From Sporosarcina ureae (GTDB lineage Bacteria; Bacillota; Bacilli; Bacillales_A; Planococcaceae): a stretch of 64,000 bases of DNA. Where the stretch lies: NCBI RefSeq assembly GCF_002082015.1, contig NZ_CP015109.1, positions 272,134 through 336,133 on the forward strand. The letters are read 5' to 3'. Positions 1 through 64,000 of the stretch are shown piece by piece; the stretch's first letter is position 1; the number at the start of each line of letters is the position of its first letter. Both the position numbers and the translations under genes were made by a program. Under the pieces are notes generated by a model. That model made no database searches, was not told the origin of the DNA, and saw nothing but the letters and a program-made list of their open reading frames with translations.

Positions 1-353
1 TAACCTCTACCTGTCCCAATCTGTTCAGAAGAAACTTCACCGGTTATATGTAATAGTGGGACGCCAGCACTCCATGCTTCCACCAAAGAACCTGCCGCAT
101 TTCCTGCTCCTGTACCAGTGCTCGTAATCGCCACACCTAGCTTGCCAGTGGATCTTGCATGTCCGTCAGCCATATTCACTGCGCCACTCTCTCCACGTGC
201 ACAAACTAATTCAATACTTCCTTCACGTAAAATCGCATCATAAATCGGCATATTGTGAATACTCACGATACCGTAAGCGGTTTCAACCCCCGCATTGACT
301 AATTCTCTTACGATTGCATCTGCGACCGTAAACTGCTCTTGTATATTATCCAC
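1..353 (-). CDS. Thiamine-diphosphate-dependent enzyme, N-terminal part (acetolactate synthase/decarboxylase type), cut by window edge
   Basis: Only about 117 N-terminal residues are present and the gene runs off the left edge. The visible part has the fold of a TPP_enzyme_N (pyrimidine-binding) domain: an early VADAIVRELVNAGVETAYGI segment, the CARGESGAVNMADGHAR stretch with the family glutamate that activates ThDP, and TSTGTGAGNAAGSLVEAW. Known relatives include acetolactate synthase and benzoylformate decarboxylase; the substrate cannot be told from this part. The start is taken as GTG, because a GGGG-rich ribosome site lies just before it and no ATG is available. It begins 17 bases after the SDR stop codon and so is the third gene of the dioxygenase-SDR-ThDP operon. 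Confidence 0.8.
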   Translation of the reverse strand, partial: MDNIQEQFTVADAIVRELVNAGVETAYGIVSIHNMPIYDAILREGSIELVCARGESGAVNMADGHARSTGKLGVAITSTGTGAGNAAGSLVEAWSAGVPLLHITGEVSSEQIGTGRG

Positions 354-370
354 CCCAAGTCCCCCTTGTC

Positions 371-1162
371 CTATAAAACTTTACTTAACCCACCCGATAC
401 TTCTATATTTGCGCCTGTAACATAGCTGGCACGTTCCGAAGCTAAAAATAAAATAACATTTCCGACTTCTTCAGGTAAACCGACCCGAGCGAGTGGGATT
501 TTTCTATTTTCCGCCAACTCTTTGTAATACACTTCCGGATCTACATCTGGTGCACGTTCCAATCTTCTCCGTTCCCATTGATCCGTTTTGATTAATCCGA
601 GGCTAATTGTATTGATAAGTATATTATCTTTTGCCAACTCATGCGATAAGCTTTTCGTTAAATTCAACAATCCTGCTCTCGTTGCGGCAGTTGCAACCAT
701 ATGGGGCTCCGGCTCTTTTGAAAGTGTTGCGTTCATATTGATAATCCGGCCTTCTCCTTGTGCTTTCATGAACGGAACAACTGCTTGGATCGCGTAAATG
801 ATTGCAAAATATTTCAGATTGATTTGTTCTTGCCATTGCTCATCGGTAATGTCGAAGAAGTGTGACATAATACTCCGTCCCGCATTATTGATGAGCACGT
901 CTATTCTTTGAAAATGTTCACCTATCGCATTGATGAAAACTTCTACGTCTTCACGTTTAGAAACATCGCATGTCATGCCGAATAGATTATCCCTGTTTGA
1001 ATCGTCCGTCAACTTTTCGATTGCTTGATTTAAGCGATCTGAGTTTCGGCCACAAATAGCGACTTTCGCCCCTTCTTCCAGTAGCATCCTCGTTGTTTCA
1101 AAACCGATGCCCGCTGTGCCGCCCATGACGACAACGACTTTACCTTTTAAATTTAACTCCAT
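371..1162 (-). CDS. SDR family oxidoreductase with non-canonical active site
   Basis: This is a 263-residue short-chain dehydrogenase/reductase of usual family length. The Rossmann motif GGTAGIG lies at residues 14-20 and the structural NNAG at 92-95, so NAD(P) binding is expected. The normal catalytic YxxxK is replaced: aligned on the following ALLGLTKSL-type helix, the positions read T158 and R162 (TAATRAG), and the catalytic serine position reads NA. Activity as a classical hydride-transfer dehydrogenase is therefore uncertain. It sits 25 bases after the extradiol dioxygenase and 17 before the ThDP enzyme, on one transcript. It could act on a ring-cleavage or side-chain intermediate, but that is inference from the neighbours only. 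Confidence 0.85.
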   Translation of the reverse strand: MELNLKGKVVVVMGGTAGIGFETTRMLLEEGAKVAICGRNSDRLNQAIEKLTDDSNRDNLFGMTCDVSKREDVEVFINAIGEHFQRIDVLINNAGRSIMSHFFDITDEQWQEQINLKYFAIIYAIQAVVPFMKAQGEGRIINMNATLSKEPEPHMVATAATRAGLLNLTKSLSHELAKDNILINTISLGLIKTDQWERRRLERAPDVDPEVYYKELAENRKIPLARVGLPEEVGNVILFLASERASYVTGANIEVSGGLSKVL

Positions 1163-1187
1163 CTTTCCCAGCCACCCCTTTTATCCA

Positions 1188-2102
1188 TCACTTCGTATTT
1201 ACTAAAGCCCAACCGGGATCTCGCTCTCCCGCCATTTTCGCTCTAGTCTCCGGCGAAGGAGGTCCTGCAATTCCCCATCTGTCGGATAAATGTGGTACAC
1301 GCTTCCAAACTTGCGCACGCCACGTTTTTTTATCTTCAATCACATCTACATAACATGTGTACTCCATGACAAATCCGCCTGGATCTTGGAAATAACAGAA
1401 GATATTATTGCCTGGTCCGTGTCTTCCCGGCCCCCAGATTTCTTTGTACCCTTTCTTACGGACATTGCTGATGCCACGCATTACTTCATCGACACCTTCC
1501 ACTTCATAGGCGATATGGTTGACCGATGCATGCCCCGCCTGGTTGAATGAAATTTCATGGTGATTTTTATCGCACCGAAGGAACACCATTTGATCTTCAC
1601 TCCAATCTGAAACCATAAAGCCGAGCACTTCAGTGAAAAAATCCGTCGACCGCTGGATATCAGTTGTGTTCAGGACGATATGGTTCAAGTAGAGCGGATT
1701 TGATTCGACTTTTCTTTGCCATGGCTCTGTATGGATATCTACCCAGGTGGATAGTTCAAAGCAACGATTTTCATAGTCTACGAAGCGGAGGCCATAACCG
1801 CCACCCACTTCGTCCAGAAAGCCCGGCTGTTGAATGATCTCAACGCCTTTTTCCTTCAAAAAGATCGCTGCTTTGTCTACCGCTATTTTGTCTACCATTC
1901 CAAATGCAATATGGTGGAGACCTCTTCTTTCACCTCTTTGTAAATGAAGAATATGATGTTCAGGACTTGAACCGCGGAAATATACATGATTGTCATCTTG
2001 CGAGACAACGTCTAATCCCCACACATCTCTATAAAATTCGATTTGTTCTTCTAGGTTAGGTGTTATTAAACTTATGTGACGTAAATGTGTTATTTCAAGC
2101 AT
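1188..2102 (-). CDS. Type I extradiol dioxygenase (VOC family, catechol 2,3-dioxygenase-like)
   Basis: The protein has two vicinal-oxygen-chelate modules, as in BphC/catechol 2,3-dioxygenases, and about 304 residues, the family's usual size. The expected iron ligands are visible in the C-terminal module: His about 141 (LNHIVLN), His about 196 (VNHIAYEVEG) and Glu about 247 (GGFVMEYT). It is predicted to open an aromatic diol ring beside a hydroxyl group with O2 and Fe(II). The ATG at 2102 is preferred to the GTG at 2114, because GGAGAGGTGG ends at a normal distance from the ATG but abuts the GTG. First gene of the dioxygenase-SDR-ThDP operon, behind an operator-controlled promoter. The substrate is unknown. 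Confidence 0.9.
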   Translation of the reverse strand: MLEITHLRHISLITPNLEEQIEFYRDVWGLDVVSQDDNHVYFRGSSPEHHILHLQRGERRGLHHIAFGMVDKIAVDKAAIFLKEKGVEIIQQPGFLDEVGGGYGLRFVDYENRCFELSTWVDIHTEPWQRKVESNPLYLNHIVLNTTDIQRSTDFFTEVLGFMVSDWSEDQMVFLRCDKNHHEISFNQAGHASVNHIAYEVEGVDEVMRGISNVRKKGYKEIWGPGRHGPGNNIFCYFQDPGGFVMEYTCYVDVIEDKKTWRAQVWKRVPHLSDRWGIAGPPSPETRAKMAGERDPGWALVNTK

Positions 2103-2187
2103 TGCGTTTCCCACCTCTCCAATCTAACTTAATTAAATGACATAGAATCATAAATTTTAACTCAAGCAAGGTTATACAATTTTTCTC

Positions 2188-2254
2188 GTTTCGTATAGGA
2201 AACATTGTTTCATCTAATAATATTAATCCTATCGTAGTCTTGCATTTTTGTCAA
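2188..2254 (-). promoter_or_regulatory. Sigma-A promoter plus IclR-type operator for the dioxygenase operon
   Basis: On the minus strand TTGACA (2254-2249) and TAGGAT (2231-2226) are separated by 17 bases. Just downstream, 2188-2220 holds GTTTCGTATAGGAAAC followed by ATTGTTTCATCTAATA. The same 33-base pattern, a 16-base dyad GTTT-N8-AAAC plus a half-similar GTTT motif, occurs at the promoters of the hydrolase/IclR pair and of the cupin gene. The position over the start site suggests repression relieved by a pathway compound. Confidence 0.7.
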
Positions 2255-2374
2255 TTGAATTTTCAGACTTATCTATAATTAATATAAACTCAGTAACTAG
2301 GCACAGCTATAATTTGCTGAAAGACGTAAATAGAGTCTATGCCTAGAAGAGTACGAATTCTTTTAGCACGCATA

Positions 2375-3184
2375 TTAAATAGTCAGGACCATAAATGAGG
2401 ATATTTCTTTAGCTGTTTGACAAACTGTAGGGATTATTTTTTCTTCCATCAGCTTCTCGTTGGCAGTATGTTGTGTTGTTGCTATATTTATGGCGGCAAT
2501 CACTTCATTGTTTTTTCCGAAGATCGGACAAGCGATAGACCAAATCCCTGTTTCAAACTCTCCTTTATGGAAGACGTAACCTTTCTCTTTAATGGACTGT
2601 AATTCATCTCGCAATCCTTGGATCTCGACTTTTGATACATCGGGAATCTGCAATACCTTCAGCTCCGACAACAACTCTTCTTTGCTCTCTTCGGGTAAAT
2701 GTGCCAAGAGGCATTTACCCATCGCTGTAGCATGAAGGGGCAGATGCGATCCAACGTTAATTGTAACCGTAGCAACACTCCGGGCCGGAAATCTGGAGAT
2801 ATATACAATTTCATTTCCATCCAATATCCCCATATGTGATGACATTCCTGTTTCATCTCTTAATCTCTTCAAGTAAGGCGCCGCCAGTTCTGGTAGTTGG
2901 AGACTGTTCAAATAAGTGAAGCCTAGTTCAAGCACTTTCGGTCTAAGTCCATAGCGCTTGGTGTGACTATCTTGATAAATATAGCCACACTCTTCCAATG
3001 TATATAAGATGCGATAAGGAGTTGTTCGGCTGACACCTAAATTACTAGCAATTTCCGCCAATGAAAAGGTCGGATTTTCTACACTAAACATCTTTAAAAC
3101 TTCAAGTCCACGTAAAATGGAATTTGAAAGATATTTTTCATTATCACTTTTTTGCTTTTCGTCATTCTTTTTCGTATTCACCAC
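2375..3184 (-). CDS. IclR family transcriptional regulator
   Basis: The protein has an N-terminal winged helix (SILRGLEVLKMF ... LAEIASNLGVSRTTPYRIL) and a C-terminal IclR effector-binding domain with the typical HATAMGKCLLAHLPEE segment. IclR proteins control aromatic and short-acid catabolism as repressors or activators. Translation probably starts at GTG 3184, eight bases after GGAGG; its G is also the last base of the hydrolase TAG stop, so the two genes are translationally coupled. A GTG at 3199 is in frame but has no site at a usable distance. It probably binds the operator repeated at three promoters nearby, including its own. About 269 residues, usual for the family. Confidence 0.9.
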   Translation of the reverse strand: MVNTKKNDEKQKSDNEKYLSNSILRGLEVLKMFSVENPTFSLAEIASNLGVSRTTPYRILYTLEECGYIYQDSHTKRYGLRPKVLELGFTYLNSLQLPELAAPYLKRLRDETGMSSHMGILDGNEIVYISRFPARSVATVTINVGSHLPLHATAMGKCLLAHLPEESKEELLSELKVLQIPDVSKVEIQGLRDELQSIKEKGYVFHKGEFETGIWSIACPIFGKNNEVIAAINIATTQHTANEKLMEEKIIPTVCQTAKEISSFMVLTI

Positions 3185-3981
3185 TATCTTTTCCTCCACT
3201 CTAAAAAATCAAGTATATATTTATTAAATACCTCCGGTTTTTCCAGGTAACTGAGATGGCCTGCATCCGCTATTGTCTTCAAACGTCCATCTTTCAGCCT
3301 TTCGACTATAATTTCCGACTCGCAGATAGGTGTCACGCGATCCTCTTCTCCACAAATGACTAGTGTAGGAGCCGAAACCTTTGAATACTCATCCATTTGA
3401 TTCAAGTGATATAAACTGTTGGCAACTGATTTATAACCTGCCGGTCGGACTTCAGCCATAATGTTTTGTGCATATTCTAAAATTGCAGGATCAGCATTTG
3501 GAGCGAGCAGTGCCGACGTTCTTTGTCTTGCCAATTCTTCCGGTGAAGAATTTTCCACTAGATCATGCCGAGCTCGTCTTTTCTTTATATTTTCTTCTTC
3601 CTGGAGCCCAGCCGCTCCCCGGGTCGGTGCTGCAATTATCAATTTGGTAACCATTTCAGGAAATCTTATCGCAAAATCGATTGCTATGGCCGACCCCATT
3701 GAATGCCCTACCAAATAGACTTCCTCTAATTGTAGACTATCAAGAAACTTCTTTAAATGATCCGCAAACTGGGAAAAATGTTGTAATTCTGGAATAGGGT
3801 CTGCACTTTGACCGTAACCGGGAGCATCCCAAGCAATTACAGTGTAATCTTTCTTCAGCCCTTCCAATTGACAGATCCATGACTTCGAGTTATTTCCTAA
3901 GCCATGCAATAAGACAAGCGGGGGTCCATTTCCTTCAATAAGATAATGAATAGACAGATCCGCCAACTCCGCTTTCGACAT
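3184..3981 (-). CDS. Alpha/beta hydrolase (meta-cleavage hydrolase-like)
   Basis: About 265 residues with a complete alpha/beta hydrolase core: the oxyanion segment LLHGLGNN near residue 25, nucleophile Ser94 in VGHSMGS, acid Asp214 in GEEDRVTP and His242 in DAGHLSYLEKP. In aromatic pathways such enzymes split meta-cleavage products or lactones; with an extradiol dioxygenase nearby that role is likely but not proven. The ATG at 3981 is chosen because GAGGAGGG ends six bases before it; an ATG at 3996 overlaps that site. First gene of a two-gene operon with the IclR regulator, whose start overlaps this stop by one base. Confidence 0.88.
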   Translation of the reverse strand: MSKAELADLSIHYLIEGNGPPLVLLHGLGNNSKSWICQLEGLKKDYTVIAWDAPGYGQSADPIPELQHFSQFADHLKKFLDSLQLEEVYLVGHSMGSAIAIDFAIRFPEMVTKLIIAAPTRGAAGLQEEENIKKRRARHDLVENSSPEELARQRTSALLAPNADPAILEYAQNIMAEVRPAGYKSVANSLYHLNQMDEYSKVSAPTLVICGEEDRVTPICESEIIVERLKDGRLKTIADAGHLSYLEKPEVFNKYILDFLEWRKR

Positions 3982-4019
3982 AAAATCCCTCCTCATATAT
4001 TTTTATCGTTTCTTTCTGT

Positions 4020-4087
4020 GTTTCATTAATAAAACAAGGTTCCCTACATTTATATCGATTGTACGTACTAATCCTACGCAAAGTCAA
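4020..4087 (-). promoter_or_regulatory. Promoter and IclR-type operator for the hydrolase-iclR operon
   Basis: On the minus strand TTGACT (4087-4082) is followed after 18 bases by TACAAT (4063-4058). Downstream of it 4020-4035 reads GTTTCATTAATAAAAC, the same GTTT-N8-AAAC dyad as at 2188 and 9308, followed by a weaker GTTcCCTAcAT copy of the second half. This implies autoregulation of the IclR gene. The stretch from here to the ferredoxin stop holds no gene. Confidence 0.65.
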
Positions 4088-4275
4088 GCAGCTTCTGAAT
4101 GAGTTGACTGACTATTCCTAATACGTTTCTAATTCTAATAGTATTCCAAAATAAGCAAAAAAGGAAATAAGAAATGATCTCTTATTCCCCCCCTGTCTAT
4201 AATTGAAATAAAGAAGCCGCATCGTCTTTACGCCATGTTGACTTTGAAGCGTGAAAAACAATTTAGAAGTCAATC

Positions 4276-4575
<300 letters not shown>

Positions 4576-4608
4576 TTAAAGTTGAATATATCAGTCCATT
4601 ATAAAGAA

Positions 4609-5478
4609 CTAGACGAACTCGTTTACAAGTTCATCGAAAAGTTTAGGCTGTAACTCGAGGTTCATATGGGCCAAGGGTCGTTTTGCATACCCTTTTACTA
4701 ACTCCTGATAAGATGGCTTCATCTCCTGGTAAACAACCCCAGTTACTAGGCTATTATGTTTCATTAAAGTGTTCATAGCCATTTCGCGGTTTGAAGCATC
4801 GTATCCTTCTATATCACTTAATTTAGTCAAATTCTCTTTGAACCAGTCATACGTATTAACCTTATTGTAAGTGACACATGGACTATAGACGTTAATAATA
4901 GAAAAACCTTTATGTTGTATTCCTGCTTCTATTGTCGCAGTCAATTCTTTAATATCTGCTGAAAAACATTGCGCCACAAAACTAGCTCCACTTGTAATCG
5001 CCATCTCCATTGGAGATAATGCTTTTTCAATTGATCCTTCCGGTGTTGACGGTGTGATAAATCCATCCTCTGAACGCGGTGATGTCTGACCTTTTGTCAA
5101 TCCGTAAATTTGATTGTCCATAACAATATAAGTTATATCCATATTACGACGCATCGCATGAATTGTATGTCCAATCCCAATCGCAAAACCATCTCCATCT
5201 CCCCCAGCCGCAACGACAGTGAGATCACGATTCCCCATCTTTACTCCTTGAGCAATGGGAAGCGCTCTTCCATGAATTCCATGTAGACCGTAAGATCTAA
5301 TATAGCCTGAAATACGACCAGAACAGCCAATTCCAGAGATTACCGCCAGATCTTCTGGAGAAAGATTCAGATTAGCTGCACTACGCTGGATCGCTGCTTG
5401 TACAGAGAAATCCCCACAGCCTGGACACCAATTTGGCTTCACACCATTTCTAAAATCTTTAATTGTTGATGTAGACAT
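4609..5478 (-). CDS. korB: 2-oxoacid:ferredoxin oxidoreductase, beta subunit (ThDP-binding)
   Basis: The 289 residues are typical for the beta subunit of two-subunit 2-oxoacid:ferredoxin oxidoreductases. Visible are CPGCGDF (Cys18, Cys21), the ThDP/Mg motif GGDGDGFAIGIGH and the downstream MDNQIYGLTKGQ with the conserved NxxYxxTxGQ pattern. With KorA it oxidatively decarboxylates a 2-oxoacid to the acyl-CoA and reduces ferredoxin. It overlaps the end of korA by 20 bases, and fer follows. The family includes 2-oxoglutarate and branched-chain 2-oxoacid enzymes; the substrate cannot be read from the sequence, so the symbol is a family label. Confidence 0.9.
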   Translation of the reverse strand: MSTSTIKDFRNGVKPNWCPGCGDFSVQAAIQRSAANLNLSPEDLAVISGIGCSGRISGYIRSYGLHGIHGRALPIAQGVKMGNRDLTVVAAGGDGDGFAIGIGHTIHAMRRNMDITYIVMDNQIYGLTKGQTSPRSEDGFITPSTPEGSIEKALSPMEMAITSGASFVAQCFSADIKELTATIEAGIQHKGFSIINVYSPCVTYNKVNTYDWFKENLTKLSDIEGYDASNREMAMNTLMKHNSLVTGVVYQEMKPSYQELVKGYAKRPLAHMNLELQPKLFDELVNEFV

Positions 5479-7225
5479 GTTCTAACAACTCCTTGCTCGC
5501 GTCGTAAATATAATGCGGTTGGAATGGATCGCCATCATATTTCAACATGCTTTGAATTTTATCAACATGACCAACATTCATTTTTATAATATTGGCAAGT
5601 TGCCCCGTCGCATTGCTTTCTACGACAAGTACATGATCCGCCCCGTCTATATAAGGCTTGATAGCTGCCGTCGGGAATGGATGAATGAGTCGAATTTGCA
5701 AGTGATTTACGTTCAATCCTTCTTCTCTCAAACGTTGGACAGCTTCTTCAATCGCACCACGCGTTGCATTAAAGCCTATTAGTAAAAGATTTGTTCTTTT
5801 TGTTGGAACATTCACTGTGATTGGATTTGGAAAACGTTCTGTTAAGTTAGATAACTTACGCATTCTTTTATCCATTTGTTGTTTACGATTATGTGCGGTT
5901 TCATTTGGTCTACCCGTTTCGTCATGCTCTACACCCGTTACGTGATGGATGCCACCTTTCACCCCCGGGATGACTCGTGGAGAGATACCATCTTCTGTTA
6001 CTTCGTAGCGTTTAAAATAATCCTTTTCTTCCGTTTGTTCAATGTCACTAGTAATTAACTTCCCTCGCCGAATGTGTACTTTATCAAAATCAAATGTTTC
6101 TACGGTTTGTTTTGCTAACGAAAGCTGTAAATCGGATAATAAAATAACAGGGCACTGGTATTCATCTGCAATATTAAATGCTTCTATCGTATCGTAAAAA
6201 GCCTCTTCAGCTGTACTTGGTGCAATGACAACCTTCGGGATTTCACCATGATTCCCATAGATAATCGCCATTAAATCCGATTGTTCTTGCTTTGTTGGTA
6301 ATCCAGTAGATGGCCCTCCACGCTGTGTATCAACAACAACAAGAGGGGTTTCTGTCATGCCGGATAGGCCAATCGCTTCCATCATTAAGGATATTCCAGG
6401 ACCAGAGGAAGCAGTGAAAGAACGAGCACCCGCATAGTTAGTACCGATTGCCATCGTCACAGCAGCAATTTCATCTTCTGTTTGAATGACTGTCCCACCA
6501 ACTCTTGGTAGCTTTTTAATTAAATATTCCATAATATCAGAGGCCGGTGTAATTGGGTAAGCAGGCATAAAACGAACCCCTGCTGTCAGAGCCCCGAGCG
6601 CAATCGCATCATTACCAATCATAAACATACGTTTATGATTATTTTCAGCCTTTGCAAGAAATAAAGCAGAGGCCTTTTCTCCGAGGCTTTGTTGCATATA
6701 TGCATACCCTTCTTGGATAGCCTCCATATTTTTCCCTACCATATCTCCGCCTTTTCTGCCAAAAATCTCTTGGATGACAACAGAGAAATCCCCAATCTTC
6801 AAATCCATAACTGCACAAGTAGCACCAATCGCTACCATATTTTTCATCAAAGAAGTGCCTAGTTTGGAAGCGATTTCAGTAAATGGAACAGGATATAGCT
6901 CAACCGTCGAGTCTTCCGGTTTCACTGGCTTAAATTTCGTATCAGCAATGATAATACCTTTTTCATGTAATTCATGATAGTTTAGATCAATTGTTTCTTG
7001 ATCAAATGCAAGAAGTATGTCTAAATCATCGGCAACTGTCTGGACTTTCCTAGTACTAATACGAATTTTATTGTTCGTATGACCACCTTTAATTCTTGAT
7101 GAAAAATGGCGATATCCATATAAATAAAAACCGAGTCGGTTCAGAGTTTTGGAAAGAATCTCACCCGTACTTTCAATACCTTCCCCTTGCTGCCCTCCCA
7201 CTTTCCACGATAGATCTTTTTTCAT
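5459..7225 (-). CDS. korA: 2-oxoacid:ferredoxin oxidoreductase, fused gamma-alpha subunit
   Basis: The 588 residues join a gamma domain (about 1-185, with VGGQQGEGIESTGEIL and the YGYRHFSSRIKGG segment) to a pyrimidine-binding alpha domain (from about 200, with AYPITPASDIMEYL and TASSGPGISLMMEAIGLSG) and a C-terminal domain II. This is the usual layout for the KorA type. It makes the catalytic complex with KorB, whose start lies inside its last codons. AGGGG lies nine bases before the ATG. The gene comes 156 bases after the ferredoxin-NADP reductase, and that gap has no clear copy of the IclR operator, so korAB-fer may be regulated separately from the three operator-bearing units. Confidence 0.92.
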   Translation of the reverse strand: MKKDLSWKVGGQQGEGIESTGEILSKTLNRLGFYLYGYRHFSSRIKGGHTNNKIRISTRKVQTVADDLDILLAFDQETIDLNYHELHEKGIIIADTKFKPVKPEDSTVELYPVPFTEIASKLGTSLMKNMVAIGATCAVMDLKIGDFSVVIQEIFGRKGGDMVGKNMEAIQEGYAYMQQSLGEKASALFLAKAENNHKRMFMIGNDAIALGALTAGVRFMPAYPITPASDIMEYLIKKLPRVGGTVIQTEDEIAAVTMAIGTNYAGARSFTASSGPGISLMMEAIGLSGMTETPLVVVDTQRGGPSTGLPTKQEQSDLMAIIYGNHGEIPKVVIAPSTAEEAFYDTIEAFNIADEYQCPVILLSDLQLSLAKQTVETFDFDKVHIRRGKLITSDIEQTEEKDYFKRYEVTEDGISPRVIPGVKGGIHHVTGVEHDETGRPNETAHNRKQQMDKRMRKLSNLTERFPNPITVNVPTKRTNLLLIGFNATRGAIEEAVQRLREEGLNVNHLQIRLIHPFPTAAIKPYIDGADHVLVVESNATGQLANIIKMNVGHVDKIQSMLKYDGDPFQPHYIYDASKELLEHVYINN

Positions 7226-7381
7226 GAAATCTGCCCCTTTTTAGCACGGTTATTGTTAAAATCATACGCGTTAATATTTATCCGCTGATGTAAGTCAATA
7301 AAATCACAATACATAGCAATTCAGACAGTAAGTCGATATTTATAGCCAAAATCACTTCTACTTATATATTTTCGTTAATAT

Positions 7382-8377
7382 TTATGCAAAGATTGCCGTA
7401 CTATGTTTCGGTTGTAACCGGACATTCGGGTCAATGTACTGCTTTGCATTACTTACTGCGACCGGTGCCTCACCAAATCCGGTGGCGATCAGTTTTACTT
7501 TCCCTTCATACGTGGCTATGTCCCCAACAGCATAAATGCCAGGAATGTTCGTTTCCATTTTATTGTTAACAACTATGGAGTTTTTATCAATCATCAATCC
7601 CCAATCTTTAATTGGACCGAGCGCGGAAACGAATCCATAGTTGACGATAAAGTCATCGACATCAATCTCTTCACAGTTCTCAGTTTTAAGCTCTTTGACA
7701 ATGATTTTTTTGATACCACTCTCATCTCCGATCAGTTCAGACGGCACATAAGGGGTTTTGATTTGGACACTGGATTTTTTCAACTTTTCCACGCTATGTT
7801 CATGGGCACGGAACTTATCGCGTCGATGGATGATGGTAACTCCCTTCGCAATTGGTTCCAGCATCAATGCCCAGTCCACCGCTGAGTCTCCCCCGCCACA
7901 TACTGCCACTTCTTTATCTGTAAACCTATTCAGGTTGTCAATGAAATAATGGAGGTTTTTCTCTTCATATTGATCCGCATCTTCAATCCCTAACCGACGA
8001 GGTTCAAATGCCCCGTTTCCTGCTGTAATAATAATTGTTCTTGAAAGATGAACTTCTTTATTCGTTTGAATTTTCAGAATTCCATCTTCTTGCTTTTCTA
8101 CAGTTTGTACCGCTTGCTCCAAACAGATTGTCGTCGGAAACGTATTCACTTGTTCTTTCAGATTATCAATCAATTCTTGTGCGCGAACTTTCGGCAATCC
8201 AGCAATATCGTAAATATACTTTTCCGGATAAAGTACGGACAATTGTCCACCTAACTGAGGTAAGCTTTCTATAATCTTTACACTGGCTTCCCGCATTCCT
8301 CCGTAGAATGCAGTAAATAACCCGGCAGGACCACCCCCGATTATTGTGATGTCGTATACTCTCCCATCTATATTCAT
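7382..8377 (-). CDS. Ferredoxin--NADP reductase, YumC/thioredoxin-reductase-like
   Basis: About 331 residues, the length of the YumC-type reductase. It has an FAD motif [18 protein letters not shown] near the N terminus, an NADP motif [15 protein letters not shown], and the late FAD motif [17 protein letters not shown]. The CxxC pair of thioredoxin reductases is absent, as in this family. It moves electrons between ferredoxin and NADP(H). The ATG at 8377 is chosen because GAGGG lies five bases before it; the in-frame ATG at 8404 has no ribosome site. It lies just upstream of korA-korB-fer and on the same strand, so a shared electron chain is likely. Confidence 0.9.
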
Positions 8378-8657
8378 TAAATCCCTCACCTTTCTTCGGT
8401 TCATGTTGATGCACCTCTACCGTTGAGTAAAGTATGAGAGTATGTATCAATTACTCCGAGGCATAATTGCATCTAAATTAAAAGCACAAGTCATCTATCT
8501 AGCTATGGTTGGTACAAGTCAATCAACAAAGCAATTGCTATTTCTCTACGGCTTGGAATGACTTATGAGAACACCTGGAGACTGAAAGGCCCACTGGACT
8601 GAATATTAAATTGCTTTCGTTTCGCCTTCTATTGAGATGAAAGTCTCCTATAGCTAA

Positions 8658-8686
8658 AGCTTCACTTTTAATATAAAAGTGAAGCT
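8658..8686 (-). terminator. Hairpin downstream of the cupin gene
   Basis: AGCTTCACTTTT and AAAAGTGAAGCT form a 12-bp perfect stem with a five-base loop, 30 bases after the cupin stop codon. There is no long T run, so it could also be a processing or stability hairpin. The other 280 bases up to the reductase start hold no gene I can recognise. Confidence 0.5.
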
Positions 8687-8715
8687 GAATTCAGATCAAT
8701 TGACCCATTGATTAA

Positions 8716-9246
8716 TTAGCGGTCTGCCTGGGCAACAATCGCGTCTCTTTCTTTTGCGCGCTCAACGCGGATCTTTTCAAGTTCGCTTCCTTCTGGGTAA
8801 GTCGGTAGTTGTGGCTTTGCCGCACCAAGCATTACAAGCATCATAGCATCTTTGTCTCCGTCGTTGCGGATTCCACGTTGAATGCCCGGGGGTACGCTGA
8901 CACAGTCACGCTTATTCATTTTGATTTCATAATCTTTTCCCTCATGCTCTAAAAGGACTGTCATTTCACCTTCCAAAATAAAGAAAACTTCTTCCACATC
9001 CGAGTGTAAGTGCAAGGGCCCAATTGAACCTGCTGGTAAGACCATTGTGCTTAACGTGAAGTTGTTTGCTTCAATTACATCTGAATCCTTATTTGCTGTT
9101 GCACCACGTCCAATATAGCGCATTTGGGCACGACGATATCTTGGATCTAATTCTTCTTGGAACTTTAAAACGTTCCAATCTAGCTTTCTATCTTCCAACC
9201 TCGCAATATATTTCTTTTCAAAATCCTCTACTGTTGTGAATTCCAT
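8716..9246 (-). CDS. Cupin domain protein (possible dioxygenase or binding protein)
   Basis: This 176-residue protein has one cupin barrel. Motif 1 is clear (GPLHLHSDVEEVFFILEG, with His79, His81 and a Glu near 85). Motif 2 reads VPPGIQRGIRN, so the usual fourth metal ligand His is Arg124. Metal binding may rest on three ligands or be altered. GGGGAGG lies eight bases before the ATG. It has its own near-consensus promoter and the same operator as the dioxygenase operon, which ties it to that pathway. Its reaction is unknown; an oxygenase or isomerase acting on an aromatic intermediate would fit. Confidence 0.8.
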   Translation of the reverse strand: MEFTTVEDFEKKYIARLEDRKLDWNVLKFQEELDPRYRRAQMRYIGRGATANKDSDVIEANNFTLSTMVLPAGSIGPLHLHSDVEEVFFILEGEMTVLLEHEGKDYEIKMNKRDCVSVPPGIQRGIRNDGDKDAMMLVMLGAAKPQLPTYPEGSELEKIRVERAKERDAIVAQADR

Positions 9247-9307
9247 GTTTTCTTCCTCCCCATTTTTTAGACCTCTTGACGAAAACGTTTATTCTAAGAA
9301 GTCCATT

Positions 9308-9370
9308 GTTTTATATATAAAACATTGTTTTATATATTTATATTATACTTCTAAGTAAATTCATTGTCAA
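9308..9370 (-). promoter_or_regulatory. Consensus promoter and IclR-type operator of the cupin gene
   Basis: On the minus strand TTGACA (9370-9365) and TATAAT (9347-9342) are spaced by 17 bases, a perfect sigma-A promoter. Directly downstream, 9308-9323 is the perfect 16-base palindrome GTTTTATATATAAAAC, next to CATTGTTTTATATATTTA. This is the best copy of the operator also seen at 2188 and 4020. A strong promoter under an operator fits an inducible gene. Confidence 0.75.
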
Positions 9371-9454
9371 CACGAAGTTTAGAATTTTCTAATAACTCAT
9401 TTACCAATCAATTAGATGATTCGAGAGAGTCAGATATCGCCCAAAAGATTGTGT

Positions 9455-10040
9455 GACGGCTTTTGTGGCTGATGAATCTATTTGATATCGCAATTGCTGC
9501 CCTGTGTTGCTTGCAGAAATATTTGACTACTCAGCCAATAAATATATACAAGTGTCTATTGTTAACACTAGGTTGGGCAGATCATACAACCCTTATTCCG
9601 ACTAATTTTTCCTCAATGAGTTAATCAAAAGGAAGTCTTTACAGGAAATAAGCGAAACCACTGATAAACGAACATCAAGCTATAAGCGTCGAATCAAGCC
9701 TTGAATCTAAGCCTACAATGTTTTCTAATTTATTAGATTATGCCTTAAACGAGAGGATCATATTTGATTATGTGTTAATAGATTCTTGGTTCACGCAAGC
9801 TCCTTTATTTAAAGTTACAGTAATTAAATTTTAATTTGTCATAGGCATGGTTTAGTCGTCCATGGATAAAAAAGATACTTTGAGCTCTAACTATGTGACA
9901 CTGGATAATGGGATTCCTTCTGAAATCTACCTCATACGTAATCGGAATAAACGGAGTGTGTGATTAACGATTTTAAGCTCAGATACCATATAGCCGTGGA
10001 TACGACGTTCATGTGCATGTAGAGTCAAATTAAGTTTTTA
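9455..10040 (+). pseudogene. Decayed IS4-family transposase
   Basis: Pieces of an IS4-type transposase can be read on the plus strand with several stops and frame changes. They run in the right order: VADESI, LLAEIFDYSANKYI, LGWADHTTLIP (one frame off), DKRTSSYKRRIK, DYVLIDSWFTQAPLFK and IRNRNKRS followed by a stop and LTILSSDT. The YVLIDSWF segment carries one of the family's catalytic acids. A degraded RxDxxVxF-like end lies near 10,010. No terminal inverted repeats were found by eye. It is an old, inactive copy. Confidence 0.7.
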
Positions 10041-11059
10041 TTATCCAAAAGAGTCTCCACTTTTATGTAGCGCGTACAATTGGAATCTCTTTTGTCATTT
10101 CAACAATCCAGCCTTCAATTTCACATGCCGAGCTAGTAAATCGCCGATTGACTCCTAACTAATTGGGGCGATTTCCTGCGCAACTTCCATAAGTGCTCCG
10201 AAATTGGTCAGGCTATCGTGTCAACCCTGCGCCCCCCTACTCGTTACTCTTTATCAGAACGGCAGGTCATAAACGCTTACTGCAATTGAACCTCGTCTGC
10301 TCCATATTAATTATTACTTTGATTCTGAATGTTCATCTTCCATCGTGCGGTTTAATCTACTGTAAATGATTCCCTTGCCCTTGAATTTTAGGATCATGGG
10401 ATTATACATAGTCAGCTACAATCTCAGTAAAATATACACGATCCTATTTGAAATTCTCATAAACACGAGTATTGATACGGCCGTTTACTGCCGTCTGGCC
10501 ATCTTTTCTAAGATAGGTCGCCACATTTTCAGCAGGCATTCTCCAAACTCGGACCCTAATCCATAATGAAATCAGCTTCATTTTCCTCACGTAGGTAGGA
10601 CCACCAAACGGGAACTCGCAACGGAGAACGAGTAGCTTGGCAGCCTTTTGAATTAACATACAAGGTATGTGATCCACACATTTATATTGAATTATCGGTT
10701 ATTTAACTCTCCGGACTTAGCTAAATAGTATTCCTAAAAGTCCACAAACACGGAAACAGATCTAAGTAAAGGATCAATCGAATTTTAAGAAACCAATACA
10801 ACAGAAAACGAAAGTTCTTTGTTTTCATGTCATTTTATTAAACACTTTATTTACTTACTACGAGTGTGATAATTTCTCGTCTGGCTTTAAGTGAAGTCTT
10901 TAATGTCCTTAACTCCTTAATTGCAATAAAGCTAATGGAAAGATGTCGGATTAAACTTTGTATAAGCATTACTAATCAAACACTTAACCGAAGCCTTCTG
11001 CATACATTTTCGATACGTTTATCTTATACTGCTTAATAGAAGGTAAAGGAGCGCAGGCT
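10041..11059. other. About 1 kb without a recognisable gene
   Basis: Short open frames occur on both strands at about 10,366-10,677, but they have no ribosome site, no family resemblance and atypical composition. The stretch probably contains further decayed mobile-element DNA after the transposase remnant, plus the promoter region of the sensor kinase at its right end. I see no repeat, RNA or hairpin that I can name. Confidence 0.4.
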
Positions 11060-12418
11060 ATGAATAAAATTTCAACGAAGCTAGCGGCTTCATTCATTAT
11101 TTCGTTTCTCATTTTGGATACATTGCTGATGGTGTATTTACATCAGACCATCACACATGCCCGGGTGGATGAAGAACTCGATCGACTCTTAAAGACGGGT
11201 AGCAATCATCGAAATGTGCTGGAAGATAATTATACTGAAACAACTCTTCACCATATTATTTTAATGGAAAGTGGTGGGGAAAGAGATGTCGCGATTCTCG
11301 ACGATGAAGGAACGATTATACATCATTCATTGCCTAACGAGGAAATTCTCGTTCCATACGTATCCGAACTGCATGATAAGCAACTAACGGAGGATACTAT
11401 ATTGCCCGTGGATTGGGAAACGTCTCCTTATCTCGTCAGCGTGCATCCGTATGAAGTGAAAGGCAATTCAGGGGCTCTCGTCATGCTTCAAAGTACCATC
11501 CCGATTCGTCAACTTGTCAATCAACTTAATGCGCATTTTCTACTTGCGGGTGGCGGTAGCATCGTCGTTTTGTTTGTTGTCTACTTATTATTATCCAAGT
11601 GGTTGACACGTCCACTTATTCGAATGAAAGAAGCGACAGAGCAGATGAGCGAAGGTTTGTACGATGTGGATTTGCCGAAGCTTTCGAATGATGAGTTAGG
11701 CGAACTAGCTGCTTCTATCCGGAAGTTATCGAATGATTTAAGCCGCGTCAAACGCGAGCGAAAAGAGTTTCTAGCGTCCGTGTCTCACGAAATGGGAACC
11801 CCGCTTACGTACTTAATTGGTTATGCCAAAGTAGCTCAGCGCACAGAACTGGATGATACGGAGCGATTTAACTATTTATCGATTATTGAAGAAGAAGCCG
11901 AGCGCTTGAAAACACTCGTGAAAAATTTGATGGATCTCGCTCAAATGGATGAAATGACGTTCACTGTGACGAAATCCGAATTCTCTGCCGAAGAGTTCAT
12001 CCGAGATATTGTGCAACTTGTTCAACCTTCATTTGATTTGAAAGGAATTATGTTGGTGATTGAACAAGTCCGCGATTTCCCTCTCGTGGCAGATCGAATG
12101 CGACTCGAACAAATTATTCTCAATCTGTTAGATAACGCGCTTCACTATTCTGAAACTGGTAGCACTGTAATCGTTCGAGCGTTTCAAGATAAAAAGCACA
12201 CGGTTTTACAAGTGGAAGACAGCGGGTGCGGCATTGCAGAGGAAAATCAGCAACAAATATTTGAAAAGCTCTACCGCGTCGAAAAATCCCGTTCTCGTTC
12301 ATTTGGCGGTGCCGGTCTTGGTTTGGCGACGGTGAAGGAATTAACAGAAGCGCACGGTGGCACGATCGAGGTGCAGAGCAAATTGGAGGAAGGCAGTATC
12401 TTTACGGTACGATTATAA
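11060..12418 (+). CDS. Sensor histidine kinase
   Basis: The 452 residues comprise TM1 (about 9-27), an extracellular domain of about 130 residues, TM2 (about 161-178), a HAMP linker, a HisKA domain with phospho-acceptor His243 in SVSHEMGTPL, and an ATPase domain with the N box NLLDNALHYS, DSGCGI and GGAGLGLA. It is a membrane kinase of the OmpR-partner class. AAAGGAG lies upstream of the ATG. The response regulator follows, so the order is kinase first, less common than regulator first. The ligand of the extracellular domain is not known. Confidence 0.93.
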   Translation: MNKISTKLAASFIISFLILDTLLMVYLHQTITHARVDEELDRLLKTGSNHRNVLEDNYTETTLHHIILMESGGERDVAILDDEGTIIHHSLPNEEILVPYVSELHDKQLTEDTILPVDWETSPYLVSVHPYEVKGNSGALVMLQSTIPIRQLVNQLNAHFLLAGGGSIVVLFVVYLLLSKWLTRPLIRMKEATEQMSEGLYDVDLPKLSNDELGELAASIRKLSNDLSRVKRERKEFLASVSHEMGTPLTYLIGYAKVAQRTELDDTERFNYLSIIEEEAERLKTLVKNLMDLAQMDEMTFTVTKSEFSAEEFIRDIVQLVQPSFDLKGIMLVIEQVRDFPLVADRMRLEQIILNLLDNALHYSETGSTVIVRAFQDKKHTVLQVEDSGCGIAEENQQQIFEKLYRVEKSRSRSFGGAGLGLATVKELTEAHGGTIEVQSKLEEGSIFTVRL

Positions 12419-12436
12419 AGGAAGTGAGTGACGCAT

Positions 12437-13111
12437 ATGAAAACGATTTTACTTGTTGATGATGAACAGCGCATGCTCGATTTGCTTGAACTGTTCCTCT
12501 CTCCACACGGATATCGCTGTTTGCAAGCGACTGATGGTCAACAAGCACTGGAGTTATTTCAGAAAGAGGATATACATCTTGTATTGCTAGATGTTATGAT
12601 GCCCGGAATGGACGGATGGGAAGTTTGCCGTAGACTTAGAGAACTTTCAAATGTACCTGTCATTTTATTAACGGCTCGATCCGACAAATCAGACGTTGTG
12701 AAAGGACTCGATCAAGGTGCGGATGATTATATTACGAAACCATTTGACGAACGCGAACTCACCGCCAGAGTGCGTGTGGCATTACGGCGTACAGGGGACG
12801 AAACTCAATCGAAGACGATTCATGAAGGTCCATTTACTCTTGACTTGGAGTCCTATTCCATCCTATATGACACGCAGGAAGTTCGTCTTACATTAAAGGA
12901 GTTCTATATTATAGAAGCCATGATGACCCGGCCCAATCGGACGTTCACACGAGAAGATTTGCTTCAAGTAGCATGGGAATATGACACATATACAGAAGTT
13001 CGGACTGTCGATTCGCATATTCGAAATTTACGGGATAAGTTGAGGAAATCGAATTTTCCTATAGAGGAAATTTTGGTGACAGTTTGGGGGATCGGCTATA
13101 AGTGGAGATAA
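12437..13111 (+). CDS. OmpR/PhoB-family response regulator
   Basis: The receiver domain has the acidic pair DDE, phospho-acceptor Asp52 (LLDVMMPGMDG), the switch threonine (LLTARSD) and Lys in TKPFDEREL. A winged-helix output domain follows (TREDLLQVAW ... VRTVDSHIRNLRDKLR). About 224 residues, usual for the class. It is the partner of the kinase just upstream. The ATG at 12437 is chosen because the GTG at 12428 would add three residues not found in relatives; both have purine-rich sequence in front, so the start is not certain. A strong terminator follows. Confidence 0.92.
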   Translation: MKTILLVDDEQRMLDLLELFLSPHGYRCLQATDGQQALELFQKEDIHLVLLDVMMPGMDGWEVCRRLRELSNVPVILLTARSDKSDVVKGLDQGADDYITKPFDERELTARVRVALRRTGDETQSKTIHEGPFTLDLESYSILYDTQEVRLTLKEFYIIEAMMTRPNRTFTREDLLQVAWEYDTYTEVRTVDSHIRNLRDKLRKSNFPIEEILVTVWGIGYKWR

Positions 13112-13135
13112 TTACATAACACGCTTTAACGATAG

Positions 13136-13171
13136 AAAAGGCTACTTTCCATGAATGGAGAGTAGCCTTTT
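13136..13171 (+). terminator. Intrinsic terminator after the two-component pair
   Basis: AAAAGGCTAC and GTAGCCTTTT close a stem that extends through TTTCCAT/ATGGAGA with one wobble, followed by TTTTCTTT. It ends the kinase-regulator operon. Confidence 0.85.
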
Positions 13172-13253
13172 CTTTATGGATCGGTTCGAGCAGCTTCTAT
13201 TGCATTGTTATACATGAGAGTGTCCTATAGCAGCAAATTCGAATGATTTTTTA

Positions 13254-14207
13254 TTAATTACGTAAAATCACATACACTAAATATGCAACGTACGCTAGAA
13301 CTAGCATGAGACCTTCACGCTTACCAATCCTGAAGCCAGTTCTAGCGAATACCAACAATATGAACGTCAACGCAATCATAATAATCACATCGATAAATAC
13401 TTTATCGTTCACTGCAATGGGCGTAATGACAGAGGAAGCGCCGAGAACAAATAGGATGTTAAAAATATTGCTCCCGACAATGTTTCCTAAAGCGATTTCA
13501 CTTTCCTTTTTCAAAGCAGCTGAAATCGACGTAACCAATTCGGGTAGAGAAGTACCGATTGCGATGATTGTCAGACCGACCAACGTTTCACTCATGCCTA
13601 GAGAATAAGCGATTTTCGTAGCATTATCGACAACTAAATCTCCTCCGAATATAATCGCAGCCAATCCGACTAGAGTAATGAGTATATTCTTCCCCCACTT
13701 CACGTTCCCTGTCGCTTGTGTAAGCGTGGCATTTTGACGGCTTCTGAGGCCAAGTTCAATCACATAATACATAAAGATCGAAAGGAATATTAAGAAAATC
13801 ATTCCATCGCTACGCGTGATTATGTTGCTACTGAAGCCTTGCAGTGCCATATCACTCATCAATACTAACATCACTATACTTGCTAATAATGTGAATGGAA
13901 TCTCTTTACGGATCGTTTCGCTTTGTACCTTCAACGGGAACAAAAATGCCGCTATGCCGACAACCATAGTAATATTAAATATATTACTTCCCACTACGTT
14001 CCCGACAGAAACGTCCGCATTTCCGCCTAATGCGGCTATAATACTGACCGTTGCTTCCGGTGAGCTCGTTCCGAGTGCTACAATCGTGAGCCCGATTAAA
14101 ATAGGTGGGATTTGCAGTAGCCTTGCGATATTAGAAGAACCATCTACGAAAAAGTCGGCTCCCTTGATCAATAATACAAATCCAATAATGAGTAAAACAT
14201 AGATCAT
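13254..14207 (-). CDS. CaCA-family Na+/Ca2+ antiporter (YrbG-like)
   Basis: This 317-residue membrane protein shows the internal duplication of cation/Ca2+ exchangers. Each half has its alpha repeat: GTSSPEATVSI with GNVVGSNIFNI, and GTSLPELVTSI with GNIVGSNIFNI. The glutamates in GTSxPE are the ion-binding acids. About ten membrane segments are visible. GGAGGAGGT lies nine bases before the ATG. It stands alone on the minus strand, convergent with the two-component genes. The ion preference is not certain. Confidence 0.9.
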   Translation of the reverse strand: MIYVLLIIGFVLLIKGADFFVDGSSNIARLLQIPPILIGLTIVALGTSSPEATVSIIAALGGNADVSVGNVVGSNIFNITMVVGIAAFLFPLKVQSETIRKEIPFTLLASIVMLVLMSDMALQGFSSNIITRSDGMIFLIFLSIFMYYVIELGLRSRQNATLTQATGNVKWGKNILITLVGLAAIIFGGDLVVDNATKIAYSLGMSETLVGLTIIAIGTSLPELVTSISAALKKESEIALGNIVGSNIFNILFVLGASSVITPIAVNDKVFIDVIIMIALTFILLVFARTGFRIGKREGLMLVLAYVAYLVYVILRN

Positions 14208-14737
14208 GTAGTTGTTACCTCCTCCATAGGAATAAAATGATTAATTAGCTGTATGTAAGTAGGTCATGTCTAGCATAAAATAATTGCTTCAAATCCTGCA
14301 TACTTGATGCACTTCATGACAAGCACAATGATGAATAATACAATATGTATTTGACTCTACATCTCCATTGCAATCATCCTGTCCAATCACTCATATTTTA
14401 TACGACGTACACTCTTCACCAGCAATCCTCCCCTCTTTTATTTTTTCATTTTGATTATCTCACGTCATCACTACTTATGCATCCTACAAGTCATGCAAAT
14501 AGATTTACTTCCTATCTCTACTTGCTCTTTTAAGTGGTAGTACAAAGATTTTATTAAAATAACCTGTGCATTGAACCAGTTCTACAAACAAGATCTTCCT
14601 GATCTTACATTTCTACTTCCTTAAATAACATGGTATCATGTAAATAACGGTATCCATGGAATTTACAAGTATAATAGCTCTTTAAAAAATGGATAAGATA
14701 TGATAGACTATCCCTGTTCACACAATTAAATACTATA
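14208..14737. other. 530-base intergenic region before the thiC riboswitch
   Basis: This region separates the divergent antiporter and thiC. It must hold both promoters, but I could not single out a convincing -35/-10 pair for thiC. It is AT-rich. A 62-codon frame at 14,345-14,533 has no ribosome site and looks like a chance frame. Confidence 0.4.
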
Positions 14738-14836
14738 ACTAGGGGTGTCCAACGTAATTGGACTGAGATGGAATGATAGTACACGCATTCCGGACTCTTT
14801 GGACCTGATCTGGCTCGTACCAGCGTAGGGAAGTTT
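14738..14836 (+). promoter_or_regulatory. TPP riboswitch (THI element)
   Basis: The conserved blocks are in the right order: AGGGGTG, then CTGAGATGG, then GGACTCTTTGGACCTGATC, then CCAGCGTAGGGAAG. This is the thiamine pyrophosphate aptamer. It lies about 130 bases before thiC with an intrinsic terminator between them, so ligand binding should cause premature termination. Confidence 0.95.
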
Positions 14837-14870
14837 TCATTTTATCAGCGACGCGTATTTTTGCGTTTTG

Positions 14871-14904
14871 AAGACCAGGCCTATTTATGGAACTGGTCTT
14901 TTTT
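14871..14904 (+). terminator. Riboswitch expression-platform terminator
   Basis: AAGACCAG pairs with CTGGTCTT and is followed by TTTTTT. It lies between the TPP aptamer and thiC, where it should form when thiamine pyrophosphate is bound. Confidence 0.85.
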
Positions 14905-14926
14905 GTTGCCGATTCCCTTTCCTTGA

Positions 14927-16738
<1,812 letters not shown>

Positions 16739-16756
16739 TGAGGAGTGAATGGAGTT

Positions 16757-16924
16757 ATGACAACTGAACAGTTAATTCATCAGATCTCTGTAAAACGCCG
16801 AAGTCTTCATCAGTTAGAAGAACAGTTGGCTCTCTTGCAAAAACAGTGCATTCACGACTATACAGAAACCGTAACGTATAGGAAATGTATGAAATGCTTG
16901 AAGATCGAGAGTGTCCATTATTAA
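16757..16924 (+). CDS. Small cysteine-containing protein downstream of thiC, unknown
   Basis: A 55-codon frame starts 18 bases after thiC, with AGGAGTG nine bases before its ATG. The product begins MTTEQLIHQISVKRRSLH, has a helical middle, and ends with a Cys-x-His pair (QCIHDY) followed by CMKC, which looks like a small zinc site. I do not recognise a family. The ribosome site and position suggest it is a real gene read from the riboswitch-controlled transcript. Confidence 0.5.
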   Translation: MTTEQLIHQISVKRRSLHQLEEQLALLQKQCIHDYTETVTYRKCMKCLKIESVHY

Positions 16925-17057
16925 TACATGTCTCGCTTTCTAAAAAACTCAGCGGGATTGCGACTTACTATGGGTTTCAATTCACGTTATTCATAACACA
17001 ATTTCTTGTACCTGTTGTGCTATTAACGCTTGCTTTCATGTCGACACAATAAAAATG

Positions 17058-17105
17058 ACCCACCTTATCTCATTGAAAAATGTGGACTGAGGTGGGGCAA
17101 TTTTA
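17058..17105 (+). terminator. Hairpin ending the thiC transcript
   Basis: CCCACCT pairs with AGGTGGG across a 30-base loop and is followed by CAATTTTAT. The stem is short and the loop long, so this is a moderate candidate. Confidence 0.5.
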
Positions 17106-17164
17106 TATAAATAATAGGTTTTGAAAGTGTAAATCTATAAATTTATTTCATTACTGTAAAACAA

Positions 17165-18019
17165 TTAATCAAACTCTTCGTATTCATTCGGATGCTGCCC
17201 TTCAACTCTTCCCGCTTCGCCTTGATCCAACGAATCAATCTGCTTCATATCTTCTGTAGTCAATTCAAAGTCCAATACATCCAGGTTGGCTGTTTGACGG
17301 TCATAGTTTGATGATTTTACGACCGTTAGAATGTCATTCTGTAGATTCCAACGAATAATAATTTGTGCTGGTTCCTTGTTATATTTTTTAGCAATCGAAA
17401 CAATTGTTTCATTTTCTAATACGTCATTTAATTCACGACCTAAAGGACTCCAAGCTTCTGTTACGATGCCGAGACTTTTATTGTATTCCACTAAGTCGTT
17501 GTTGTTAAAATATGGATGACGTTCAATTTGATTAGTAGCGGGCGTCACACCTGTTTCTTTAATGATACGGTCAAGATGTTCCGGTAAGAAATTAGATACA
17601 CCGATCGTCTCAATTAGTCCGAATTTCTGTGCGTCGACTAACGCTTTCCATGCTTCTACGTATTGATCTTGTTTTGGAAGTGGCCAATGGATCAAGTATT
17701 TATCAAAGTAATCGATGCCGATCCGGTATAAGGATTCTTGAATCATTAGAATCGCTCTTTCGTAATCATGTGAAGCACCAGGAAGTTTGGAGCTGATCAT
17801 CAGTTCTTCTCTAGGCACAGATGACCGACGAACTGCTTCCCCTACCATTCCTTCATTATTATAATTCGTGGATGTATCAATCAATCTATATCCCGCTTCG
17901 ATTGCCGTTAATGTACTGACTACACCTTGCGCACCTTTTACTTTCACTGTGCCAAAACCAATGGATGGCAGGCTCGTTCCATCATTCAATCGCATGGATT
18001 GTACTTTTAGTTGTTCCAT
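17165..18019 (-). CDS. Aldo/keto reductase
   Basis: The 284-residue TIM-barrel reductase has the catalytic tetrad of the family: Asp48, Tyr53 (DTSTNYNNE), Lys78 (SSKLPG) and His111 (LIHWPLPK). The signatures GVSNF and NQIERHPYF are present. It reduces aldehydes or ketones with NADPH in the cytoplasm. AAGGAG lies ten bases before the ATG. It is a single gene, with no neighbour that hints at a substrate. Confidence 0.93.
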   Translation of the reverse strand: MEQLKVQSMRLNDGTSLPSIGFGTVKVKGAQGVVSTLTAIEAGYRLIDTSTNYNNEGMVGEAVRRSSVPREELMISSKLPGASHDYERAILMIQESLYRIGIDYFDKYLIHWPLPKQDQYVEAWKALVDAQKFGLIETIGVSNFLPEHLDRIIKETGVTPATNQIERHPYFNNNDLVEYNKSLGIVTEAWSPLGRELNDVLENETIVSIAKKYNKEPAQIIIRWNLQNDILTVVKSSNYDRQTANLDVLDFELTTEDMKQIDSLDQGEAGRVEGQHPNEYEEFD

Positions 18020-18154
18020 TTTTATCTTACTCCTTTTTTAAAAGTAAACTCTTCTATCGAATAAAACACGAATTGACAGGACGTGTCTTCTACTCGTCTC
18101 ACCCATGTAATTTCCCTTGCTGATTGCGAACTAAACATTCATTCCTCATTAGAA

Positions 18155-18201
18155 TAAAAAACACTTGTGTCAGTAACCTACGTAGATTACTGACACAAGT
18201 G
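18155..18201 (-). terminator. Strong intrinsic terminator of the DUF1361 gene
   Basis: CACTTGTGTCAGTAA and TTACTGACACAAGTG form a perfect 15-bp stem with a ten-base loop. On the minus strand it is followed by TTTTTTATTC, five bases after the stop codon of the membrane protein gene. Confidence 0.88.
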
Positions 18202-18206
18202 CACTT

Positions 18207-18887
18207 TTATTTCCCCTTAAACGATCGGTACAACAAATAGCAAAATAAAACAAATCCAGAGAAAGCAATACTAAACTGTACGGCGAATCGATCAACTTCC
18301 GCCACTTGTTGTAACACTTGGAATGGGTTGAATGCTATATCCCAGCTATTGAAGCGCAAAAACCTTCCTATATAAACGCCAATTCCTGTTAGTAAACCGA
18401 CGCTTAAAATACTCACATAGCCGATGTTCTTGGAATACTTCTTCCTGACGAGCAGTTCGAAAACATAAAACGATTCCAAACCAACTACTGCGGCATAAAA
18501 GAAGCCCGTAGCAATGACTAATAATTTCGTCCATATCAAAATGTCGTGACTATAGACCATTCCAGCGTCTGGCGCATACGGTCCTGCACCCGCCATCCAC
18601 CTGAACTTTTCATTCGCTATATGAATAAAATCCGTTACCAGATAGACAGAATTAGGGAAGAAAAACAACCAAAGTAGTATCCAAAAAACAGACCAACTGA
18701 TTTTCTTCTGCCTGATCGTCTCGGTCGCCTGACTAATGAAGAACAACGGTAAAATGGCCAACAACACATTCCAAGACAACACCGCATAGAGAAAGTCCAA
18801 ACTCTTAAAGAGCATGGCCAGACAGACGCTCCAATAAGCCAACATGAATAATACTAGCATTTTATGTTTTCCGAAAAATGTCTCCAT
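18207..18887 (-). CDS. DUF1361 family integral membrane protein
   Basis: The 226 residues form about six or seven membrane helices. The family signature lies in the middle: WNVLLAILPLFF, then LWLFFFPNSVYLVTDFIHI, a pattern of DUF1361 proteins. The function of this family is not known. GGGGAGG lies four bases before the ATG. It is a single gene followed by a strong terminator, and divergent from the GreA-type gene. Confidence 0.85.
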   Translation of the reverse strand: METFFGKHKMLVLFMLAYWSVCLAMLFKSLDFLYAVLSWNVLLAILPLFFISQATETIRQKKISWSVFWILLWLFFFPNSVYLVTDFIHIANEKFRWMAGAGPYAPDAGMVYSHDILIWTKLLVIATGFFYAAVVGLESFYVFELLVRKKYSKNIGYVSILSVGLLTGIGVYIGRFLRFNSWDIAFNPFQVLQQVAEVDRFAVQFSIAFSGFVLFCYLLYRSFKGK

Positions 18888-19072
18888 GGAACCTCCCCTA
18901 GTAAGAATGGGTATACGTTACCCCTTACTCTTGAATTCACTACTAGTGTAAACGAAGCCAAACGAGATAAGTTGCAACAATATAAAGAATTGTATAGAGT
19001 TCTGTAGATATGGAGAATGTCTTTCAAATATCGACACATCATAATACTTTGAATGAAAGGAGCTCGACACAC

Positions 19073-19546
19073 GTGGGACCCAAAAAATACTTGATGACCC
19101 AATCGGGCAAAGAAGCTTTATTGAAAGAGTTGGATGAGTTGCAATCGAAAAAGCGACAAGAGGCCTTACAGCGCATCAAAAACGCACGCAAATTTTGTGA
19201 TTTTAGAGAGGACTCCGAGTACGAGGCTGCCGTTACAGCGCAAGCACAAATTGAAGAGCGGATTTTGCTGATTTTAGAAAGACTTCGACATGCAGAAGTA
19301 ATTTCCGGATCAGAAGACGGTACAGATACTGTCGTTTTCGGTGCTCCTGTGACTTTCATTGAACTACCGGATGGTGAAGAAGAAACGTATACGATTGTGG
19401 GTGTCGAAGAAGCCGATTCACTGAACGGAACTATTTCAACTGAATCCCCACTTGCCGAAAGCTTATTAGGTCGTTCTATTGGTGATCGAGTATCCGTTCA
19501 AACACCAAGCGGAGAAATGACTCTTTTAATCGTAGCAGTACAATGA
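19073..19546 (+). CDS. GreA/GreB-type transcription elongation factor
   Basis: Starting at GTG 19073, which follows GAAAGGAG, the product has 157 residues, the length of GreA. It has an N-terminal coiled coil whose tip carries the acidic pair needed for RNA cleavage (FCDFREDSEYEAA), and a C-terminal FKBP-like domain (VVFGAPVTFIELPDGEEETYTIVG ... SPLAESLLGRSIGDRV). It should rescue backtracked RNA polymerase. The tip sequence differs from standard GreA (GDLSENSEY), so it may be a second, specialised copy. An upstream in-frame ATG at 19010 would add 21 residues without a ribosome site. Confidence 0.88.
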   Translation: MGPKKYLMTQSGKEALLKELDELQSKKRQEALQRIKNARKFCDFREDSEYEAAVTAQAQIEERILLILERLRHAEVISGSEDGTDTVVFGAPVTFIELPDGEEETYTIVGVEEADSLNGTISTESPLAESLLGRSIGDRVSVQTPSGEMTLLIVAVQ

Positions 19547-19633
19547 ACGCTATCAAACATTTGATTACATACCGCTCGGGGTATATAGTAGAGTGTATAA
19601 ATTATATGATATCCAGTAACAGGAGGACGTAAA

Positions 19634-19960
19634 TTGAAACGCATAAAAGCTATAGAGGAGTGGCGAACAATTAAAGAAAGTTCAAACGGACAATCCATTC
19701 TTCTTTTTAAAATGAGTCTAACTTGTTTCAGTAGCCTATCTGCAAAAAAAGAATTACATAAACTCGTTACGGACTTACCACTCTATGTCATCATCGTCCA
19801 AACAGATCAAGCCGTTTCGAAAGCGATTGAAAATGATTTACATGTAAGACATGAATCACCCCAATTATTAATTGTAAAAGACCAAAAAGCAACATGGCAA
19901 GCTACACATTATCACATTAAAGAATCTGTTGTTCGTGATGCGATTGAACTGTACAGCTGA
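19634..19960 (+). CDS. brxC: BrxC/YtxJ-like monothiol bacilliredoxin
   Basis: This 108-residue thioredoxin-fold protein has a single active-site cysteine, Cys31 in SLTCFSS, where the family has TCPIS. The rest matches the pattern: ILLFKMS, PLYVIIVQTDQAVSKAIENDL, RHESPQLLIVK, and a final TWQATHYHI segment. It is expected to remove bacillithiol from proteins. It starts at TTG, with AGGAGG seven bases before it. Phe-Ser in place of Pro-Ile after the cysteine is unusual for the family. Confidence 0.82.
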   Translation: MKRIKAIEEWRTIKESSNGQSILLFKMSLTCFSSLSAKKELHKLVTDLPLYVIIVQTDQAVSKAIENDLHVRHESPQLLIVKDQKATWQATHYHIKESVVRDAIELYS

Positions 19961-20040
19961 GTATTACAAACATCTGTACATGAGATTTTAAGAATGTATA
20001 TACATTCACGTAGTTTCAGACACGGTATTTTAATAGTTTT

Positions 20041-20081
20041 CCACACAAGCAAACAAAACAAAGTTTTGTTTGCTTGTGTGG
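20041..20081. repeat. Perfect 19-bp inverted repeat between convergent genes
   Basis: CCACACAAGCAAACAAAAC and its exact reverse complement are separated by three A bases. The hairpin lies between the convergent brxC and ArsR genes and may terminate both, although neither side has a T run. A related palindrome with the same AAGCAAACAAA core lies at 24,934. Confidence 0.7.
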
Positions 20082-20257
20082 AATATAAAGCTTGTAATAG
20101 TGACCCCTATAGCCTCAACACCGTACTTTCACTTCCCTACCTCCCTTATTTAACGCCTGTATCTTTAACTCAAAGCCACGTACTCATTTTAAAAACGAGA
20201 CAACTACACGCACAACACATATATGTATAAGTGTACTTCCCCAAGTAATGTACGACT

Positions 20258-20515
20258 TTATTTGTTCAACTTAATCATCCATACAAGAAGATCTTGCAGA
20301 ACCGTCGTATGGAGAGTGTAGTAAATGTACTGCCCCTTTTTCTCCGAAGTGACAAGTCCAGCTGTCCGCAAGATGTTTAAATGATTGGAAATGCTCGGCT
20401 TGCTCATCTCGAATTCTTCATGTATTTCACTAGCAGTTAAGGAGCCTTTCTCACTGAGTAGAGTAAGTATTTGCCTTCTCGTTTCGTCGTTTAGTGCTTT
20501 AAAAATATCGTTCAT
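20258..20515 (-). CDS. ArsR-family (SdpR-like) transcriptional repressor
   Basis: The 85 residues form one winged helix: ALNDETRRQILTLLSEKGSLTASEIHEEF, recognition helix SKPSISNHLNILRTAGLV and the wing KKGQYIYYTL. No metal-binding cysteine cluster is visible. It resembles the SdpR autorepressor group, which usually pairs with an SdpI-like membrane protein; none follows here, because the gene's downstream neighbour is convergent. AGGGGA precedes the ATG. Tandem repeats directly upstream are a likely autoregulatory operator. Confidence 0.85.
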   Translation of the reverse strand: MNDIFKALNDETRRQILTLLSEKGSLTASEIHEEFEMSKPSISNHLNILRTAGLVTSEKKGQYIYYTLHTTVLQDLLVWMIKLNK

Positions 20516-20544
20516 ATAAAAGTTTCCCCTGTCTTTTAATACAT

Positions 20545-20579
20545 TTAGTTATTTGTCTAATTAGTTATTCATCTAATTA
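20545..20579 (-). promoter_or_regulatory. Tandem 16-bp operator repeats upstream of the ArsR gene
   Basis: TTAGTTATTTGTCTAA is followed at once by TTAGTTATTCATCTAA and then TTA. Each unit is itself partly dyad-symmetric (TTAG ... CTAA). Two tandem units 30 bases before the ArsR start are typical of an autorepressor operator. The 240 bases from here to the GMC gene hold nothing else I can name. Confidence 0.6.
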
Positions 20580-20820
20580 TATACTATGTAAAGTAATTAA
20601 AGTAGTACCTGTGCTGAAAACAATTAGGAATGAATAAACATTCACGTTTGTTTCCGTACAGGTACTACTCGTAGAAATACATACTTCAAGTTCTCAAGTC
20701 TTCGTGCGCTAATTCATCGTGAGTCCGAATGGTTTCAAGACACCGGCGTATTGTTACATTACGTAAGTCGATCTTCTAGGAGACATAGATTACATAGTCG
20801 TGAATACTTGATTTACGTCT

Positions 20821-22434
20821 TCAAGAATTCTTGCAATCCTGCCTTAATAATTGATCAGCAATATTCGCACCAATGAAGAAAGCTGGCGCTGATGTATTGC
20901 CATCTGAAACAAACGGTGCAATGGAATCATCCGCAACAATCAAATTTTCTACACCGAATACTTCTCCCATTGCATTCACAACACCTTGATTTTCATTTGG
21001 CGCCATTCTAAGTGTGCCTTGTATATGGTGTGTCGGACCTAAGTTATCCTTAATGAATGCTTCAAGTTTGCTATCGTCCTGAATCGTTTCCAGTGTAGGT
21101 GTAACGAGTTGATAGTGGGAATCTATTTTCGCTAGTTCTTCTGCAATGCTTTTAATATATACCCTATATATGTTTTTTATAGTTTCAAGGTCCGATCGAT
21201 TATTCAAAAATCCTGCATCAGCAAGCACAATCTTTAACGGATCTGCATTTTGAATTCTGACAGTTCCTTGGCTTTTCGGCTCCAATACTATCAGGATAAT
21301 GCTTAGCATTCCGCCAGCTCCTATTTGACCAATTAGCTGGACGCAACGCCGGTTGGGATCGGCACCAGGCGTTGGATCTGGCAAAAAGGCCCCGCCTGTA
21401 TAAAGCGCAAATGGATCCGCGTCCGGAAGTGCTTTGTCATTCGGATTCGTTGTAAACATCGAAGTATTTACCGGGTGGGTAGTCATGTTCTTCCCTACAT
21501 TCGCGTTATGATGAACAACGGAAATACCGGCTTTATTCAGTGTATCAGCTGGTCCGATGCCAGAAAGCATTAATAACTGAGGACTATTTATTCCTGCCGA
21601 TACAATAACTTTTTTGCGAGCATATGCGTAATAACAGTTTCCTTCTTTAAAAAATTCCACACCAATTGCTCGCTTATTATTATCAAAAATGACACGTTGC
21701 ACCGTTGAATTATAAGTTACCAATAACCGTCTACCGCCTACACCTTCCCCACTTTCTTTCATAACATCTGGAGAAAGAAAGGCGGTATCAGAACTTTCTC
21801 GTTGACCATAAGGAGTCTGGTATAGTTGCCATCTTGTAAAAGGGCCAAGTGGTGTATTGGGATCATTATAATCTAAAATCCTGGTGAAACCCGTGGCTCT
21901 TTCTATCGCTGTCACCAATTTCTCAACCATGCTAGTAGGGTAAGCGGGTGCCTGTCTAATATCCAACTTCCCGTTATATCCCCTAGCATTCGGATTTTGA
22001 GTCTGACCATTGTATTTTTCAAGTTGCGAAAATTGATACGTCTCTTGTTCAGGCGACCAAAGTGGGCCTAGAAGGTTTTCCCACTGTTTCATATTGGCCT
22101 GTGATGGTCTTACATATTGGTTATTGTTAATAGAGGAACCACCTCCCAAAGTTCGCCCACCCGTCCAATCAAATGACCGATCTTTCACATTTTTCTGAGG
22201 GACACCTTTTCCTTGCCAGAAGTATTGAGGGAAAAAGTCTTCAGTGAGAATAAATGGCGGTGCAAACAATGAATCTCTAATCGGCTGCTCTTTACTATTA
22301 TTATCTCCTGCCTCTAAAACTAACACAGAATTTTGGTTATCATCAGTTAGTTTCCTTGCAATGGCAGCACCCGCTGGCCCCGTTCCAACCACGATATAGT
22401 CATATGTTGGTTGGCTGTTGGTTCCTTTATTCAT
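20821..22434 (-). CDS. GMC family oxidoreductase
   Basis: About 537 residues with the N-terminal FAD motif VVGTGPAGAAIARKL, the GMC signature GGRTLGGGSSINN, the second signature GINSPQLLMLSGIGP and a C-terminal His (THHIQGTLRM) and Asn (SDGNTSAPA) pair that form the active site of alcohol oxidases and dehydrogenases. The ATG at 22434 is chosen because AGGGGG lies seven bases before it; an upstream in-frame start at 22500 adds residues without a ribosome site. It has no signal peptide. The substrate, an alcohol or sugar, is unknown. Confidence 0.9.
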   Translation of the reverse strand: MNKGTNSQPTYDYIVVGTGPAGAAIARKLTDDNQNSVLVLEAGDNNSKEQPIRDSLFAPPFILTEDFFPQYFWQGKGVPQKNVKDRSFDWTGGRTLGGGSSINNNQYVRPSQANMKQWENLLGPLWSPEQETYQFSQLEKYNGQTQNPNARGYNGKLDIRQAPAYPTSMVEKLVTAIERATGFTRILDYNDPNTPLGPFTRWQLYQTPYGQRESSDTAFLSPDVMKESGEGVGGRRLLVTYNSTVQRVIFDNNKRAIGVEFFKEGNCYYAYARKKVIVSAGINSPQLLMLSGIGPADTLNKAGISVVHHNANVGKNMTTHPVNTSMFTTNPNDKALPDADPFALYTGGAFLPDPTPGADPNRRCVQLIGQIGAGGMLSIILIVLEPKSQGTVRIQNADPLKIVLADAGFLNNRSDLETIKNIYRVYIKSIAEELAKIDSHYQLVTPTLETIQDDSKLEAFIKDNLGPTHHIQGTLRMAPNENQGVVNAMGEVFGVENLIVADDSIAPFVSDGNTSAPAFFIGANIADQLLRQDCKNS

Positions 22435-22580
22435 TTCAATCCCCCTAAATGGTTTTTGTGCAGTATATCCTATGGCAAGGAGAATGGGATTATGAAGCAA
22501 AGGAAAGTCCGAACGACGTGGACCGATGATACATTTTAGTAAAGGGCTCTTTCATGAACAGGGCGTGGGGAAATTTATCA

Positions 22581-22612
22581 ATAAAAAAGCACCGCTATAT
22601 GCGATGCTTTTA
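22581..22612 (-). terminator. Intrinsic terminator of the M28 peptidase gene
   Basis: On the minus strand AAAAGCATCGC pairs with GCGGTGCTTTT with one mismatch, and a run of six T follows. It lies about 30 bases after the peptidase stop codon. Confidence 0.8.
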
Positions 22613-22640
22613 AGGCGCTACCTCGATTCCAAATTGCTTA

Positions 22641-24803
22641 TTATTTCATTTCACTCAGCAGCTCACCTAATTTTTTCACGCTAGCTGCTTCATCTGTTAC
22701 AGTCTGTTCCAATAACTTTTTCTGTCTGTCCAGCGCATCCGTCAGTGTAGAAATTTCTTCTGACAAATCAGGCTTTGTCTGTTCTTTCTTCGCTTGCAAT
22801 GACTTGATCGTATCGAATAAGTCTTCATGGTCGACAATCCGTCCAGCACCCCACATGAGCTGCTCTTTCGGTGCTTTTATGACATAGTCTGTGAAGTAGT
22901 TGAATACTTCCTGATCAAAGTCATACGCATACCAGTTGTTGTCAATTGCGTATAAGTACTCATCCAGTGGAGTAGCGATATCGCCAGTAGTTAATGCCTC
23001 AATAGAAGCAGTTAAGTTTTTGACGTTATTTTGCGCATGCTCATGAGGGAATATCGGTTCATCTTCCCACGTCAATCGCACAAATTGGTCTTCCGCATAT
23101 TTATAAGCTGCTAACAAGTCGCTGTTTAACTCACGACTTTCCTCGTACAACTTCTTCGCTGTGTCTGTATCCTCTTTTTTAAGTGCTTCCGCATACTCTT
23201 TATTAATGTCAGCGACTTTTGTGTTCACTTCTTCTGCACTGGACATCGCCTGATCAATCTCTTTCGTCAAGTTGTTCGAAGCAACAGACGCCTGTTTAAA
23301 CGCATCGGTGTCGATCAAGTCTTTCATCGCTTGCAAACGTGTCGTGAAGTCTAACGGCACAATAGCGGTTTGATCGTAATGCATGGTCAATAATCCATAA
23401 AGATTTAAGTGGAATTTTAACGCCTCAGCATTGAATGCGTCTTCGCTGTCAAATTGAGAATGATAATGGGAGTGCATGAATTCACTATCTTGGAAATCAT
23501 TCCGAAGCGCTGGCACACCCGCAATACTGAATGAGAAGTCATCTGACCATGTACGTAGTGGAGAAACGACTGAAATCCCATCTTTGTACACGTCGGATAG
23601 TGGTGGCACTTCTTTTGCGAACTCTGTCAAATAGTTATTCAACTCGTACGTCGAGCGAATTTCATCTTGTGTCGTATGTTCATATGCCGGAAGTTCAAAA
23701 TTCATATTCGCAAACGTCTTACCTACCCACTCGGGATGAATATTGAAGATTTGATTGTAAGCACCTGTCGACCAGTCGTAGCGAGTATTCGATTTGCCCC
23801 ATTCTTCTGCTGCGATCGCATTGAAAATAAGAGTCTTTTCTGGTTGATAGCCGCTGTCAATCATTCCTTTAGCGATACCAAGCAGTAGACCGATTGCTGC
23901 ATTGTCATCTTGGAACCCGGCAAAATACGAATCATAATGGCCAGATAACAGGATATAGGAGTCCGGATCTTTTCCGACAATTTTCCCGTAATAATTATAC
24001 GCTTCTTGATCCATCTTCACAGTAGATTTAGCATCAAATTTTACGGTAAACTTGTCATTTTCACTTGCCTCTAGTGCCTTCTTCAGTTCATTTGCATCCG
24101 TTTGAGACATCGAGAATGCAGGTGCATCGTCCGGTCCGCAAATATCTTGTGAATTCAACGCATCGGGATCAACTTCGGCATAACCAGCTTCTTGTACCGC
24201 AATGACCGCTGCTGCCCCTTTTACATGCGCTTGATACGTAGGGTAATTAATCCACCATTCTTCACGTTGATTGATGTCGACTAATACCAGTTTCCCTTCG
24301 ATATCTAATCCCTCTAAATCTTTCGCAGTCCCTTTTCCTGCATAAACTATCTCAAGTTCTTTCACACCATTCGTGTCAAAGTTCACTTGATAACCACCTA
24401 GCACAGCAAGATGCTCTTTTCCGGCAGTATCCGTAAAGGTTAAATCGGCCTTCTCAAACTCCCAACTATCTACCGTAAACGCATCTTTCGTCACTTCAGT
24501 TAATCCGATTTTCTTCATTTCTTCTCCAATTTTCTCGCCAGTCTTTCGTTCCGCTTCCGATCCTGCCGTACGATAACCGAGCTTCTCATTGGTTTTATAT
24601 TCTTCCATTCCTTTAGCGAATTCAAAAGCATATTCCACATCTACTTCAGATAAGTACTTGTCCTTCTCATCTGAAAGCGGAACGGTCTTCACGTCCTCGA
24701 TCGGCTCTTTCTTCTCTTTGGAAATATCTTCTTTTGGTGTACACGCAACAAGTGAAGTTGCGACGAGCATAGACAACGTTAAGTAACTTACCATCTTTTT
24801 CAT
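22641..24803 (-). CDS. M28-family zinc aminopeptidase, secreted lipoprotein
   Basis: The 720 residues begin with a lipoprotein signal (lipobox LVAC, Cys21). A protease-associated insert follows (about 130-250), then an M28 metallopeptidase core with zinc-site segments GHYDSY, QDDNAAIG, AAEEWGKS and HSHYHSQFDS. The last 200 residues are charged and helical, possibly coiled coil. It should be anchored outside the membrane and cleave peptides. It is longer than typical M28 aminopeptidases because of the C-terminal extension. AAGGA lies about eleven bases before the ATG. Confidence 0.9.
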   Translation of the reverse strand: MKKMVSYLTLSMLVATSLVACTPKEDISKEKKEPIEDVKTVPLSDEKDKYLSEVDVEYAFEFAKGMEEYKTNEKLGYRTAGSEAERKTGEKIGEEMKKIGLTEVTKDAFTVDSWEFEKADLTFTDTAGKEHLAVLGGYQVNFDTNGVKELEIVYAGKGTAKDLEGLDIEGKLVLVDINQREEWWINYPTYQAHVKGAAAVIAVQEAGYAEVDPDALNSQDICGPDDAPAFSMSQTDANELKKALEASENDKFTVKFDAKSTVKMDQEAYNYYGKIVGKDPDSYILLSGHYDSYFAGFQDDNAAIGLLLGIAKGMIDSGYQPEKTLIFNAIAAEEWGKSNTRYDWSTGAYNQIFNIHPEWVGKTFANMNFELPAYEHTTQDEIRSTYELNNYLTEFAKEVPPLSDVYKDGISVVSPLRTWSDDFSFSIAGVPALRNDFQDSEFMHSHYHSQFDSEDAFNAEALKFHLNLYGLLTMHYDQTAIVPLDFTTRLQAMKDLIDTDAFKQASVASNNLTKEIDQAMSSAEEVNTKVADINKEYAEALKKEDTDTAKKLYEESRELNSDLLAAYKYAEDQFVRLTWEDEPIFPHEHAQNNVKNLTASIEALTTGDIATPLDEYLYAIDNNWYAYDFDQEVFNYFTDYVIKAPKEQLMWGAGRIVDHEDLFDTIKSLQAKKEQTKPDLSEEISTLTDALDRQKKLLEQTVTDEAASVKKLGELLSEMK

Positions 24804-24933
24804 GTATCACAGTCCTTTTTCATTTTTTTGCAATCAATTCATTAAACGATATAGAGAGAGTTTTCGCAATAGATTTCTACAATTATCATCATTATATTTA
24901 TTGAATATTTTTGTTGAGATATTCCATTTCTTA

Positions 24934-24966
24934 AAAAGCAAACAAAACTATAATTTGTTTGCTTTT
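24934..24966. repeat. 13-bp inverted repeat related to the 20,041 hairpin
   Basis: AAAAGCAAACAAA and TTTGTTTGCTTTT are separated by seven bases. It lies between divergent genes and so is not a terminator of either neighbour. It shares the AAGCAAACAAA core with the hairpin at 20,041. The rest of the 418-base gap from the peptidase to the nuclease N-terminal segment shows no gene. Confidence 0.6.
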
Positions 24967-25221
24967 AAGCATTCATTTGTTGTGAACTTGGTTTACTACA
25001 TCGAACCATTTCAACTAATGCTAGTTGGCATTCCTCAGGCGAATGAATGCTGTCCTGTAGCACGCATAACAATCTCTATGTATTCTAGCGTGAGTGTTAA
25101 CATCACCGACCATAATCTAATCGCACTACGTAATTAGTTGCGTATATCTTTCTTGAAAACTATGATAATCTCACTAATAGAAGCAAGTGATCAGTATGTA
25201 GGGCGAATTGAGAGTGATTGT

Positions 25222-25437
25222 ATGTTTGTGTTTTTTGCGTTGTTTGGTTTTCTATTTATTTTGATTGGTATTGTCGGCTTACTTGTTAAAGCGATTTTTA
25301 AAAAGCCGAAGAAGAAATTTGGTATCCTCACTTTAGTAGGCATTGCAGTGTTCCTGATGGCTGTAGTAATTACGCCAGTAGAGATAGAGCCAGAGATTGA
25401 AGAAGCTATATTCGGTGGAACAGGCGCCTATCGATAA
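25222..25437 (+). pseudogene. N-terminal membrane segment of the thermonuclease gene, separated by a frameshift
   Basis: From ATG 25222, which follows GAGAGTG, a 71-residue product has two membrane helices (VFFALFGFLFILIGIVGLL and FGILTLVGIAVFLMAVVI) around the basic loop KKPKKKF. It then runs into PVEIEPEIEEA and ends after a few out-of-frame codons. The next reading frame continues at once with EQAPIDKPSETPKKAPEKE, the expected acidic/proline linker. One base gained or lost near 25,400-25,420 explains both parts as one gene of 25222-26272. It could be a true mutation or a sequencing error. Confidence 0.6.
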
Positions 25438-26272
25438 ACCTTCTGAAACACCGAAGAAAGCACCTGAAAAAGAGTCTGTGGATGATGTAGAAAAACCAAA
25501 AGAGGTTAGTTCTACTAAAGCTGAAGAACAATCAGTCCCAGTCATAGTGCCTTCAAAAAATGATTCTTCAAAAGTTACTTCTGAAAAACTAAATGATGCC
25601 ACAGAGACAAGCGGTACCACCGCAAGAATCCCTGTAAAATTAGTAAAAGTTATAGATGGCGATACAATTAAAATTATATATAATGGTAAGGAACAAAATG
25701 TTCGATACTTGTTGATCGACACCCCTGAAACCAATCATCCCCGACTGGGTAAGCAACCGTTTGGAGATGAAGCAAAAGCTAGAAATAAAGAGCTCATAGA
25801 GAGCGGTACACTGGAAATCGAATTTGACGTCGGGGAACGTTTCGATAAATACAATCGTTTACTTGCGTATATTTATGTCGATGGAAAAAACCTTCAAAAA
25901 ATATTATTGAGTGAAGGGTTAGCTCGTGTAGCATATGTTTACCCTCCAAATACTCGATACGTAGATCCATATGAAAAGACGCAAGCAATAGCTAAAGAAA
26001 AAAAGTTGGGTATTTGGTCAGTTGAAGATTATGCTACAGACTCTGGCTTTAACGCGCAAGCAGTGAAAGAGAAACCTGAAAAATCAGCACCTCAAAAAGC
26101 GACACCTGCTTCAGCGCCTGTAGCTAAGCCCTCACATGCTACACAAAAGTCGGAATGGTTTCAAAACTGTAGCGAACTGAGGAAGACTTATCCTCACGGT
26201 GTGCCAAGCAGCCATCCGGCTTATCAACCTAAAATGGATCGCGATCAAGATGGATTTGCTTGCGAACGATAA
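25397..26272 (+). CDS. Thermonuclease-family protein with Excalibur domain (3' part of a frameshifted gene)
   Basis: After a low-complexity linker rich in Pro, Lys and Glu, the staphylococcal-nuclease fold begins near residue 75 (VKVIDGDTI). The catalytic residues are visible: Arg in VRYLLIDTPE, Glu in the same DTPE, and Arg in FDKYNRLLAYI. The C terminus is an Excalibur calcium-binding domain (CSELRK ... DRDQDGFACE). Such proteins are membrane-anchored or secreted nucleases that degrade DNA and RNA outside the cell. The frame has no ribosome site of its own at 25397 and was probably once joined to the membrane segment upstream. Confidence 0.8.
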   Translation: MKKLYSVEQAPIDKPSETPKKAPEKESVDDVEKPKEVSSTKAEEQSVPVIVPSKNDSSKVTSEKLNDATETSGTTARIPVKLVKVIDGDTIKIIYNGKEQNVRYLLIDTPETNHPRLGKQPFGDEAKARNKELIESGTLEIEFDVGERFDKYNRLLAYIYVDGKNLQKILLSEGLARVAYVYPPNTRYVDPYEKTQAIAKEKKLGIWSVEDYATDSGFNAQAVKEKPEKSAPQKATPASAPVAKPSHATQKSEWFQNCSELRKTYPHGVPSSHPAYQPKMDRDQDGFACER

Positions 26273-26302
26273 AAGTATAGCTATTTAAATAGAAGCCGAA
26301 TA

Positions 26303-26348
26303 AAAACCGCGTGAAACCAAGTTTTGTCACTTGGTTTCACGCGGTTTT
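26303..26348. terminator. Bidirectional terminator between nuclease and OsmC genes
   Basis: AAAACCGCGTGAAACCAAGT and its exact reverse complement flank a six-base loop, with A and T runs on both sides. It lies between the convergent nuclease and OsmC genes. The hairpin at 28,540 shares the AAAACCGCGTG arms. Confidence 0.9.
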
Positions 26349-26361
26349 AATTATGTCGTCA

Positions 26362-26820
26362 TTATTTTTTTATCCATTTCGACTCAACAGGAATTCCTGC
26401 ATCAGCAAAAAGATTATATACGGGGCATCTTCTTTCCACTTCTGCTTTTAATTGCGCAATCGCATCATCTGATTCATTCGTAGTGATTTCACAAACAAAA
26501 CGCACTTTCTGAAAATGCGTTTTCACGCCTTCTTCCCCCATTAAACCCTTGGCATCCACGATACCTGTCGTATCAAAATCAATTGCTGTAAAAGTAAAAC
26601 CTTGTTCGTTCGCAATTAATGGAATCATCACTGCCTTACAGCCATTCAGCGCAGCCGCAATATACTCGAGTGGATTTGCACCGGTATCCGTTCCACCTAA
26701 ATGAACAGGTTCATCCATCGGAAATCTTTCAAAGTCGCGGATTGTATGTGTAGAACGAACCCCTTCCTCCCACTTCGCTGTAGCAGCAATCTTTACTAAT
26801 GTATTGTTTGTTGTTGACAT
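26362..26820 (-). CDS. OsmC/Ohr-family protein
   Basis: About 152 residues with the OsmC fold. The two reactive cysteines are in LNGCKAVM and RRCPVYNLF, the pattern of the YhfA/OsmC group of thiol peroxidases. GGTDTGANPLEYIAAAL is the conserved segment before the first. It is expected to reduce organic peroxides or act on sulfur compounds. The ATG at 26820 has AAGGGG nine bases before it; an ATG three codons earlier abuts that site. It is a single gene. Confidence 0.88.
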   Translation of the reverse strand: MSTTNNTLVKIAATAKWEEGVRSTHTIRDFERFPMDEPVHLGGTDTGANPLEYIAAALNGCKAVMIPLIANEQGFTFTAIDFDTTGIVDAKGLMGEEGVKTHFQKVRFVCEITTNESDDAIAQLKAEVERRCPVYNLFADAGIPVESKWIKK

Positions 26821-27001
26821 ATACCCCATCCCCTTTTAATCCATACTATTATAATATGTATTGTAGCATATTGAAATGTTGAATGGAATAGAAAAAGAAA
26901 GATTATCGTTAGAATTCACAGAAATCTTTAACGTGAGCGATAAATATACTACGAGCCCAGTAGATCAGCCCATTATACACTTTGATTCAATTGATGAAAA
27001 A

Positions 27002-27031
27002 AACATCTAACCACTGCAATAGCTAGATGTT
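27002..27031 (-). terminator. Minus-strand terminator downstream of a decayed gene
   Basis: AACATCTA pairs with TAGATGTT. On the minus strand a run of seven T follows. It lies downstream of the decayed gene at 27,155. The rest of the gap from 26,830 holds only a 44-codon frame (26,876-27,010, plus strand) without a ribosome site. Confidence 0.65.
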
Positions 27032-27154
27032 ACCTTAAAAAGTGCTTATATAGTATTCTGGGAAAGATTTCGACTTTGACTTGTTTATATGCCTAGAATT
27101 TTTCCCATATTTCACCGAAAGTTACAAAGTATATTTACTAGCCGCTGTATCATT

Positions 27155-27600
27155 TCATTTACTGATTATTTCAGCTGGGGTAATTGCTTCATACGGAAGA
27201 GATGTCGTGCTAATTTTCGTGATGAACCAATTATCACGTCCAAGTTCGGGGTTCTTTTCTACAGTCACCACTTTATACCCTTTGCCCAACTTTGCATAAG
27301 AAGTGATTACATCATATACAAGCGTGAATTGTTGCGCAGTTTTACTGATTTTACAAACATGCACAATATGAATAGTTGACACCCACGGACTCGATTGTCC
27401 AGTTACCCAATTATTTTGTACAAATTGCTTTTCTGTACGTTTTCGAAGTGCTGGTGATCATACTGCATGTTGAACAGCACCACTTCGGGTTTGCAATCCT
27501 AACATCCATAGTTCAACTGTTTGTAAACCCTTCCATACATACGTATTGTGGTTGATTATAAGATGTTTTTTAACCAAGTTAATATATAAATAAATAAAAA
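27155..27600 (-). pseudogene. Decayed gene of unknown family
   Basis: One reading frame stays open for about 145 codons except for a single TGA near its middle. The first part reads HLIINHNTYVWKGLQTVELW and ends in AVQHAV-stop; the second continues SPALRKRTEKQFVQNNWVTG and ends in GYKVVTVEKNPELGRDNWFI. No start with a ribosome site remains, and its 5' end overlaps the small membrane gene in another frame. I do not recognise the family. A terminator follows it, which supports a once-real gene. Confidence 0.4.
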
Positions 27601-27819
27601 TGGTTCAATCCATACAAGGCAAAGTAAAATAATGAAAAAAGACGCGCATGATATGATTTTCATTGCTCCCTTTTCCTCTTTGGAAAACGCAATAAAACTA
27701 AAAATAATTCCACATACTAAAAAGATGAATCCGATCAGAACAACTGGTTCAATTATTTCAGTTGTTAACCAATTGATCACGAATGCTAGCAGTCCAGTAA
27801 CTACAAAACAAATGACCAT
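27556..27819 (-). CDS. Small three-helix membrane protein, possibly frameshifted at its start
   Basis: The 87 residues make three hydrophobic helices (ICFVVTGLLAFVINWL, VVLIGFIFLVCGIIFSFIAF, FFIILLCLVWIEPFLFIYIL) and a KEEKGAMK loop. I do not recognise the family. The ATG has no ribosome site. An AAAGGAGG lies further up, nine bases before a TTG that starts KRPFSTWSFVL and then stops in another frame. One lost or gained base near 27,785-27,800 would join that start to this protein, so the gene may be a recent frameshift mutant. Confidence 0.4.
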   Translation of the reverse strand: MVICFVVTGLLAFVINWLTTEIIEPVVLIGFIFLVCGIIFSFIAFSKEEKGAMKIISCASFFIILLCLVWIEPFLFIYILTWLKNIL

Positions 27820-27972
27820 GTACTAAAAGGTCTTTTCAAGTAAAGCAACCTCCTTTTGCTAAGCGTCTATGTGGCATAAAATCGCACTTACTGTTACTTA
27901 CCATTTTTTCTGGATGCTTCTGGCGTAGCGTATATTCTATGACTGTACCTATTTGTCCAAAAACCTATTTCA

Positions 27973-28140
27973 TCAATCTATTATATAAAACAAATTATTT
28001 TCTTGTAATACTTTTTCAGCTACATTAACTATGGAAATTCTACTGTCATGTAGTTGTTCCATGTCGGTAATTTTCATCATAGTGTAAGCCATCACTTCAG
28101 GTGCAATGAATTCATCTGGATGGCTCAGAACGATTATTGC
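27973..28140 (-). pseudogene. C-terminal gene remnant in an 900-base gene-poor stretch
   Basis: A readable C-terminal segment (AIIVLSHPDEFIAPEVMAYT ... NVAEKVLQENNLFYIID) ends at a TGA but has stops directly upstream and no start. The family is unknown. Around it, 27,820-28,716 holds no intact gene; a short frame near 28,410-28,500 ends in PTGKVVLKM, like the tail of a zinc-type alcohol dehydrogenase, but that is too short to call. Confidence 0.3.
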
Positions 28141-28539
28141 TTATCACAACATCCCTCGCTTCTATTTTTCAAACAGTAGAACTGATATAGTAGTAAATGA
28201 AACTAATTGCAGCAGATTAGTTACTAGTCACAGATAATTAGTATTCATATCGTATTATTTAGTTTACATAATATTATTATTTTTATTGTCTTATGTGAAA
28301 CTCTTACTATACCTGCTACACTCAACTAAACTAGGACCCCGAATTATATATCTTAAACGTTTCCATTTTGCGATAAAAAATTGTTTGCTTCACAATAATG
28401 AAACGTAAATAGTCGTCTCATTGCATTTTTAACACTACCTTTCCTGTAGGATGTTGTCTTTCTTTATAGCTAAGATCACCTATCTTATGGAAATATAGTT
28501 CATATGTATATAGGCTAAGACAAAACTTGATAATATGAA

Positions 28540-28588
28540 AAAACCGCGTGTGTCTAAGTTACGATGAACTTCGTTTTCACGCGGTTTT
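28540..28588. terminator. Terminator-like hairpin sharing arms with the one at 26,303
   Basis: AAAACCGCGTG and CACGCGGTTTT form an 11-bp stem, with an inner AAGTT/AACTT stem. A or T runs flank both sides. It lies downstream of the 120-residue gene on the minus strand. Confidence 0.7.
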
Positions 28589-28716
28589 AACTTTGCTTAT
28601 TTATTAATTGTAATAGATTTCCCACTTATTTTGCAGCTATTTTTCACTTTTCCTTCGTATACAATCTGAACCGATTCTAGCGTAATGCGTTTTCGACGAC
28701 AACAAAAGCTACTCTT

Positions 28717-29079
28717 TTATACGAGTCGATTCTCCAATGATTCGATCGCCAATTTTAGCGCAATCAAGCGACGCTCATTCACCGTTTTCTGAGGACTACC
28801 ATCCTTTGCTTTGGCTAATTGTTTTTCGATAGACGGAACGATACTTTGCAAAACTTTCTTGGATTGTAAGATCTCTTCTTTGTTATGGAAAAAGTCTATA
28901 TCGCGCCAAACGTCATGTAGGCTCTCCAACCCGACTTGTATAGCGTCACGTCGTTTTTTCACTAATGCTGTATTAGAACCTTTTTCTGTCATACTTGTAT
29001 AAGCATTCGAAAGCTTAGTCAAAGTGGACTCTAAAGAGTTAATGGACAGTTCTTGGACTTCTTGGCTAACCGTTTTCAT
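28717..29079 (-). CDS. Hypothetical helical protein
   Basis: This 120-residue, highly charged protein is predicted all helical, possibly coiled coil (SLESTLTKLSNAYTSMTEKG, IVPSIEKQLAKAKDG, LIALKLAIESLENRL). It has no membrane segment, signal or cysteine. I do not recognise a family. GAGG lies seven bases before the ATG, so the start is good. After the TAA the same frame stays open for 47 more codons, which could be chance or a once-longer protein. Confidence 0.6.
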   Translation of the reverse strand: MKTVSQEVQELSINSLESTLTKLSNAYTSMTEKGSNTALVKKRRDAIQVGLESLHDVWRDIDFFHNKEEILQSKKVLQSIVPSIEKQLAKAKDGSPQKTVNERRLIALKLAIESLENRLV

Positions 29080-29232
29080 ATTAGAACCTCATCTTTCATT
29101 TCAAAATATTTAAAGGTTAGTAGTTTTTATACTGACACTCTTCATTCGAGTTGCAGGCGTGCCAGCCCTTTTCCGCTATTGCTACTATTTAGGCTGTGAA
29201 CTCCCTATCCTTTGCACTTGGTAAAATGAAAG

Positions 29233-29937
29233 TTACGCTATTTTAATCGGTGTTTCTTTCACAATTTTATAAACTACTATAGCCGTAATCGTGGCTATAA
29301 CGAATGATGCGATGATCGCCACTACAACATTAGGTACCGGAATATCAAAGTTGAATAATCCCATCAATGGTTTAGGTGTGTCGAACGACCATAGCAAATC
29401 ATATAAAGATACTACTACGACTGCAACTATAATGGTTACAAATCCTCCAAGCCCTCCATAACGATAAAACCCTAATCCAATTAGCCATCCAACTAGAAAA
29501 TAGATCATGACTACGAAGAAATAAGAGACACTAGTCAGTAACCAACTGTTTACTCCAAGTGAGGATAACACAACTTCTTTGAATACGTTGATGTTCAATA
29601 CATGTACTATCCACGTTAGAATCGTTGTTAGACCTATGACAGTAATTGCTAAGCCTATCGCTGAAAGCAACGCTCCTTGAAAATACGACTTTCTAGTAAC
29701 GCCATATTTCACATACGTTGTGAGGAATACGGAGCTTGAAATGATCCCACACACGAGCATAAATATTGTAGTTGTTTGAAATGTAAATGTTAGTAACGAA
29801 ATGGACCTGATATCTGGTTCATCGAGGAACCAAACAATTGCAAAGTACGCAACATACACAATGGGCAAATACCACGCTACCCATTTCATTTGGACTAAGT
29901 ACAGGTCAGCACCTATTTTCTTTCCCATCGCGTTCAT
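29233..29937 (-). CDS. ABC transporter permease-like membrane protein
   Basis: The 234 residues form about six membrane helices in the ABC-2-like pattern of small permeases found beside YtrA-type regulators. The gene begins one base after the stop of the ATPase gene, with GGAGGGAG before its ATG, so the two are made together. It is the last gene of the gntR-ATPase-permease operon. In Bacillus, related operons are induced by cell-wall antibiotics; whether this one is too is inference. Confidence 0.82.
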   Translation of the reverse strand: MNAMGKKIGADLYLVQMKWVAWYLPIVYVAYFAIVWFLDEPDIRSISLLTFTFQTTTIFMLVCGIISSSVFLTTYVKYGVTRKSYFQGALLSAIGLAITVIGLTTILTWIVHVLNINVFKEVVLSSLGVNSWLLTSVSYFFVVMIYFLVGWLIGLGFYRYGGLGGFVTIIVAVVVVSLYDLLWSFDTPKPLMGLFNFDIPVPNVVVAIIASFVIATITAIVVYKIVKETPIKIA

Positions 29938-29938
29938 T

Positions 29939-30811
29939 TTACTCTCCCTCCTTTGTTAAATGAATAAATAATTCATGAAGTGAAACATTTCCTATTTCTA
30001 GTTCTTTTCGTTTTATTTCGTCTTCTTTTTCTTTCGTTAATTCTCCGTACAACATCATCGATTTCGTACCGCCTAGCTGTTCTTCATTTAACACATGAAG
30101 TCCGGCGACCACTTCTACTACATCACTAGTTGGACCTGTAACAGAATATCCTCTTTCTAAAAGAGTGTCCACTTCCTCTTGAAGTATTAATGTACCTTGA
30201 TGAATAATAAGCACTTCGTCAAATAGGTATTCCATTTCTGAGATTAAATGGGTAGATAAAATGAAAATTCGGGGATTGCGTGCTTGCTCTTCTAAAACTT
30301 CATTGTAAAAAATTTCACGTGTTGGGGCATCCATTCCTTGATAGGCTTCATCAAAAATCGTGATGGGCGTTTTACTCGCTAGCCCAATTGTTACATTAAA
30401 AGCAGATTGCATACCTGCCGATAACTTTCGTAATGGTTTGTTGGTTGGGAGGTGAAATAGCTGAACCAATTGTTCCGCATACTTTCGATCAAATGTAGGA
30501 CGGTAGCGCTCGGCTAGATCAAAATATTTACTGATTGTGTCATGATGATCTTTGTAATCTGTTTGATGAACAAACATTACTTGAGACATTGCATTCTCGT
30601 TTTCAAATATGTTCTCTCCATCTATTTTCATTTCTCCACTCGTTGCCTTCCGATAAGCGGCTATTACAGATAGTAAACTCGTTTTTCCAGCACCATTGCG
30701 CCCGATCATTCCATAAATCTTTCCGTTCTCCAACGTGAAGTTAATATCTAATAACGCTTCAAATTCGTTATACGAAACACTTATGTTACTTGCCTCTACT
30801 TTTCTAGTCAT
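29939..30811 (-). CDS. ABC transporter ATP-binding protein
   Basis: The 290 residues have Walker A (GRNGAGKTS), a divergent signature (LSAGMQSAF in place of LSGGQ), Walker B (ITIFDEAYQGMD, with Ala-Tyr where Pro-Thr is usual) and the switch His in ILSTHLI. It should power the permease encoded next. It overlaps the GntR gene by eight bases. The unusual signature is typical of the YtrB/EcsA-like group. Confidence 0.9.
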   Translation of the reverse strand: MTRKVEASNISVSYNEFEALLDINFTLENGKIYGMIGRNGAGKTSLLSVIAAYRKATSGEMKIDGENIFENENAMSQVMFVHQTDYKDHHDTISKYFDLAERYRPTFDRKYAEQLVQLFHLPTNKPLRKLSAGMQSAFNVTIGLASKTPITIFDEAYQGMDAPTREIFYNEVLEEQARNPRIFILSTHLISEMEYLFDEVLIIHQGTLILQEEVDTLLERGYSVTGPTSDVVEVVAGLHVLNEEQLGGTKSMMLYGELTKEKEDEIKRKELEIGNVSLHELFIHLTKEGE

Positions 30812-31184
30812 CCTCTACACTCCCTTTCAACTTTTCCATTATTTTCACGATATCGTGATCTACTAACTTGAGTTTTTTCGCTTCTTTTAACATGGGCAAA
30901 ACAAATTCCTCAGCGAATCCTTCTCTTCGTTTGAGTACCAATTTTTCTTTTGCGCCTTCTTTCACAAACATTCCCACACCCCTTTTTTTATAAATAATCT
31001 CTTCTTCAACAAGGAGGTTAATTCCCTTTGAAACCGTGATGTGATTGATTTTATAAAACTGCACGAGTTGGTTTGTTGATGGAATTTGATCATGTTCTTG
31101 TAGTTGATTATTAATAATTTGATCTTCAATCATTTCTTTTATTTGAAGGTAAATAGGCTTTTTATCATCCAAAGATTTACTCAT
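30804..31184 (-). CDS. GntR-family regulator, YtrA subfamily
   Basis: About 126 residues: a GntR winged helix (KPIYLQIKEMIEDQI ... STNQLVQFYKINHITVSKGINLLVEEEIIYKKRGVGMFV) and the short helical tail of the YtrA subfamily, with no effector domain. The ATG at 31184 has GAGGTGAC seven bases before it, so the GTG at 31196 is rejected. It is the first gene of the ABC operon. A large palindrome 44 bases upstream is its likely operator. Confidence 0.9.
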   Translation of the reverse strand: MSKSLDDKKPIYLQIKEMIEDQIINNQLQEHDQIPSTNQLVQFYKINHITVSKGINLLVEEEIIYKKRGVGMFVKEGAKEKLVLKRREGFAEEFVLPMLKEAKKLKLVDHDIVKIMEKLKGSVEDD

Positions 31185-31227
31185 TCCGTATGTCACCTCT
31201 TTTCATGATATGCTGTACTTAGCTATA

Positions 31228-31261
31228 TGGTTATATGGTTATGTATATAACCATATAACCA
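31228..31261. promoter_or_regulatory. Palindromic operator of the YtrA-like regulator
   Basis: TGGTTATATGGTTAT and ATAACCATATAACCA flank a four-base centre. Each arm itself holds two GGTTAT units, so the site looks like a double operator. It lies between the regulator gene and the FadR-type gene's terminator, over the expected promoter of the ABC operon. Confidence 0.7.
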
Positions 31262-31282
31262 ATTAAATTATTAGTCAACTAA

Positions 31283-31313
31283 AAAAACGATCACTTGGAA
31301 CATGATCGTTTTT
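31283..31313 (-). terminator. Intrinsic terminator of the FadR-type regulator gene
   Basis: AAAAACGATCA pairs with TGATCGTTTTT; on the minus strand seven T follow. It ends the hydroxylase-regulator transcript. Confidence 0.85.
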
Positions 31314-31351
31314 GAATAGTATAAGTTTATTATGATGGAAATAGAAAGTGT

Positions 31352-32068
31352 TTAGTGTATACTATCCAGCTTAAACTTCACTCCGATTCTTTCGTCTGGT
31401 GACAATTGGTTTTTCCATAGTTCATAGCTTTTTTCCATCATTGCCCGGGAAAGTGTTCCTGCTTGTTGATCATCAGCTGATAATGCAAAAGACAGTAACT
31501 TATTATAATAATGTAATGAAGCTTCACGGCGAAATGAGCTTTCAAAGTATTTCACTGCCATTTTCACGTAGGCCGGCTCAAAGCTGTTTAACACGAGCGA
31601 GAAAAGCGGATTCTCGGATAATCTAGCTAACTCCTTTTGAAGTTTCCAATCATACGATGCAAAAGCTTCCGCCGTGTCTGACAACTCATCTATTTCAGCG
31701 AGTAATCCTACTACTTTAGGATAATTGTACAGTACCGCTTTTTGTACATATTGAGGCGTTAACGCAATACGCAATTCCAAAAAATAGAGAACGAATGCAT
31801 CAGGTACTTGATCAAAGTACTCGATAATATCTACGATGGTTGTAATATTGCCTCTGTTCCAATATTCATTGACAACAGCGCGTTGTCCTTTTCGTAATGT
31901 CAGCCAGCCTCCGTGACTCAGACGCTGCAAGATTTCTCGAATAGCGGGCCGTCCTAGTTCATACATCGCTGCTAGTTCTCTTTCCGTTTCGATTTGACTG
32001 CCCGCCACATATTCTCCTTGAAGAATTGCTTTAATCAGTTCTTTTTCAACAGTTGTTGTTCGATTCAT
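31352..32068 (-). CDS. FadR-like GntR-family regulator
   Basis: About 238 residues with an N-terminal winged helix (LIKAILQGEYVAGSQIETERELAAMYELGRPAIREILQRLSHG) and a helical C-terminal domain like the acyl-CoA-binding domain of FadR. The ATG at 32068 has AAAGGAG eight bases before it; a GTG at 32089 lies upstream of that site. It follows the fatty acid hydroxylase-type gene by 24 bases and so is probably on one transcript, which supports a role in lipid control. Confidence 0.82.
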   Translation of the reverse strand: MNRTTTVEKELIKAILQGEYVAGSQIETERELAAMYELGRPAIREILQRLSHGGWLTLRKGQRAVVNEYWNRGNITTIVDIIEYFDQVPDAFVLYFLELRIALTPQYVQKAVLYNYPKVVGLLAEIDELSDTAEAFASYDWKLQKELARLSENPLFSLVLNSFEPAYVKMAVKYFESSFRREASLHYYNKLLSFALSADDQQAGTLSRAMMEKSYELWKNQLSPDERIGVKFKLDSIH

Positions 32069-32092
32069 GGCTAGATCTCCTTTATTCACTAC

Positions 32093-32707
32093 TTACGTAC
32101 GATTTTCTAAATTTCTAGCAGTATCGCTTTTATCGACTGCTTTTTGATCTTTATACGTTCCAAACGTTTTGTCGATAGCTGTATGTGTAACCCCAAACCA
32201 GTAGTTTTCATTTTTAAAATGATGCCAAAGATGTGCTTTCTTTATACGTTTTCCTATTTCGGTACGCGGTTGAACGGGGCGGTGCGCAATATAATGTTTC
32301 CATTCATAATACATGAAATAGACGATGATGCCTGCTAGATACGCCACTGTGAATGTAAAGTTACTTGTAATGAAATAAAAAGCAATCGTAAATATGGAAA
32401 ATCCAGGTAAGCTAAACCAAATTGGCAGAAACAACAGTTTTAAATTTGTTGGATCTACATGATGATCAAAATGTAAACGCTTAATCGTTTTCAATAAAAA
32501 TGGATGGGTTGGCGTTTTCATATGGAATAAAAATCTATGAATCATATATTCGCTCATTGCATAAGTAGCCATCCCAACAATAAATGAAACCCATACACTA
32601 AGAGAGAATGCGTGTAAAAGAGTATAACTAATCAGCGGAATCAATAGCACAAGCATCATCATAATGTCCGAAAACATAAAGAACTCTTTTACATATTTTG
32701 TATTCAT
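32093..32707 (-). CDS. Sterol desaturase/fatty acid hydroxylase-family membrane protein
   Basis: About 204 residues with four membrane helices and the histidine boxes of di-iron hydroxylases: HRFLFH, HFDHH, HYIAHRP and HLWHH. It should oxidise a lipid chain in the membrane. The ATG at 32707 is chosen because AGGAGG lies seven bases before it; a start at 32749 has none. It is co-transcribed with the FadR-type regulator. The exact lipid is unknown. Confidence 0.87.
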   Translation of the reverse strand: MNTKYVKEFFMFSDIMMMLVLLIPLISYTLLHAFSLSVWVSFIVGMATYAMSEYMIHRFLFHMKTPTHPFLLKTIKRLHFDHHVDPTNLKLLFLPIWFSLPGFSIFTIAFYFITSNFTFTVAYLAGIIVYFMYYEWKHYIAHRPVQPRTEIGKRIKKAHLWHHFKNENYWFGVTHTAIDKTFGTYKDQKAVDKSDTARNLENRT

Positions 32708-32757
32708 CAACCGTCCTCCTATCTTATTGTCAATCAATCTATAAAGCATATTAGCTA

Positions 32758-32802
32758 ACCAATTTCATTTGGTAAGACCATAAATAAAATTGGAATTACC
32801 AA
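32758..32802 (-). promoter_or_regulatory. Cluster of TTGG/CCAA dyads upstream of the hydroxylase operon
   Basis: ACCAATTTCATTTGGT (32758-32773), TGGTAAGACCA (32770-32780) and TTGGAATTACCAA (32790-32802) overlap or adjoin. TGGTnnGACCA resembles the FadR operator core. They lie 50-95 bases before the hydroxylase start and are a likely site for the FadR-type regulator. The rest of the gap to the MFS gene shows only an imperfect hairpin at about 32,852-32,905. Confidence 0.55.
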
Positions 32803-33084
32803 AATAATATATTGTTCAGAATTAATAGTTAATTTATTTTTTGGAAATGGAAAAGTACTACATAAAGAAGCAAATCTAACGTTTCTTATGCAGTGCTATT
32901 TTATTCCTCCATTAATTGATACATGTTATACTACTCAAGCGGCAAGTTACATATAGCAACGAACTTATTTCAGCTAAGGATATCTGCTTCTGGTCGTTGC
33001 CAGGGTGGGTATCCTTTGCTGCGTCAAAATACGTTTCATTCATATATACTTTGCATCAGTCTGTTTTTAGAAAGGAAGTAAATT

Positions 33085-34494
33085 GTGTCTTCATTACAAA
33101 TTGTTCAAGTACGTTATCCAAAAGCGATGGCTTTCACTCTAATGTTCGGAGCTTTTATTGGGTTATTCGGTGAGACGGCTTTAAATATGGCTCTTACCAA
33201 TATTATGGCCGACTTCTCGATTAACTCAGCAACTGCACAGTGGTTGACTACGGGGTATTTATTAACGTTAGGTATTCTCGTTCCTGTGTCGTCTCTTTTA
33301 ATCCGTTGGTTTACAACGAAACAATTGCTCGTTGCGTCTTTAGCCTTTTCAATAGCCGGTTCATTTTTAGCTGGGCTCGCTCCGAGTTTTGCCGTGTTAT
33401 TTATAGGTCGTGTCGTGCAAGCGATTGGAACAGGAATATTATTACCATTAATGATGAACGTCATTTTATTGATATTCCCGATCTATAAACGCGGTGCCGT
33501 TATGGGCGTCATGGGGCTTGTGATCACGACAGCTCCCGCGATTGGACCTGCACTCTCGGGATTAATCGTCGACACACTCGGTTGGTCATACATTTTCTGG
33601 GTCAGCCTTTTATTTTATATAGGATTAATCGTATTTGGTCTCAAAAAAATTGACAATGTCTCACAAATCACGAAACCAGCGATCGATATCGTTTCGATTA
33701 TATTATCAACGGTCGGGTTTGGTGGGGTTATTTATAGTTTAAGTACTATGGCAGAAAATTCTTTAACGTCTGCATACGTATACCTTCCATTATTAGTCGG
33801 TTTCGTTTCTCTACTTTTATTTGCGGTAAGACAGTTCAAGATGAAGCAGCCGATGATCAATTTACGTGTGTTTAAATATCCGATGTTCACGTTAGGGATC
33901 GTACTATTGTTCATTGGCATGTTTTTAATCTTATCTACTGCCATTTTGCTGCCCTTGTATATGAGAACGTCTTTGCTCGTCAGCGCAGCAGTAGCGGGAC
34001 TTGTTTTATTACCAGGCAGCGCGTTGAACGCATTGTTGTCTCCAGTCATAGGTATGCTGTCAGACAGATTCGGCGTCAAAACAATATTACCGATCGGCTT
34101 CCTATTAACTTCGATTTCGAGTGTATTGTTCATTATCATTATTTCCGCTGAAACGCCTATTTGGCAAGTAGTCATCGCTTTCTTAATATTCTTCGTAGGG
34201 ATTGCCATGATTATCATGCCTGCTCAAACGAACGGATTAAATGAATTACCGCGCGAACTCTATGCAGATGGTTCGGCTGTCACGAATACTCTCCAACAAA
34301 TCGCTGGTGCTACGGGAACAGCTTTGGCGATTACATTCATGATACATGGAGAAAACTTATTTCTAGAAGCTTCTCCTAGTGCTTCGTCTGTTGATGTGAT
34401 TGCAGCGGGTACGAAATATGCATTTTACTTTATCGCAGCGTTTGCTGTTACAGGATTTATTGCGTCTCTGTTTGTGAAACGTGTTCGTGTGTAA
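33085..34494 (+). CDS. MFS transporter, DHA2-type drug exporter
   Basis: The 469 residues give about 14 membrane helices, the DHA2 layout (LmrB/EmrB-like). Family segments include QWLTTGYLLTLGILVPVSS, motif A-like RGAVMGVMGL, and motif C GPALSGLIVDTLGWSYIFWV. It should export drugs using the proton gradient. The start is GTG, with AAAGGAAG six bases before it. It is a single gene followed by a strong terminator. Confidence 0.92.
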   Translation: MSSLQIVQVRYPKAMAFTLMFGAFIGLFGETALNMALTNIMADFSINSATAQWLTTGYLLTLGILVPVSSLLIRWFTTKQLLVASLAFSIAGSFLAGLAPSFAVLFIGRVVQAIGTGILLPLMMNVILLIFPIYKRGAVMGVMGLVITTAPAIGPALSGLIVDTLGWSYIFWVSLLFYIGLIVFGLKKIDNVSQITKPAIDIVSIILSTVGFGGVIYSLSTMAENSLTSAYVYLPLLVGFVSLLLFAVRQFKMKQPMINLRVFKYPMFTLGIVLLFIGMFLILSTAILLPLYMRTSLLVSAAVAGLVLLPGSALNALLSPVIGMLSDRFGVKTILPIGFLLTSISSVLFIIIISAETPIWQVVIAFLIFFVGIAMIIMPAQTNGLNELPRELYADGSAVTNTLQQIAGATGTALAITFMIHGENLFLEASPSASSVDVIAAGTKYAFYFIAAFAVTGFIASLFVKRVRV

Positions 34495-34639
34495 CCGAGG
34501 TACTTCAGTCAGCAAGGGATTCATGAAATAGCGATAACTGATTTCATTACCCTCACACTCACTTTCGCTATGCAGAAAGTTTACTTAAAGTATCAAGTCT
34601 AGCTGTTTACGAAGCAACGATAAATTATATCCATTAACA

Positions 34640-34676
34640 AAAACCCTTCTGCGATGACTCCATCGTAGAAGGGTTT
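34640..34676. terminator. Bidirectional terminator between MFS and SLH genes
   Basis: AAAACCCTTCT-CGATG and CATCG-AGAAGGGTTTT form the stem of a hairpin between two convergent genes, with A and T runs on both sides. Confidence 0.88.
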
Positions 34677-34727
34677 TCTTGTATAGTGACACGTGTTTAA
34701 ATTAACGATTCCAGATTCAGAGCAACC

Positions 34728-35981
34728 TCAATATTCGTAATAACCGCTGTCTGAATTCACTACGACCGTATCAAGACCTTGATCTGTCTGAACCGTGAAT
34801 TTGTATTTTTTATACGTATATTTTTCTCCGCTTTTCTGATCTGTGCCAGTGGCTGTTGACTCGGAGACGAAATGAATCGTAATGTAAGCAGGGTCTTGAT
34901 ACGAATAGTCATAACGCAAAATCTGCTTCACTTCGTCCTTTGTCAGCTCAAAATTACGCTTGCCGATTCCCGTATATTTCAAATCATGTATCTTCCATTT
35001 GCCACTTTCTTTTTTAAATATATAGTCAACGAAAGCTCCACCCGAAACTGGTCCCGGTGAATCTAGTAAAATTGTGTTGACGACCAGTTTATCTTTGCTC
35101 GGTTGCGAATACTGGAGACGAACCGACAATTCCGATACATAATACGGGAAGAACGATGTATCGCACGCGAAACACACATACGGATAATCGCGCTTCATCT
35201 GAATATCTGCAAATCTAGCAGTGGCATATGGCAGTAATTGCGAACGAATTTCACTGAACTTCTTATTCGCTAGGAACCCTCTGATCATCACACCTTCTAC
35301 TTCAGCTGGTGTACGGTACAGAAGATTCAGTACTTGCGCCTTGCTCACTTTTTCTGTTTCCACAGGCGTAACGCCTACTTTCAATGAACGGCTCAAAAAC
35401 TCCGCATAATGCGCGCGTGTAACTCGTTTATTGGGCATAAAAATACCGTCATCGCCTTTTGCTATACCATTCTCAAGCAACACATGCGCATGAACAAAAC
35501 CCCAATGATCCAAATAAAGGTCATGGAAGCCGCCTGGTCGATCAGTCAGTCGAAAACCGAATGCTAAGTCCAATATTTTCGCCATCTGAATTCGTGTGAT
35601 CGGTGCGTCAGGATTGAATTTTTGATTCGCCCCTCCGCTTACGATCCCTGCTTGCGTCAAATTCATGATGGGCTGATAATATGGATGACTGAGTGGTACA
35701 TCTTTGTAGATCAACTTCTTTCCTGCTTTTGGTAGCTTCAGTGCCTGATCAAGTAATGTCGCAACATGCTTGCGACTAATTGGATCATTCGGTCGGAATG
35801 TACCATCTGGATACCCGCTAATAAGTCCTTTCTTCTCCATCTCTTGGATCGCTGCATAGTTCGGATGTTTCTTCGGTACGTCCTTGAATTCCTTTGCGGA
35901 TGCCTGTCCAGAGTTTACGAAAACAATGGATAAAACGAACAGCATGGCGGTCCACAACAACGTTTGCATAAGTTTTTTCAT
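34728..35981 (-). CDS. SLH-domain cell-surface protein
   Basis: The 417 residues start with a signal peptide (cut after GQASA) and three SLH repeats (FKDVPKKHPNYAAIQEM ... ISGYPDGTFRPNDPISRKHVATLL; a second from about 90; a third from about 145). SLH repeats bind the secondary wall polymer. The C-terminal half has an ITYVK-like beta domain with two cysteines (YVCFACDTSF) and is not a family I can name. AGGAG precedes the ATG. It is a single gene in a cluster of SLH genes. Confidence 0.88.
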   Translation of the reverse strand: MKKLMQTLLWTAMLFVLSIVFVNSGQASAKEFKDVPKKHPNYAAIQEMEKKGLISGYPDGTFRPNDPISRKHVATLLDQALKLPKAGKKLIYKDVPLSHPYYQPIMNLTQAGIVSGGANQKFNPDAPITRIQMAKILDLAFGFRLTDRPGGFHDLYLDHWGFVHAHVLLENGIAKGDDGIFMPNKRVTRAHYAEFLSRSLKVGVTPVETEKVSKAQVLNLLYRTPAEVEGVMIRGFLANKKFSEIRSQLLPYATARFADIQMKRDYPYVCFACDTSFFPYYVSELSVRLQYSQPSKDKLVVNTILLDSPGPVSGGAFVDYIFKKESGKWKIHDLKYTGIGKRNFELTKDEVKQILRYDYSYQDPAYITIHFVSESTATGTDQKSGEKYTYKKYKFTVQTDQGLDTVVVNSDSGYYEY

Positions 35982-36329
35982 GACTTCACTCCTAGTTTGC
36001 CATTATAGTATTTGTTTCACTCCGAAAGAAATATTCATGAGTGAAACATTACTATTTATTTTACATGAATAGGCTTACTTTGCTAGTCTAATAATACTAG
36101 TTGGTAGATTTTTGTTAAATAGTAATTATTTATTCGGAATATACAGCATTAATATATTGAAGAGTCCCTATACAGGTAACAAACACAATGCCCTGCTGTA
36201 TATCGTACTCAGTGATGACGGATTGATGAATGGTATATTAAAATAGTGCAGGTATAAAATACAAACATTACTATATAAACAACCATGAAAGATTCTCAAT
36301 CAAACACTTTTCACTAAAACTATCACACA

Positions 36330-36364
36330 AAAAAGCAAGCGTCTATTCCACGCTTGCTTTTTTG
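36330..36364 (-). terminator. Intrinsic terminator at the end of the truncated SLH copy
   Basis: AAAAAAGCAAGCGT pairs with ACGCTTGCTTTTTT around a seven-base loop, four bases after the stop codon. Confidence 0.88.
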
Positions 36365-36367
36365 TGT

Positions 36368-37000
36368 TTACGGACCCCATTGACCTTCAAAAATTGTTAA
36401 TGTAGAGATGTTGATGATGCCGTACATTTCTTGAACGTCTATGCTTATGCTTTTCGCGAAACCAGGCAGTTTCAAGACGCCCAACACTTCTTCCACTTGA
36501 ACGTGGTATTTTATATATATCGAAGCTCCATTTAACATACTGCCCGACACATTAAGTGTGCCTTTTCCCTCATTTAGTGGAATAAGTTGAATTTTTGTTT
36601 TAGTATAGCCTGGCTTTCCATAGACCATAACTGATTCATATAAATCTGTATCTGTCTTCCATATAACACCTTCAATTTCATCCAATCCAACATCTTTAGC
36701 CTCTAATGTGACCATTGACGGCTTCATTTCTTCTGTGACTTCCATTAATTTAGCGGCCTGTCCTCTTGTCACATCTGTATTTATGCCGAATGTGTTAGGT
36801 GTAGTCCCTGTAGTAATTCCTAATTTATAAAGGATCAAGATATTTTCACTGTGCGATTGTGAAACATGAATATCTTTGAACGGATTTTTCATGCTCTGAA
36901 AATTGTAGCGTGGTAAATCAAATGCTTTTACAAGAATTGAAGTAACGTATAGACGTTGAATTTTGGATATAGTTTCAATTTGATTTACTATTATTTCCAC
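36368..37000 (-). pseudogene. N-terminally truncated SLH paralogue
   Basis: The frame (210 codons) begins with about 20 residues unlike any SLH protein and then joins the second SLH repeat in mid-domain (SILVKAFDLPRYNFQSMKNP). From there it follows the neighbour at 37,050 closely (KNPFKD, ILYKLGITTGT, VTRGQAAKLM, YGKPGYTK). The signal peptide and first one and a half repeats are missing. It lies directly behind the neighbour's terminator without a promoter. It is a broken tandem duplicate. Confidence 0.75.
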
Positions 37001-37001
37001 A

Positions 37002-37030
37002 AAAAAGCAGACACGTCATTCGTGTCTGCT
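37002..37030 (-). terminator. Intrinsic terminator of the 37,050 SLH gene
   Basis: GCAGACACG and CGTGTCTGC form the stem; on the minus strand six T follow. It isolates the truncated copy downstream. Confidence 0.88.
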
Positions 37031-37049
37031 ACCTACTCATGCACTATAA

Positions 37050-38537
37050 TTAGAAATCTTTATGCAACTCATAAATAGTGGAAGGCGTGATATTGATTAA
37101 ACCGTTCATTTCTTGAATTTCTATCTTCATACCCGTAGTGGTATTCGCTAAACCTTCGCCCGGCACAAAATGCGCTCCATCTACCGAGTTCTCAAATTCC
37201 ATCTCCACAACCCCTACTGCCTTGGCGGTAACACGGAACACATTCGTTCCGGGATCTCTTGTAATGCTTGCGATGTCATTCGCATTTAGTGTTAGAATTG
37301 TATGCTTTCCTATCTTTTTCAATGCTTCCTTATCATAATAATAATCATGAATGAATAATTCTTCTACATCAAATACATACGTTAACCGTTCTTTTAATGT
37401 TTTTATATCGTAATGGAATCCTCTATCATGATGAACTCCTTCTTTTGGCACTATAGCTTCAATCGCATAGCGAACATCTTCACCTGTAGCAAATCGTGCT
37501 GTCGCAATATACTTTCCAGGTTTTTCAATCTTAATGCATGTAAAATAGTCATAGTTAGTGCAATTTTCGAATGGGACATTGTCAGACACCAAGTTCCCTC
37601 CTAGTGTAGAAAGGCTGATGTTTTTGACCTTTTCTTCCGGCGATACTTCGAGTAACGCATCTGTCGGTACATAATCGTCCGTCGCTTCAAGGGTTAGCTT
37701 TAATTCACCATTCACATTTTTGATAAGAATATAAAACTTTTTAGTTATTCGCTTTCCTGAAATAGAGCCGCCAACGCTGATCCTCCCTTTTCCTTCTTTC
37801 AATGGGAGGAGCTGAGCCCTCTCTTTTGTATAACCTGGTTTTCCGTATACAGGCAGTAACGTATACAGCTCCTTGTCGCTATTTGTTATAGAACTCGCAC
37901 CATAAAAATCATCAAACCCGAAAGTTTCTGCTTCTAACGTGATCATCGTTGTGGGTTTGTTCTCTTCGGTTGCTTTCATCAATTTAGCTGCCTGCCCTCT
38001 AGTTACAGGCGCGTTCACGCTGAATGTATCAGGCGATGTTCCTGTCGTGATGCCTAATTTATAAAGGGTCAGGATATTCGGACTGTGCGAACCTGTGACA
38101 AGAACATCCTTGAACGGATTTTTCACATCATATACACTATAGCGCGGCAAGTCGAACGCTTTGACGAGGATGGAAGCCAATTGCCCTCGCTTCACGGGAT
38201 CATTTGGTCCATAACGTCCGTCTTGATAGCCGCCAATAATATTTGCTTCTGCAAGCGCGGCAATTGCTCCGTGATAGCCGTTTGCTGTCGAGACGTCTGA
38301 GAAGCCTGGATCTTTGACATTCTTTATGTCCATTCTGCTCAACTTCGCAATAATTGCAGCGGCTTGTCCACGTGTAATTGATTTACTCAGTTTAAACGTG
38401 CCGTCCGGATAACCTCCAATAATATTGCGTTCTGCCAACTCATTTACCGCTTCTGCAAAATGTTTCGTAGAAGGCACGTCAGAAAATCGTTGATTACTTG
38501 CAGCTGAGCTTGATAATGGGAGGCTAAGTACAAGCAA
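37050..38537 (-). CDS. SLH-domain surface protein lacking its normal start codon
   Basis: The protein has three SLH repeats (about residues 15-60, 75-120 and 135-190) and a long beta-rich C-terminal part with a Big-like segment near the end. Read upward in frame, a full signal peptide is visible (KLFIILGACLLVLSLPLSSS), but it has no ATG, GTG or TTG before it: GAAAGGAAG runs straight into the AAA CTA codons. The sister gene at 49,894 has the same leader with about 12 extra bases that contain the ATG. The TTG at 38537 is the only standard start left and would cut the signal peptide in half. Expression is doubtful. Confidence 0.7.
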   Translation of the reverse strand: MLVLSLPLSSSAASNQRFSDVPSTKHFAEAVNELAERNIIGGYPDGTFKLSKSITRGQAAAIIAKLSRMDIKNVKDPGFSDVSTANGYHGAIAALAEANIIGGYQDGRYGPNDPVKRGQLASILVKAFDLPRYSVYDVKNPFKDVLVTGSHSPNILTLYKLGITTGTSPDTFSVNAPVTRGQAAKLMKATEENKPTTMITLEAETFGFDDFYGASSITNSDKELYTLLPVYGKPGYTKERAQLLPLKEGKGRISVGGSISGKRITKKFYILIKNVNGELKLTLEATDDYVPTDALLEVSPEEKVKNISLSTLGGNLVSDNVPFENCTNYDYFTCIKIEKPGKYIATARFATGEDVRYAIEAIVPKEGVHHDRGFHYDIKTLKERLTYVFDVEELFIHDYYYDKEALKKIGKHTILTLNANDIASITRDPGTNVFRVTAKAVGVVEMEFENSVDGAHFVPGEGLANTTTGMKIEIQEMNGLINITPSTIYELHKDF

Positions 38538-38673
38538 ACATGCACCCAGTATTATGAATAGTTTCTTCCTTTCTATTGTTTATTCATATAACAACGTACA
38601 GACGGAAAAATCAGGAAATAGTTTCAAATTATTTTGCAAGTATAGTGGCATCCCGGTACGTAAGAGGAGATGA

Positions 38674-38707
38674 AAAGACCGCTAATTTGTATCCACTAGC
38701 GGTCTTT
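38674..38707 (-). terminator. Intrinsic terminator of the SLH/DUF5050-like gene
   Basis: AAAGACCGCTA and TAGCGGTCTTT form the stem; TTTTC follows on the minus strand. Confidence 0.8.
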
Positions 38708-38729
38708 CCTAGCGTAAATACTTACTTAA

Positions 38730-40079
38730 TTACTTCTTAAATACATATTTCTTCCTATCTTGGCCAGTTACGATCAGCTGTGTGTCAGTGACCGACATGT
38801 GCTTCCCTTGAATACTCGACAGTTTACTAGTCTTCTGATCAAGCAAACTATACTGATAAATACCTGTTTTATTGAAGAAATACATCATGGAGTGATTGAA
38901 CAGCACGGATGCATTGTTTTGGTTTTCATTCGGGATAAATGATGGTTCTGATGGATCTTCATAAAATAGGATTCTAGCGTCAAAATCACGTACTTTTTTT
39001 CTATCTGATCCATCCATAGCGACAGAGTAGAGTGTTAGTTTACTGTCTTTCGGTATGTTAGGCGTGCGGTAATAGTCTCTTTTCGTTGCTTCATTTGTAT
39101 AATAGATGCGGTCATTCCAAATAAATACGTTTCGCATCGTCTCACCAGAAAACGATGACATGATCATAGAATCTTTGGGTCCTGTAAATCGTTCCGTTTT
39201 TGTCCGAATGACGCCATATTCCATCGGTAATTCTGAAGCTTGGCCAATTGCACGTAAATAGGGAATGAATACTTCATCATTATAGACAATTACATCAAAC
39301 CAGTTTTCCATATAACTAACCCAGACTCCGTCGGCCGCTTCGAAATCTTGTTGATTCAAGATTTTTTCACTTTTACCTGTTTTCAATTCTTTTTTTACCA
39401 ATCCATTATTCATACTGTATGAAAAACCATTCTGCTCGACCGTTTTTCCTTTCTGACTGACATATGAATGGTATCGACCGATTTTCATTGAATCATCAAG
39501 CGCTCTTGTCAGAAAAGCTGAGAATTGCGCGCGCGTCACCGATTGGGATGGCATGTACTTGCCTTCCGATCCGCCAGCAATGCGTTGTTTAGCAATGCCG
39601 TTAATGTCAGCATACGCCCAGTGCGCTGGAACTACATCGACAAATGTCGGTTGACTATCAAACGGTATATTGAATGAACGGCGCAAGATGGCTGCCATTT
39701 GTGCCCGTGATGTATTTTCACTCGGTCGCATTACACCATGATCACCGCGAAGAATTCCTTTTTCATTCACCGTCGCCAAAATTTTATAATATGACGACTT
39801 CTTTGAAACGTCTTTAAATACCACTTTAGGATTTTCTATGAGCGGAATCTTTAGAGCCTTAATGAGCATGGCGGATGCCTGCGCTCGTGTGATGGGTTCA
39901 TTCGGTTTGAATGTGCCGTCTGGATAGCCACCAATAATATTGCGGTCGTATAAATACTGGATTTCCTTTTTCGCCCAATGTCCATTCATGTCCGTAAACT
40001 CGGCCGCTTGCGCTTGAAACGGCATGGTTGCAACCATAAATAGTAATGCGATGAACGAGACTGTGAGTTTTTTCTTCAT
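38730..40079 (-). CDS. SLH-domain surface protein with a beta-propeller-like C terminus
   Basis: About 449 residues: a signal peptide ending MPFQAQA, three SLH repeats (about 26-190, such as IIGGYPDGTFKPNEPITRAQ), and a C-terminal region of repeated short strands like the DUF5050 propeller proteins (IYYTNEATKRDYY, LTLYSVAMDGSDRKKV, MMYFFNKTGIYQYSLLD). The ATG at 40079 has AGGAGA eight bases before it; an ATG at 40109 has none. It should be held on the wall polymer outside the cell. The ligand is unknown. Confidence 0.88.
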   Translation of the reverse strand: MKKKLTVSFIALLFMVATMPFQAQAAEFTDMNGHWAKKEIQYLYDRNIIGGYPDGTFKPNEPITRAQASAMLIKALKIPLIENPKVVFKDVSKKSSYYKILATVNEKGILRGDHGVMRPSENTSRAQMAAILRRSFNIPFDSQPTFVDVVPAHWAYADINGIAKQRIAGGSEGKYMPSQSVTRAQFSAFLTRALDDSMKIGRYHSYVSQKGKTVEQNGFSYSMNNGLVKKELKTGKSEKILNQQDFEAADGVWVSYMENWFDVIVYNDEVFIPYLRAIGQASELPMEYGVIRTKTERFTGPKDSMIMSSFSGETMRNVFIWNDRIYYTNEATKRDYYRTPNIPKDSKLTLYSVAMDGSDRKKVRDFDARILFYEDPSEPSFIPNENQNNASVLFNHSMMYFFNKTGIYQYSLLDQKTSKLSSIQGKHMSVTDTQLIVTGQDRKKYVFKK

Positions 40080-40335
40080 CTGTTTCTCTCCTATATTCGT
40101 AGTACGCACTGTGTACTCTTCTCAACTGCGCACCCTACAGACGAAGATACTTAAAAAAAGTTTCAAAAAAATACCAACTCCTCACACGATAGTTTTGGAC
40201 CTGGCATCTTACATCATAGTTCCACGTATTTTTTCGTCAGTATTTATTGCACACGTTTATATGTAAAAAGTATCAAATACAAGTCTCGCCAAGTATCTCC
40301 GCATTACTGATTGCCTTCTATACCACACATTTTTA

Positions 40336-41352
40336 CTATTCCCGCTCGAATGCGTCAATCTGTTCTGGCGTGCCAAGCAACAGCAATACGTCCTCCTCAT
40401 GCAATGGTCCCGACGAAGGTTCCCCGATCAGTTCGCCATTGCGCAAAATCCCGACTGGTAAAACACCGAATCTCTCTTGGATATCGAGTTCATGCAATGA
40501 ATGCCCCACAAAATGTGATTCGGCAACGATTTTCACTTCACTTATACTGAACTCAGCCTGACCTGGACTACGAAGTTGCCGAATGCGCGACATGTCGTAT
40601 GGTTCGAGAATGGACATTGCAAGCTCCCTGCCACCGATTGCGTACGGATTGACAACATGCTTCGCACCGGCTTTTTCCAATATTGTTTCAGAACCTTCTT
40701 GATTGGCGCGGGCTGCCACGTCGATGTCTTCATTCAAGTTTTTAACTGTCAAAGTAATGAATACATTATCCGCATCATCCTGCATAGCAGCAAATAACGC
40801 GCGGGCATGCAGTGCGCCGGCGCGTTCCAGCACTCTTTGTTCAGTCGGATTGTCCACGATCCGCAGTGTATCCGTTTCTAAATAATCTTCCATAAACTGG
40901 TGATCTTCGCTGATGAATATGATCGCAGCGTCCGGTTGCGACGCGCGGATTTCATCATACACTTGTTTCGCAAAATTGCCCGATCCGCAGATGATAATAT
41001 GATCGTTCAATTTCTTTACCTCTTTCTCCATCCGCTTCTCCCTCACTTTCTCCGGAAAATGCTTCTCAAGGAAATACGAAGCCGCTGTTCCGAAACCATA
41101 GCTGAACACGGTAATTCCCGCTGGCACGACGAATAACGTAAACAGCCTGCCACTTTCCGTCCGTGGGTAAATATCTCCATATCCGATTGTCAAAATTGAA
41201 ACAATCATCAACCAAAGTGCATCAAATAAACCGAGATTCTCGAAATGCATAAATCCGACAACACCGATCAAGACCAACAGAACGATCAATACTCCCATGA
41301 TCACAATTCTTCGATATCGTACGCTTATTTTAGCTATCGATCTTCCTTTCAT
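40336..41352 (-). CDS. Potassium channel with RCK (TrkA-N/TrkA-C) domains, YugO-like
   Basis: The 338 residues comprise two membrane helices around a pore loop with selectivity filter TIGYGD, an RCK-N Rossmann domain (IIICGSGNFAKQVYDEI) and a TrkA-C domain at the end. The layout is that of MthK/YugO channels gated by ligands or ions. AAAGGAG lies seven bases before the ATG. It is a single gene among SLH genes. Confidence 0.93.
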   Translation of the reverse strand: MKGRSIAKISVRYRRIVIMGVLIVLLVLIGVVGFMHFENLGLFDALWLMIVSILTIGYGDIYPRTESGRLFTLFVVPAGITVFSYGFGTAASYFLEKHFPEKVREKRMEKEVKKLNDHIIICGSGNFAKQVYDEIRASQPDAAIIFISEDHQFMEDYLETDTLRIVDNPTEQRVLERAGALHARALFAAMQDDADNVFITLTVKNLNEDIDVAARANQEGSETILEKAGAKHVVNPYAIGGRELAMSILEPYDMSRIRQLRSPGQAEFSISEVKIVAESHFVGHSLHELDIQERFGVLPVGILRNGELIGEPSSGPLHEEDVLLLLGTPEQIDAFERE

Positions 41353-41482
41353 GGCAGTCTCCTTTCACTACAACATTCACGTATATTTCTTCCAGTTTAC
41401 CAAATCATTCATGAATTCGTACAAAAAGATGCTTTCAGTACATTGGGGTATGTGGGTTGACCCGTGTTTCTTGTAAGCATGA

Positions 41483-41528
41483 AAACTACCTGCAGCAAAC
41501 TATTACTCACGTTTGCTGCAGGTAGTTT
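41483..41528. terminator. 18-bp perfect hairpin terminator
   Basis: AAACTACCTGCAGCAAAC and its exact reverse complement are separated by ten bases. A run of eight T lies on the plus side, and GTTTTC follows on the minus side. It lies downstream of the SLH remnant at 41,588. Confidence 0.8.
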
Positions 41529-41587
41529 AAATTTTTTTTCAGTTTCTACTCTTACTATGTTTTATCACTCCTATTCAAAAATCAAGT

Positions 41588-42109
41588 TCAGTTGATGTCT
41601 ACCATCTTTGACGTTTTCACTTTATAGTACAACATATGTCTATCTGGAACCTGTACTTCCACTGCGTAGCGCGCTTCTTTTCCGTCAGTAAAGCGGACTG
41701 TCGCGATGAAGTTACCCGGCTTATTGACACGAATGAACACGTCGGGCGAATCGGCATACCCTTCAAACGGCATGTTGCCCGATAAGACTTCCCCATCCGT
41801 ACGAGCGAAATGAATATTTTCAACCTCTTTACCCGCTGCCAGTTTTAGTCGCGCCCGTGTCTTCAAAACATCGCTCGCGTATTGCAACTGTACCTTCAAT
41901 TTACCGTCGACCTTCTTCACATCCACATAGTATTTATGATAGTAGCGTTTGATATTTTGATCTCCCATACCATAATTACCGCCCAGCTGTAACGTTCCTC
42001 TTCCTTCTTTCAACGGCGTCACCTGTACGCGGTCACCGGTATATCCTGACGGCGTCTGTCTCCCTTTAATAATAGCTGCGTGAAATGAAACGGTGCCAGG
42101 TCCCAACAC
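41588..42109 (-). pseudogene. C-terminal half of an SLH protein, truncated at a palindromic repeat
   Basis: From HAAIIKGRQTPSGYTGDRVQ onward the frame is closely similar to the last 160 residues of the SLH protein at 49,894 (KEGRGTLQ-GGNYGM, YYVDVKKVDG, KTRARLK-AAG, FEGY-DSPDVFIRVN). The signal peptide, all three SLH repeats and the linker are missing. The first codons lie inside the palindromic repeat at 42,092, so the break coincides with that element. It has no ribosome site. Confidence 0.85.
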
Positions 42110-42138
42110 TATATTGAATAGTGTCGGGACCTGGCACC
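42092..42138. repeat. REP-like palindromic element, copy 1
   Basis: GGTGCCAGGTCCCAACACTA and TAGTGTCGGGACCTGGCACC form a near-perfect inverted repeat. With its flanks (TGAAAC before, TTAAATCGA after) it is almost identical to the copy at 53,874. It sits at the broken 5' end of an SLH remnant. Confidence 0.88.
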
Positions 42139-42228
42139 TTAAATCGAGTTCGAATCGGCTGCTTGGATTCCATGAGTAAAAGAGTGGGTCCTACTTTGAT
42201 GTTTCCTGCCCAGATGCTTTTTTCTATT

Positions 42229-43200
42229 CTATCGTCCGAGAACATTGAGATTCAACAAGTTGGCTGGCCTCTTGCCTTCAATTCCTGCTATAAGATTATC
42301 AGCAGCAAGATGCGCCATCGCGACTTCTGTTTCATGGGTCGAGGAGCCGATATGAGGTAAAGTGACGACGTTCTTCATTTGCAACAATGGATTCTTTGGG
42401 TCGACAGGTTCCTGCGCGAACACATCAAGGCCTGCCGCAGCGATTTCATTTTGCTGTAGTGCGTCGATTAGATCTTCTTCTATGATGGTGCCGCCACGTG
42501 AGATATTGAGGAAGATAGCGGACGACTTCATAAGACGGAACTGCTCGCTGCCGATCATGCCCCGTGTTTCTTCAGTTAACGGGATCACGAGAAGGACATA
42601 ATCAGATTCTTTCAGCAAATCGTCAAGGTCCCGGTAAGATGCATCAAACCGTTCCTCCGCTTCCGGCTTTCTTGTTCTCGTATGATACAGGATGTCCATA
42701 TCGAAGCCGAACCGCGCGCGTTTGGCGATTGCACTGCCAACACGCCCCATACCGATGATACCGAGAGTTTTGTGATGTACGTCCACACCGTACCATTCAT
42801 TCGGCAGAAGCCCTTTCCACAAGCCTCGTTTAACATAACCATCAAGCTCTGGCATCCTCCGCGCCGTCGCAAGCATCAGCCCCATCGCCATATCAGCCAC
42901 AGTATCGTCGAGCACGCCAGGCGTATGGGTGCCCATAACACCATGTTTTGTCAGATCAGCCAGTTCGAGATTGTTGTAACCGACAGAAACGTTGCTGATG
43001 ATTTTCAGATTCGGCGCCTTATCGAGAATCACTGCATTCCCGGGGAAGCCAATTCCGATCACGCCTTCCGCTTCACGCAAGAATTCAGGAAAATCAGAGT
43101 CGTTTTCCGGATCTACGAACAATCGAACGTCATAGTCCTTCGCTAGTCGATCATAAACCGGTTGCTCTAGCCGTCGATAGGCGAGTATTTTCTTTTTCAT
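42229..43200 (-). CDS. D-2-hydroxyacid dehydrogenase (glyoxylate/hydroxypyruvate reductase type)
   Basis: The 323 residues have the two-domain layout of this family. The NAD(P) motif is GIIGMGRVGSAIAKRA, followed by the basic HTRTRK that suggests NADPH preference. The catalytic set is Arg in NISRGG, Glu in AGLDVFAQEP and His in LPHIGSST. It reduces short 2-oxoacids such as glyoxylate or hydroxypyruvate. AAGGAGG lies eight bases before the ATG. It is a single gene. Confidence 0.92.
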   Translation of the reverse strand: MKKKILAYRRLEQPVYDRLAKDYDVRLFVDPENDSDFPEFLREAEGVIGIGFPGNAVILDKAPNLKIISNVSVGYNNLELADLTKHGVMGTHTPGVLDDTVADMAMGLMLATARRMPELDGYVKRGLWKGLLPNEWYGVDVHHKTLGIIGMGRVGSAIAKRARFGFDMDILYHTRTRKPEAEERFDASYRDLDDLLKESDYVLLVIPLTEETRGMIGSEQFRLMKSSAIFLNISRGGTIIEEDLIDALQQNEIAAAGLDVFAQEPVDPKNPLLQMKNVVTLPHIGSSTHETEVAMAHLAADNLIAGIEGKRPANLLNLNVLGR

Positions 43201-43572
43201 GTATATTCCTCCTTCACTGCTACTTCCTGCCAGTATATATGAATGAGAGCTGACATATCGACTGCTCTCTGATTTTTTGATGAAATTTCTTTTGATTAAA
43301 ATCTTGCACTTGAGACAAACATGAGTATTTTAAAAGGATATCAGAACCCGACACTATTCTAAATTATAATCGAAGCTGTTAATGGAATTTGTAATTTCAT
43401 AGGGATTTAGTAACTAAAATCTATAACAAAAATCTTTTCAAATAAACTCCTTTTCATTTGATAGACTTCACTAAAGACACTATTTTACAATATCTAATTG
43501 CAATGTTATATTATACTAAATATTACAAATGAAAATTTTATGATTATAAAGTAAAATAGGAGGAACACAGTC
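43201..43572. other. AT-rich gap with a REP fragment
   Basis: There is no gene. Around 43,345-43,362 the sequence AACCCGACACTATTCT matches one arm of the palindromic repeat family. The right end contains the promoter region of the HNH gene. Confidence 0.45.
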
Positions 43573-44403
43573 ATGCTAACATTTAGGAAAATCCCTGCGA
43601 ATAATCCAATATTCATTCAAACTCGTGAAAAACATCGAGAATCTCTCATGCTTTTTCACGAATATGCAGAATATTTATCTTTACTTTCCGATAGAATGAA
43701 TAAATCCACTAGTGGAAAAGCAACTTCTTATGTAAATTACCTAGTGCGTCTAATCATTCTTTTTGAAGACAATTTTCCTACAGCCATTCATAGCCTCCTA
43801 TCGTTCGATACACTAAGAAAACTTGAAGTTGTAGTCACTGATGATCAATTCAAACAATACAACACTGCGGAAAGTAATTTCCCGAACGCTGCTTTCAAAT
43901 GTTATTTGTCATTTACCAATCATTATACGGTCTCACTCGATGACATAGGAGATATTTATACTGTTGAAAACTCTATACATACCGATGATGGTTATTCCAT
44001 CTCTGAACACCCTGTGCTAAGAGAAAATCAAGTAGAGTACAGAAACTTCTCTAATTATCCGAGAAGCATCGCAGAAAGCTTGGAAGCGAAAAAACGTAGT
44101 GACTGGAAATGCGAAGCCGACACCAACCATCAAACATTTATTAGCCAAGTTAATAAAGAATTCTACGTTGAAGCACATCATCTTGTTCCTATGGCAGCTC
44201 AGAGTCAGTTTCAATATACTTTGGACTTTGCGGACAATATTGTCTGTCTCTGTCCAAATTGTCACCGGAAAATCCACCACGCGATTGATCGGGAGAAGAG
44301 AGAATTAGTCGGAACGCTGTATGAAAGACGGGAAGATCGTTTACAAAGACGTGGTATTGAGGTTGAATTTAGGCAGTTACTAAGGTATTATGGAGTCATA
44401 TGA
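43573..44403 (+). CDS. HNH endonuclease
   Basis: The 276 residues end in an HNH nuclease: a zinc-type WKCEAD, the catalytic EAHHLVPM, then DNIVCLCPNCHRKIHHAI. The first 150 residues match no family I know and may set target or partner specificity. One cysteine of the usual first zinc pair appears to be Asp. AGGAGG precedes the ATG. It lies just upstream of the methyltransferase-McrBC genes and on the methyltransferase strand, so it is probably a restriction or other defence nuclease. Confidence 0.82.
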   Translation: MLTFRKIPANNPIFIQTREKHRESLMLFHEYAEYLSLLSDRMNKSTSGKATSYVNYLVRLIILFEDNFPTAIHSLLSFDTLRKLEVVVTDDQFKQYNTAESNFPNAAFKCYLSFTNHYTVSLDDIGDIYTVENSIHTDDGYSISEHPVLRENQVEYRNFSNYPRSIAESLEAKKRSDWKCEADTNHQTFISQVNKEFYVEAHHLVPMAAQSQFQYTLDFADNIVCLCPNCHRKIHHAIDREKRELVGTLYERREDRLQRRGIEVEFRQLLRYYGVI

Positions 44404-44598
44404 GTCATTTACTGTAAGCCAATTTAATAAATTAGCTACTAGAAGAAGTGAAAAAGTTGTTTGAAGTATTACATATAGTTTTAAACATCGGAAAGTTCAA
44501 TTTGCAACAAACAAATCTATTCAGCTAAGCAAGGAACTCATTAATAAATTTAAAAAAGTTTCGATAAAGAATTTCGAAATATATTAATTCATATTAAA

Positions 44599-44650
44599 AA
44601 AACACCTGGTTATAAACAAACATTAGTGTTTGTTTATAACCAGGTGTTTT
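44599..44650. terminator. Long perfect hairpin between HNH and methyltransferase genes
   Basis: A 24-bp perfect stem (arm ending GGTTATAAACAAACA) has a four-base loop, with A bases before and T bases after. It should terminate transcription in both directions. It also shares an AAACAAAC core with the hairpins at 20,041 and 24,934. Confidence 0.85.
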
Positions 44651-44666
44651 TAATTTCTAATTACTT

Positions 44667-44720
44667 TTGCTTTAATATTTTATTTGATATATAATTAATA
44701 TGACAATAAGAACATATGTT
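44667..44720 (+). promoter_or_regulatory. Promoter and possible operator of the cytosine methyltransferase
   Basis: TTGCTT (44667-44672) and TATAAT (44690-44695) are spaced by 17 bases. Near the expected start lies the palindrome AACATATGTT (44711-44720), a possible site for the HTH domain fused to the methyltransferase. About 140 bases of leader follow before the chosen ATG. Confidence 0.5.
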
Positions 44721-44858
44721 TCTTTCGTATTGATTACTAAGAAGTGAATAAATCTTTAGTTCAACTAATCTTTACCTTCACTATTTCATATGGTATTATT
44801 CGGAGTATATAAATTCTATATAAGTAGAATAAAACGGTCACCGAAAAGAGGGATGGTT

Positions 44859-46148
44859 ATGGCTTTTTCCTACAATGGTTTATGGAAATTGATTGCTCAA
44901 AAGGGGATGAATAAAACTACATTTAGGGATCAATGTAAAATTACTTCTGCTTCACTAGCAAGGCTTAGTAAAAATGAAAATGTAAGTATGGAAGTGTTAG
45001 AAAGAATCTGTAAACATTTAGAGTGCAGCATTGAAGAGATTATAGAATTTGTACCAGAGAGGGAAAAAAGAATGAATAATAATACATTAAAGTTTATAGA
45101 TTTGTTTGCAGGTATTGGTGGCTTTAGATTAGCAGGTGAAGAAAATGGTATGGAATGTGTCTTCTCGTCTGAAATAGACAAATTTGCTTGCGAGGTATAT
45201 AAATCTAATTTCAATGAATTACCTGAAGGTGATATTACTAAAATCGATGAAAAAGATATTCCTAATTTTGATGTACTTTTTGCTGGTTTCCCCTGTCAGC
45301 CATTTAGTTATGCGGGACAATTACAAGGTTTTGAAGACGAAATAAGAGGTACTTTGTTTTTTGATATTATTAGAATTATAAAAGAAAAACAACCGAAGAT
45401 GTTTTTACTAGAAAACGTTAAAGGGTTACGTTCTCACGATAAAGGTAAGACATTAAAAACGATATTAGAACATCTTAATAACCTAGGGTACCATGTTCAT
45501 TGGACTATTTTAAATAGTTTAGATTTCGGTGTCCCTCAATCCAGGGAAAGATGGTATTGTGTAGGGTTTAAAAAAGATGTGGCATTTGAATTCCCAACAC
45601 CTAATAATAATTCGGTTACTTTAAAAGAAATTATTAATCCGGATGACAATGAGAATTCTTCTTTAATTTTAAGTGATTTTGAACAACAGCGTATTAATCA
45701 TCATTTTAATGTCTGCCCTATTGAATCAGAAAATCAATTTAGAGTACAACATGATAATTCTAAATATGATCCGAATACCAAAAAGGGCAAATATGGTGTG
45801 TATTCTTATTTAAAGCCTGATCAAACCTTACGTTTTCATGTTGGTGATTATGCAAAGACTCAAATACAAGAGGCTTATTATTGTCATTTAGATAGCTTTA
45901 GCCCATCGATTATCGCAGCAAGAGCGCCAAAGTTATGGGATTTAGGTCGACATCTTTCGGTTAGAGAATGTGCACGTCTACAAGGGTTTCCTGATAGTTT
46001 CAAATTTGATAATTCACCAAGTCAAGCAAAAAAACAATTTGGTAATTCTGTAACGGTACCTGTTATTTCTTTAATTATAGAAAAAATGTTAATTGCCTAT
46101 AATGAAGATACTCCTCCTTTAAAGCAATTAGAGTTACTAGAAATGTAA
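44859..46148 (+). CDS. DNA cytosine-5 methyltransferase with N-terminal HTH domain
   Basis: About 429 residues. An N-terminal Cro-type HTH (about 5-65: LWKLIAQKGMNKTTFRDQCKI ... ICKHLECSIEEII) is fused to a full C5 methyltransferase with motif I DLFAGIGGFRL, motif IV GFPCQPFS (catalytic Cys), motif VI ENVKG, motif VIII QSRERWY and motif X GNSVTVPV. The ATG at 44859 has GAGGG six bases before it. The HTH may control its own promoter, as known for some C5 methyltransferases. The convergent mcrB and mcrC-like genes are the restriction part. The gene is much richer in A and T than its surroundings, a sign of transfer. Confidence 0.93.
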   Translation: MAFSYNGLWKLIAQKGMNKTTFRDQCKITSASLARLSKNENVSMEVLERICKHLECSIEEIIEFVPEREKRMNNNTLKFIDLFAGIGGFRLAGEENGMECVFSSEIDKFACEVYKSNFNELPEGDITKIDEKDIPNFDVLFAGFPCQPFSYAGQLQGFEDEIRGTLFFDIIRIIKEKQPKMFLLENVKGLRSHDKGKTLKTILEHLNNLGYHVHWTILNSLDFGVPQSRERWYCVGFKKDVAFEFPTPNNNSVTLKEIINPDDNENSSLILSDFEQQRINHHFNVCPIESENQFRVQHDNSKYDPNTKKGKYGVYSYLKPDQTLRFHVGDYAKTQIQEAYYCHLDSFSPSIIAARAPKLWDLGRHLSVRECARLQGFPDSFKFDNSPSQAKKQFGNSVTVPVISLIIEKMLIAYNEDTPPLKQLELLEM

Positions 46149-46192
46149 TGAATAAAACCCTCATCTAATTTAGATGGGGGTTTTATTCATTA
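46147..46192. terminator. Bidirectional terminator between methyltransferase and mcrC-like genes
   Basis: AATGAATAAAACCC-CATCTAA and its complement form a long stem that overlaps both stop-codon regions of the convergent genes. Confidence 0.88.
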
Positions 46193-47413
46193 GTCAGATA
46201 TATGAAGAGAATTCTTTACGGAATTTGAAAAAGTTTTGTTTCTTTCTCTAACAGGTTTAGAAAAGTCTATTGTGAAAGCGAAGAGAATAGTCTCCTTAAA
46301 ACTTTCAACGTTTATCTGTACTGGCTCTAAAGCTCCATAGTAAGGATAAACAAAACCGCCATATTCGGAACTTAGAGAATTGGAATAAAACAGCAATTGA
46401 TAAATGTCAGATAGATCTCCAATTTTACTATGATTTGATATATCTTTATTTTTCGCATCTAAAACCGCAAAAGCAGTATCTGAATCCTCGTGATAATTTA
46501 TAATAATATCCGGAGAATATGACTTAACATATTCTTCTGAACCAATTTTCAACTTTCCCATCGGTTTATCTTTTTTCCACTTGATTACTTTTACGCTCAA
46601 ATTATTCAAAAGAACATTTCGAGCATAGTTTTCAAACAGACTATTAGAATTCATTAAATAAGAAGAACTATTGACTTTATTGCTTTTTAAATTAATTTTT
46701 AAATTTCTTATTATTTTTTCAGCTAGTCCTAATACTATAGAATAATTCTCATTTTCGAAATGTGTTTTCATCTCAATATCTTGTAATAAATCATTCAAAT
46801 TTATCGCATCTACGTCTATATCTTCGAAATAAGAATTCACTAGTGAGTATAGTTTAATGTGAATTTGCTTAGTAGCTAAAACACGCACTTTATCTAGAGC
46901 GATCTTAATAATTTTATTATATGAAGTATTCAGAGTATGAATTTCATATTCAATTGGTATTTTATCTTGCAGTAAGTTTATAGGAGATATTTCTTCAACT
47001 AATATCTTTCCACGAATTTTATTTGTTGCTTCTTTAATTTTAACAAAATCGCCTTCAAGACCACTACTTACTAATTCATAAGCATTTTTCAAAAATAAAT
47101 CGATAAGGTTTTCTTGAACTCCAAAACTTTCATTTTCATCTAATTGGCTGCTTATCCGATCATCTAGTAATCCTTCATTATATAATTGCATCTCTAAATA
47201 ATGATTGGAAGTTAGTTTAGATATCCTAGGCTCAATATTAATAATTATATCTCTAATATTTATACTTCCGATAATATAGCTATCGAATATTATAGTTTCA
47301 CCTTGTAAGTATAATGGTAAATTTTTATTATCATTCAGAAAAATTTGGAATTCTTCGACATATGATTTTTCTAGTGTGAAAGAAGAATTTTCAGGAATAT
47401 TTATAACCCTCAT
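46190..47413 (-). CDS. McrC-like restriction subunit (PD-(D/E)xK nuclease)
   Basis: The 407 residues follow the McrC layout: an N-terminal beta domain (GETIIFDSYIIGSINIRDI) and a C-terminal PD-(D/E)xK nuclease with Asp in SPDIIINYH and Asp-x-Lys in AVLDAKNKD, then QLLFYS. It should be the cleavage subunit for the AAA+ protein upstream. It starts two bases after the McrB-like stop. In McrBC the target is methylated DNA; beside a methyltransferase, as in LlaJI, the pair instead cuts unmethylated sites. Which applies here is inference. Very AT-rich. Confidence 0.88.
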   Translation of the reverse strand: MRVINIPENSSFTLEKSYVEEFQIFLNDNKNLPLYLQGETIIFDSYIIGSINIRDIIINIEPRISKLTSNHYLEMQLYNEGLLDDRISSQLDENESFGVQENLIDLFLKNAYELVSSGLEGDFVKIKEATNKIRGKILVEEISPINLLQDKIPIEYEIHTLNTSYNKIIKIALDKVRVLATKQIHIKLYSLVNSYFEDIDVDAINLNDLLQDIEMKTHFENENYSIVLGLAEKIIRNLKINLKSNKVNSSSYLMNSNSLFENYARNVLLNNLSVKVIKWKKDKPMGKLKIGSEEYVKSYSPDIIINYHEDSDTAFAVLDAKNKDISNHSKIGDLSDIYQLLFYSNSLSSEYGGFVYPYYGALEPVQINVESFKETILFAFTIDFSKPVRERNKTFSNSVKNSLHISD

Positions 47414-47414
47414 T

Positions 47415-49031
47415 TTAATTTAAATATTCCTGTATTAAATTTATAAAGTCAGAAGATTCCTGAGCATATAACTTTTCACCAATTACACTCGTTATCAAAT
47501 CTATATTACCGTTACAGTAGTCTTCAATCAACGGAACGATGACGTAATTAAACAAATTTTCAAAGTCAGTCTTAGGCCATATAAATTTATCATATTCTGA
47601 TGAATAGACAAATTTCTTCATAAGGATCGCGTGTCCTATAACCATCTCTTTATTACTTAATGTTGTAAATAGATTTTGATTTATCTTTTCTAATAAACCA
47701 GCTATTGAAAACTCATTGCCTTCAATTATCACTTTATCTATTAGTAATCCTATATCTGGTTTGCAATATATTTGGTAGAAACGTCTTTTGATAGCATAAT
47801 CTATTCTACCGACAGTTCTATCGGTAGTGTTCATTGTTCCTATGATTTTTAGATTAGTTGGCAATTGATATTCTTTATCAATATTATTAAAAGTTAATCT
47901 CAGAGTCTCTCCTCTATCAAGTAGTTGTATCATTTCACCAAACACCTGGCTAACATTCGCCCTATTAATTTCTTCTATTATTAATAAATATTCTTGATCT
48001 TTATTTTTTTCTAACATCGCTTCTTCTATTAAAAGTATTAGTTCCCCTTTTTTATCCACTAAATTGCCCTGTTGAAGTATCTTCCCTCCAATAAAGTCTT
48101 GATATGAATATTGTGGATGAAATTGCATTCTTTTCACGACATCAAATTGTTCGGATAATTTTACTGCTAAAAATGACTTTGATGTACCAGGGGGGCCCAT
48201 TAAAATTGCTTGTTTTGATTGATTTAGTAGTTCTTTAAGAAATTCAGAACTTAAATTTTTTCCACTTCGAAATGAATTATTTTGACTATCAAATTGTATT
48301 AATGAATTTGGAATAGAGGGCACATTATCTTCACTTTTTTCAAACTTCTCTAGCCAATTTGGCTGATCACTATGATTGCCAATTAGAGACCGAATGAAAT
48401 GTGAAGCAACTCTTTCATTAGTGTATTTTACATTAATTTCATGACTCATGCTAAAAAGTATAGTTTTTTCCTCTTCAGTTATATTGAAGTAATTGTAAAA
48501 ATTAGAAATTATATTTGAAAGAGGAACTTCATATTCAAATCCATTAAACCTTACCCCCCAAAGACTAAGAGCTTCTAATGGTACTTTATCATTAGTTGAT
48601 TTAAAGAAGTCTAAATAATTATGTTTTAATTTAATCAAATTCGCATTGTCTGGATCACTAGTAACAATACTTTTCCATTGTCTACCTCCACCAGTGACAT
48701 TATTAATTAAACGTGCTGTTGCCCATGTTTGCATATTTTCAGTTGGATTTTTTCCTTTTTTACCCCACTCATCCATTGTCAAAGGATTTATAAAATTATA
48801 CTTTTCTTTTATATATTTATCTGAGACAAATAAATATGATAGTTGTCTAGTCGCTTCAAACAGCTTAGACTTAATTGCTTCAGAAGACAATTCGAGATAG
48901 TCATGTGTGGTTAATCCTGCATGTTTCAATATTAAGAGAGTAAATAACTCACTCCCATTTTTATAATTTGTATTTGATAGGACATCATATGAAGTAGATA
49001 TAGTATCTTGATGTAAAAACTTTTTACTCAT
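47415..49031 (-). CDS. McrB-like AAA+ restriction subunit
   Basis: The 538 residues have an N-terminal region of about 270 residues that probably recognises DNA and an AAA_5 motor: Walker A GPPGTSKSF, Walker B LLIIEEINRANVSQVFGE, then GTMNTTDRTVGRIDYAIKRRF with sensor and arginine finger. McrB proteins use GTP to translocate DNA and drive McrC cleavage. GGAGA precedes the ATG. It is the first gene of the mcrB-mcrC operon, convergent with the methyltransferase. A perfect palindrome lies 135 bases upstream. Very AT-rich. Confidence 0.9.
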   Translation of the reverse strand: MSKKFLHQDTISTSYDVLSNTNYKNGSELFTLLILKHAGLTTHDYLELSSEAIKSKLFEATRQLSYLFVSDKYIKEKYNFINPLTMDEWGKKGKNPTENMQTWATARLINNVTGGGRQWKSIVTSDPDNANLIKLKHNYLDFFKSTNDKVPLEALSLWGVRFNGFEYEVPLSNIISNFYNYFNITEEEKTILFSMSHEINVKYTNERVASHFIRSLIGNHSDQPNWLEKFEKSEDNVPSIPNSLIQFDSQNNSFRSGKNLSSEFLKELLNQSKQAILMGPPGTSKSFLAVKLSEQFDVVKRMQFHPQYSYQDFIGGKILQQGNLVDKKGELILLIEEAMLEKNKDQEYLLIIEEINRANVSQVFGEMIQLLDRGETLRLTFNNIDKEYQLPTNLKIIGTMNTTDRTVGRIDYAIKRRFYQIYCKPDIGLLIDKVIIEGNEFSIAGLLEKINQNLFTTLSNKEMVIGHAILMKKFVYSSEYDKFIWPKTDFENLFNYVIVPLIEDYCNGNIDLITSVIGEKLYAQESSDFINLIQEYLN

Positions 49032-49166
49032 TTTTACTTCTCCTTTATATTTTATTTCCCGAGATTTTTAATTTCCGAATCATTAATTTGTGTTTTTAAA
49101 ACTAAAATAGCTCAAAATTTTAATCTACAGATTTAATTATACCTTTTTTTAGTATATCATTTCCTA

Positions 49167-49182
49167 TGATCAATGTTGATCA
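49167..49182. promoter_or_regulatory. 16-bp perfect palindrome upstream of the mcrB-like gene
   Basis: TGATCAATGTTGATCA is symmetric as 7-2-7. It lies in the promoter region of the restriction operon and could bind the HTH domain of the methyltransferase or another controller. Confidence 0.45.
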
Positions 49183-49228
49183 GAATTTTAATTTAAACTA
49201 AAGTATTATTTGTTTACATCTTGAGTAA

Positions 49229-49427
49229 TCATCTTCCCCCACTATACATCCTACCAGCAGACAATCCCATCACCAATCCACTCAATATCCCACTCACCCA
49301 ATCCCCAGGATACACTTACACCACCCCGCCACACAACCGGCCATCATTTCTTCTTCAAACTATATCTCTTCAACGCATCCATCAGCCCGATGATCACCGG
49401 GATCTACACCATATCCGTAACCTCCAC
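49229..49427 (-). pseudogene. Decayed holin-like small membrane protein
   Basis: The minus strand reads VEVTDMV, a stop, IPVIIGLMDALKRYSLKKK, a stop, WPVV, and in another frame GLVMGLSAGRMYSGGR before the final stop. This is the order of a short phage-type holin (one helix, basic turn, second helix, GLSA-G-YS end). Stops and a frameshift make it inactive. It may be part of old prophage DNA together with the decayed gene next to it. Confidence 0.45.
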
Positions 49428-49448
49428 AATGATTTTTCCTCTCTGTTA

Positions 49449-49838
49449 TCACACACGATGAATCAAACACTTCCCCGCTTCTACATATCCTACATAGACC
49501 CGAAACGCGACCATTTTTTTCTAGTACTCGTACAAGCTCTCTTCCTTCCCCGTATCTGTAAACGTTAGGAGGTTCGTCATTAGCCGGTCTGCATGGGTTA
49601 CTTTCACACCTGTTTCACGAAATCTTTCGTTATGCAAGCGATACGCGTCTGTTTGTGATCTACTAAGATAAAATGCATACAAGCCTCGTTGTGTGGATTC
49701 CAATACGAATAGTTTAATATCACCAATACACAGCGTGTTGTCTTTGATGTATTGCTGGATCGCTTCTTGGTCGAATTCGATAACTCTAAATTTGAGGCTG
49801 TCGTCGTCCATACAGATCTTTTGATTGGTAATTAACAA
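49449..49838 (-). pseudogene. Decayed paralogue of the gene at the right edge, unknown family
   Basis: The frame is readable from about 49,811 (MDDDSLKFRVIEFDQEAIQQ) through YAFYLSRSQTDAYRLHNERF and VKVTHADRLM-NLLTF to SLYEY, where a TAG (49521) stops it. After the TAG the same frame goes on as MVAFRVYVGYVEAGKCLIHR and ends at 49449, which matches the end of the gene at 63,735. A single nonsense codon thus removes the tail. The 5' end abuts a palindromic repeat and has no ribosome site. The family is not one I can name. Confidence 0.65.
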
Positions 49839-49839
49839 A

Positions 49840-49890
49840 GAGCACCAGGCCCCAACACTATGCTAAATTGTGTCGGGACTTAGCGCTCTT
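49840..49890. repeat. REP-like palindromic element, diverged copy
   Basis: AGCACCAGGCCCCAACACTA and the partner GTGTCGGGACTTAGCGCT match the element at 42,092 with several changes. It lies between an SLH gene and the decayed gene at 49,449. Confidence 0.7.
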
Positions 49891-49893
49891 AAC

Positions 49894-51120
49894 TCACTTG
49901 CTGTCGTTCATTTTTGTTACCTCGATTTCATAATACAGCTTATGCTTAGTCGGCACTTTCGCATCCACCGTATAACGCACTTCTTTGCCGTTAGTTAAGC
50001 GGACTGTCGCGATATAGTTGCCGTGTCTATTGACGCGAATGAACACATCGGGTGAATCGGTATATCCTTCAAAAGCCATATTGTCGGATATCACCACTCC
50101 ATCGGTTTGCGCGAAATGAATACTTTCGACCTTTTCACCCGCTGCCATTTTTAGCCGTGCACGAGTCTTTAAGATTTCGCTCGGATGTTGAAGCTCGATC
50201 TTCAATCGACCGTCTACCTTTTTCACATCGACATAATATTTATCGTAATAGCGTTTAATGTTTTGCGCTTCCATGCCATAATTACCACCGACTTGAAGTG
50301 TTCCTCTGCCTTCTTTAAGCGGAGTCAACTGCAAGCGGTCGCCTGTATAGCCAGCAGGTGTTTGTCTGCCTTTAATGATCGCTGCATGGTAGATTTCAGA
50401 GTTCGGAATGAATTCATCTGTATCCTCATTCGCCATGATTTCCGAAAATCGCATCATCATTCCGGACTTATCGCCTTGCGTTTTTATAGAATACGTATCA
50501 GGATACACGCGCTCCGTTGTCAGCATCAGTTTAGAAGCTTGCCCTCTTGTCACCCATTCATTGATACCGAACCTCTCCTGCGTCACGCCTGTAGTGATAC
50601 CGAGTTTATACAGAATCAACACATTGGCACCGTGTGAATTAGTCGATTTCACATCACCGAAAGGATTTTCCTTATCGATGAAATCAAAACGCGGCAAGTC
50701 ATATGCTTTAACAAGAATAGAAGCCATTTGTCCTCGTGTGACAGGATCATTCGGACCGAAACTGCCGTCTGCATAGCCGCCCATTATTTCAAGTTCTGCA
50801 AGCTTTGCGATGGAATTGTAATACCCATTCGCTTTCGATACATCTTTAAACCCTGGATCCTTTACAAAATAATCAGGGTTTTCTTTTAGCAACTTTACTA
50901 TAATCGCTGCAGCTTGCCCGCGAGTGATGGGATTGCCTGGTTTGAACATGCCGTCCTCATACCCCGTAATAATATGACGTTCTGCCAATTCATTAACCGC
51001 CTCCGCAAAGTGCTTTGTTTCAGGCACATCTGTGAACTTCTGGTTACTAGCAGCCATACTTGTTAATGGCAAGCTTAGAGCGAGAGCTACCGTGCCAAAT
51101 GTCATCCAAATCTTTTTCAT
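49894..51120 (-). CDS. SLH-domain cell-surface protein
   Basis: About 408 residues: a signal peptide (cut after LTSMAA), three SLH repeats (FTDVPETKHFAEAVNELAER ... GYEDGMFKPGNPITRGQAAAIIVKL; FKDVSKANGYYNSIAKLAEL; FGDVKSTNSHGANVLILYKL) and a C-terminal beta domain of about 160 residues. The ATG at 51120 follows GAAAGGAAGGAACACA; an upstream in-frame start at 51150 lies before that site. The C-terminal domain is also left as a remnant at 41,588, and the first half is close to the gene at 37,050. It is an intact member of the family. Confidence 0.88.
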   Translation of the reverse strand: MKKIWMTFGTVALALSLPLTSMAASNQKFTDVPETKHFAEAVNELAERHIITGYEDGMFKPGNPITRGQAAAIIVKLLKENPDYFVKDPGFKDVSKANGYYNSIAKLAELEIMGGYADGSFGPNDPVTRGQMASILVKAYDLPRFDFIDKENPFGDVKSTNSHGANVLILYKLGITTGVTQERFGINEWVTRGQASKLMLTTERVYPDTYSIKTQGDKSGMMMRFSEIMANEDTDEFIPNSEIYHAAIIKGRQTPAGYTGDRLQLTPLKEGRGTLQVGGNYGMEAQNIKRYYDKYYVDVKKVDGRLKIELQHPSEILKTRARLKMAAGEKVESIHFAQTDGVVISDNMAFEGYTDSPDVFIRVNRHGNYIATVRLTNGKEVRYTVDAKVPTKHKLYYEIEVTKMNDSK

Positions 51121-51433
51121 TGTGTTCCTTCCTTTCTGTTCTGTAATCATAGGTCGACGTACAGACGCTAAATTTCCAATATAGTTTCAAAGATTTTTAT
51201 TTTTTGTATAATAGCGTAGGTATATATAGGTGAATTGAATCATTTGAGTAAAGCGTATTTGAAGGACTTATTGCACTTGAAGCGGCTGCTCATGGAGACA
51301 ACAATTAGAAGATGTCGAGTGTTGTATTTATCGAGACGACATTTAATACGAAGGACTCTGGAGATATGATAGCAATGCCTATTGATTTGTTAGGGTTCCC
51401 TGCCGCTCAAGAAGCGAAAAGTTAAATTAAAAC
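51121..51433. other. Gap with a possible gene remnant
   Basis: On the plus strand about 51,268-51,425 reads GLIALEAAAHGDNN, a stop, then KMSSVVFIETTFNTKDSGDM and LLGFPAAQEAKS before the stop. It has no start and no ribosome site, and I cannot name a family. The left part contains the promoter and leader of the SLH gene. Confidence 0.3.
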
Positions 51434-51479
51434 AGACTCCTGATTGGCTCACATGACGAAGTGGGCTGATCAGGAGTCT
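51434..51479 (-). terminator. Intrinsic terminator of the ABC-2 operon
   Basis: AGACTCCTGAT and ATCAGGAGTCT form the outer stem, with a partial inner stem. On the minus strand GTTTTAATTT follows, about 60 bases after the permease stop. Confidence 0.75.
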
Positions 51480-51540
51480 ATTGGATTGTTTAGACATTCA
51501 AGTTGATTTCTCAAGTAACTGTTACAGTACGCCACAGATG

Positions 51541-52311
51541 TTAACTTCTCAGTCCACGGCCTTTTTCAATCAAATACCAATTGATTACGTAAAGCACTAC
51601 GATAAACGTAATCGAAATGAGAATGGAAAATATAATGGGTACATCGAGCACGCCGAGAATCCCGAACCGGAATCCGGAAATCATGTAAACGATCGGGTTA
51701 AACTGTGAGATTACTTGCCAAAATGGAGGCAACATCGAGATGGCAAAAAATACGCCACCTAAATACGTCAACGGCTGAAGAAGGAATGTAGGCACAATAG
51801 ACACATCGTCAAATGACTTGGCAAAAATACCGTTCAACAGGCCTGCCAACGAGAACAAAATAGCCGTCATCAAAAACGTCAAGATGACCATGCTCCACGA
51901 GTGCACTTGCAACGGTACGAAAAACAGAGAAATGATCGTGACCAGTAACCCTACGAGAACACTTCTTCCTATTCCTCCAATGACAAAGCCCCAAATAATA
52001 ATGTGAGTCGGTACAGGGGCAACTAATAGTTCTTCAATGTTCTTTTGAAACTTTTGCGAGAAAAATGATGACGAAACATTTGAGTAGGAACTGGTGATGA
52101 CGGACATCATGATCAATCCTGGGACAATAAACTCCATGTAAGAGAATCCGCCCATTTCGCCAATCCGTTTACCAATCAAATTCCCGAAAATAATAAAGTA
52201 CAAAGAAGTTGTGATGACTGGCGGGACCAATGTTTGGACCCAGATTCTTAAATAGCGGTTCGTTTCTTTGACCGATAAACCTTTTAATGCTGTTAAATAT
52301 AATTTAAACAT
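51541..52311 (-). CDS. ABC-2 type transporter permease (YadH-like)
   Basis: About 256 residues and six membrane helices in the ABC-2 pattern, with the family segment FIVPGLIMMSVITSSYSNVSSSFFSQKFQKNIEELLVAPV and the late FNPIVYMISGFRFGI. It resembles YadH-type exporter subunits. The ATG at 52311 has GGAGG six bases before it. It follows its ATPase by 12 bases. The exported compound is unknown. Confidence 0.9.
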   Translation of the reverse strand: MFKLYLTALKGLSVKETNRYLRIWVQTLVPPVITTSLYFIIFGNLIGKRIGEMGGFSYMEFIVPGLIMMSVITSSYSNVSSSFFSQKFQKNIEELLVAPVPTHIIIWGFVIGGIGRSVLVGLLVTIISLFFVPLQVHSWSMVILTFLMTAILFSLAGLLNGIFAKSFDDVSIVPTFLLQPLTYLGGVFFAISMLPPFWQVISQFNPIVYMISGFRFGILGVLDVPIIFSILISITFIVVLYVINWYLIEKGRGLRS

Positions 52312-52323
52312 GTACATCCTCCA

Positions 52324-53238
52324 CTACGCAGTTTCTTCTGTAAGCTTTAAAAATAACTCTTCTAATCGATTGGACTTGTTGCGCATAGATAACACTTTAA
52401 TCCCTTGTTCTGTCAATTGGTTAAACACTTCATTGATCCCTTGATCACGTGCTACTTCTACAGAAAGAGATCCATCGTCCATAAGTTCACTAGTATAACC
52501 ATTGATCACCGGCGCTTGTCCTGAAGGTTCGATATCTAAAATAATGGTTTCATACTGAAGCTTAGCGAGCAATGATTTCATACTAGTATCTTCAATCAGC
52601 TGCCCTTTTTGAATGATCCCGATATTACGACACAACATTTCCGCTTCTTCCAAGTAATGTGTTGTCAGAATAATCGTTGTGCCATTTTCATTCAATTCTT
52701 TAAGAAACGTCCACATCTCTCGTCTTAATTCAATATCTACACCAGCTGTAGGCTCATCAAGGATAAGTAAGCGCGGTTCATGCATCAAAGCACGTGAGAT
52801 CATCAGTCGACGTTTCATCCCTCCAGAAAGCATCTGGGCTTGAACATTTCGTTTCTCCCACAAATCAGACTGCTTCAAATATTTTTCGCTACGCTTAAGC
52901 GCTTCTTTCCTTGATACACCGTAATATCCTGCCTGATTCACTACAATCTGCTGAACTGTTTCAAAAGGACTGAAGTTGAATTCTTGAGGGACCAAACCGA
53001 TTTGCAGTTTGGCTTGCATTAACTGCGTGTCCATATCATAGCCAAAGACATTCACTTTTCCTGATGTCTTATTGACGAGAGACGTCACAATTCCGATAGT
53101 TGTGGATTTGCCGGCACCGTTAGGACCTAAAAGAGCATAAAAATCCCCTTCTTCTACTTTCAAATCGATGCCACGCAAAGCTTCAACACCACCAGCATAG
53201 ACTTTTTTTAGATCTTTAATTTCTAATGCGTATGTCAT
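52324..53238 (-). CDS. ABC transporter ATP-binding protein (YadG-like)
   Basis: The 304 residues have Walker A GPNGAGKST, signature LSGGMKRRL, Walker B LLILDEPTAGVD and the His switch LTTHYLEEAEML. A C-terminal extension of about 80 residues, as in DrrA/YadG exporters, follows the core. GAGGAGA precedes the ATG. It forms an exporter with the permease encoded next. Confidence 0.93.
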   Translation of the reverse strand: MTYALEIKDLKKVYAGGVEALRGIDLKVEEGDFYALLGPNGAGKSTTIGIVTSLVNKTSGKVNVFGYDMDTQLMQAKLQIGLVPQEFNFSPFETVQQIVVNQAGYYGVSRKEALKRSEKYLKQSDLWEKRNVQAQMLSGGMKRRLMISRALMHEPRLLILDEPTAGVDIELRREMWTFLKELNENGTTIILTTHYLEEAEMLCRNIGIIQKGQLIEDTSMKSLLAKLQYETIILDIEPSGQAPVINGYTSELMDDGSLSVEVARDQGINEVFNQLTEQGIKVLSMRNKSNRLEELFLKLTEETA

Positions 53239-53314
53239 TCTATTTATCTCCTCACTATCTCTGTGATCGGGTTTATATAAATATCCATTTGCCAGTATAC
53301 CATTCCTATAGTAG

Positions 53315-53357
53315 AGGTGCCAGGTACTAGCACCAGTATGAATGGTGCTAGTACTAT
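53315..53357. repeat. REP-like palindromic element, variant copy
   Basis: GAGGTGCCAGGTACTAGCACC opens like the 42,092 element, but the centre reads TAGCACC-AGTATGAAT-GGTGCTA. It appears to be a related palindrome with a changed core. Confidence 0.5.
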
Positions 53358-53473
53358 CTATAAAGATAAATTCAATAAAAAGGCAGCAAGCTCGGAACCA
53401 TGATAAATCATTCCGGAACTTACTACCTTTAAAAAATCACGTAAATACGAGTTGACGCGAATTGGATTCATTA

Positions 53474-53690
53474 CTAATCGATAGTCTGCTTTGCCTCTAC
53501 ATGAAGGTACGTTCCGATCTCTTCGACGTCGACTTGAATGCCGTATTGGACTTGACCATCAAGTAGATCATCGGAATTCCACAGTCTACTTGGGAATCTC
53601 ACCTAGAAGTTATCCGCTTTCTTAGGAGTGATACGAAACGTATTCGTCTCGGCCACTCTCTTCACTGTGACAATTTTTATCCTGTCGGCA
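53474..53690 (-). pseudogene. C-terminal remnant of an SLH-associated surface protein
   Basis: The minus strand reads VKRVAETNTFRITPKKADNF, a stop, then VRFPSRLWNSDDLLDGQVQY, GIQVDVEEIGTYLHVEAK and a stop. It matches the end of the SLH protein at 37,050 (GTNVFRVTAK, V-FENSVDG, MKIEIQEMNGLINI). No SLH repeats remain. The rest of the gap from 53,239 to 53,982 holds only repeats and no intact gene. Confidence 0.55.
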
Positions 53691-53873
53691 AAATCGGCTC
53701 GCCGAGGTTTTTGTTGCCTTCATCTACCGCAACGTCCACGTGAAGATGGTTTATCACATATAAAGATACAGTATAAAGTGATTGAGACTCATCCAGTCCG
53801 GAACGAATGTTATAGAGCGTCTCTCTTCCATCAGCACACTGCTAAGTAGCTATGAAGTCTCTGGCTTTGAAAC

Positions 53874-53920
53874 GGTGCCAGGTCCCAACACTATTCTGAA
53901 TAGTGTCGGGACCTGGCACC
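53874..53920. repeat. REP-like palindromic element, copy 2
   Basis: It differs from the copy at 42,092 at only two central bases, and the flanks TGAAAC and TTAAATCGA are the same in both, so the repeat unit is about 61 bases. It lies 60 bases before the N-acetyltransferase gene. Confidence 0.88.
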
Positions 53921-53982
53921 TTAAATCGATAAGAAAATTTGTTATGATGGTGTTACTACTACTAAAATAGGATGGATGAAAT

Positions 53983-54777
53983 ATGTTGCAATGGATTTCG
54001 GAACAGCTAACACTTACCGGCACACCGCTTGAGCAGATCAGCCAGATTCAGAAGCTTTTCGCCGAGCAATTCGAATTTGAAAACCTGGATGTCTTGTTAG
54101 CGAATGAGGAACCTCTCACGGAGCAATATGTTCAAGATAAAATGATGAAACAAGGACGCGGCGGGTTGTGCTATGAACTCAATGGTTTGCTGTATATCGT
54201 ACTTAGAGATTTAGGCTTCTCCGTACAACTCGCCGCTGGCACTGTTTGGGCACCACCTCCGAAAGACAGCTATGTCATGGACCGAACACATGTCGTGAAC
54301 TTGCTTAAACACGAAGATACACTGTACTTGGTCGACAGTGGTTTCGGAAACAACCTCGTCATGCAGCCGGTCCCGTTAGATGGGGAACCTGTCACTTCAC
54401 CTGCCGGCACATTTCGGTTTCGGACCGAAACGACTGAAAAAGGCACGATGGTATTTGAGCAATTGAAAGACAACAACTGGGAACTTCGCTATAGTCTCTA
54501 TCCCGATTCAGTTGACTGGGTGCACTTGGATCACGTGAAACAGCAAATCCACCACAGCCCCGAGTCTTCATTCAATAAAGCGCTACTCATTGCTAAGTTA
54601 ACAGACGATAGCACGTACTCGATTAATGACGACCGTTATCATCGCAAGTTTAGTGGCGAGGAAGAAACTCTAACGTTCCAAGATCGTAGTGAACTACTTG
54701 AACAAGTGAGACAGCATGCGGCTCCAGCTGTGTACGAAGCGACGATGAATTATATTAATCAGCAAAAATCCTCTTAA
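53983..54777 (+). CDS. Arylamine N-acetyltransferase
   Basis: The 264 residues match bacterial NAT enzymes in length. The catalytic triad is visible: Cys in RGGLCYELNG, His in RTHVVNLL and Asp in YLVDSGFGNN. It transfers acetyl from acetyl-CoA to arylamines or hydrazines. AGGATGG lies seven bases before the ATG. It is flanked on both sides by palindromic repeats. Confidence 0.93.
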   Translation: MLQWISEQLTLTGTPLEQISQIQKLFAEQFEFENLDVLLANEEPLTEQYVQDKMMKQGRGGLCYELNGLLYIVLRDLGFSVQLAAGTVWAPPPKDSYVMDRTHVVNLLKHEDTLYLVDSGFGNNLVMQPVPLDGEPVTSPAGTFRFRTETTEKGTMVFEQLKDNNWELRYSLYPDSVDWVHLDHVKQQIHHSPESSFNKALLIAKLTDDSTYSINDDRYHRKFSGEEETLTFQDRSELLEQVRQHAAPAVYEATMNYINQQKSS

Positions 54778-54782
54778 AACAT

Positions 54783-54827
54783 ACTAGGTCCCGACATAAT
54801 TCTGAACCGCGTCGGGACCTAGCACCT
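54783..54827. repeat. REP-like palindromic element, diverged copy
   Basis: ACTAGGTCCCGACATAATTC and CGCGTCGGGACCTAGCACC match the family with some arm changes. It follows the N-acetyltransferase stop at once and may act as its terminator. Confidence 0.7.
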
Positions 54828-54831
54828 ACTA

Positions 54832-55130
54832 TTACATATGATAATCCGTATCTTCATACATATTTATTTGAAAAATTGAACCTATCCTTTGAACATTTAC
54901 ACCAATACCTATCAGATCCACCTTTTTATTATCAGGGAAACGAATAGTAAATGCACCTTCTTTCTTTGGTACCGCACAGAAGATGTTCGTTTCCGGATCT
55001 CTTGTGATGTCTGCAATCTGTTCAGCACCTTTTGGTAGGACAGACGTACCTATATCATAAGTTGCCCCTAAATCTACGGATGCTTCTAATCTTTCCTCTA
55101 CCGTTCGGATACCATAATAAAATGTTTGGT
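54832..55130 (-). pseudogene. C-terminal remnant of an SLH-family surface protein
   Basis: The frame is open for about 100 codons on the minus strand and reads HQTFYYGIRTVEERLEASVD, then EQIADITRDPETNIFCAVPK and VDLIGIGVNVQRIGSIFQIN before the stop. It matches the last third of the SLH gene at 37,050 (ASITRDPGTNVFRVTAK). It has no start and no SLH repeats. It ends abruptly at the transporter fragment next to it. Confidence 0.6.
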
Positions 55131-55135
55131 GGCTG

Positions 55136-55545
55136 ATGAATGGCAGTCCTATCTATCTCAGCTTTTCCGATTGGATCGAACCAAATATCAGTCAATTCGT
55201 TTGCATTGATTTCATCGCTAGTGGACTACTAACCATCTTCTTTGGTTTACCTAGCATTTACGTGCAGCCATTGACATTCTCCTTTCTTATCGGTATTTCT
55301 AGGCAGGTCAAAAATTTACCGCAACAGGAAGTGGTGTGGTCGAGTGTTCCTAAAGAACATTTGCCGATCGTCTTTACAACACTAGAGCAATTGGAACCGG
55401 AGCCGTCAGTGTTTCCTCTTTCTTAACAGGTGTATTGGCAAATGTAGTTAGTACTCGTGGCATTTTTATATTTGCGGGACTATTGTTATTAATAGTTGGG
55501 CTGATTGCATACAAAGGTAGAGTTATGCTTCTTCATGCCTTATAA
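55136..55545 (+). pseudogene. C-terminal fragment of an MFS transporter
   Basis: Two frames together read FVCIDFIASGLLTIFFGLPS, PLTFSFLIGISRQVKN, VPKEHLPIVFTT, then one frame off RAIGTGAVSVSSFLTGVLAN and GIFIFAGLLLLIVGLIAYK. This is the last two or three helices of an MFS exporter, with the PxEHLGxVF loop. A frameshift near 55,390 and the missing N-terminal half make it a pseudogene. A hairpin at 55,563 follows. Confidence 0.6.
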
Positions 55546-55562
55546 GTTTTGATTACAAAAAT

Positions 55563-55601
55563 AAAAGAGAACACTTGGAATATTTCCGACTGTCCTCTTT
55601 T
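55563..55601. terminator. Imperfect terminator between convergent gene ends
   Basis: AAAAGAGAACA and TGTCCTCTTTT pair with one mismatch around a 17-base loop, with TAATATTTTT after it. It lies between the MFS fragment and the SAP-FokI-like nuclease gene, which end toward each other. Confidence 0.6.
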
Positions 55602-55680
55602 AATATTTTTGTATTAAATACTAGGCATGAAAGTTTCAAGTTAGTTAATGCACATCTACCTTTATAAATTACAATATCAA

Positions 55681-57216
55681 TTACACTTTGAGAGATCCCT
55701 TAAGTGCCCACTCCATACGACTAAGCAACATATTTCTAGTTAATTCACCTGTCATATTAAATACTTGTAAGTTAAAGATTGGCTGTTTCTGATCAGAAAA
55801 TGTTTGCCATTGTTCAGCTACATATTTTAAGTCCGTCGCCTTTATCAAAGCAACATCGGTATCTTCCTCTGAGAAAGCTTTCAACTTTTGTGCCTGCGCT
55901 ATTGCCTCTTTTGTATAATCTTGAACTATAATTAAAAATAGTGTTACCCTCATTTTTTCCGAACGTATATACCTTAAAAACTGATTGAAATGATTTTCCG
56001 GGAAATTGTATGCTTCTTCAGTACTTTTATTGTCCCATAAGACTACTTCTTGTTTACTAAATTGCAATTTTCCATCCGCATGCCTAGTGCCTTCCATTGC
56101 TAAAACGTCAATACCTAATTTCCGTTCAAAAATATAGCGTGTAGCTTCTTCAAAGTAATTATCTACTTCAATATCTTTATCAATTACTTTATTCACTCGA
56201 AGTGATTTATAATCTCTCGCTGCCAATTCTTCGTAGAAGTCGAACAGCCTAGACCTATGATCAGTTGGGTCTGAAGAGGTTGGAGAAGAAAGCATCTCAT
56301 AGTAATCGATAATATTTTGGATCTTCTCCTTCTTCGTACCACTAATTTTAGTACCTTCGAGCTTTCTCAATATATCCGCTAATTCTTTTGTACTGAATAT
56401 TTTCAAAGCCGTTGAGGGTAAGATATTATGCTTTATTATTCTTTCTACTAATGCTTCTTTCACACCGCTTACATTAAACTCTAGCTGATGTAAGATTTCT
56501 CTTAACTGAGTGACACTCAAATCATTTAGTAGTGTCTCATAAACTTCATTTCTAAGTTCGCCACCCATTTCGTACCGTAAAATGCGTGCAATATCTTTTG
56601 GTATAATATAATATGACGTGTCATCCCTAAAACGCAATATCAATCCTCGCGTCTGTAGATTAATCAAAGAACGACTAATTTGTTGATGTGTATGCAGGAC
56701 ATTGTCTTTTTGAGGGAATCTCCCAATTTTACTCTCTATTAAATAGTGGTCTCTCTTAGTTAAATCAAGTTCTTTCCTCAATACATTTAAGATATTAATT
56801 TCATGCTCATTAAGTGATTCATCCTTTTTCCAAGCTTCATCGAGAACAGCACTATAAATTCTGTTGACGTCTTGTGGAATGAATCTATTCATATAGTTAT
56901 CATCGTTACTCTGTTTTAATATCGCATTTTCAATATCTTCTACTTCCTTATACAGATTAGCCTCACTTAGTAAGTAGCCTTCTTTTTCCATCAGTGCCAT
57001 AAGTATTAATTCATTCAAGAGGGCGAGATCTCTAGGATCACGACTAAAATCTAAATAGTTTTTTACTCTTTCTTTGTTTTGAAATTCATCAATGTTTTTT
57101 AGAACTAACTCTCGCATTTCCTCTTCGGTCTCCAGATGTACATCCTTTAAAAAACTATCAACTATCCTTCCTAAGTAGAGCTTTGTCATCTTAGGTAATA
57201 TATCTTCTAAATACAT
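55681..57216 (-). CDS. Putative SAP-domain nuclease with FokI-like PD-(D/E)xK cleavage domain
   Basis: About 511 residues. The N-terminal 220 are helical with winged-helix-like parts (QISRSLINLQTRGLILRF). Two SAP-like helix pairs follow at about 231-265 (LSVTQLREILHQLEFNVSG) and 273-309 (FSTKELADILRKLEGTKISG). The C terminus resembles the FokI cleavage domain: Asp381 (HADGKL), Asp395-x-Lys397 (VVLWDNKS), YNFP at 403-406, then a hydrophobic strand and a long helix. It should bind DNA through the SAP repeats and cut it. There is no methyltransferase beside it. The ATG at 57216 has GAGG nine bases before it. The function as defence or repair enzyme is inference. Confidence 0.72.
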   Translation of the reverse strand: MYLEDILPKMTKLYLGRIVDSFLKDVHLETEEEMRELVLKNIDEFQNKERVKNYLDFSRDPRDLALLNELILMALMEKEGYLLSEANLYKEVEDIENAILKQSNDDNYMNRFIPQDVNRIYSAVLDEAWKKDESLNEHEINILNVLRKELDLTKRDHYLIESKIGRFPQKDNVLHTHQQISRSLINLQTRGLILRFRDDTSYYIIPKDIARILRYEMGGELRNEVYETLLNDLSVTQLREILHQLEFNVSGVKEALVERIIKHNILPSTALKIFSTKELADILRKLEGTKISGTKKEKIQNIIDYYEMLSSPTSSDPTDHRSRLFDFYEELAARDYKSLRVNKVIDKDIEVDNYFEEATRYIFERKLGIDVLAMEGTRHADGKLQFSKQEVVLWDNKSTEEAYNFPENHFNQFLRYIRSEKMRVTLFLIIVQDYTKEAIAQAQKLKAFSEEDTDVALIKATDLKYVAEQWQTFSDQKQPIFNLQVFNMTGELTRNMLLSRMEWALKGSLKV

Positions 57217-57657
57217 AAAATATCGCCTCATTTCTATTTATTTAATAGTTAATAAATATTAAGATTTGCATTTTACTATATTAATTTACTTCATGGTTAC
57301 AATTGGACTATTCCTTTAGTAACAGCATAACCTTTTATTTACAAAATATCAAAGCTCATTTACTCATTATTCGGATATATTGGGTATTAAAAGATATATT
57401 TCAGAAATAAATTAAATTTACACATCATAATAGGCAATCATCCAACTACAATTTCCTACAAACCTGTTATTTAAATCGGCTGAATACTAGGATTAAAATA
57501 ATATAGACTTCTGAATGATACGTGGAGATAATTCAATTCGTTCGTATAATGCTACTTGCAGTCAATGCTATATCGGTAATTACTTTAACTTTTAATTATT
57601 TCCTCACCTCCCTCTACATTTACCAACAAAAAACCTTTCAATTAAACAATCCATCCC
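57217..57657. other. Gap between nuclease and germination operon
   Basis: This AT-rich stretch of about 440 bases between two divergent genes holds no frame with a ribosome site and no clear hairpin. It must contain the promoter of the SAP-FokI-like gene on its left side. Confidence 0.4.
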
Positions 57658-57687
57658 GCATAAAAAAGGAATAATCAGGACATGATG
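57658..57687 (+). promoter_or_regulatory. Possible sigma-G/sigma-F promoter of the ger operon
   Basis: GCATA (57658-57662) matches the GMATR -35 element. After 18 bases comes CATGATG (57681-57687), close to the CATNMTA -10 element. It lies about 75 bases before the first germination gene, where forespore-specific transcription is expected. Confidence 0.5.
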
Positions 57688-57759
57688 AATAAAAGAGTTA
57701 TGAACGACCAAAAATCATGTGTACTTACTCAAAATGCCAAACAGTAAATGAGGTAGTGT

Positions 57760-59361
57760 ATGAGCTTTTTAAAAAGGAGAAATATTTCTAAAGTACAATC
57801 CACTCCCCCTAGCCAAACGAAGGAAAGCAGTTCAATAAGTGACTTACAAACAAGTCTTCAAGACAATATACAAAACGTGAAGGATTGTCTGGGCGAAAGC
57901 ACGGATATTGTCATTCGGGAAATACGAATTGGTAAAGGTGGATCAGTGAAAGCGGGTATTTTCTATACCGACGGGTTGTCTGATACCCCTGCATTGCAAA
58001 ATTTCATCATGGAATCCTTGATGTTAGACATACCAGGCACGGAGTTGGAAGAGAAGTTAACGCCTCAACCAGATTTGTTCACTTCTTTAAAAGATTTCGC
58101 CATGACAGTAGGTGAGATTAAAGATGTAACCAATTTTGATGATCTTTTCACATCCCTTTTATCTGGGGATGCGATTTTGTTAATTGATGGATATTCTAAA
58201 GGTCTCGTAATCGGGAATAAGCATTGGATTGAGCGTGGGGTAACAGAACCTACATCTCAGACAGTAGTTAGAGGGCCAAGGGAAGGTTTTTCCGAAAATT
58301 TGCGTGTGAACACGGCATTAGTTCGTCGGAAGCTTAAGGATCCGAACCTTTGGATGGAGTCAAGGGTCATTGGTACACGTACAAAAACGAATGTTGCCAT
58401 TATGTATATCAACGGTGTCGTCAATGACGAAATTGTCGAAGAATTGCGGTTACGTTTGGATCGAATAGATATTGACGGGATTTTGGAAAGTGGTGATATC
58501 GAAGGATTCATCGAAGACTCATCATTCTCCCCTTTCCCTACCGTTTTTAATACGGAGCGACCAGATATAGTAACTTCGGCACTTCTTGAAGGACGCATAG
58601 CCATTTTAGTAGATGGAACTCCTTTTGTGTTGATCGTTCCTGCACTATTCGTCCAGTTTTTTCAATCTCCTGAAGATTATTATGTGCATACGGGTATTGG
58701 AAGCCTGATTCGACTCCTTCGTTTTATTGCATTTTTTATTTCTTTGCTTGCGCCTTCATTTTTTATTGCGATTACCACTTTCAATCAATCGATGCTACCG
58801 CCAGCACTTCTCATTAGCTTGACGGCTCAACGAGAAGGTGTGCCATTTCCAGCATTTATTGAAGCGCTCATAATGGAAGTCACTTTTGAAATCTTAAGGG
58901 AAGCAGGCATACGAATGCCACGCACTATTGGGACAGCTATGTCGATTGTGGGCGCATATGTCATAGGAACTGCAGCAGTTGAAGCGGGGATTATTTCAGC
59001 TGCAATGGTCATCATCGTTTCCATCACTGCTATATCTAGTTTTGTTTCGCCTACCTACAACCTTGCGATCTCTGCAAGGATACTACGCTTTGTATTTATG
59101 GGGTTAGCCGCTTCATTTGGTTTATACGGGATTGCGGTAGGTTTAATAGCTCTTACTCTTCACTTATGCAGTTTACGTTCTTTTGGTATACCGTACATGA
59201 CACCATTAGCACCGTTTAATATACCTGATCAAAAGGACACGTTAATTGTTGTGCCTATCTGGAGGATGTTTACACGCCCTCGCTTAATTAATCAAAAAAA
59301 TAGAGTGAGACAACAAGATCCCGCTTCTGCTAAACCACGTCCACCTAAAAATAAGAACTAA
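57760..59361 (+). CDS. GerA-family spore germination receptor, A subunit
   Basis: The 533 residues match GerAA/GerKA. The cytoplasmic N-terminal domain (to about 300) carries the family segments RGPREGFSENLRVNTALVRRKLKDPNLWMES and YINGVVNDEIVEELRLRL. Four to five membrane helices follow (from about 325), then a basic tail. It forms the inner-membrane nutrient receptor of the spore with the B and C subunits encoded downstream. GAGGTAGTGT precedes the ATG. Confidence 0.95.
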   Translation: MSFLKRRNISKVQSTPPSQTKESSSISDLQTSLQDNIQNVKDCLGESTDIVIREIRIGKGGSVKAGIFYTDGLSDTPALQNFIMESLMLDIPGTELEEKLTPQPDLFTSLKDFAMTVGEIKDVTNFDDLFTSLLSGDAILLIDGYSKGLVIGNKHWIERGVTEPTSQTVVRGPREGFSENLRVNTALVRRKLKDPNLWMESRVIGTRTKTNVAIMYINGVVNDEIVEELRLRLDRIDIDGILESGDIEGFIEDSSFSPFPTVFNTERPDIVTSALLEGRIAILVDGTPFVLIVPALFVQFFQSPEDYYVHTGIGSLIRLLRFIAFFISLLAPSFFIAITTFNQSMLPPALLISLTAQREGVPFPAFIEALIMEVTFEILREAGIRMPRTIGTAMSIVGAYVIGTAAVEAGIISAAMVIIVSITAISSFVSPTYNLAISARILRFVFMGLAASFGLYGIAVGLIALTLHLCSLRSFGIPYMTPLAPFNIPDQKDTLIVVPIWRMFTRPRLINQKNRVRQQDPASAKPRPPKNKN

Positions 59362-59377
59362 GGAAGGGAGGAAGTAA

Positions 59378-60568
59378 ATGATGAAAAAGTATATATTGGT
59401 ACTCCTCGTTCTCACCCTCTTCCTATCCGGGTGTTGGGATCGGAGGGAGCTAAATGAACTTGGTATAACAATGGCATTAGGAATCGATAAGGTGAAAAAT
59501 GAATACCAAGTAAGCGCTCAAGTGATCGTACCTTCGGAGGTCTCTTTGAATGCAAGCTTGGGGCGTTCAGCGGTCACTCTCTATCAAGCATCAGGTGAAA
59601 CAGTATATGAAGCGTTTCGGAAAATGACGAAGAATTCTCCTCGGAAAATTTATGCTGGGCATCTTCGTATACTGGTCATCGGTGAAGAACTAGCTAAAGA
59701 AGGAATAAGTGAATCGTTGGATTTGCTGGCAAGGGATTGGGAACTTCGATCAGACTTCTATGTAGTTGTTGCAGAGGACTTGGCTGCTTCTGAAGTACTG
59801 AATGTGACTACGGCAATAGAAAGCATTCCAGCCAACAAAATGTTTAATGCTCTTAAAACATCAGAAAGAAACTGGGCTGGCACAGAAGGTATTATATTAG
59901 ACGACTTATTAACAAATCTCACAAGTGACGGAAAAGAAGCTATATTAACGGGAATTAAAGTAATAGGAGATAAGGAAATAGGTTCTAGCAAACAAAATGT
60001 GGAGTCGATTACTCCCTCTACGCGTCTTCAATATGATGGTTTGGCTGTGTTTAAAGAAGACCAGCTAGTCGGCTGGCTTACTGAAGAGGAAAGCAGAGGG
60101 TATTCAGATATCACTAACAATGTACATAAAACCGTGACTGCTATTCCGTGCCCGAAAGAGGGACAAATCGCTATAGAGGTTTTAGATTTTAATACTTCAA
60201 TGAAAGGCTCTATAAACAAAGGTGAACCCGAGGTAGATCTCCATATTCAGGTAAAAGGTAATGTAGGCGAGGTACAATGCTCAATTGATCTTACGAAACC
60301 AGAAACAATGAACGAGTTACAAAGAATTTATGAAAAAGAAGTGAAAGAACTTATAGAACAGACTATACATTCTGTACAAAATCAATACCAATCAGACATT
60401 TTCGGATTTGGCGAAGCTATCCGTCGCTCCAATCCTAAAGAGTGGAAAAAGATGAAAAAACATTGGGATGAAAAGTTTACCAATTTGACCGTACATGTTC
60501 AGGTGGAAATGAAAGATCTTCGGATCGGCACATTAAATAATTCGTTTTTAAGAAAAGTAAAGGATTAA
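59378..60568 (+). CDS. Ger(x)C-family germination receptor lipoprotein, C subunit
   Basis: The 396 residues start with a lipoprotein signal (lipobox LSGC followed by WDRRELNELG, the family hallmark). The three GerC domains follow. It is anchored on the outer face of the inner spore membrane as part of the receptor. GGGAGGAAG lies before the first of two adjacent ATG codons. It begins 16 bases after the A subunit. Confidence 0.95.
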   Translation: MMKKYILVLLVLTLFLSGCWDRRELNELGITMALGIDKVKNEYQVSAQVIVPSEVSLNASLGRSAVTLYQASGETVYEAFRKMTKNSPRKIYAGHLRILVIGEELAKEGISESLDLLARDWELRSDFYVVVAEDLAASEVLNVTTAIESIPANKMFNALKTSERNWAGTEGIILDDLLTNLTSDGKEAILTGIKVIGDKEIGSSKQNVESITPSTRLQYDGLAVFKEDQLVGWLTEEESRGYSDITNNVHKTVTAIPCPKEGQIAIEVLDFNTSMKGSINKGEPEVDLHIQVKGNVGEVQCSIDLTKPETMNELQRIYEKEVKELIEQTIHSVQNQYQSDIFGFGEAIRRSNPKEWKKMKKHWDEKFTNLTVHVQVEMKDLRIGTLNNSFLRKVKD

Positions 60569-60574
60569 TCTATT

Positions 60575-60808
60575 ATGCTAAATAGTATAGGAATACTCTT
60601 GTTAACAGCTGCCATTGTGTGGTATGAAGTTCCTTCACTTTTGGATAAAAAATATAAAAAAGAATTGCTCGTGTTTTCAATTCTTCTAGCAATTGGAGTT
60701 GTGCTAGGCATTATGCTTGGATTTGGCGTAACTATTCCGCCCCCAACAAAATTAGTGAAATTTTTGTTTACACCGCTAACTGACCTTATTGCTCCATTGT
60801 TGAAATAA
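60575..60808 (+). CDS. Small membrane protein of the germination operon
   Basis: The 77 residues form two membrane helices (IGILLLTAAIVWYEV and LLVFSILLAIGVVLGIMLGF) and a proline-rich FGVTIPPPTKLVKFLF segment. It begins six bases after the C subunit and ends just before the B subunit. Small D-type proteins of this kind are known in some ger operons and tune receptor activity. AAAGGA lies eleven bases before the ATG. Confidence 0.8.
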   Translation: MLNSIGILLLTAAIVWYEVPSLLDKKYKKELLVFSILLAIGVVLGIMLGFGVTIPPPTKLVKFLFTPLTDLIAPLLK

Positions 60809-60840
60809 AGAACCATATGGAGGGAAAGGTAGGATTTTAT

Positions 60841-61953
60841 ATGCACAATGTTAAAATTAATTCATATCAATTTCTAGTTTTGGTTATTTTCTTTACTGTT
60901 GGTACAGGCATCTTAATTGTCCCATCAGCTTTAGCTGCTGAAGCGAAACAAGATGCTTGGATTGCTGCTATTGTTGGTATAGGAATCGGTCTATTGGTCA
61001 TATGGCTATTTACCACTATAGCTTCTTGGTTTCCAGGTCTCACCTATATCCAAATAACTGAAAAAATATTCGGAAAATGGATAGGTAAAATTGTGTCGAT
61101 ATTATTTGTATCCATGGCTACTTATTATACTTCTAGTCTTTTGTATTATTCCGCAACATTCGTAACGACCAATATGATGCCAAATACTCCTTCGGTAGCC
61201 CTCCATATTTTGATGATAGGAATTGTCGTGATGGGAATCCGTCTTGGAATAGAAACGATCGCCCGTTCTGCAGAAATCCTAATTGTCGTTTTCGTTGTCC
61301 TATTCCTCATTTTAACGGTGTTTATTTCTCCGCAAATCAAGTTTGAAAATGTACAGCCTGTTTATGAGGTAGGGACAAAAATGATCTTTCAATCCAGCAT
61401 TTATTTTGTCACTTCATCTTCTGTTAATGCGATTGTTTTATTAATGATTTTCCCTGCATTTATCAACAACATGAAACATGCTAAAAAGTCCTTTATAATT
61501 GGGCACTTAATAGGTGGAATCTTCATCTTGATGCTTACATTTCTGTGTGTTGCGGTATTAGGCGCTGAAGATACGGCAAGACAAATTTATCCAGGCTATG
61601 AATTAGCTAAAAGGATAAGTGTTGGAGATTTCGTACAGCGTATTGAAGGATTCATGGGTTCGCTTTGGTTTATTGCTCTCTACTTTAAGACAGTTCTTTA
61701 TTTTTACGCTTCCGTTTTAGGGATTACACAAATATTACATTTGAAAGATTACCGTTCTTTAACGCTGCCGTTAGGAATGTTCACCGTGATTCTCGCTCTC
61801 GTGATCTATTCGAACGTTGTATACCAAAAATTAGTGGAACAAACGATTGAAATATTCTTTTCCGCATTTATCGGACTTTTCTTCCCTCTTTTACTTGCGA
61901 TTGTATATGCCTTTCGAAAAAACAAGTTTAAAAAGGAACCGGAGAGTTCTTAG
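60841..61953 (+). CDS. GerB-family germination receptor, B subunit
   Basis: About 370 residues with ten membrane helices of the amino-acid-permease-like GerAB fold (INSYQFLVLVIFFTVGTGIL, SSVNAIVLLMIFPAFIN, FMGSLWFIALYFKT). It binds the nutrient germinant. The ATG at 60841 has AGGTAGG seven bases before it; an ATG at 60817 overlaps the purine-rich ribosome region. The order A-C-small-B resembles gerK rather than gerA of Bacillus subtilis. A terminator follows. Confidence 0.94.
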   Translation: MHNVKINSYQFLVLVIFFTVGTGILIVPSALAAEAKQDAWIAAIVGIGIGLLVIWLFTTIASWFPGLTYIQITEKIFGKWIGKIVSILFVSMATYYTSSLLYYSATFVTTNMMPNTPSVALHILMIGIVVMGIRLGIETIARSAEILIVVFVVLFLILTVFISPQIKFENVQPVYEVGTKMIFQSSIYFVTSSSVNAIVLLMIFPAFINNMKHAKKSFIIGHLIGGIFILMLTFLCVAVLGAEDTARQIYPGYELAKRISVGDFVQRIEGFMGSLWFIALYFKTVLYFYASVLGITQILHLKDYRSLTLPLGMFTVILALVIYSNVVYQKLVEQTIEIFFSAFIGLFFPLLLAIVYAFRKNKFKKEPESS

Positions 61954-61992
61954 ATTGAACTTCCTTACTAATTAATCATAAAGTATGTAGCC

Positions 61993-62027
61993 ATCCAGCT
62001 GATCTTTTGTTGTAAAGATCGCTGGAT
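61993..62027 (+). terminator. Terminator of the ger operon
   Basis: ATCCAGC-GATCTTT and AAAGATC-GCTGGAT form a stem with one bulge, followed by TTTTA. It lies 40 bases after the B subunit. Confidence 0.82.
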
Positions 62028-62147
62028 TTTACCGTTGTTCGTGAAAATTTAGTGGATTTCTTTACGATTCACTTCCCGACTCCACTTCCATCCCTCCCTC
62101 GTTCTTACGATTAGTCAATCTTTTTAAAAGATTAATTTATACTTTCT

Positions 62148-62192
62148 AGGATGGTTAAGCGGGGTGGGATATCCCACCTCGCTTAACCATCC
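62148..62192. terminator. Long near-perfect hairpin before the IS110 element
   Basis: AGGATGGTTAAGCG-GGTGGGAT and its complement form a 22-bp stem with one wobble and almost no loop, with TTTTT on the plus side. It could end transcription entering from either side, or mark a junction near the insertion element. It lies in the 315-base gap to the transposase, which has no gene. Confidence 0.65.
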
Positions 62193-62268
62193 TTTTTGAT
62201 ATGCCAAAAAGACCTGACGATTTTGATTTTTTTCGAAAGGTCATTGTGTTATAGTTCTAGGTAGGTGA

Positions 62269-63492
62269 TTACGATTTCTGAGCTGGTAGTGCGGACTCAT
62301 AATCGTAAAGAATGCCATGCGTCAGTAACTGGAATGTCACTTTCAGAAACTTATTGATACAGGCGATGATCGCAACCTTATGAGGCTTCCTCTGAGGTTG
62401 CTTTTTTAGTTTGTAGTAATGGTCTACAAAATGATTCGTCTTTCCTTTAGCCATAAGCATAGCGCATATCATAAAATATAAAATCTTCCGCAGATGTTTG
62501 TTTCCTCTTTTATTAATACGATCTCTATATTGTGTATTCCCCGACTGATATCGCATGATATCGATGCCTGCGTAAGCGTTCAATTGTTTCGCATTCTTAA
62601 AGCGGCGAACATCTCCAATTTCTCCGATTAATCGGCATGCCGTCGAATCGCCTATACCCGGTATCGAGCGGTAGACAAGATATTCTTTTCGGCCTTCTGA
62701 TAACTCTGTCATTTGTTTCACCAGTGTATCTTTCTTCTCCATCAAATCTGCAATTCGGGACGCGTAATCACGAACCTGGTCGCATCGAATATCATTCGGT
62801 TTGGTGGCTGGATAGCTGTTTCGCGCTGCTTCCAATAGAACGGATGCTTTCGCTTCGGCCCGTGTCAACGAAAGGTTCTTTCTTGTATTAGCTTTTAAAC
62901 GATTCTTAATGACCGTCTTTGAATGATCCAGTAAAAGTGCAGGATGCGGATAGAGCTGAACAATATTTAAAAACAGAGCTGAACTTGGTGTAATAAGCTT
63001 TTCTAATTCTGGAAAACTTAGATGTAGAATCGAATGCATTCTGCTTTTCAGTAAAATCATTTCTTCATCGACTTCATCGTAATAACGCGTCATCGCACGC
63101 ATCTGTTCATAATAATCATCTTGGATATATGTATTTTTACGCTCCACTTGAAAATGAGTTTTCGCAAGTTCATGGGCATCGCTAAGATCCGTTTTGTGCC
63201 GTCGCATCTTCGCCATCTGTAAATTGGCTTCAAGTGGATTCATGCGGCAATATGCATAGCCAGAATCTTTTAGAAATGCTTCGACAGGTTTTGAATAAAC
63301 GCCGGTTGCTTCAAATACGATATCTGGCGCCCGTCCATCTACCTTCGTGATCTCTGCCATTCGTTTGTGTAATCGTTCAAATTCAGCACGTGTATGATGT
63401 AATTCGCCTTCGAATTCACATTGGCGATAACCATCATAAATCGCAATAGTACTTTTTCCTTTACTCACATCTAAAGCTACGACATGTTTCAT
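62269..63492 (-). mobile_element. IS110-family transposase (recombinase)
   Basis: About 407 residues, intact. The N-terminal RuvC-like DEDD domain shows Asp in VVALDVSKGKS, Glu in FEATGVYS and the Asp pair in HKTDLSDAHEL. A coiled middle follows, then the Tnp_20 domain with PGIGDSTACRLIGEIGDVRRF, the reactive-serine region around YAGIDIMRYQSGNTQ, and RGNKHLRKIL. The ATG at 63492 has GAAGGAG eight bases before it. Members insert through a structured bridge RNA made from a noncoding end; a fitting structure lies upstream. The exact ends of the element were not found by eye. Being intact, it may be active. Confidence 0.9.
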
Positions 63493-63599
63493 GTTCATAT
63501 CTCCTTCTTCACCAATCTTAGAAGCCTTCACAAACCTTATCGATTCCACTTTCTTATACACGATCTCTTTGGACCCAACATACTAAACTGATTCATATA

Positions 63600-63675
63600 A
63601 GAGCGTGAAGTTAGCCGGTTTTATATACGGACTCACAAATGGTCCCAGAGGCTGGTCGGCTTTTCTTCACTTCTA
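63600..63675 (-). ncRNA. Candidate IS110 bridge RNA core
   Basis: Upstream of the transposase start a nested fold is visible: GTGAAG (63605) pairs with CTTCAC (63665), GCCG (63614) with CGGC (63657), and GGAC (63629) with GTCC (63642). Loops between them could hold the target- and donor-binding bases. The position in the 5' noncoding end fits what is known of IS110-group bridge RNAs. Its ends are not known; the true RNA is probably longer on both sides. Confidence 0.5.
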
Positions 63676-63686
63676 CTATAAAAAAT

Positions 63687-63720
63687 AGTAGCACAAACCA
63701 TGGCCTTGGTTTGTACTACT
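63687..63720 (-). terminator. Intrinsic terminator of the gene at the right edge
   Basis: AGTAGTACAAACCA pairs with TGGTTTGTGCTACT with one wobble; on the minus strand ATTTTTTAT follows. It lies 15 bases after the stop codon at 63,735 and marks the outer limit of the IS110 upstream end. Confidence 0.8.
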
Positions 63721-63734
63721 AATGTTAGTATGTT

Positions 63735-64000
63735 TTATAACACACGATGCACCAAGCGCTTCCCTGCTTCAACATGCCCCACATACACCGGAAACTGCAT
63801 GATTCGTTTTCGATACTCATACAAACTCTCTTCTTTCCCCGATTCCGCAAACGTTAATAAGTTCGACATCAACCGGTCAGCGTGTGTGACTTTCACACCC
63901 GTTTCGCGAAACGTTTCGCTATGCAACCGATAAGCGTCTGCCTCTTTTTTACCGAGATAAAACGCATACCAATTCGGTTGCTTACTTTTTACGACAAAGA
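63735..64000 (-). CDS. Unknown protein, C-terminal part, cut by window edge
   Basis: The last 87 residues are visible, including NWYAFYLGKKEADAYRLHSE, TFRETGVKVTHADRLMSNLL, SGKEESLYEYRKRIMQFPVY and GHVEAGKRLVHRVL. I do not recognise the family. It is a close paralogue of the decayed gene at 49,449, which shows that the family was duplicated in this region. A strong terminator follows. Confidence 0.7.
   Translation of the reverse strand, partial: FVVKSKQPNWYAFYLGKKEADAYRLHSETFRETGVKVTHADRLMSNLLTFAESGKEESLYEYRKRIMQFPVYVGHVEAGKRLVHRVL

Follow-up and report, generated by a model that had tools for sequence, protein, structure and literature searches.

The gene described here lies on the minus strand of a 64,000-nucleotide stretch of the Sporosarcina ureae chromosome (the whole of this stretch is referred to as the window), in a host genome of 3.41 Mb recovered as a single contig. 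Translation from the ATG at 57216 yields a protein of 511 amino acids; an alternative start is found five codons upstream, at 57231, and the start giving 511 residues is also that of most homologues. The gene has a G+C content of 34.0%, compared with 39.0% for the window. The following features were assigned:

55681..57216, minus strand: SAP-FokI-type nuclease gene, 511 amino acids, stop codon included
57226..57229, minus strand: GAGG, likely ribosome-binding site judged from the sequence, 9 nt before the ATG at 57216
56722..57216, minus strand: N-terminal region, residues 1-165, weakly TerB-like, a lead only
56542..56721, minus strand: winged-helix-like stretch, residues 166-225, a lead only (insignificant MarR match)
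56428..56529, minus strand: SAP repeat 1, residues 230-263 (Pfam SAP, E 2.6e-8)
56299..56388, minus strand: SAP repeat 2, residues 277-306 (SAP_new25, E 0.048, weak in this protein)
55684..56244, minus strand: predicted C-terminal FokI-type PD-(D/E)xK domain, residues 325-511, outer limits approximate (Pfam FokI_cleav_dom and hhalign to FokI)
56026..56076, minus strand: predicted active site, Asp381, Asp395 and Lys397 (80 of 80 aligned rows; alignment to FokI)

The gene is flanked by an arylamine N-acetyltransferase gene (53983-54777, plus strand) on one side and by a gerA-type germination operon (from 57760, plus strand) on the other, both of them unrelated to it. An IS110-family transposase gene (62272-63561, minus strand) adjoins the germination operon. 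The initial annotation had stated that no methyltransferase or other restriction gene stands beside the nuclease gene. This is correct for the immediate neighbours but not for the wider window, where a restriction cluster, which we take to be perhaps LlaJI-like, occupies 43573-49031, at a distance of 6.7 to 12.1 kb. It comprises genes for an HNH nuclease, an m5C methyltransferase (9.5 kb from the nuclease gene, among the McrBC-like genes), and McrC-like and McrB-like AAA proteins. Comparison of the nuclease gene with six relatives gave dN values of 0.07 to 0.26; dS was not computable in five of the six comparisons, where it was taken as saturated, and dN/dS was 0.056 in the sixth. The gene is thus real and under purifying selection, and a spurious open reading frame is ruled out by this selection and by the existence of a family.

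The proposal of two SAP-like repeats and a C-terminal FokI-like domain within one 511-residue protein was borne out, albeit with a weak second repeat and with a FokI match that falls under the cutoff in the window protein. Pfam identifies a SAP domain with 33.7 bits, above the cutoff of 23.9 bits, whereas FokI_cleav_dom matches residues 346 to 424 with an E value of 6.4e-4 and 19.6 bits, below its cutoff of 25 bits. Among 53 aligned members of the family, matches at an E value of ≤0.1 were obtained to SAP in 45, to SAP_new25 in 39 and to FokI_cleav_dom in 34 (best E value, 2.3e-8; the other 19 had no FokI match). In a further scan of ten proteins, the best SAP match falls on the second repeat in four relatives (L080, L050, L063 and L081), and a member on a viral contig (L095) has two SAP stretches. 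In that scan, PF02037 found no match in L052, L088, the haloarchaeal protein P0001 or the sister protein L113, and FokI_cleav_dom reached an E value of ≤0.5 only in L045 and L063. Support for the predicted SAP and FokI domains therefore comes from the family as a whole and not from every single protein.

The N-terminal parts are less clear, and their TerB-like and winged-helix-like character is offered as leads only. The TerB model matched 7 of the 53 members (best E value, 1.6e-3) and the ENT model 11 (best E value, 3.4e-3), with no Pfam match to either in the window protein itself. Neither the window protein nor the family profile gave a significant match in the PDB; the top match of the profile was a MarR regulator at profile positions 180 to 256. 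Two prolines, P168 and P206, are conserved in 80 of 80 alignment rows.

The motifs named in the initial annotation were located at residues 379 (HADG), 394 (WDNK) and 403 (YNFP). Its active-site residues D395 and K397 align with catalytic residues of FokI, but the first catalytic aspartate, Asp381, had been missed; together, Asp381, Asp395 and Lys397 occupy the positions of the FokI catalytic residues (PD...D-T-K), which we take to be D450, D467 and K469. In the hhalign comparison of the family with the FokI cleavage domain (E value, 0.0064), GTRHADGK...VVLWDNKSTEEAYNF stands opposite GSRKPDGA...GVIVDTKAYSGGYNL. In an alignment of the window protein with 79 relatives (L012, L024, L028, L032, L033, L046 and L049 were omitted because they lack the nuclease part or are duplicates, broken or incomplete), D381, G382, G376, W394, D395, N396, K397, Y416, F427 and W470 are invariant in all 80 rows. 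Since every locus had been selected with one or both of two patterns (one around FE-x-AT, the other around WDNK), conservation at those positions is biased; D381, G382, G376, Y416, F427 and W470 lie outside both patterns. The viral contig member L095, which is not among the 80 rows, has D-C-K instead of D-N-K.

The family and FokI, a type IIS enzyme (cleavage domain PF09254), thus share the order and near spacing of PD...D-x-K, followed by a YN(L/F)P motif, but they differ in several respects. The family has D-N-K where FokI has D-T-K, and in place of the FokI recognition domains, for which the window protein gave no Pfam match at an E value of ≤1, it has SAP repeats and another N-terminal part. 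A type IIS restriction-modification system was rejected, as there are no recognition domains within the protein and no methyltransferase beside the window gene, a lack that also distinguishes the family gene from FokI. Against the FokI-type assignment itself stand the score of the window protein, the family members without a match, the hhalign probability of only 5.9%, and the lack of any FokI chain among PDB matches of the family profile at an E value of ≤10.

A genome scan with a six-sequence alignment gave 148 pattern matches. Of these, 108 proved to be relatives, and 80 were kept. Most relatives are proteins of about 510 residues with the same build as the window protein, and their record labels include Bacillota, Gemmatimonadota, Actinomycetota (Acidimicrobiia), Pseudomonadota, Chloroflexota, Armatimonadota, Thermoplasmatota, Lentisphaerota, Kiritimatiellota, Verrucomicrobiota and Fermentibacterota. 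We have doubts about the label Pseudomonadota: a protein that carries it has the same sequence as two Gemmatimonadota proteins, and the genome of L048 (label Gammaproteobacteria) turns up within the phylum of the Gemmatimonadetes MAG G809. On the tree, the window protein is closest to L019 (90% identity) from a Sporosarcina MAG, whose downstream region has an ABC-transporter pair in common with the window.

The distribution is patchy, even within one genus and one class. Only the host genome itself carries the family among 41 related genomes (none of the 40 others), and the counts, again including the host genome, were 2 of 398 genomes at the class level and 4 of 398 at the phylum level, one of these four being the nuclease-less L009. 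Elsewhere, with the genome at the centre of each search likewise counted, matches were found in 10 of 288 genomes in the phylum of G801 (six with full-length family members) and in 5 of 296 genomes of the class to which G802 belongs (four with full-length members). For the phylum of G809, the figure was 12 of 240 genomes; one of these carries two copies, and two of the matches are short or distant. Several copies appear to be broken or short: L028 and L049 are split into two ORFs, L032 is truncated, and the copy in Sporosarcina cascadiensis is apparently frame-broken.

Family copies also occur on mobile elements. One is carried by the Halorubrum provirus Humcor1, a siphovirus provirus described as induced in the text available of its report (PMC7911831). 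Another is found on a haloarchaeal plasmid, from Natrinema, where an integrase precedes it by 2.9 kb with an N6-methylase and helicase gene past the integrase, and L095 is a viral metagenome contig from IMG/VR. A viral scan using the single window protein found no relative, and PHROGs gave the window protein only matches with an E value of >1. Within 1508-5934 of L095, the family member lies near a gene that resembles, by eye, a DnaQ-type exonuclease with a BRCT end.

The homologues examined are not tied to one known system, as the initial annotation had left to be checked: they have no single known restriction or repair partner in common, most members have no constant partner, and the surroundings of most loci, judged by eye, consist of household genes. 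We scanned 143 of 147 selected neighbour proteins, omitting two encoded next to L012 and two fragments adjacent to L028 and L032, and cutting long proteins to 550 amino acids. The largest families among these nearest neighbours were Ion_trans (5 proteins) and then Ion_trans_2 (4 proteins, tied with two oxidoreductase models); no repair family was among the 25 most frequent of 172 families; and the commonest PADLOC family matched only 3 of the 143, among the best 25 of 200 families, generic models included. Apart from the channel, clustering of recurrent neighbours gave a scattered cluster of distant ABC transporters, a cluster of short-chain dehydrogenases, and further small clusters with three or four loci each; several of the clusters represent synteny of close relatives. 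Individual loci do have defence-type genes: a DRT-type reverse transcriptase gene (UG21 model, E 2e-118) lies 51 bp downstream of the member in L043 (9570-11486), and an AbiEii gene is found near L088.

A voltage-gated channel gene lies within about 520 bp of the nuclease gene in 9 of 90 loci, namely, L034, L035, L045, L082, L080, L063, L081 and L084, together with the provirus copy L004 (recorded a second time as L005). All nine channels score above the Pfam Ion_trans cutoff, and seven also have the K+ pore (Ion_trans_2); the sequences of L081 and L084 end at a contig edge before the pore, so that K+ selectivity is not visible there. A channel profile built without these two still finds both (E values, 1.7e-5 and 1.4e-8), as well as the TrkA-type channel of the window genome, and a pore profile that includes this TrkA-type channel gave seven matches in the 1.11 Mb of flanks of the 90 loci, all of them within 516 bp of the nuclease gene. 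The 600-bp zone around the gene makes up only 9.5% of the flank scanned. In L063, the channel gene overlaps the longest nuclease ORF and ends about 50 bp before the aligned start, and in Humcor1 it lies on the opposite strand with one gene intervening.

Across 22 genomes or records (about 70 Mb, selected to include all nine linked loci), Ion_trans_2 matched 45 times; at this base rate, we would expect about 0.1 to 0.2 channel neighbours by chance, in a test that was suggested by the data itself and on 90 loci that include near-copies. A tree of 77 rows requires no fewer than four changes to account for the nine linked rows, which suggests perhaps four independent events. A search of 296 Acidimicrobiia-class genomes found a channel beside 4 of 4 full-length members, but these are L034, L035, L045 and L082, already among the nine. 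The flanks scanned in the other 81 loci, some on cut contigs, hold no channel, and these loci include four from the Verrucomicrobiota search. No channel was found within the flanks (≤1.5 kb) of members from the Gemmatimonadota-phylum search, most of which were already among the 90, with L138 and L139 apparently new. The window gene also has no channel beside it; the sole Ion_trans_2 match of its genome is the TrkA-type channel at 40339-41352, 14 kb away.

Relatives of the N-terminal and SAP region occur with other partners. In genome G584, three overlapping genes (L012, 9248-14135) encode a SAP protein without nuclease, a BrxD/SngB-like ATPase (E values, 9e-78 and 2e-61, respectively) and a BrxHI/SngC-like helicase (8e-172 and 7e-127). 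The first product, of 512 amino acids, is related to residues 120 to 307 of the window protein (29% identity; E value, 2.6e-18, in a search of fetched ORFs only), and its gene overlaps the ATPase gene by 4 bases; the ATPase gene in turn overlaps the helicase gene. Shango is described as an anti-phage system that combines a TerB-like protein with an ATPase and a helicase (PMC10250203), and BrxD-BrxHI as a linked pair in type 2 BREX (PMC12839542). The G584 genes resemble Shango in operon position and not through SngA homology: the SngA model has no match in G584, and three SngA-model proteins, themselves beside BrxD- and BrxHI-like genes, have no similarity to the SAP-FokI family profile. (The model also has no match in G000, where no control match was obtained either, and it has matches in 4 of 295 other genomes.) On these sequence comparisons, the trio is possibly a Shango-like variant with an unrelated first subunit. 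Membership of the SAP-FokI family in Shango was rejected on the same absence of an SngA match and of similarity to SngA-model proteins. Further, no ATPase and helicase partners of the SngABC type stand beside the window gene, and the relative linked to the BrxD-BrxHI pair in G584 has no nuclease domain, unlike the window protein.

Three sister proteins of 613 to 620 amino acids (L111, 4331-6181; L112, 5755-7596; L113, 5841-7703) align with the N-terminal and SAP region of the family and keep its order, but they are Mrr-like, with D...E-C-K as the active site where the family has D...D-N-K. L113, the one sister protein scanned, matches Mrr_cat with an E value of 2.4e-3, below the cutoff. The three have no evident partner gene. 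Together with the nuclease-less relative, they suggest that the N-terminal and SAP part is a module used with more than one effector.

The statement that no system of this build has been described agrees with our searches. The window protein matched none of the families of PADLOC-DB 2.0.0 and no NCBIfam model at an E value of ≤10, and no SAP-FokI or nuclease-K+ channel system is described in the accessible text of the open-licence PMC papers searched. Among the closest known systems are the winged-helix fusion type IV enzymes, which are likewise single-chain nucleases with DNA-binding parts and no methyltransferase; in the part of that report available, the fusions covered are of DpnI-type PD-(D/E)XK, HNH, GIY-YIG and PLD nucleases, and FokI is named solely for its own winged helix (PMC11037411). 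The family, present in many bacteria, in some archaea and in their viruses, is thus apparently undescribed.

We suggest, with confidence that is about evenly balanced, that the family protein is a single-protein DNA-targeting endonuclease, most likely used against invading or competing DNA. Binding to DNA would fall to the N-terminal, winged-helix-like and SAP parts, which may also detect a particular structure, a modification or a partner, and the C-terminal domain, if it has the FokI-type fold, would cut once two copies meet on one DNA. In cells, the protein could serve as a lone type-IV-like or sensor-type restriction factor against foreign DNA, whereas proviruses and plasmids may deploy the nuclease against rivals. 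The active-site residues kept in all 80 rows, the FokI_cleav_dom matches across the family and the IMG/VR copy are consistent with this reading, as are the defence genes close by in some loci (the L043 reverse transcriptase, AbiEii near L088 and the McrBC-like cluster of the window) and the relative heading a BrxD-BrxHI operon. The household setting of most loci and the low count of the commonest PADLOC family among neighbours argue against it, as does the lack of a methyltransferase beside the gene by which self DNA might be spared.

SAP domains are found in repair proteins such as Ku, and a nuclease of DNA repair or recombination, in which the SAP repeats would bring the protein to damaged or branched DNA for the FokI-type domain to trim or cut, would also fit purifying selection and the predominance of household neighbours. 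We nevertheless regard this as unlikely: the family is very patchy within one genus and class, a provirus, a plasmid and a viral contig each carry a copy, the copy in S. cascadiensis is apparently frame-broken, and no repair family is among the most frequent neighbour families. Because of the patchiness, the provirus and plasmid copies and the Shango-like relative, we favour conflict with foreign DNA over housekeeping repair. A modification-dependent (type IV) enzyme, whose winged-helix-like part would read a modified base while the FokI-type domain cuts nearby, would account for a single protein without methyltransferase and has precedent in the winged-helix fusions of other nuclease folds (PMC11037411, in the part available). 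It seems rather improbable, given that the winged helix depends on the insignificant MarR match (E value, 0.066) and that no known base-reading domain is among the Pfam matches of the window protein.

The channel neighbour raises a further possibility, that of a two-gene system in which the DNA part would sense or cut foreign DNA and the voltage-gated K+ channel would shift the membrane potential, so that cell arrest or death protects. In solo members such as that of the window, the channel might then have been lost, or its part might be taken by one encoded elsewhere. The close linkage in four tree lineages, the absence of any other pore-bearing channel from the flanks and the fully linked Acidimicrobiia-class members (the same loci as among the nine) speak for it. 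The 81 loci and the Gemmatimonadota-phylum members without a channel, the two channels cut before the pore, the arrangement in Humcor1 and the distant TrkA-type channel of the window genome speak against it, and we consider it a doubtful explanation for the family. Equally doubtful is the bolder version, a new kind of immune module in which a SAP-guided FokI-type nuclease would be coupled to the channel in several lineages and in the haloarchaeal provirus, with lone copies as a stripped-down form; recognising foreign DNA would then lead to cutting and to an altered membrane potential alike.

FokI-type cleavage domains underlie the ZFN and TALEN tools, and, to our knowledge, few natural pairings of such domains with other DNA-binding parts have been described. 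A widespread single-gene SAP-FokI pairing, as favoured here, would supply new nucleases and might also be a previously undescribed single-gene defence. We know of no described prokaryotic system that links DNA recognition with membrane potential; the channel neighbour, if functional, would tie the two together. As a minor observation, a 1003-residue metallophosphatase (L051, 9491-12502), which had no PADLOC match, is encoded 23 bp downstream of a family member and has a weak match to a STAND/helicase-like NTPase.
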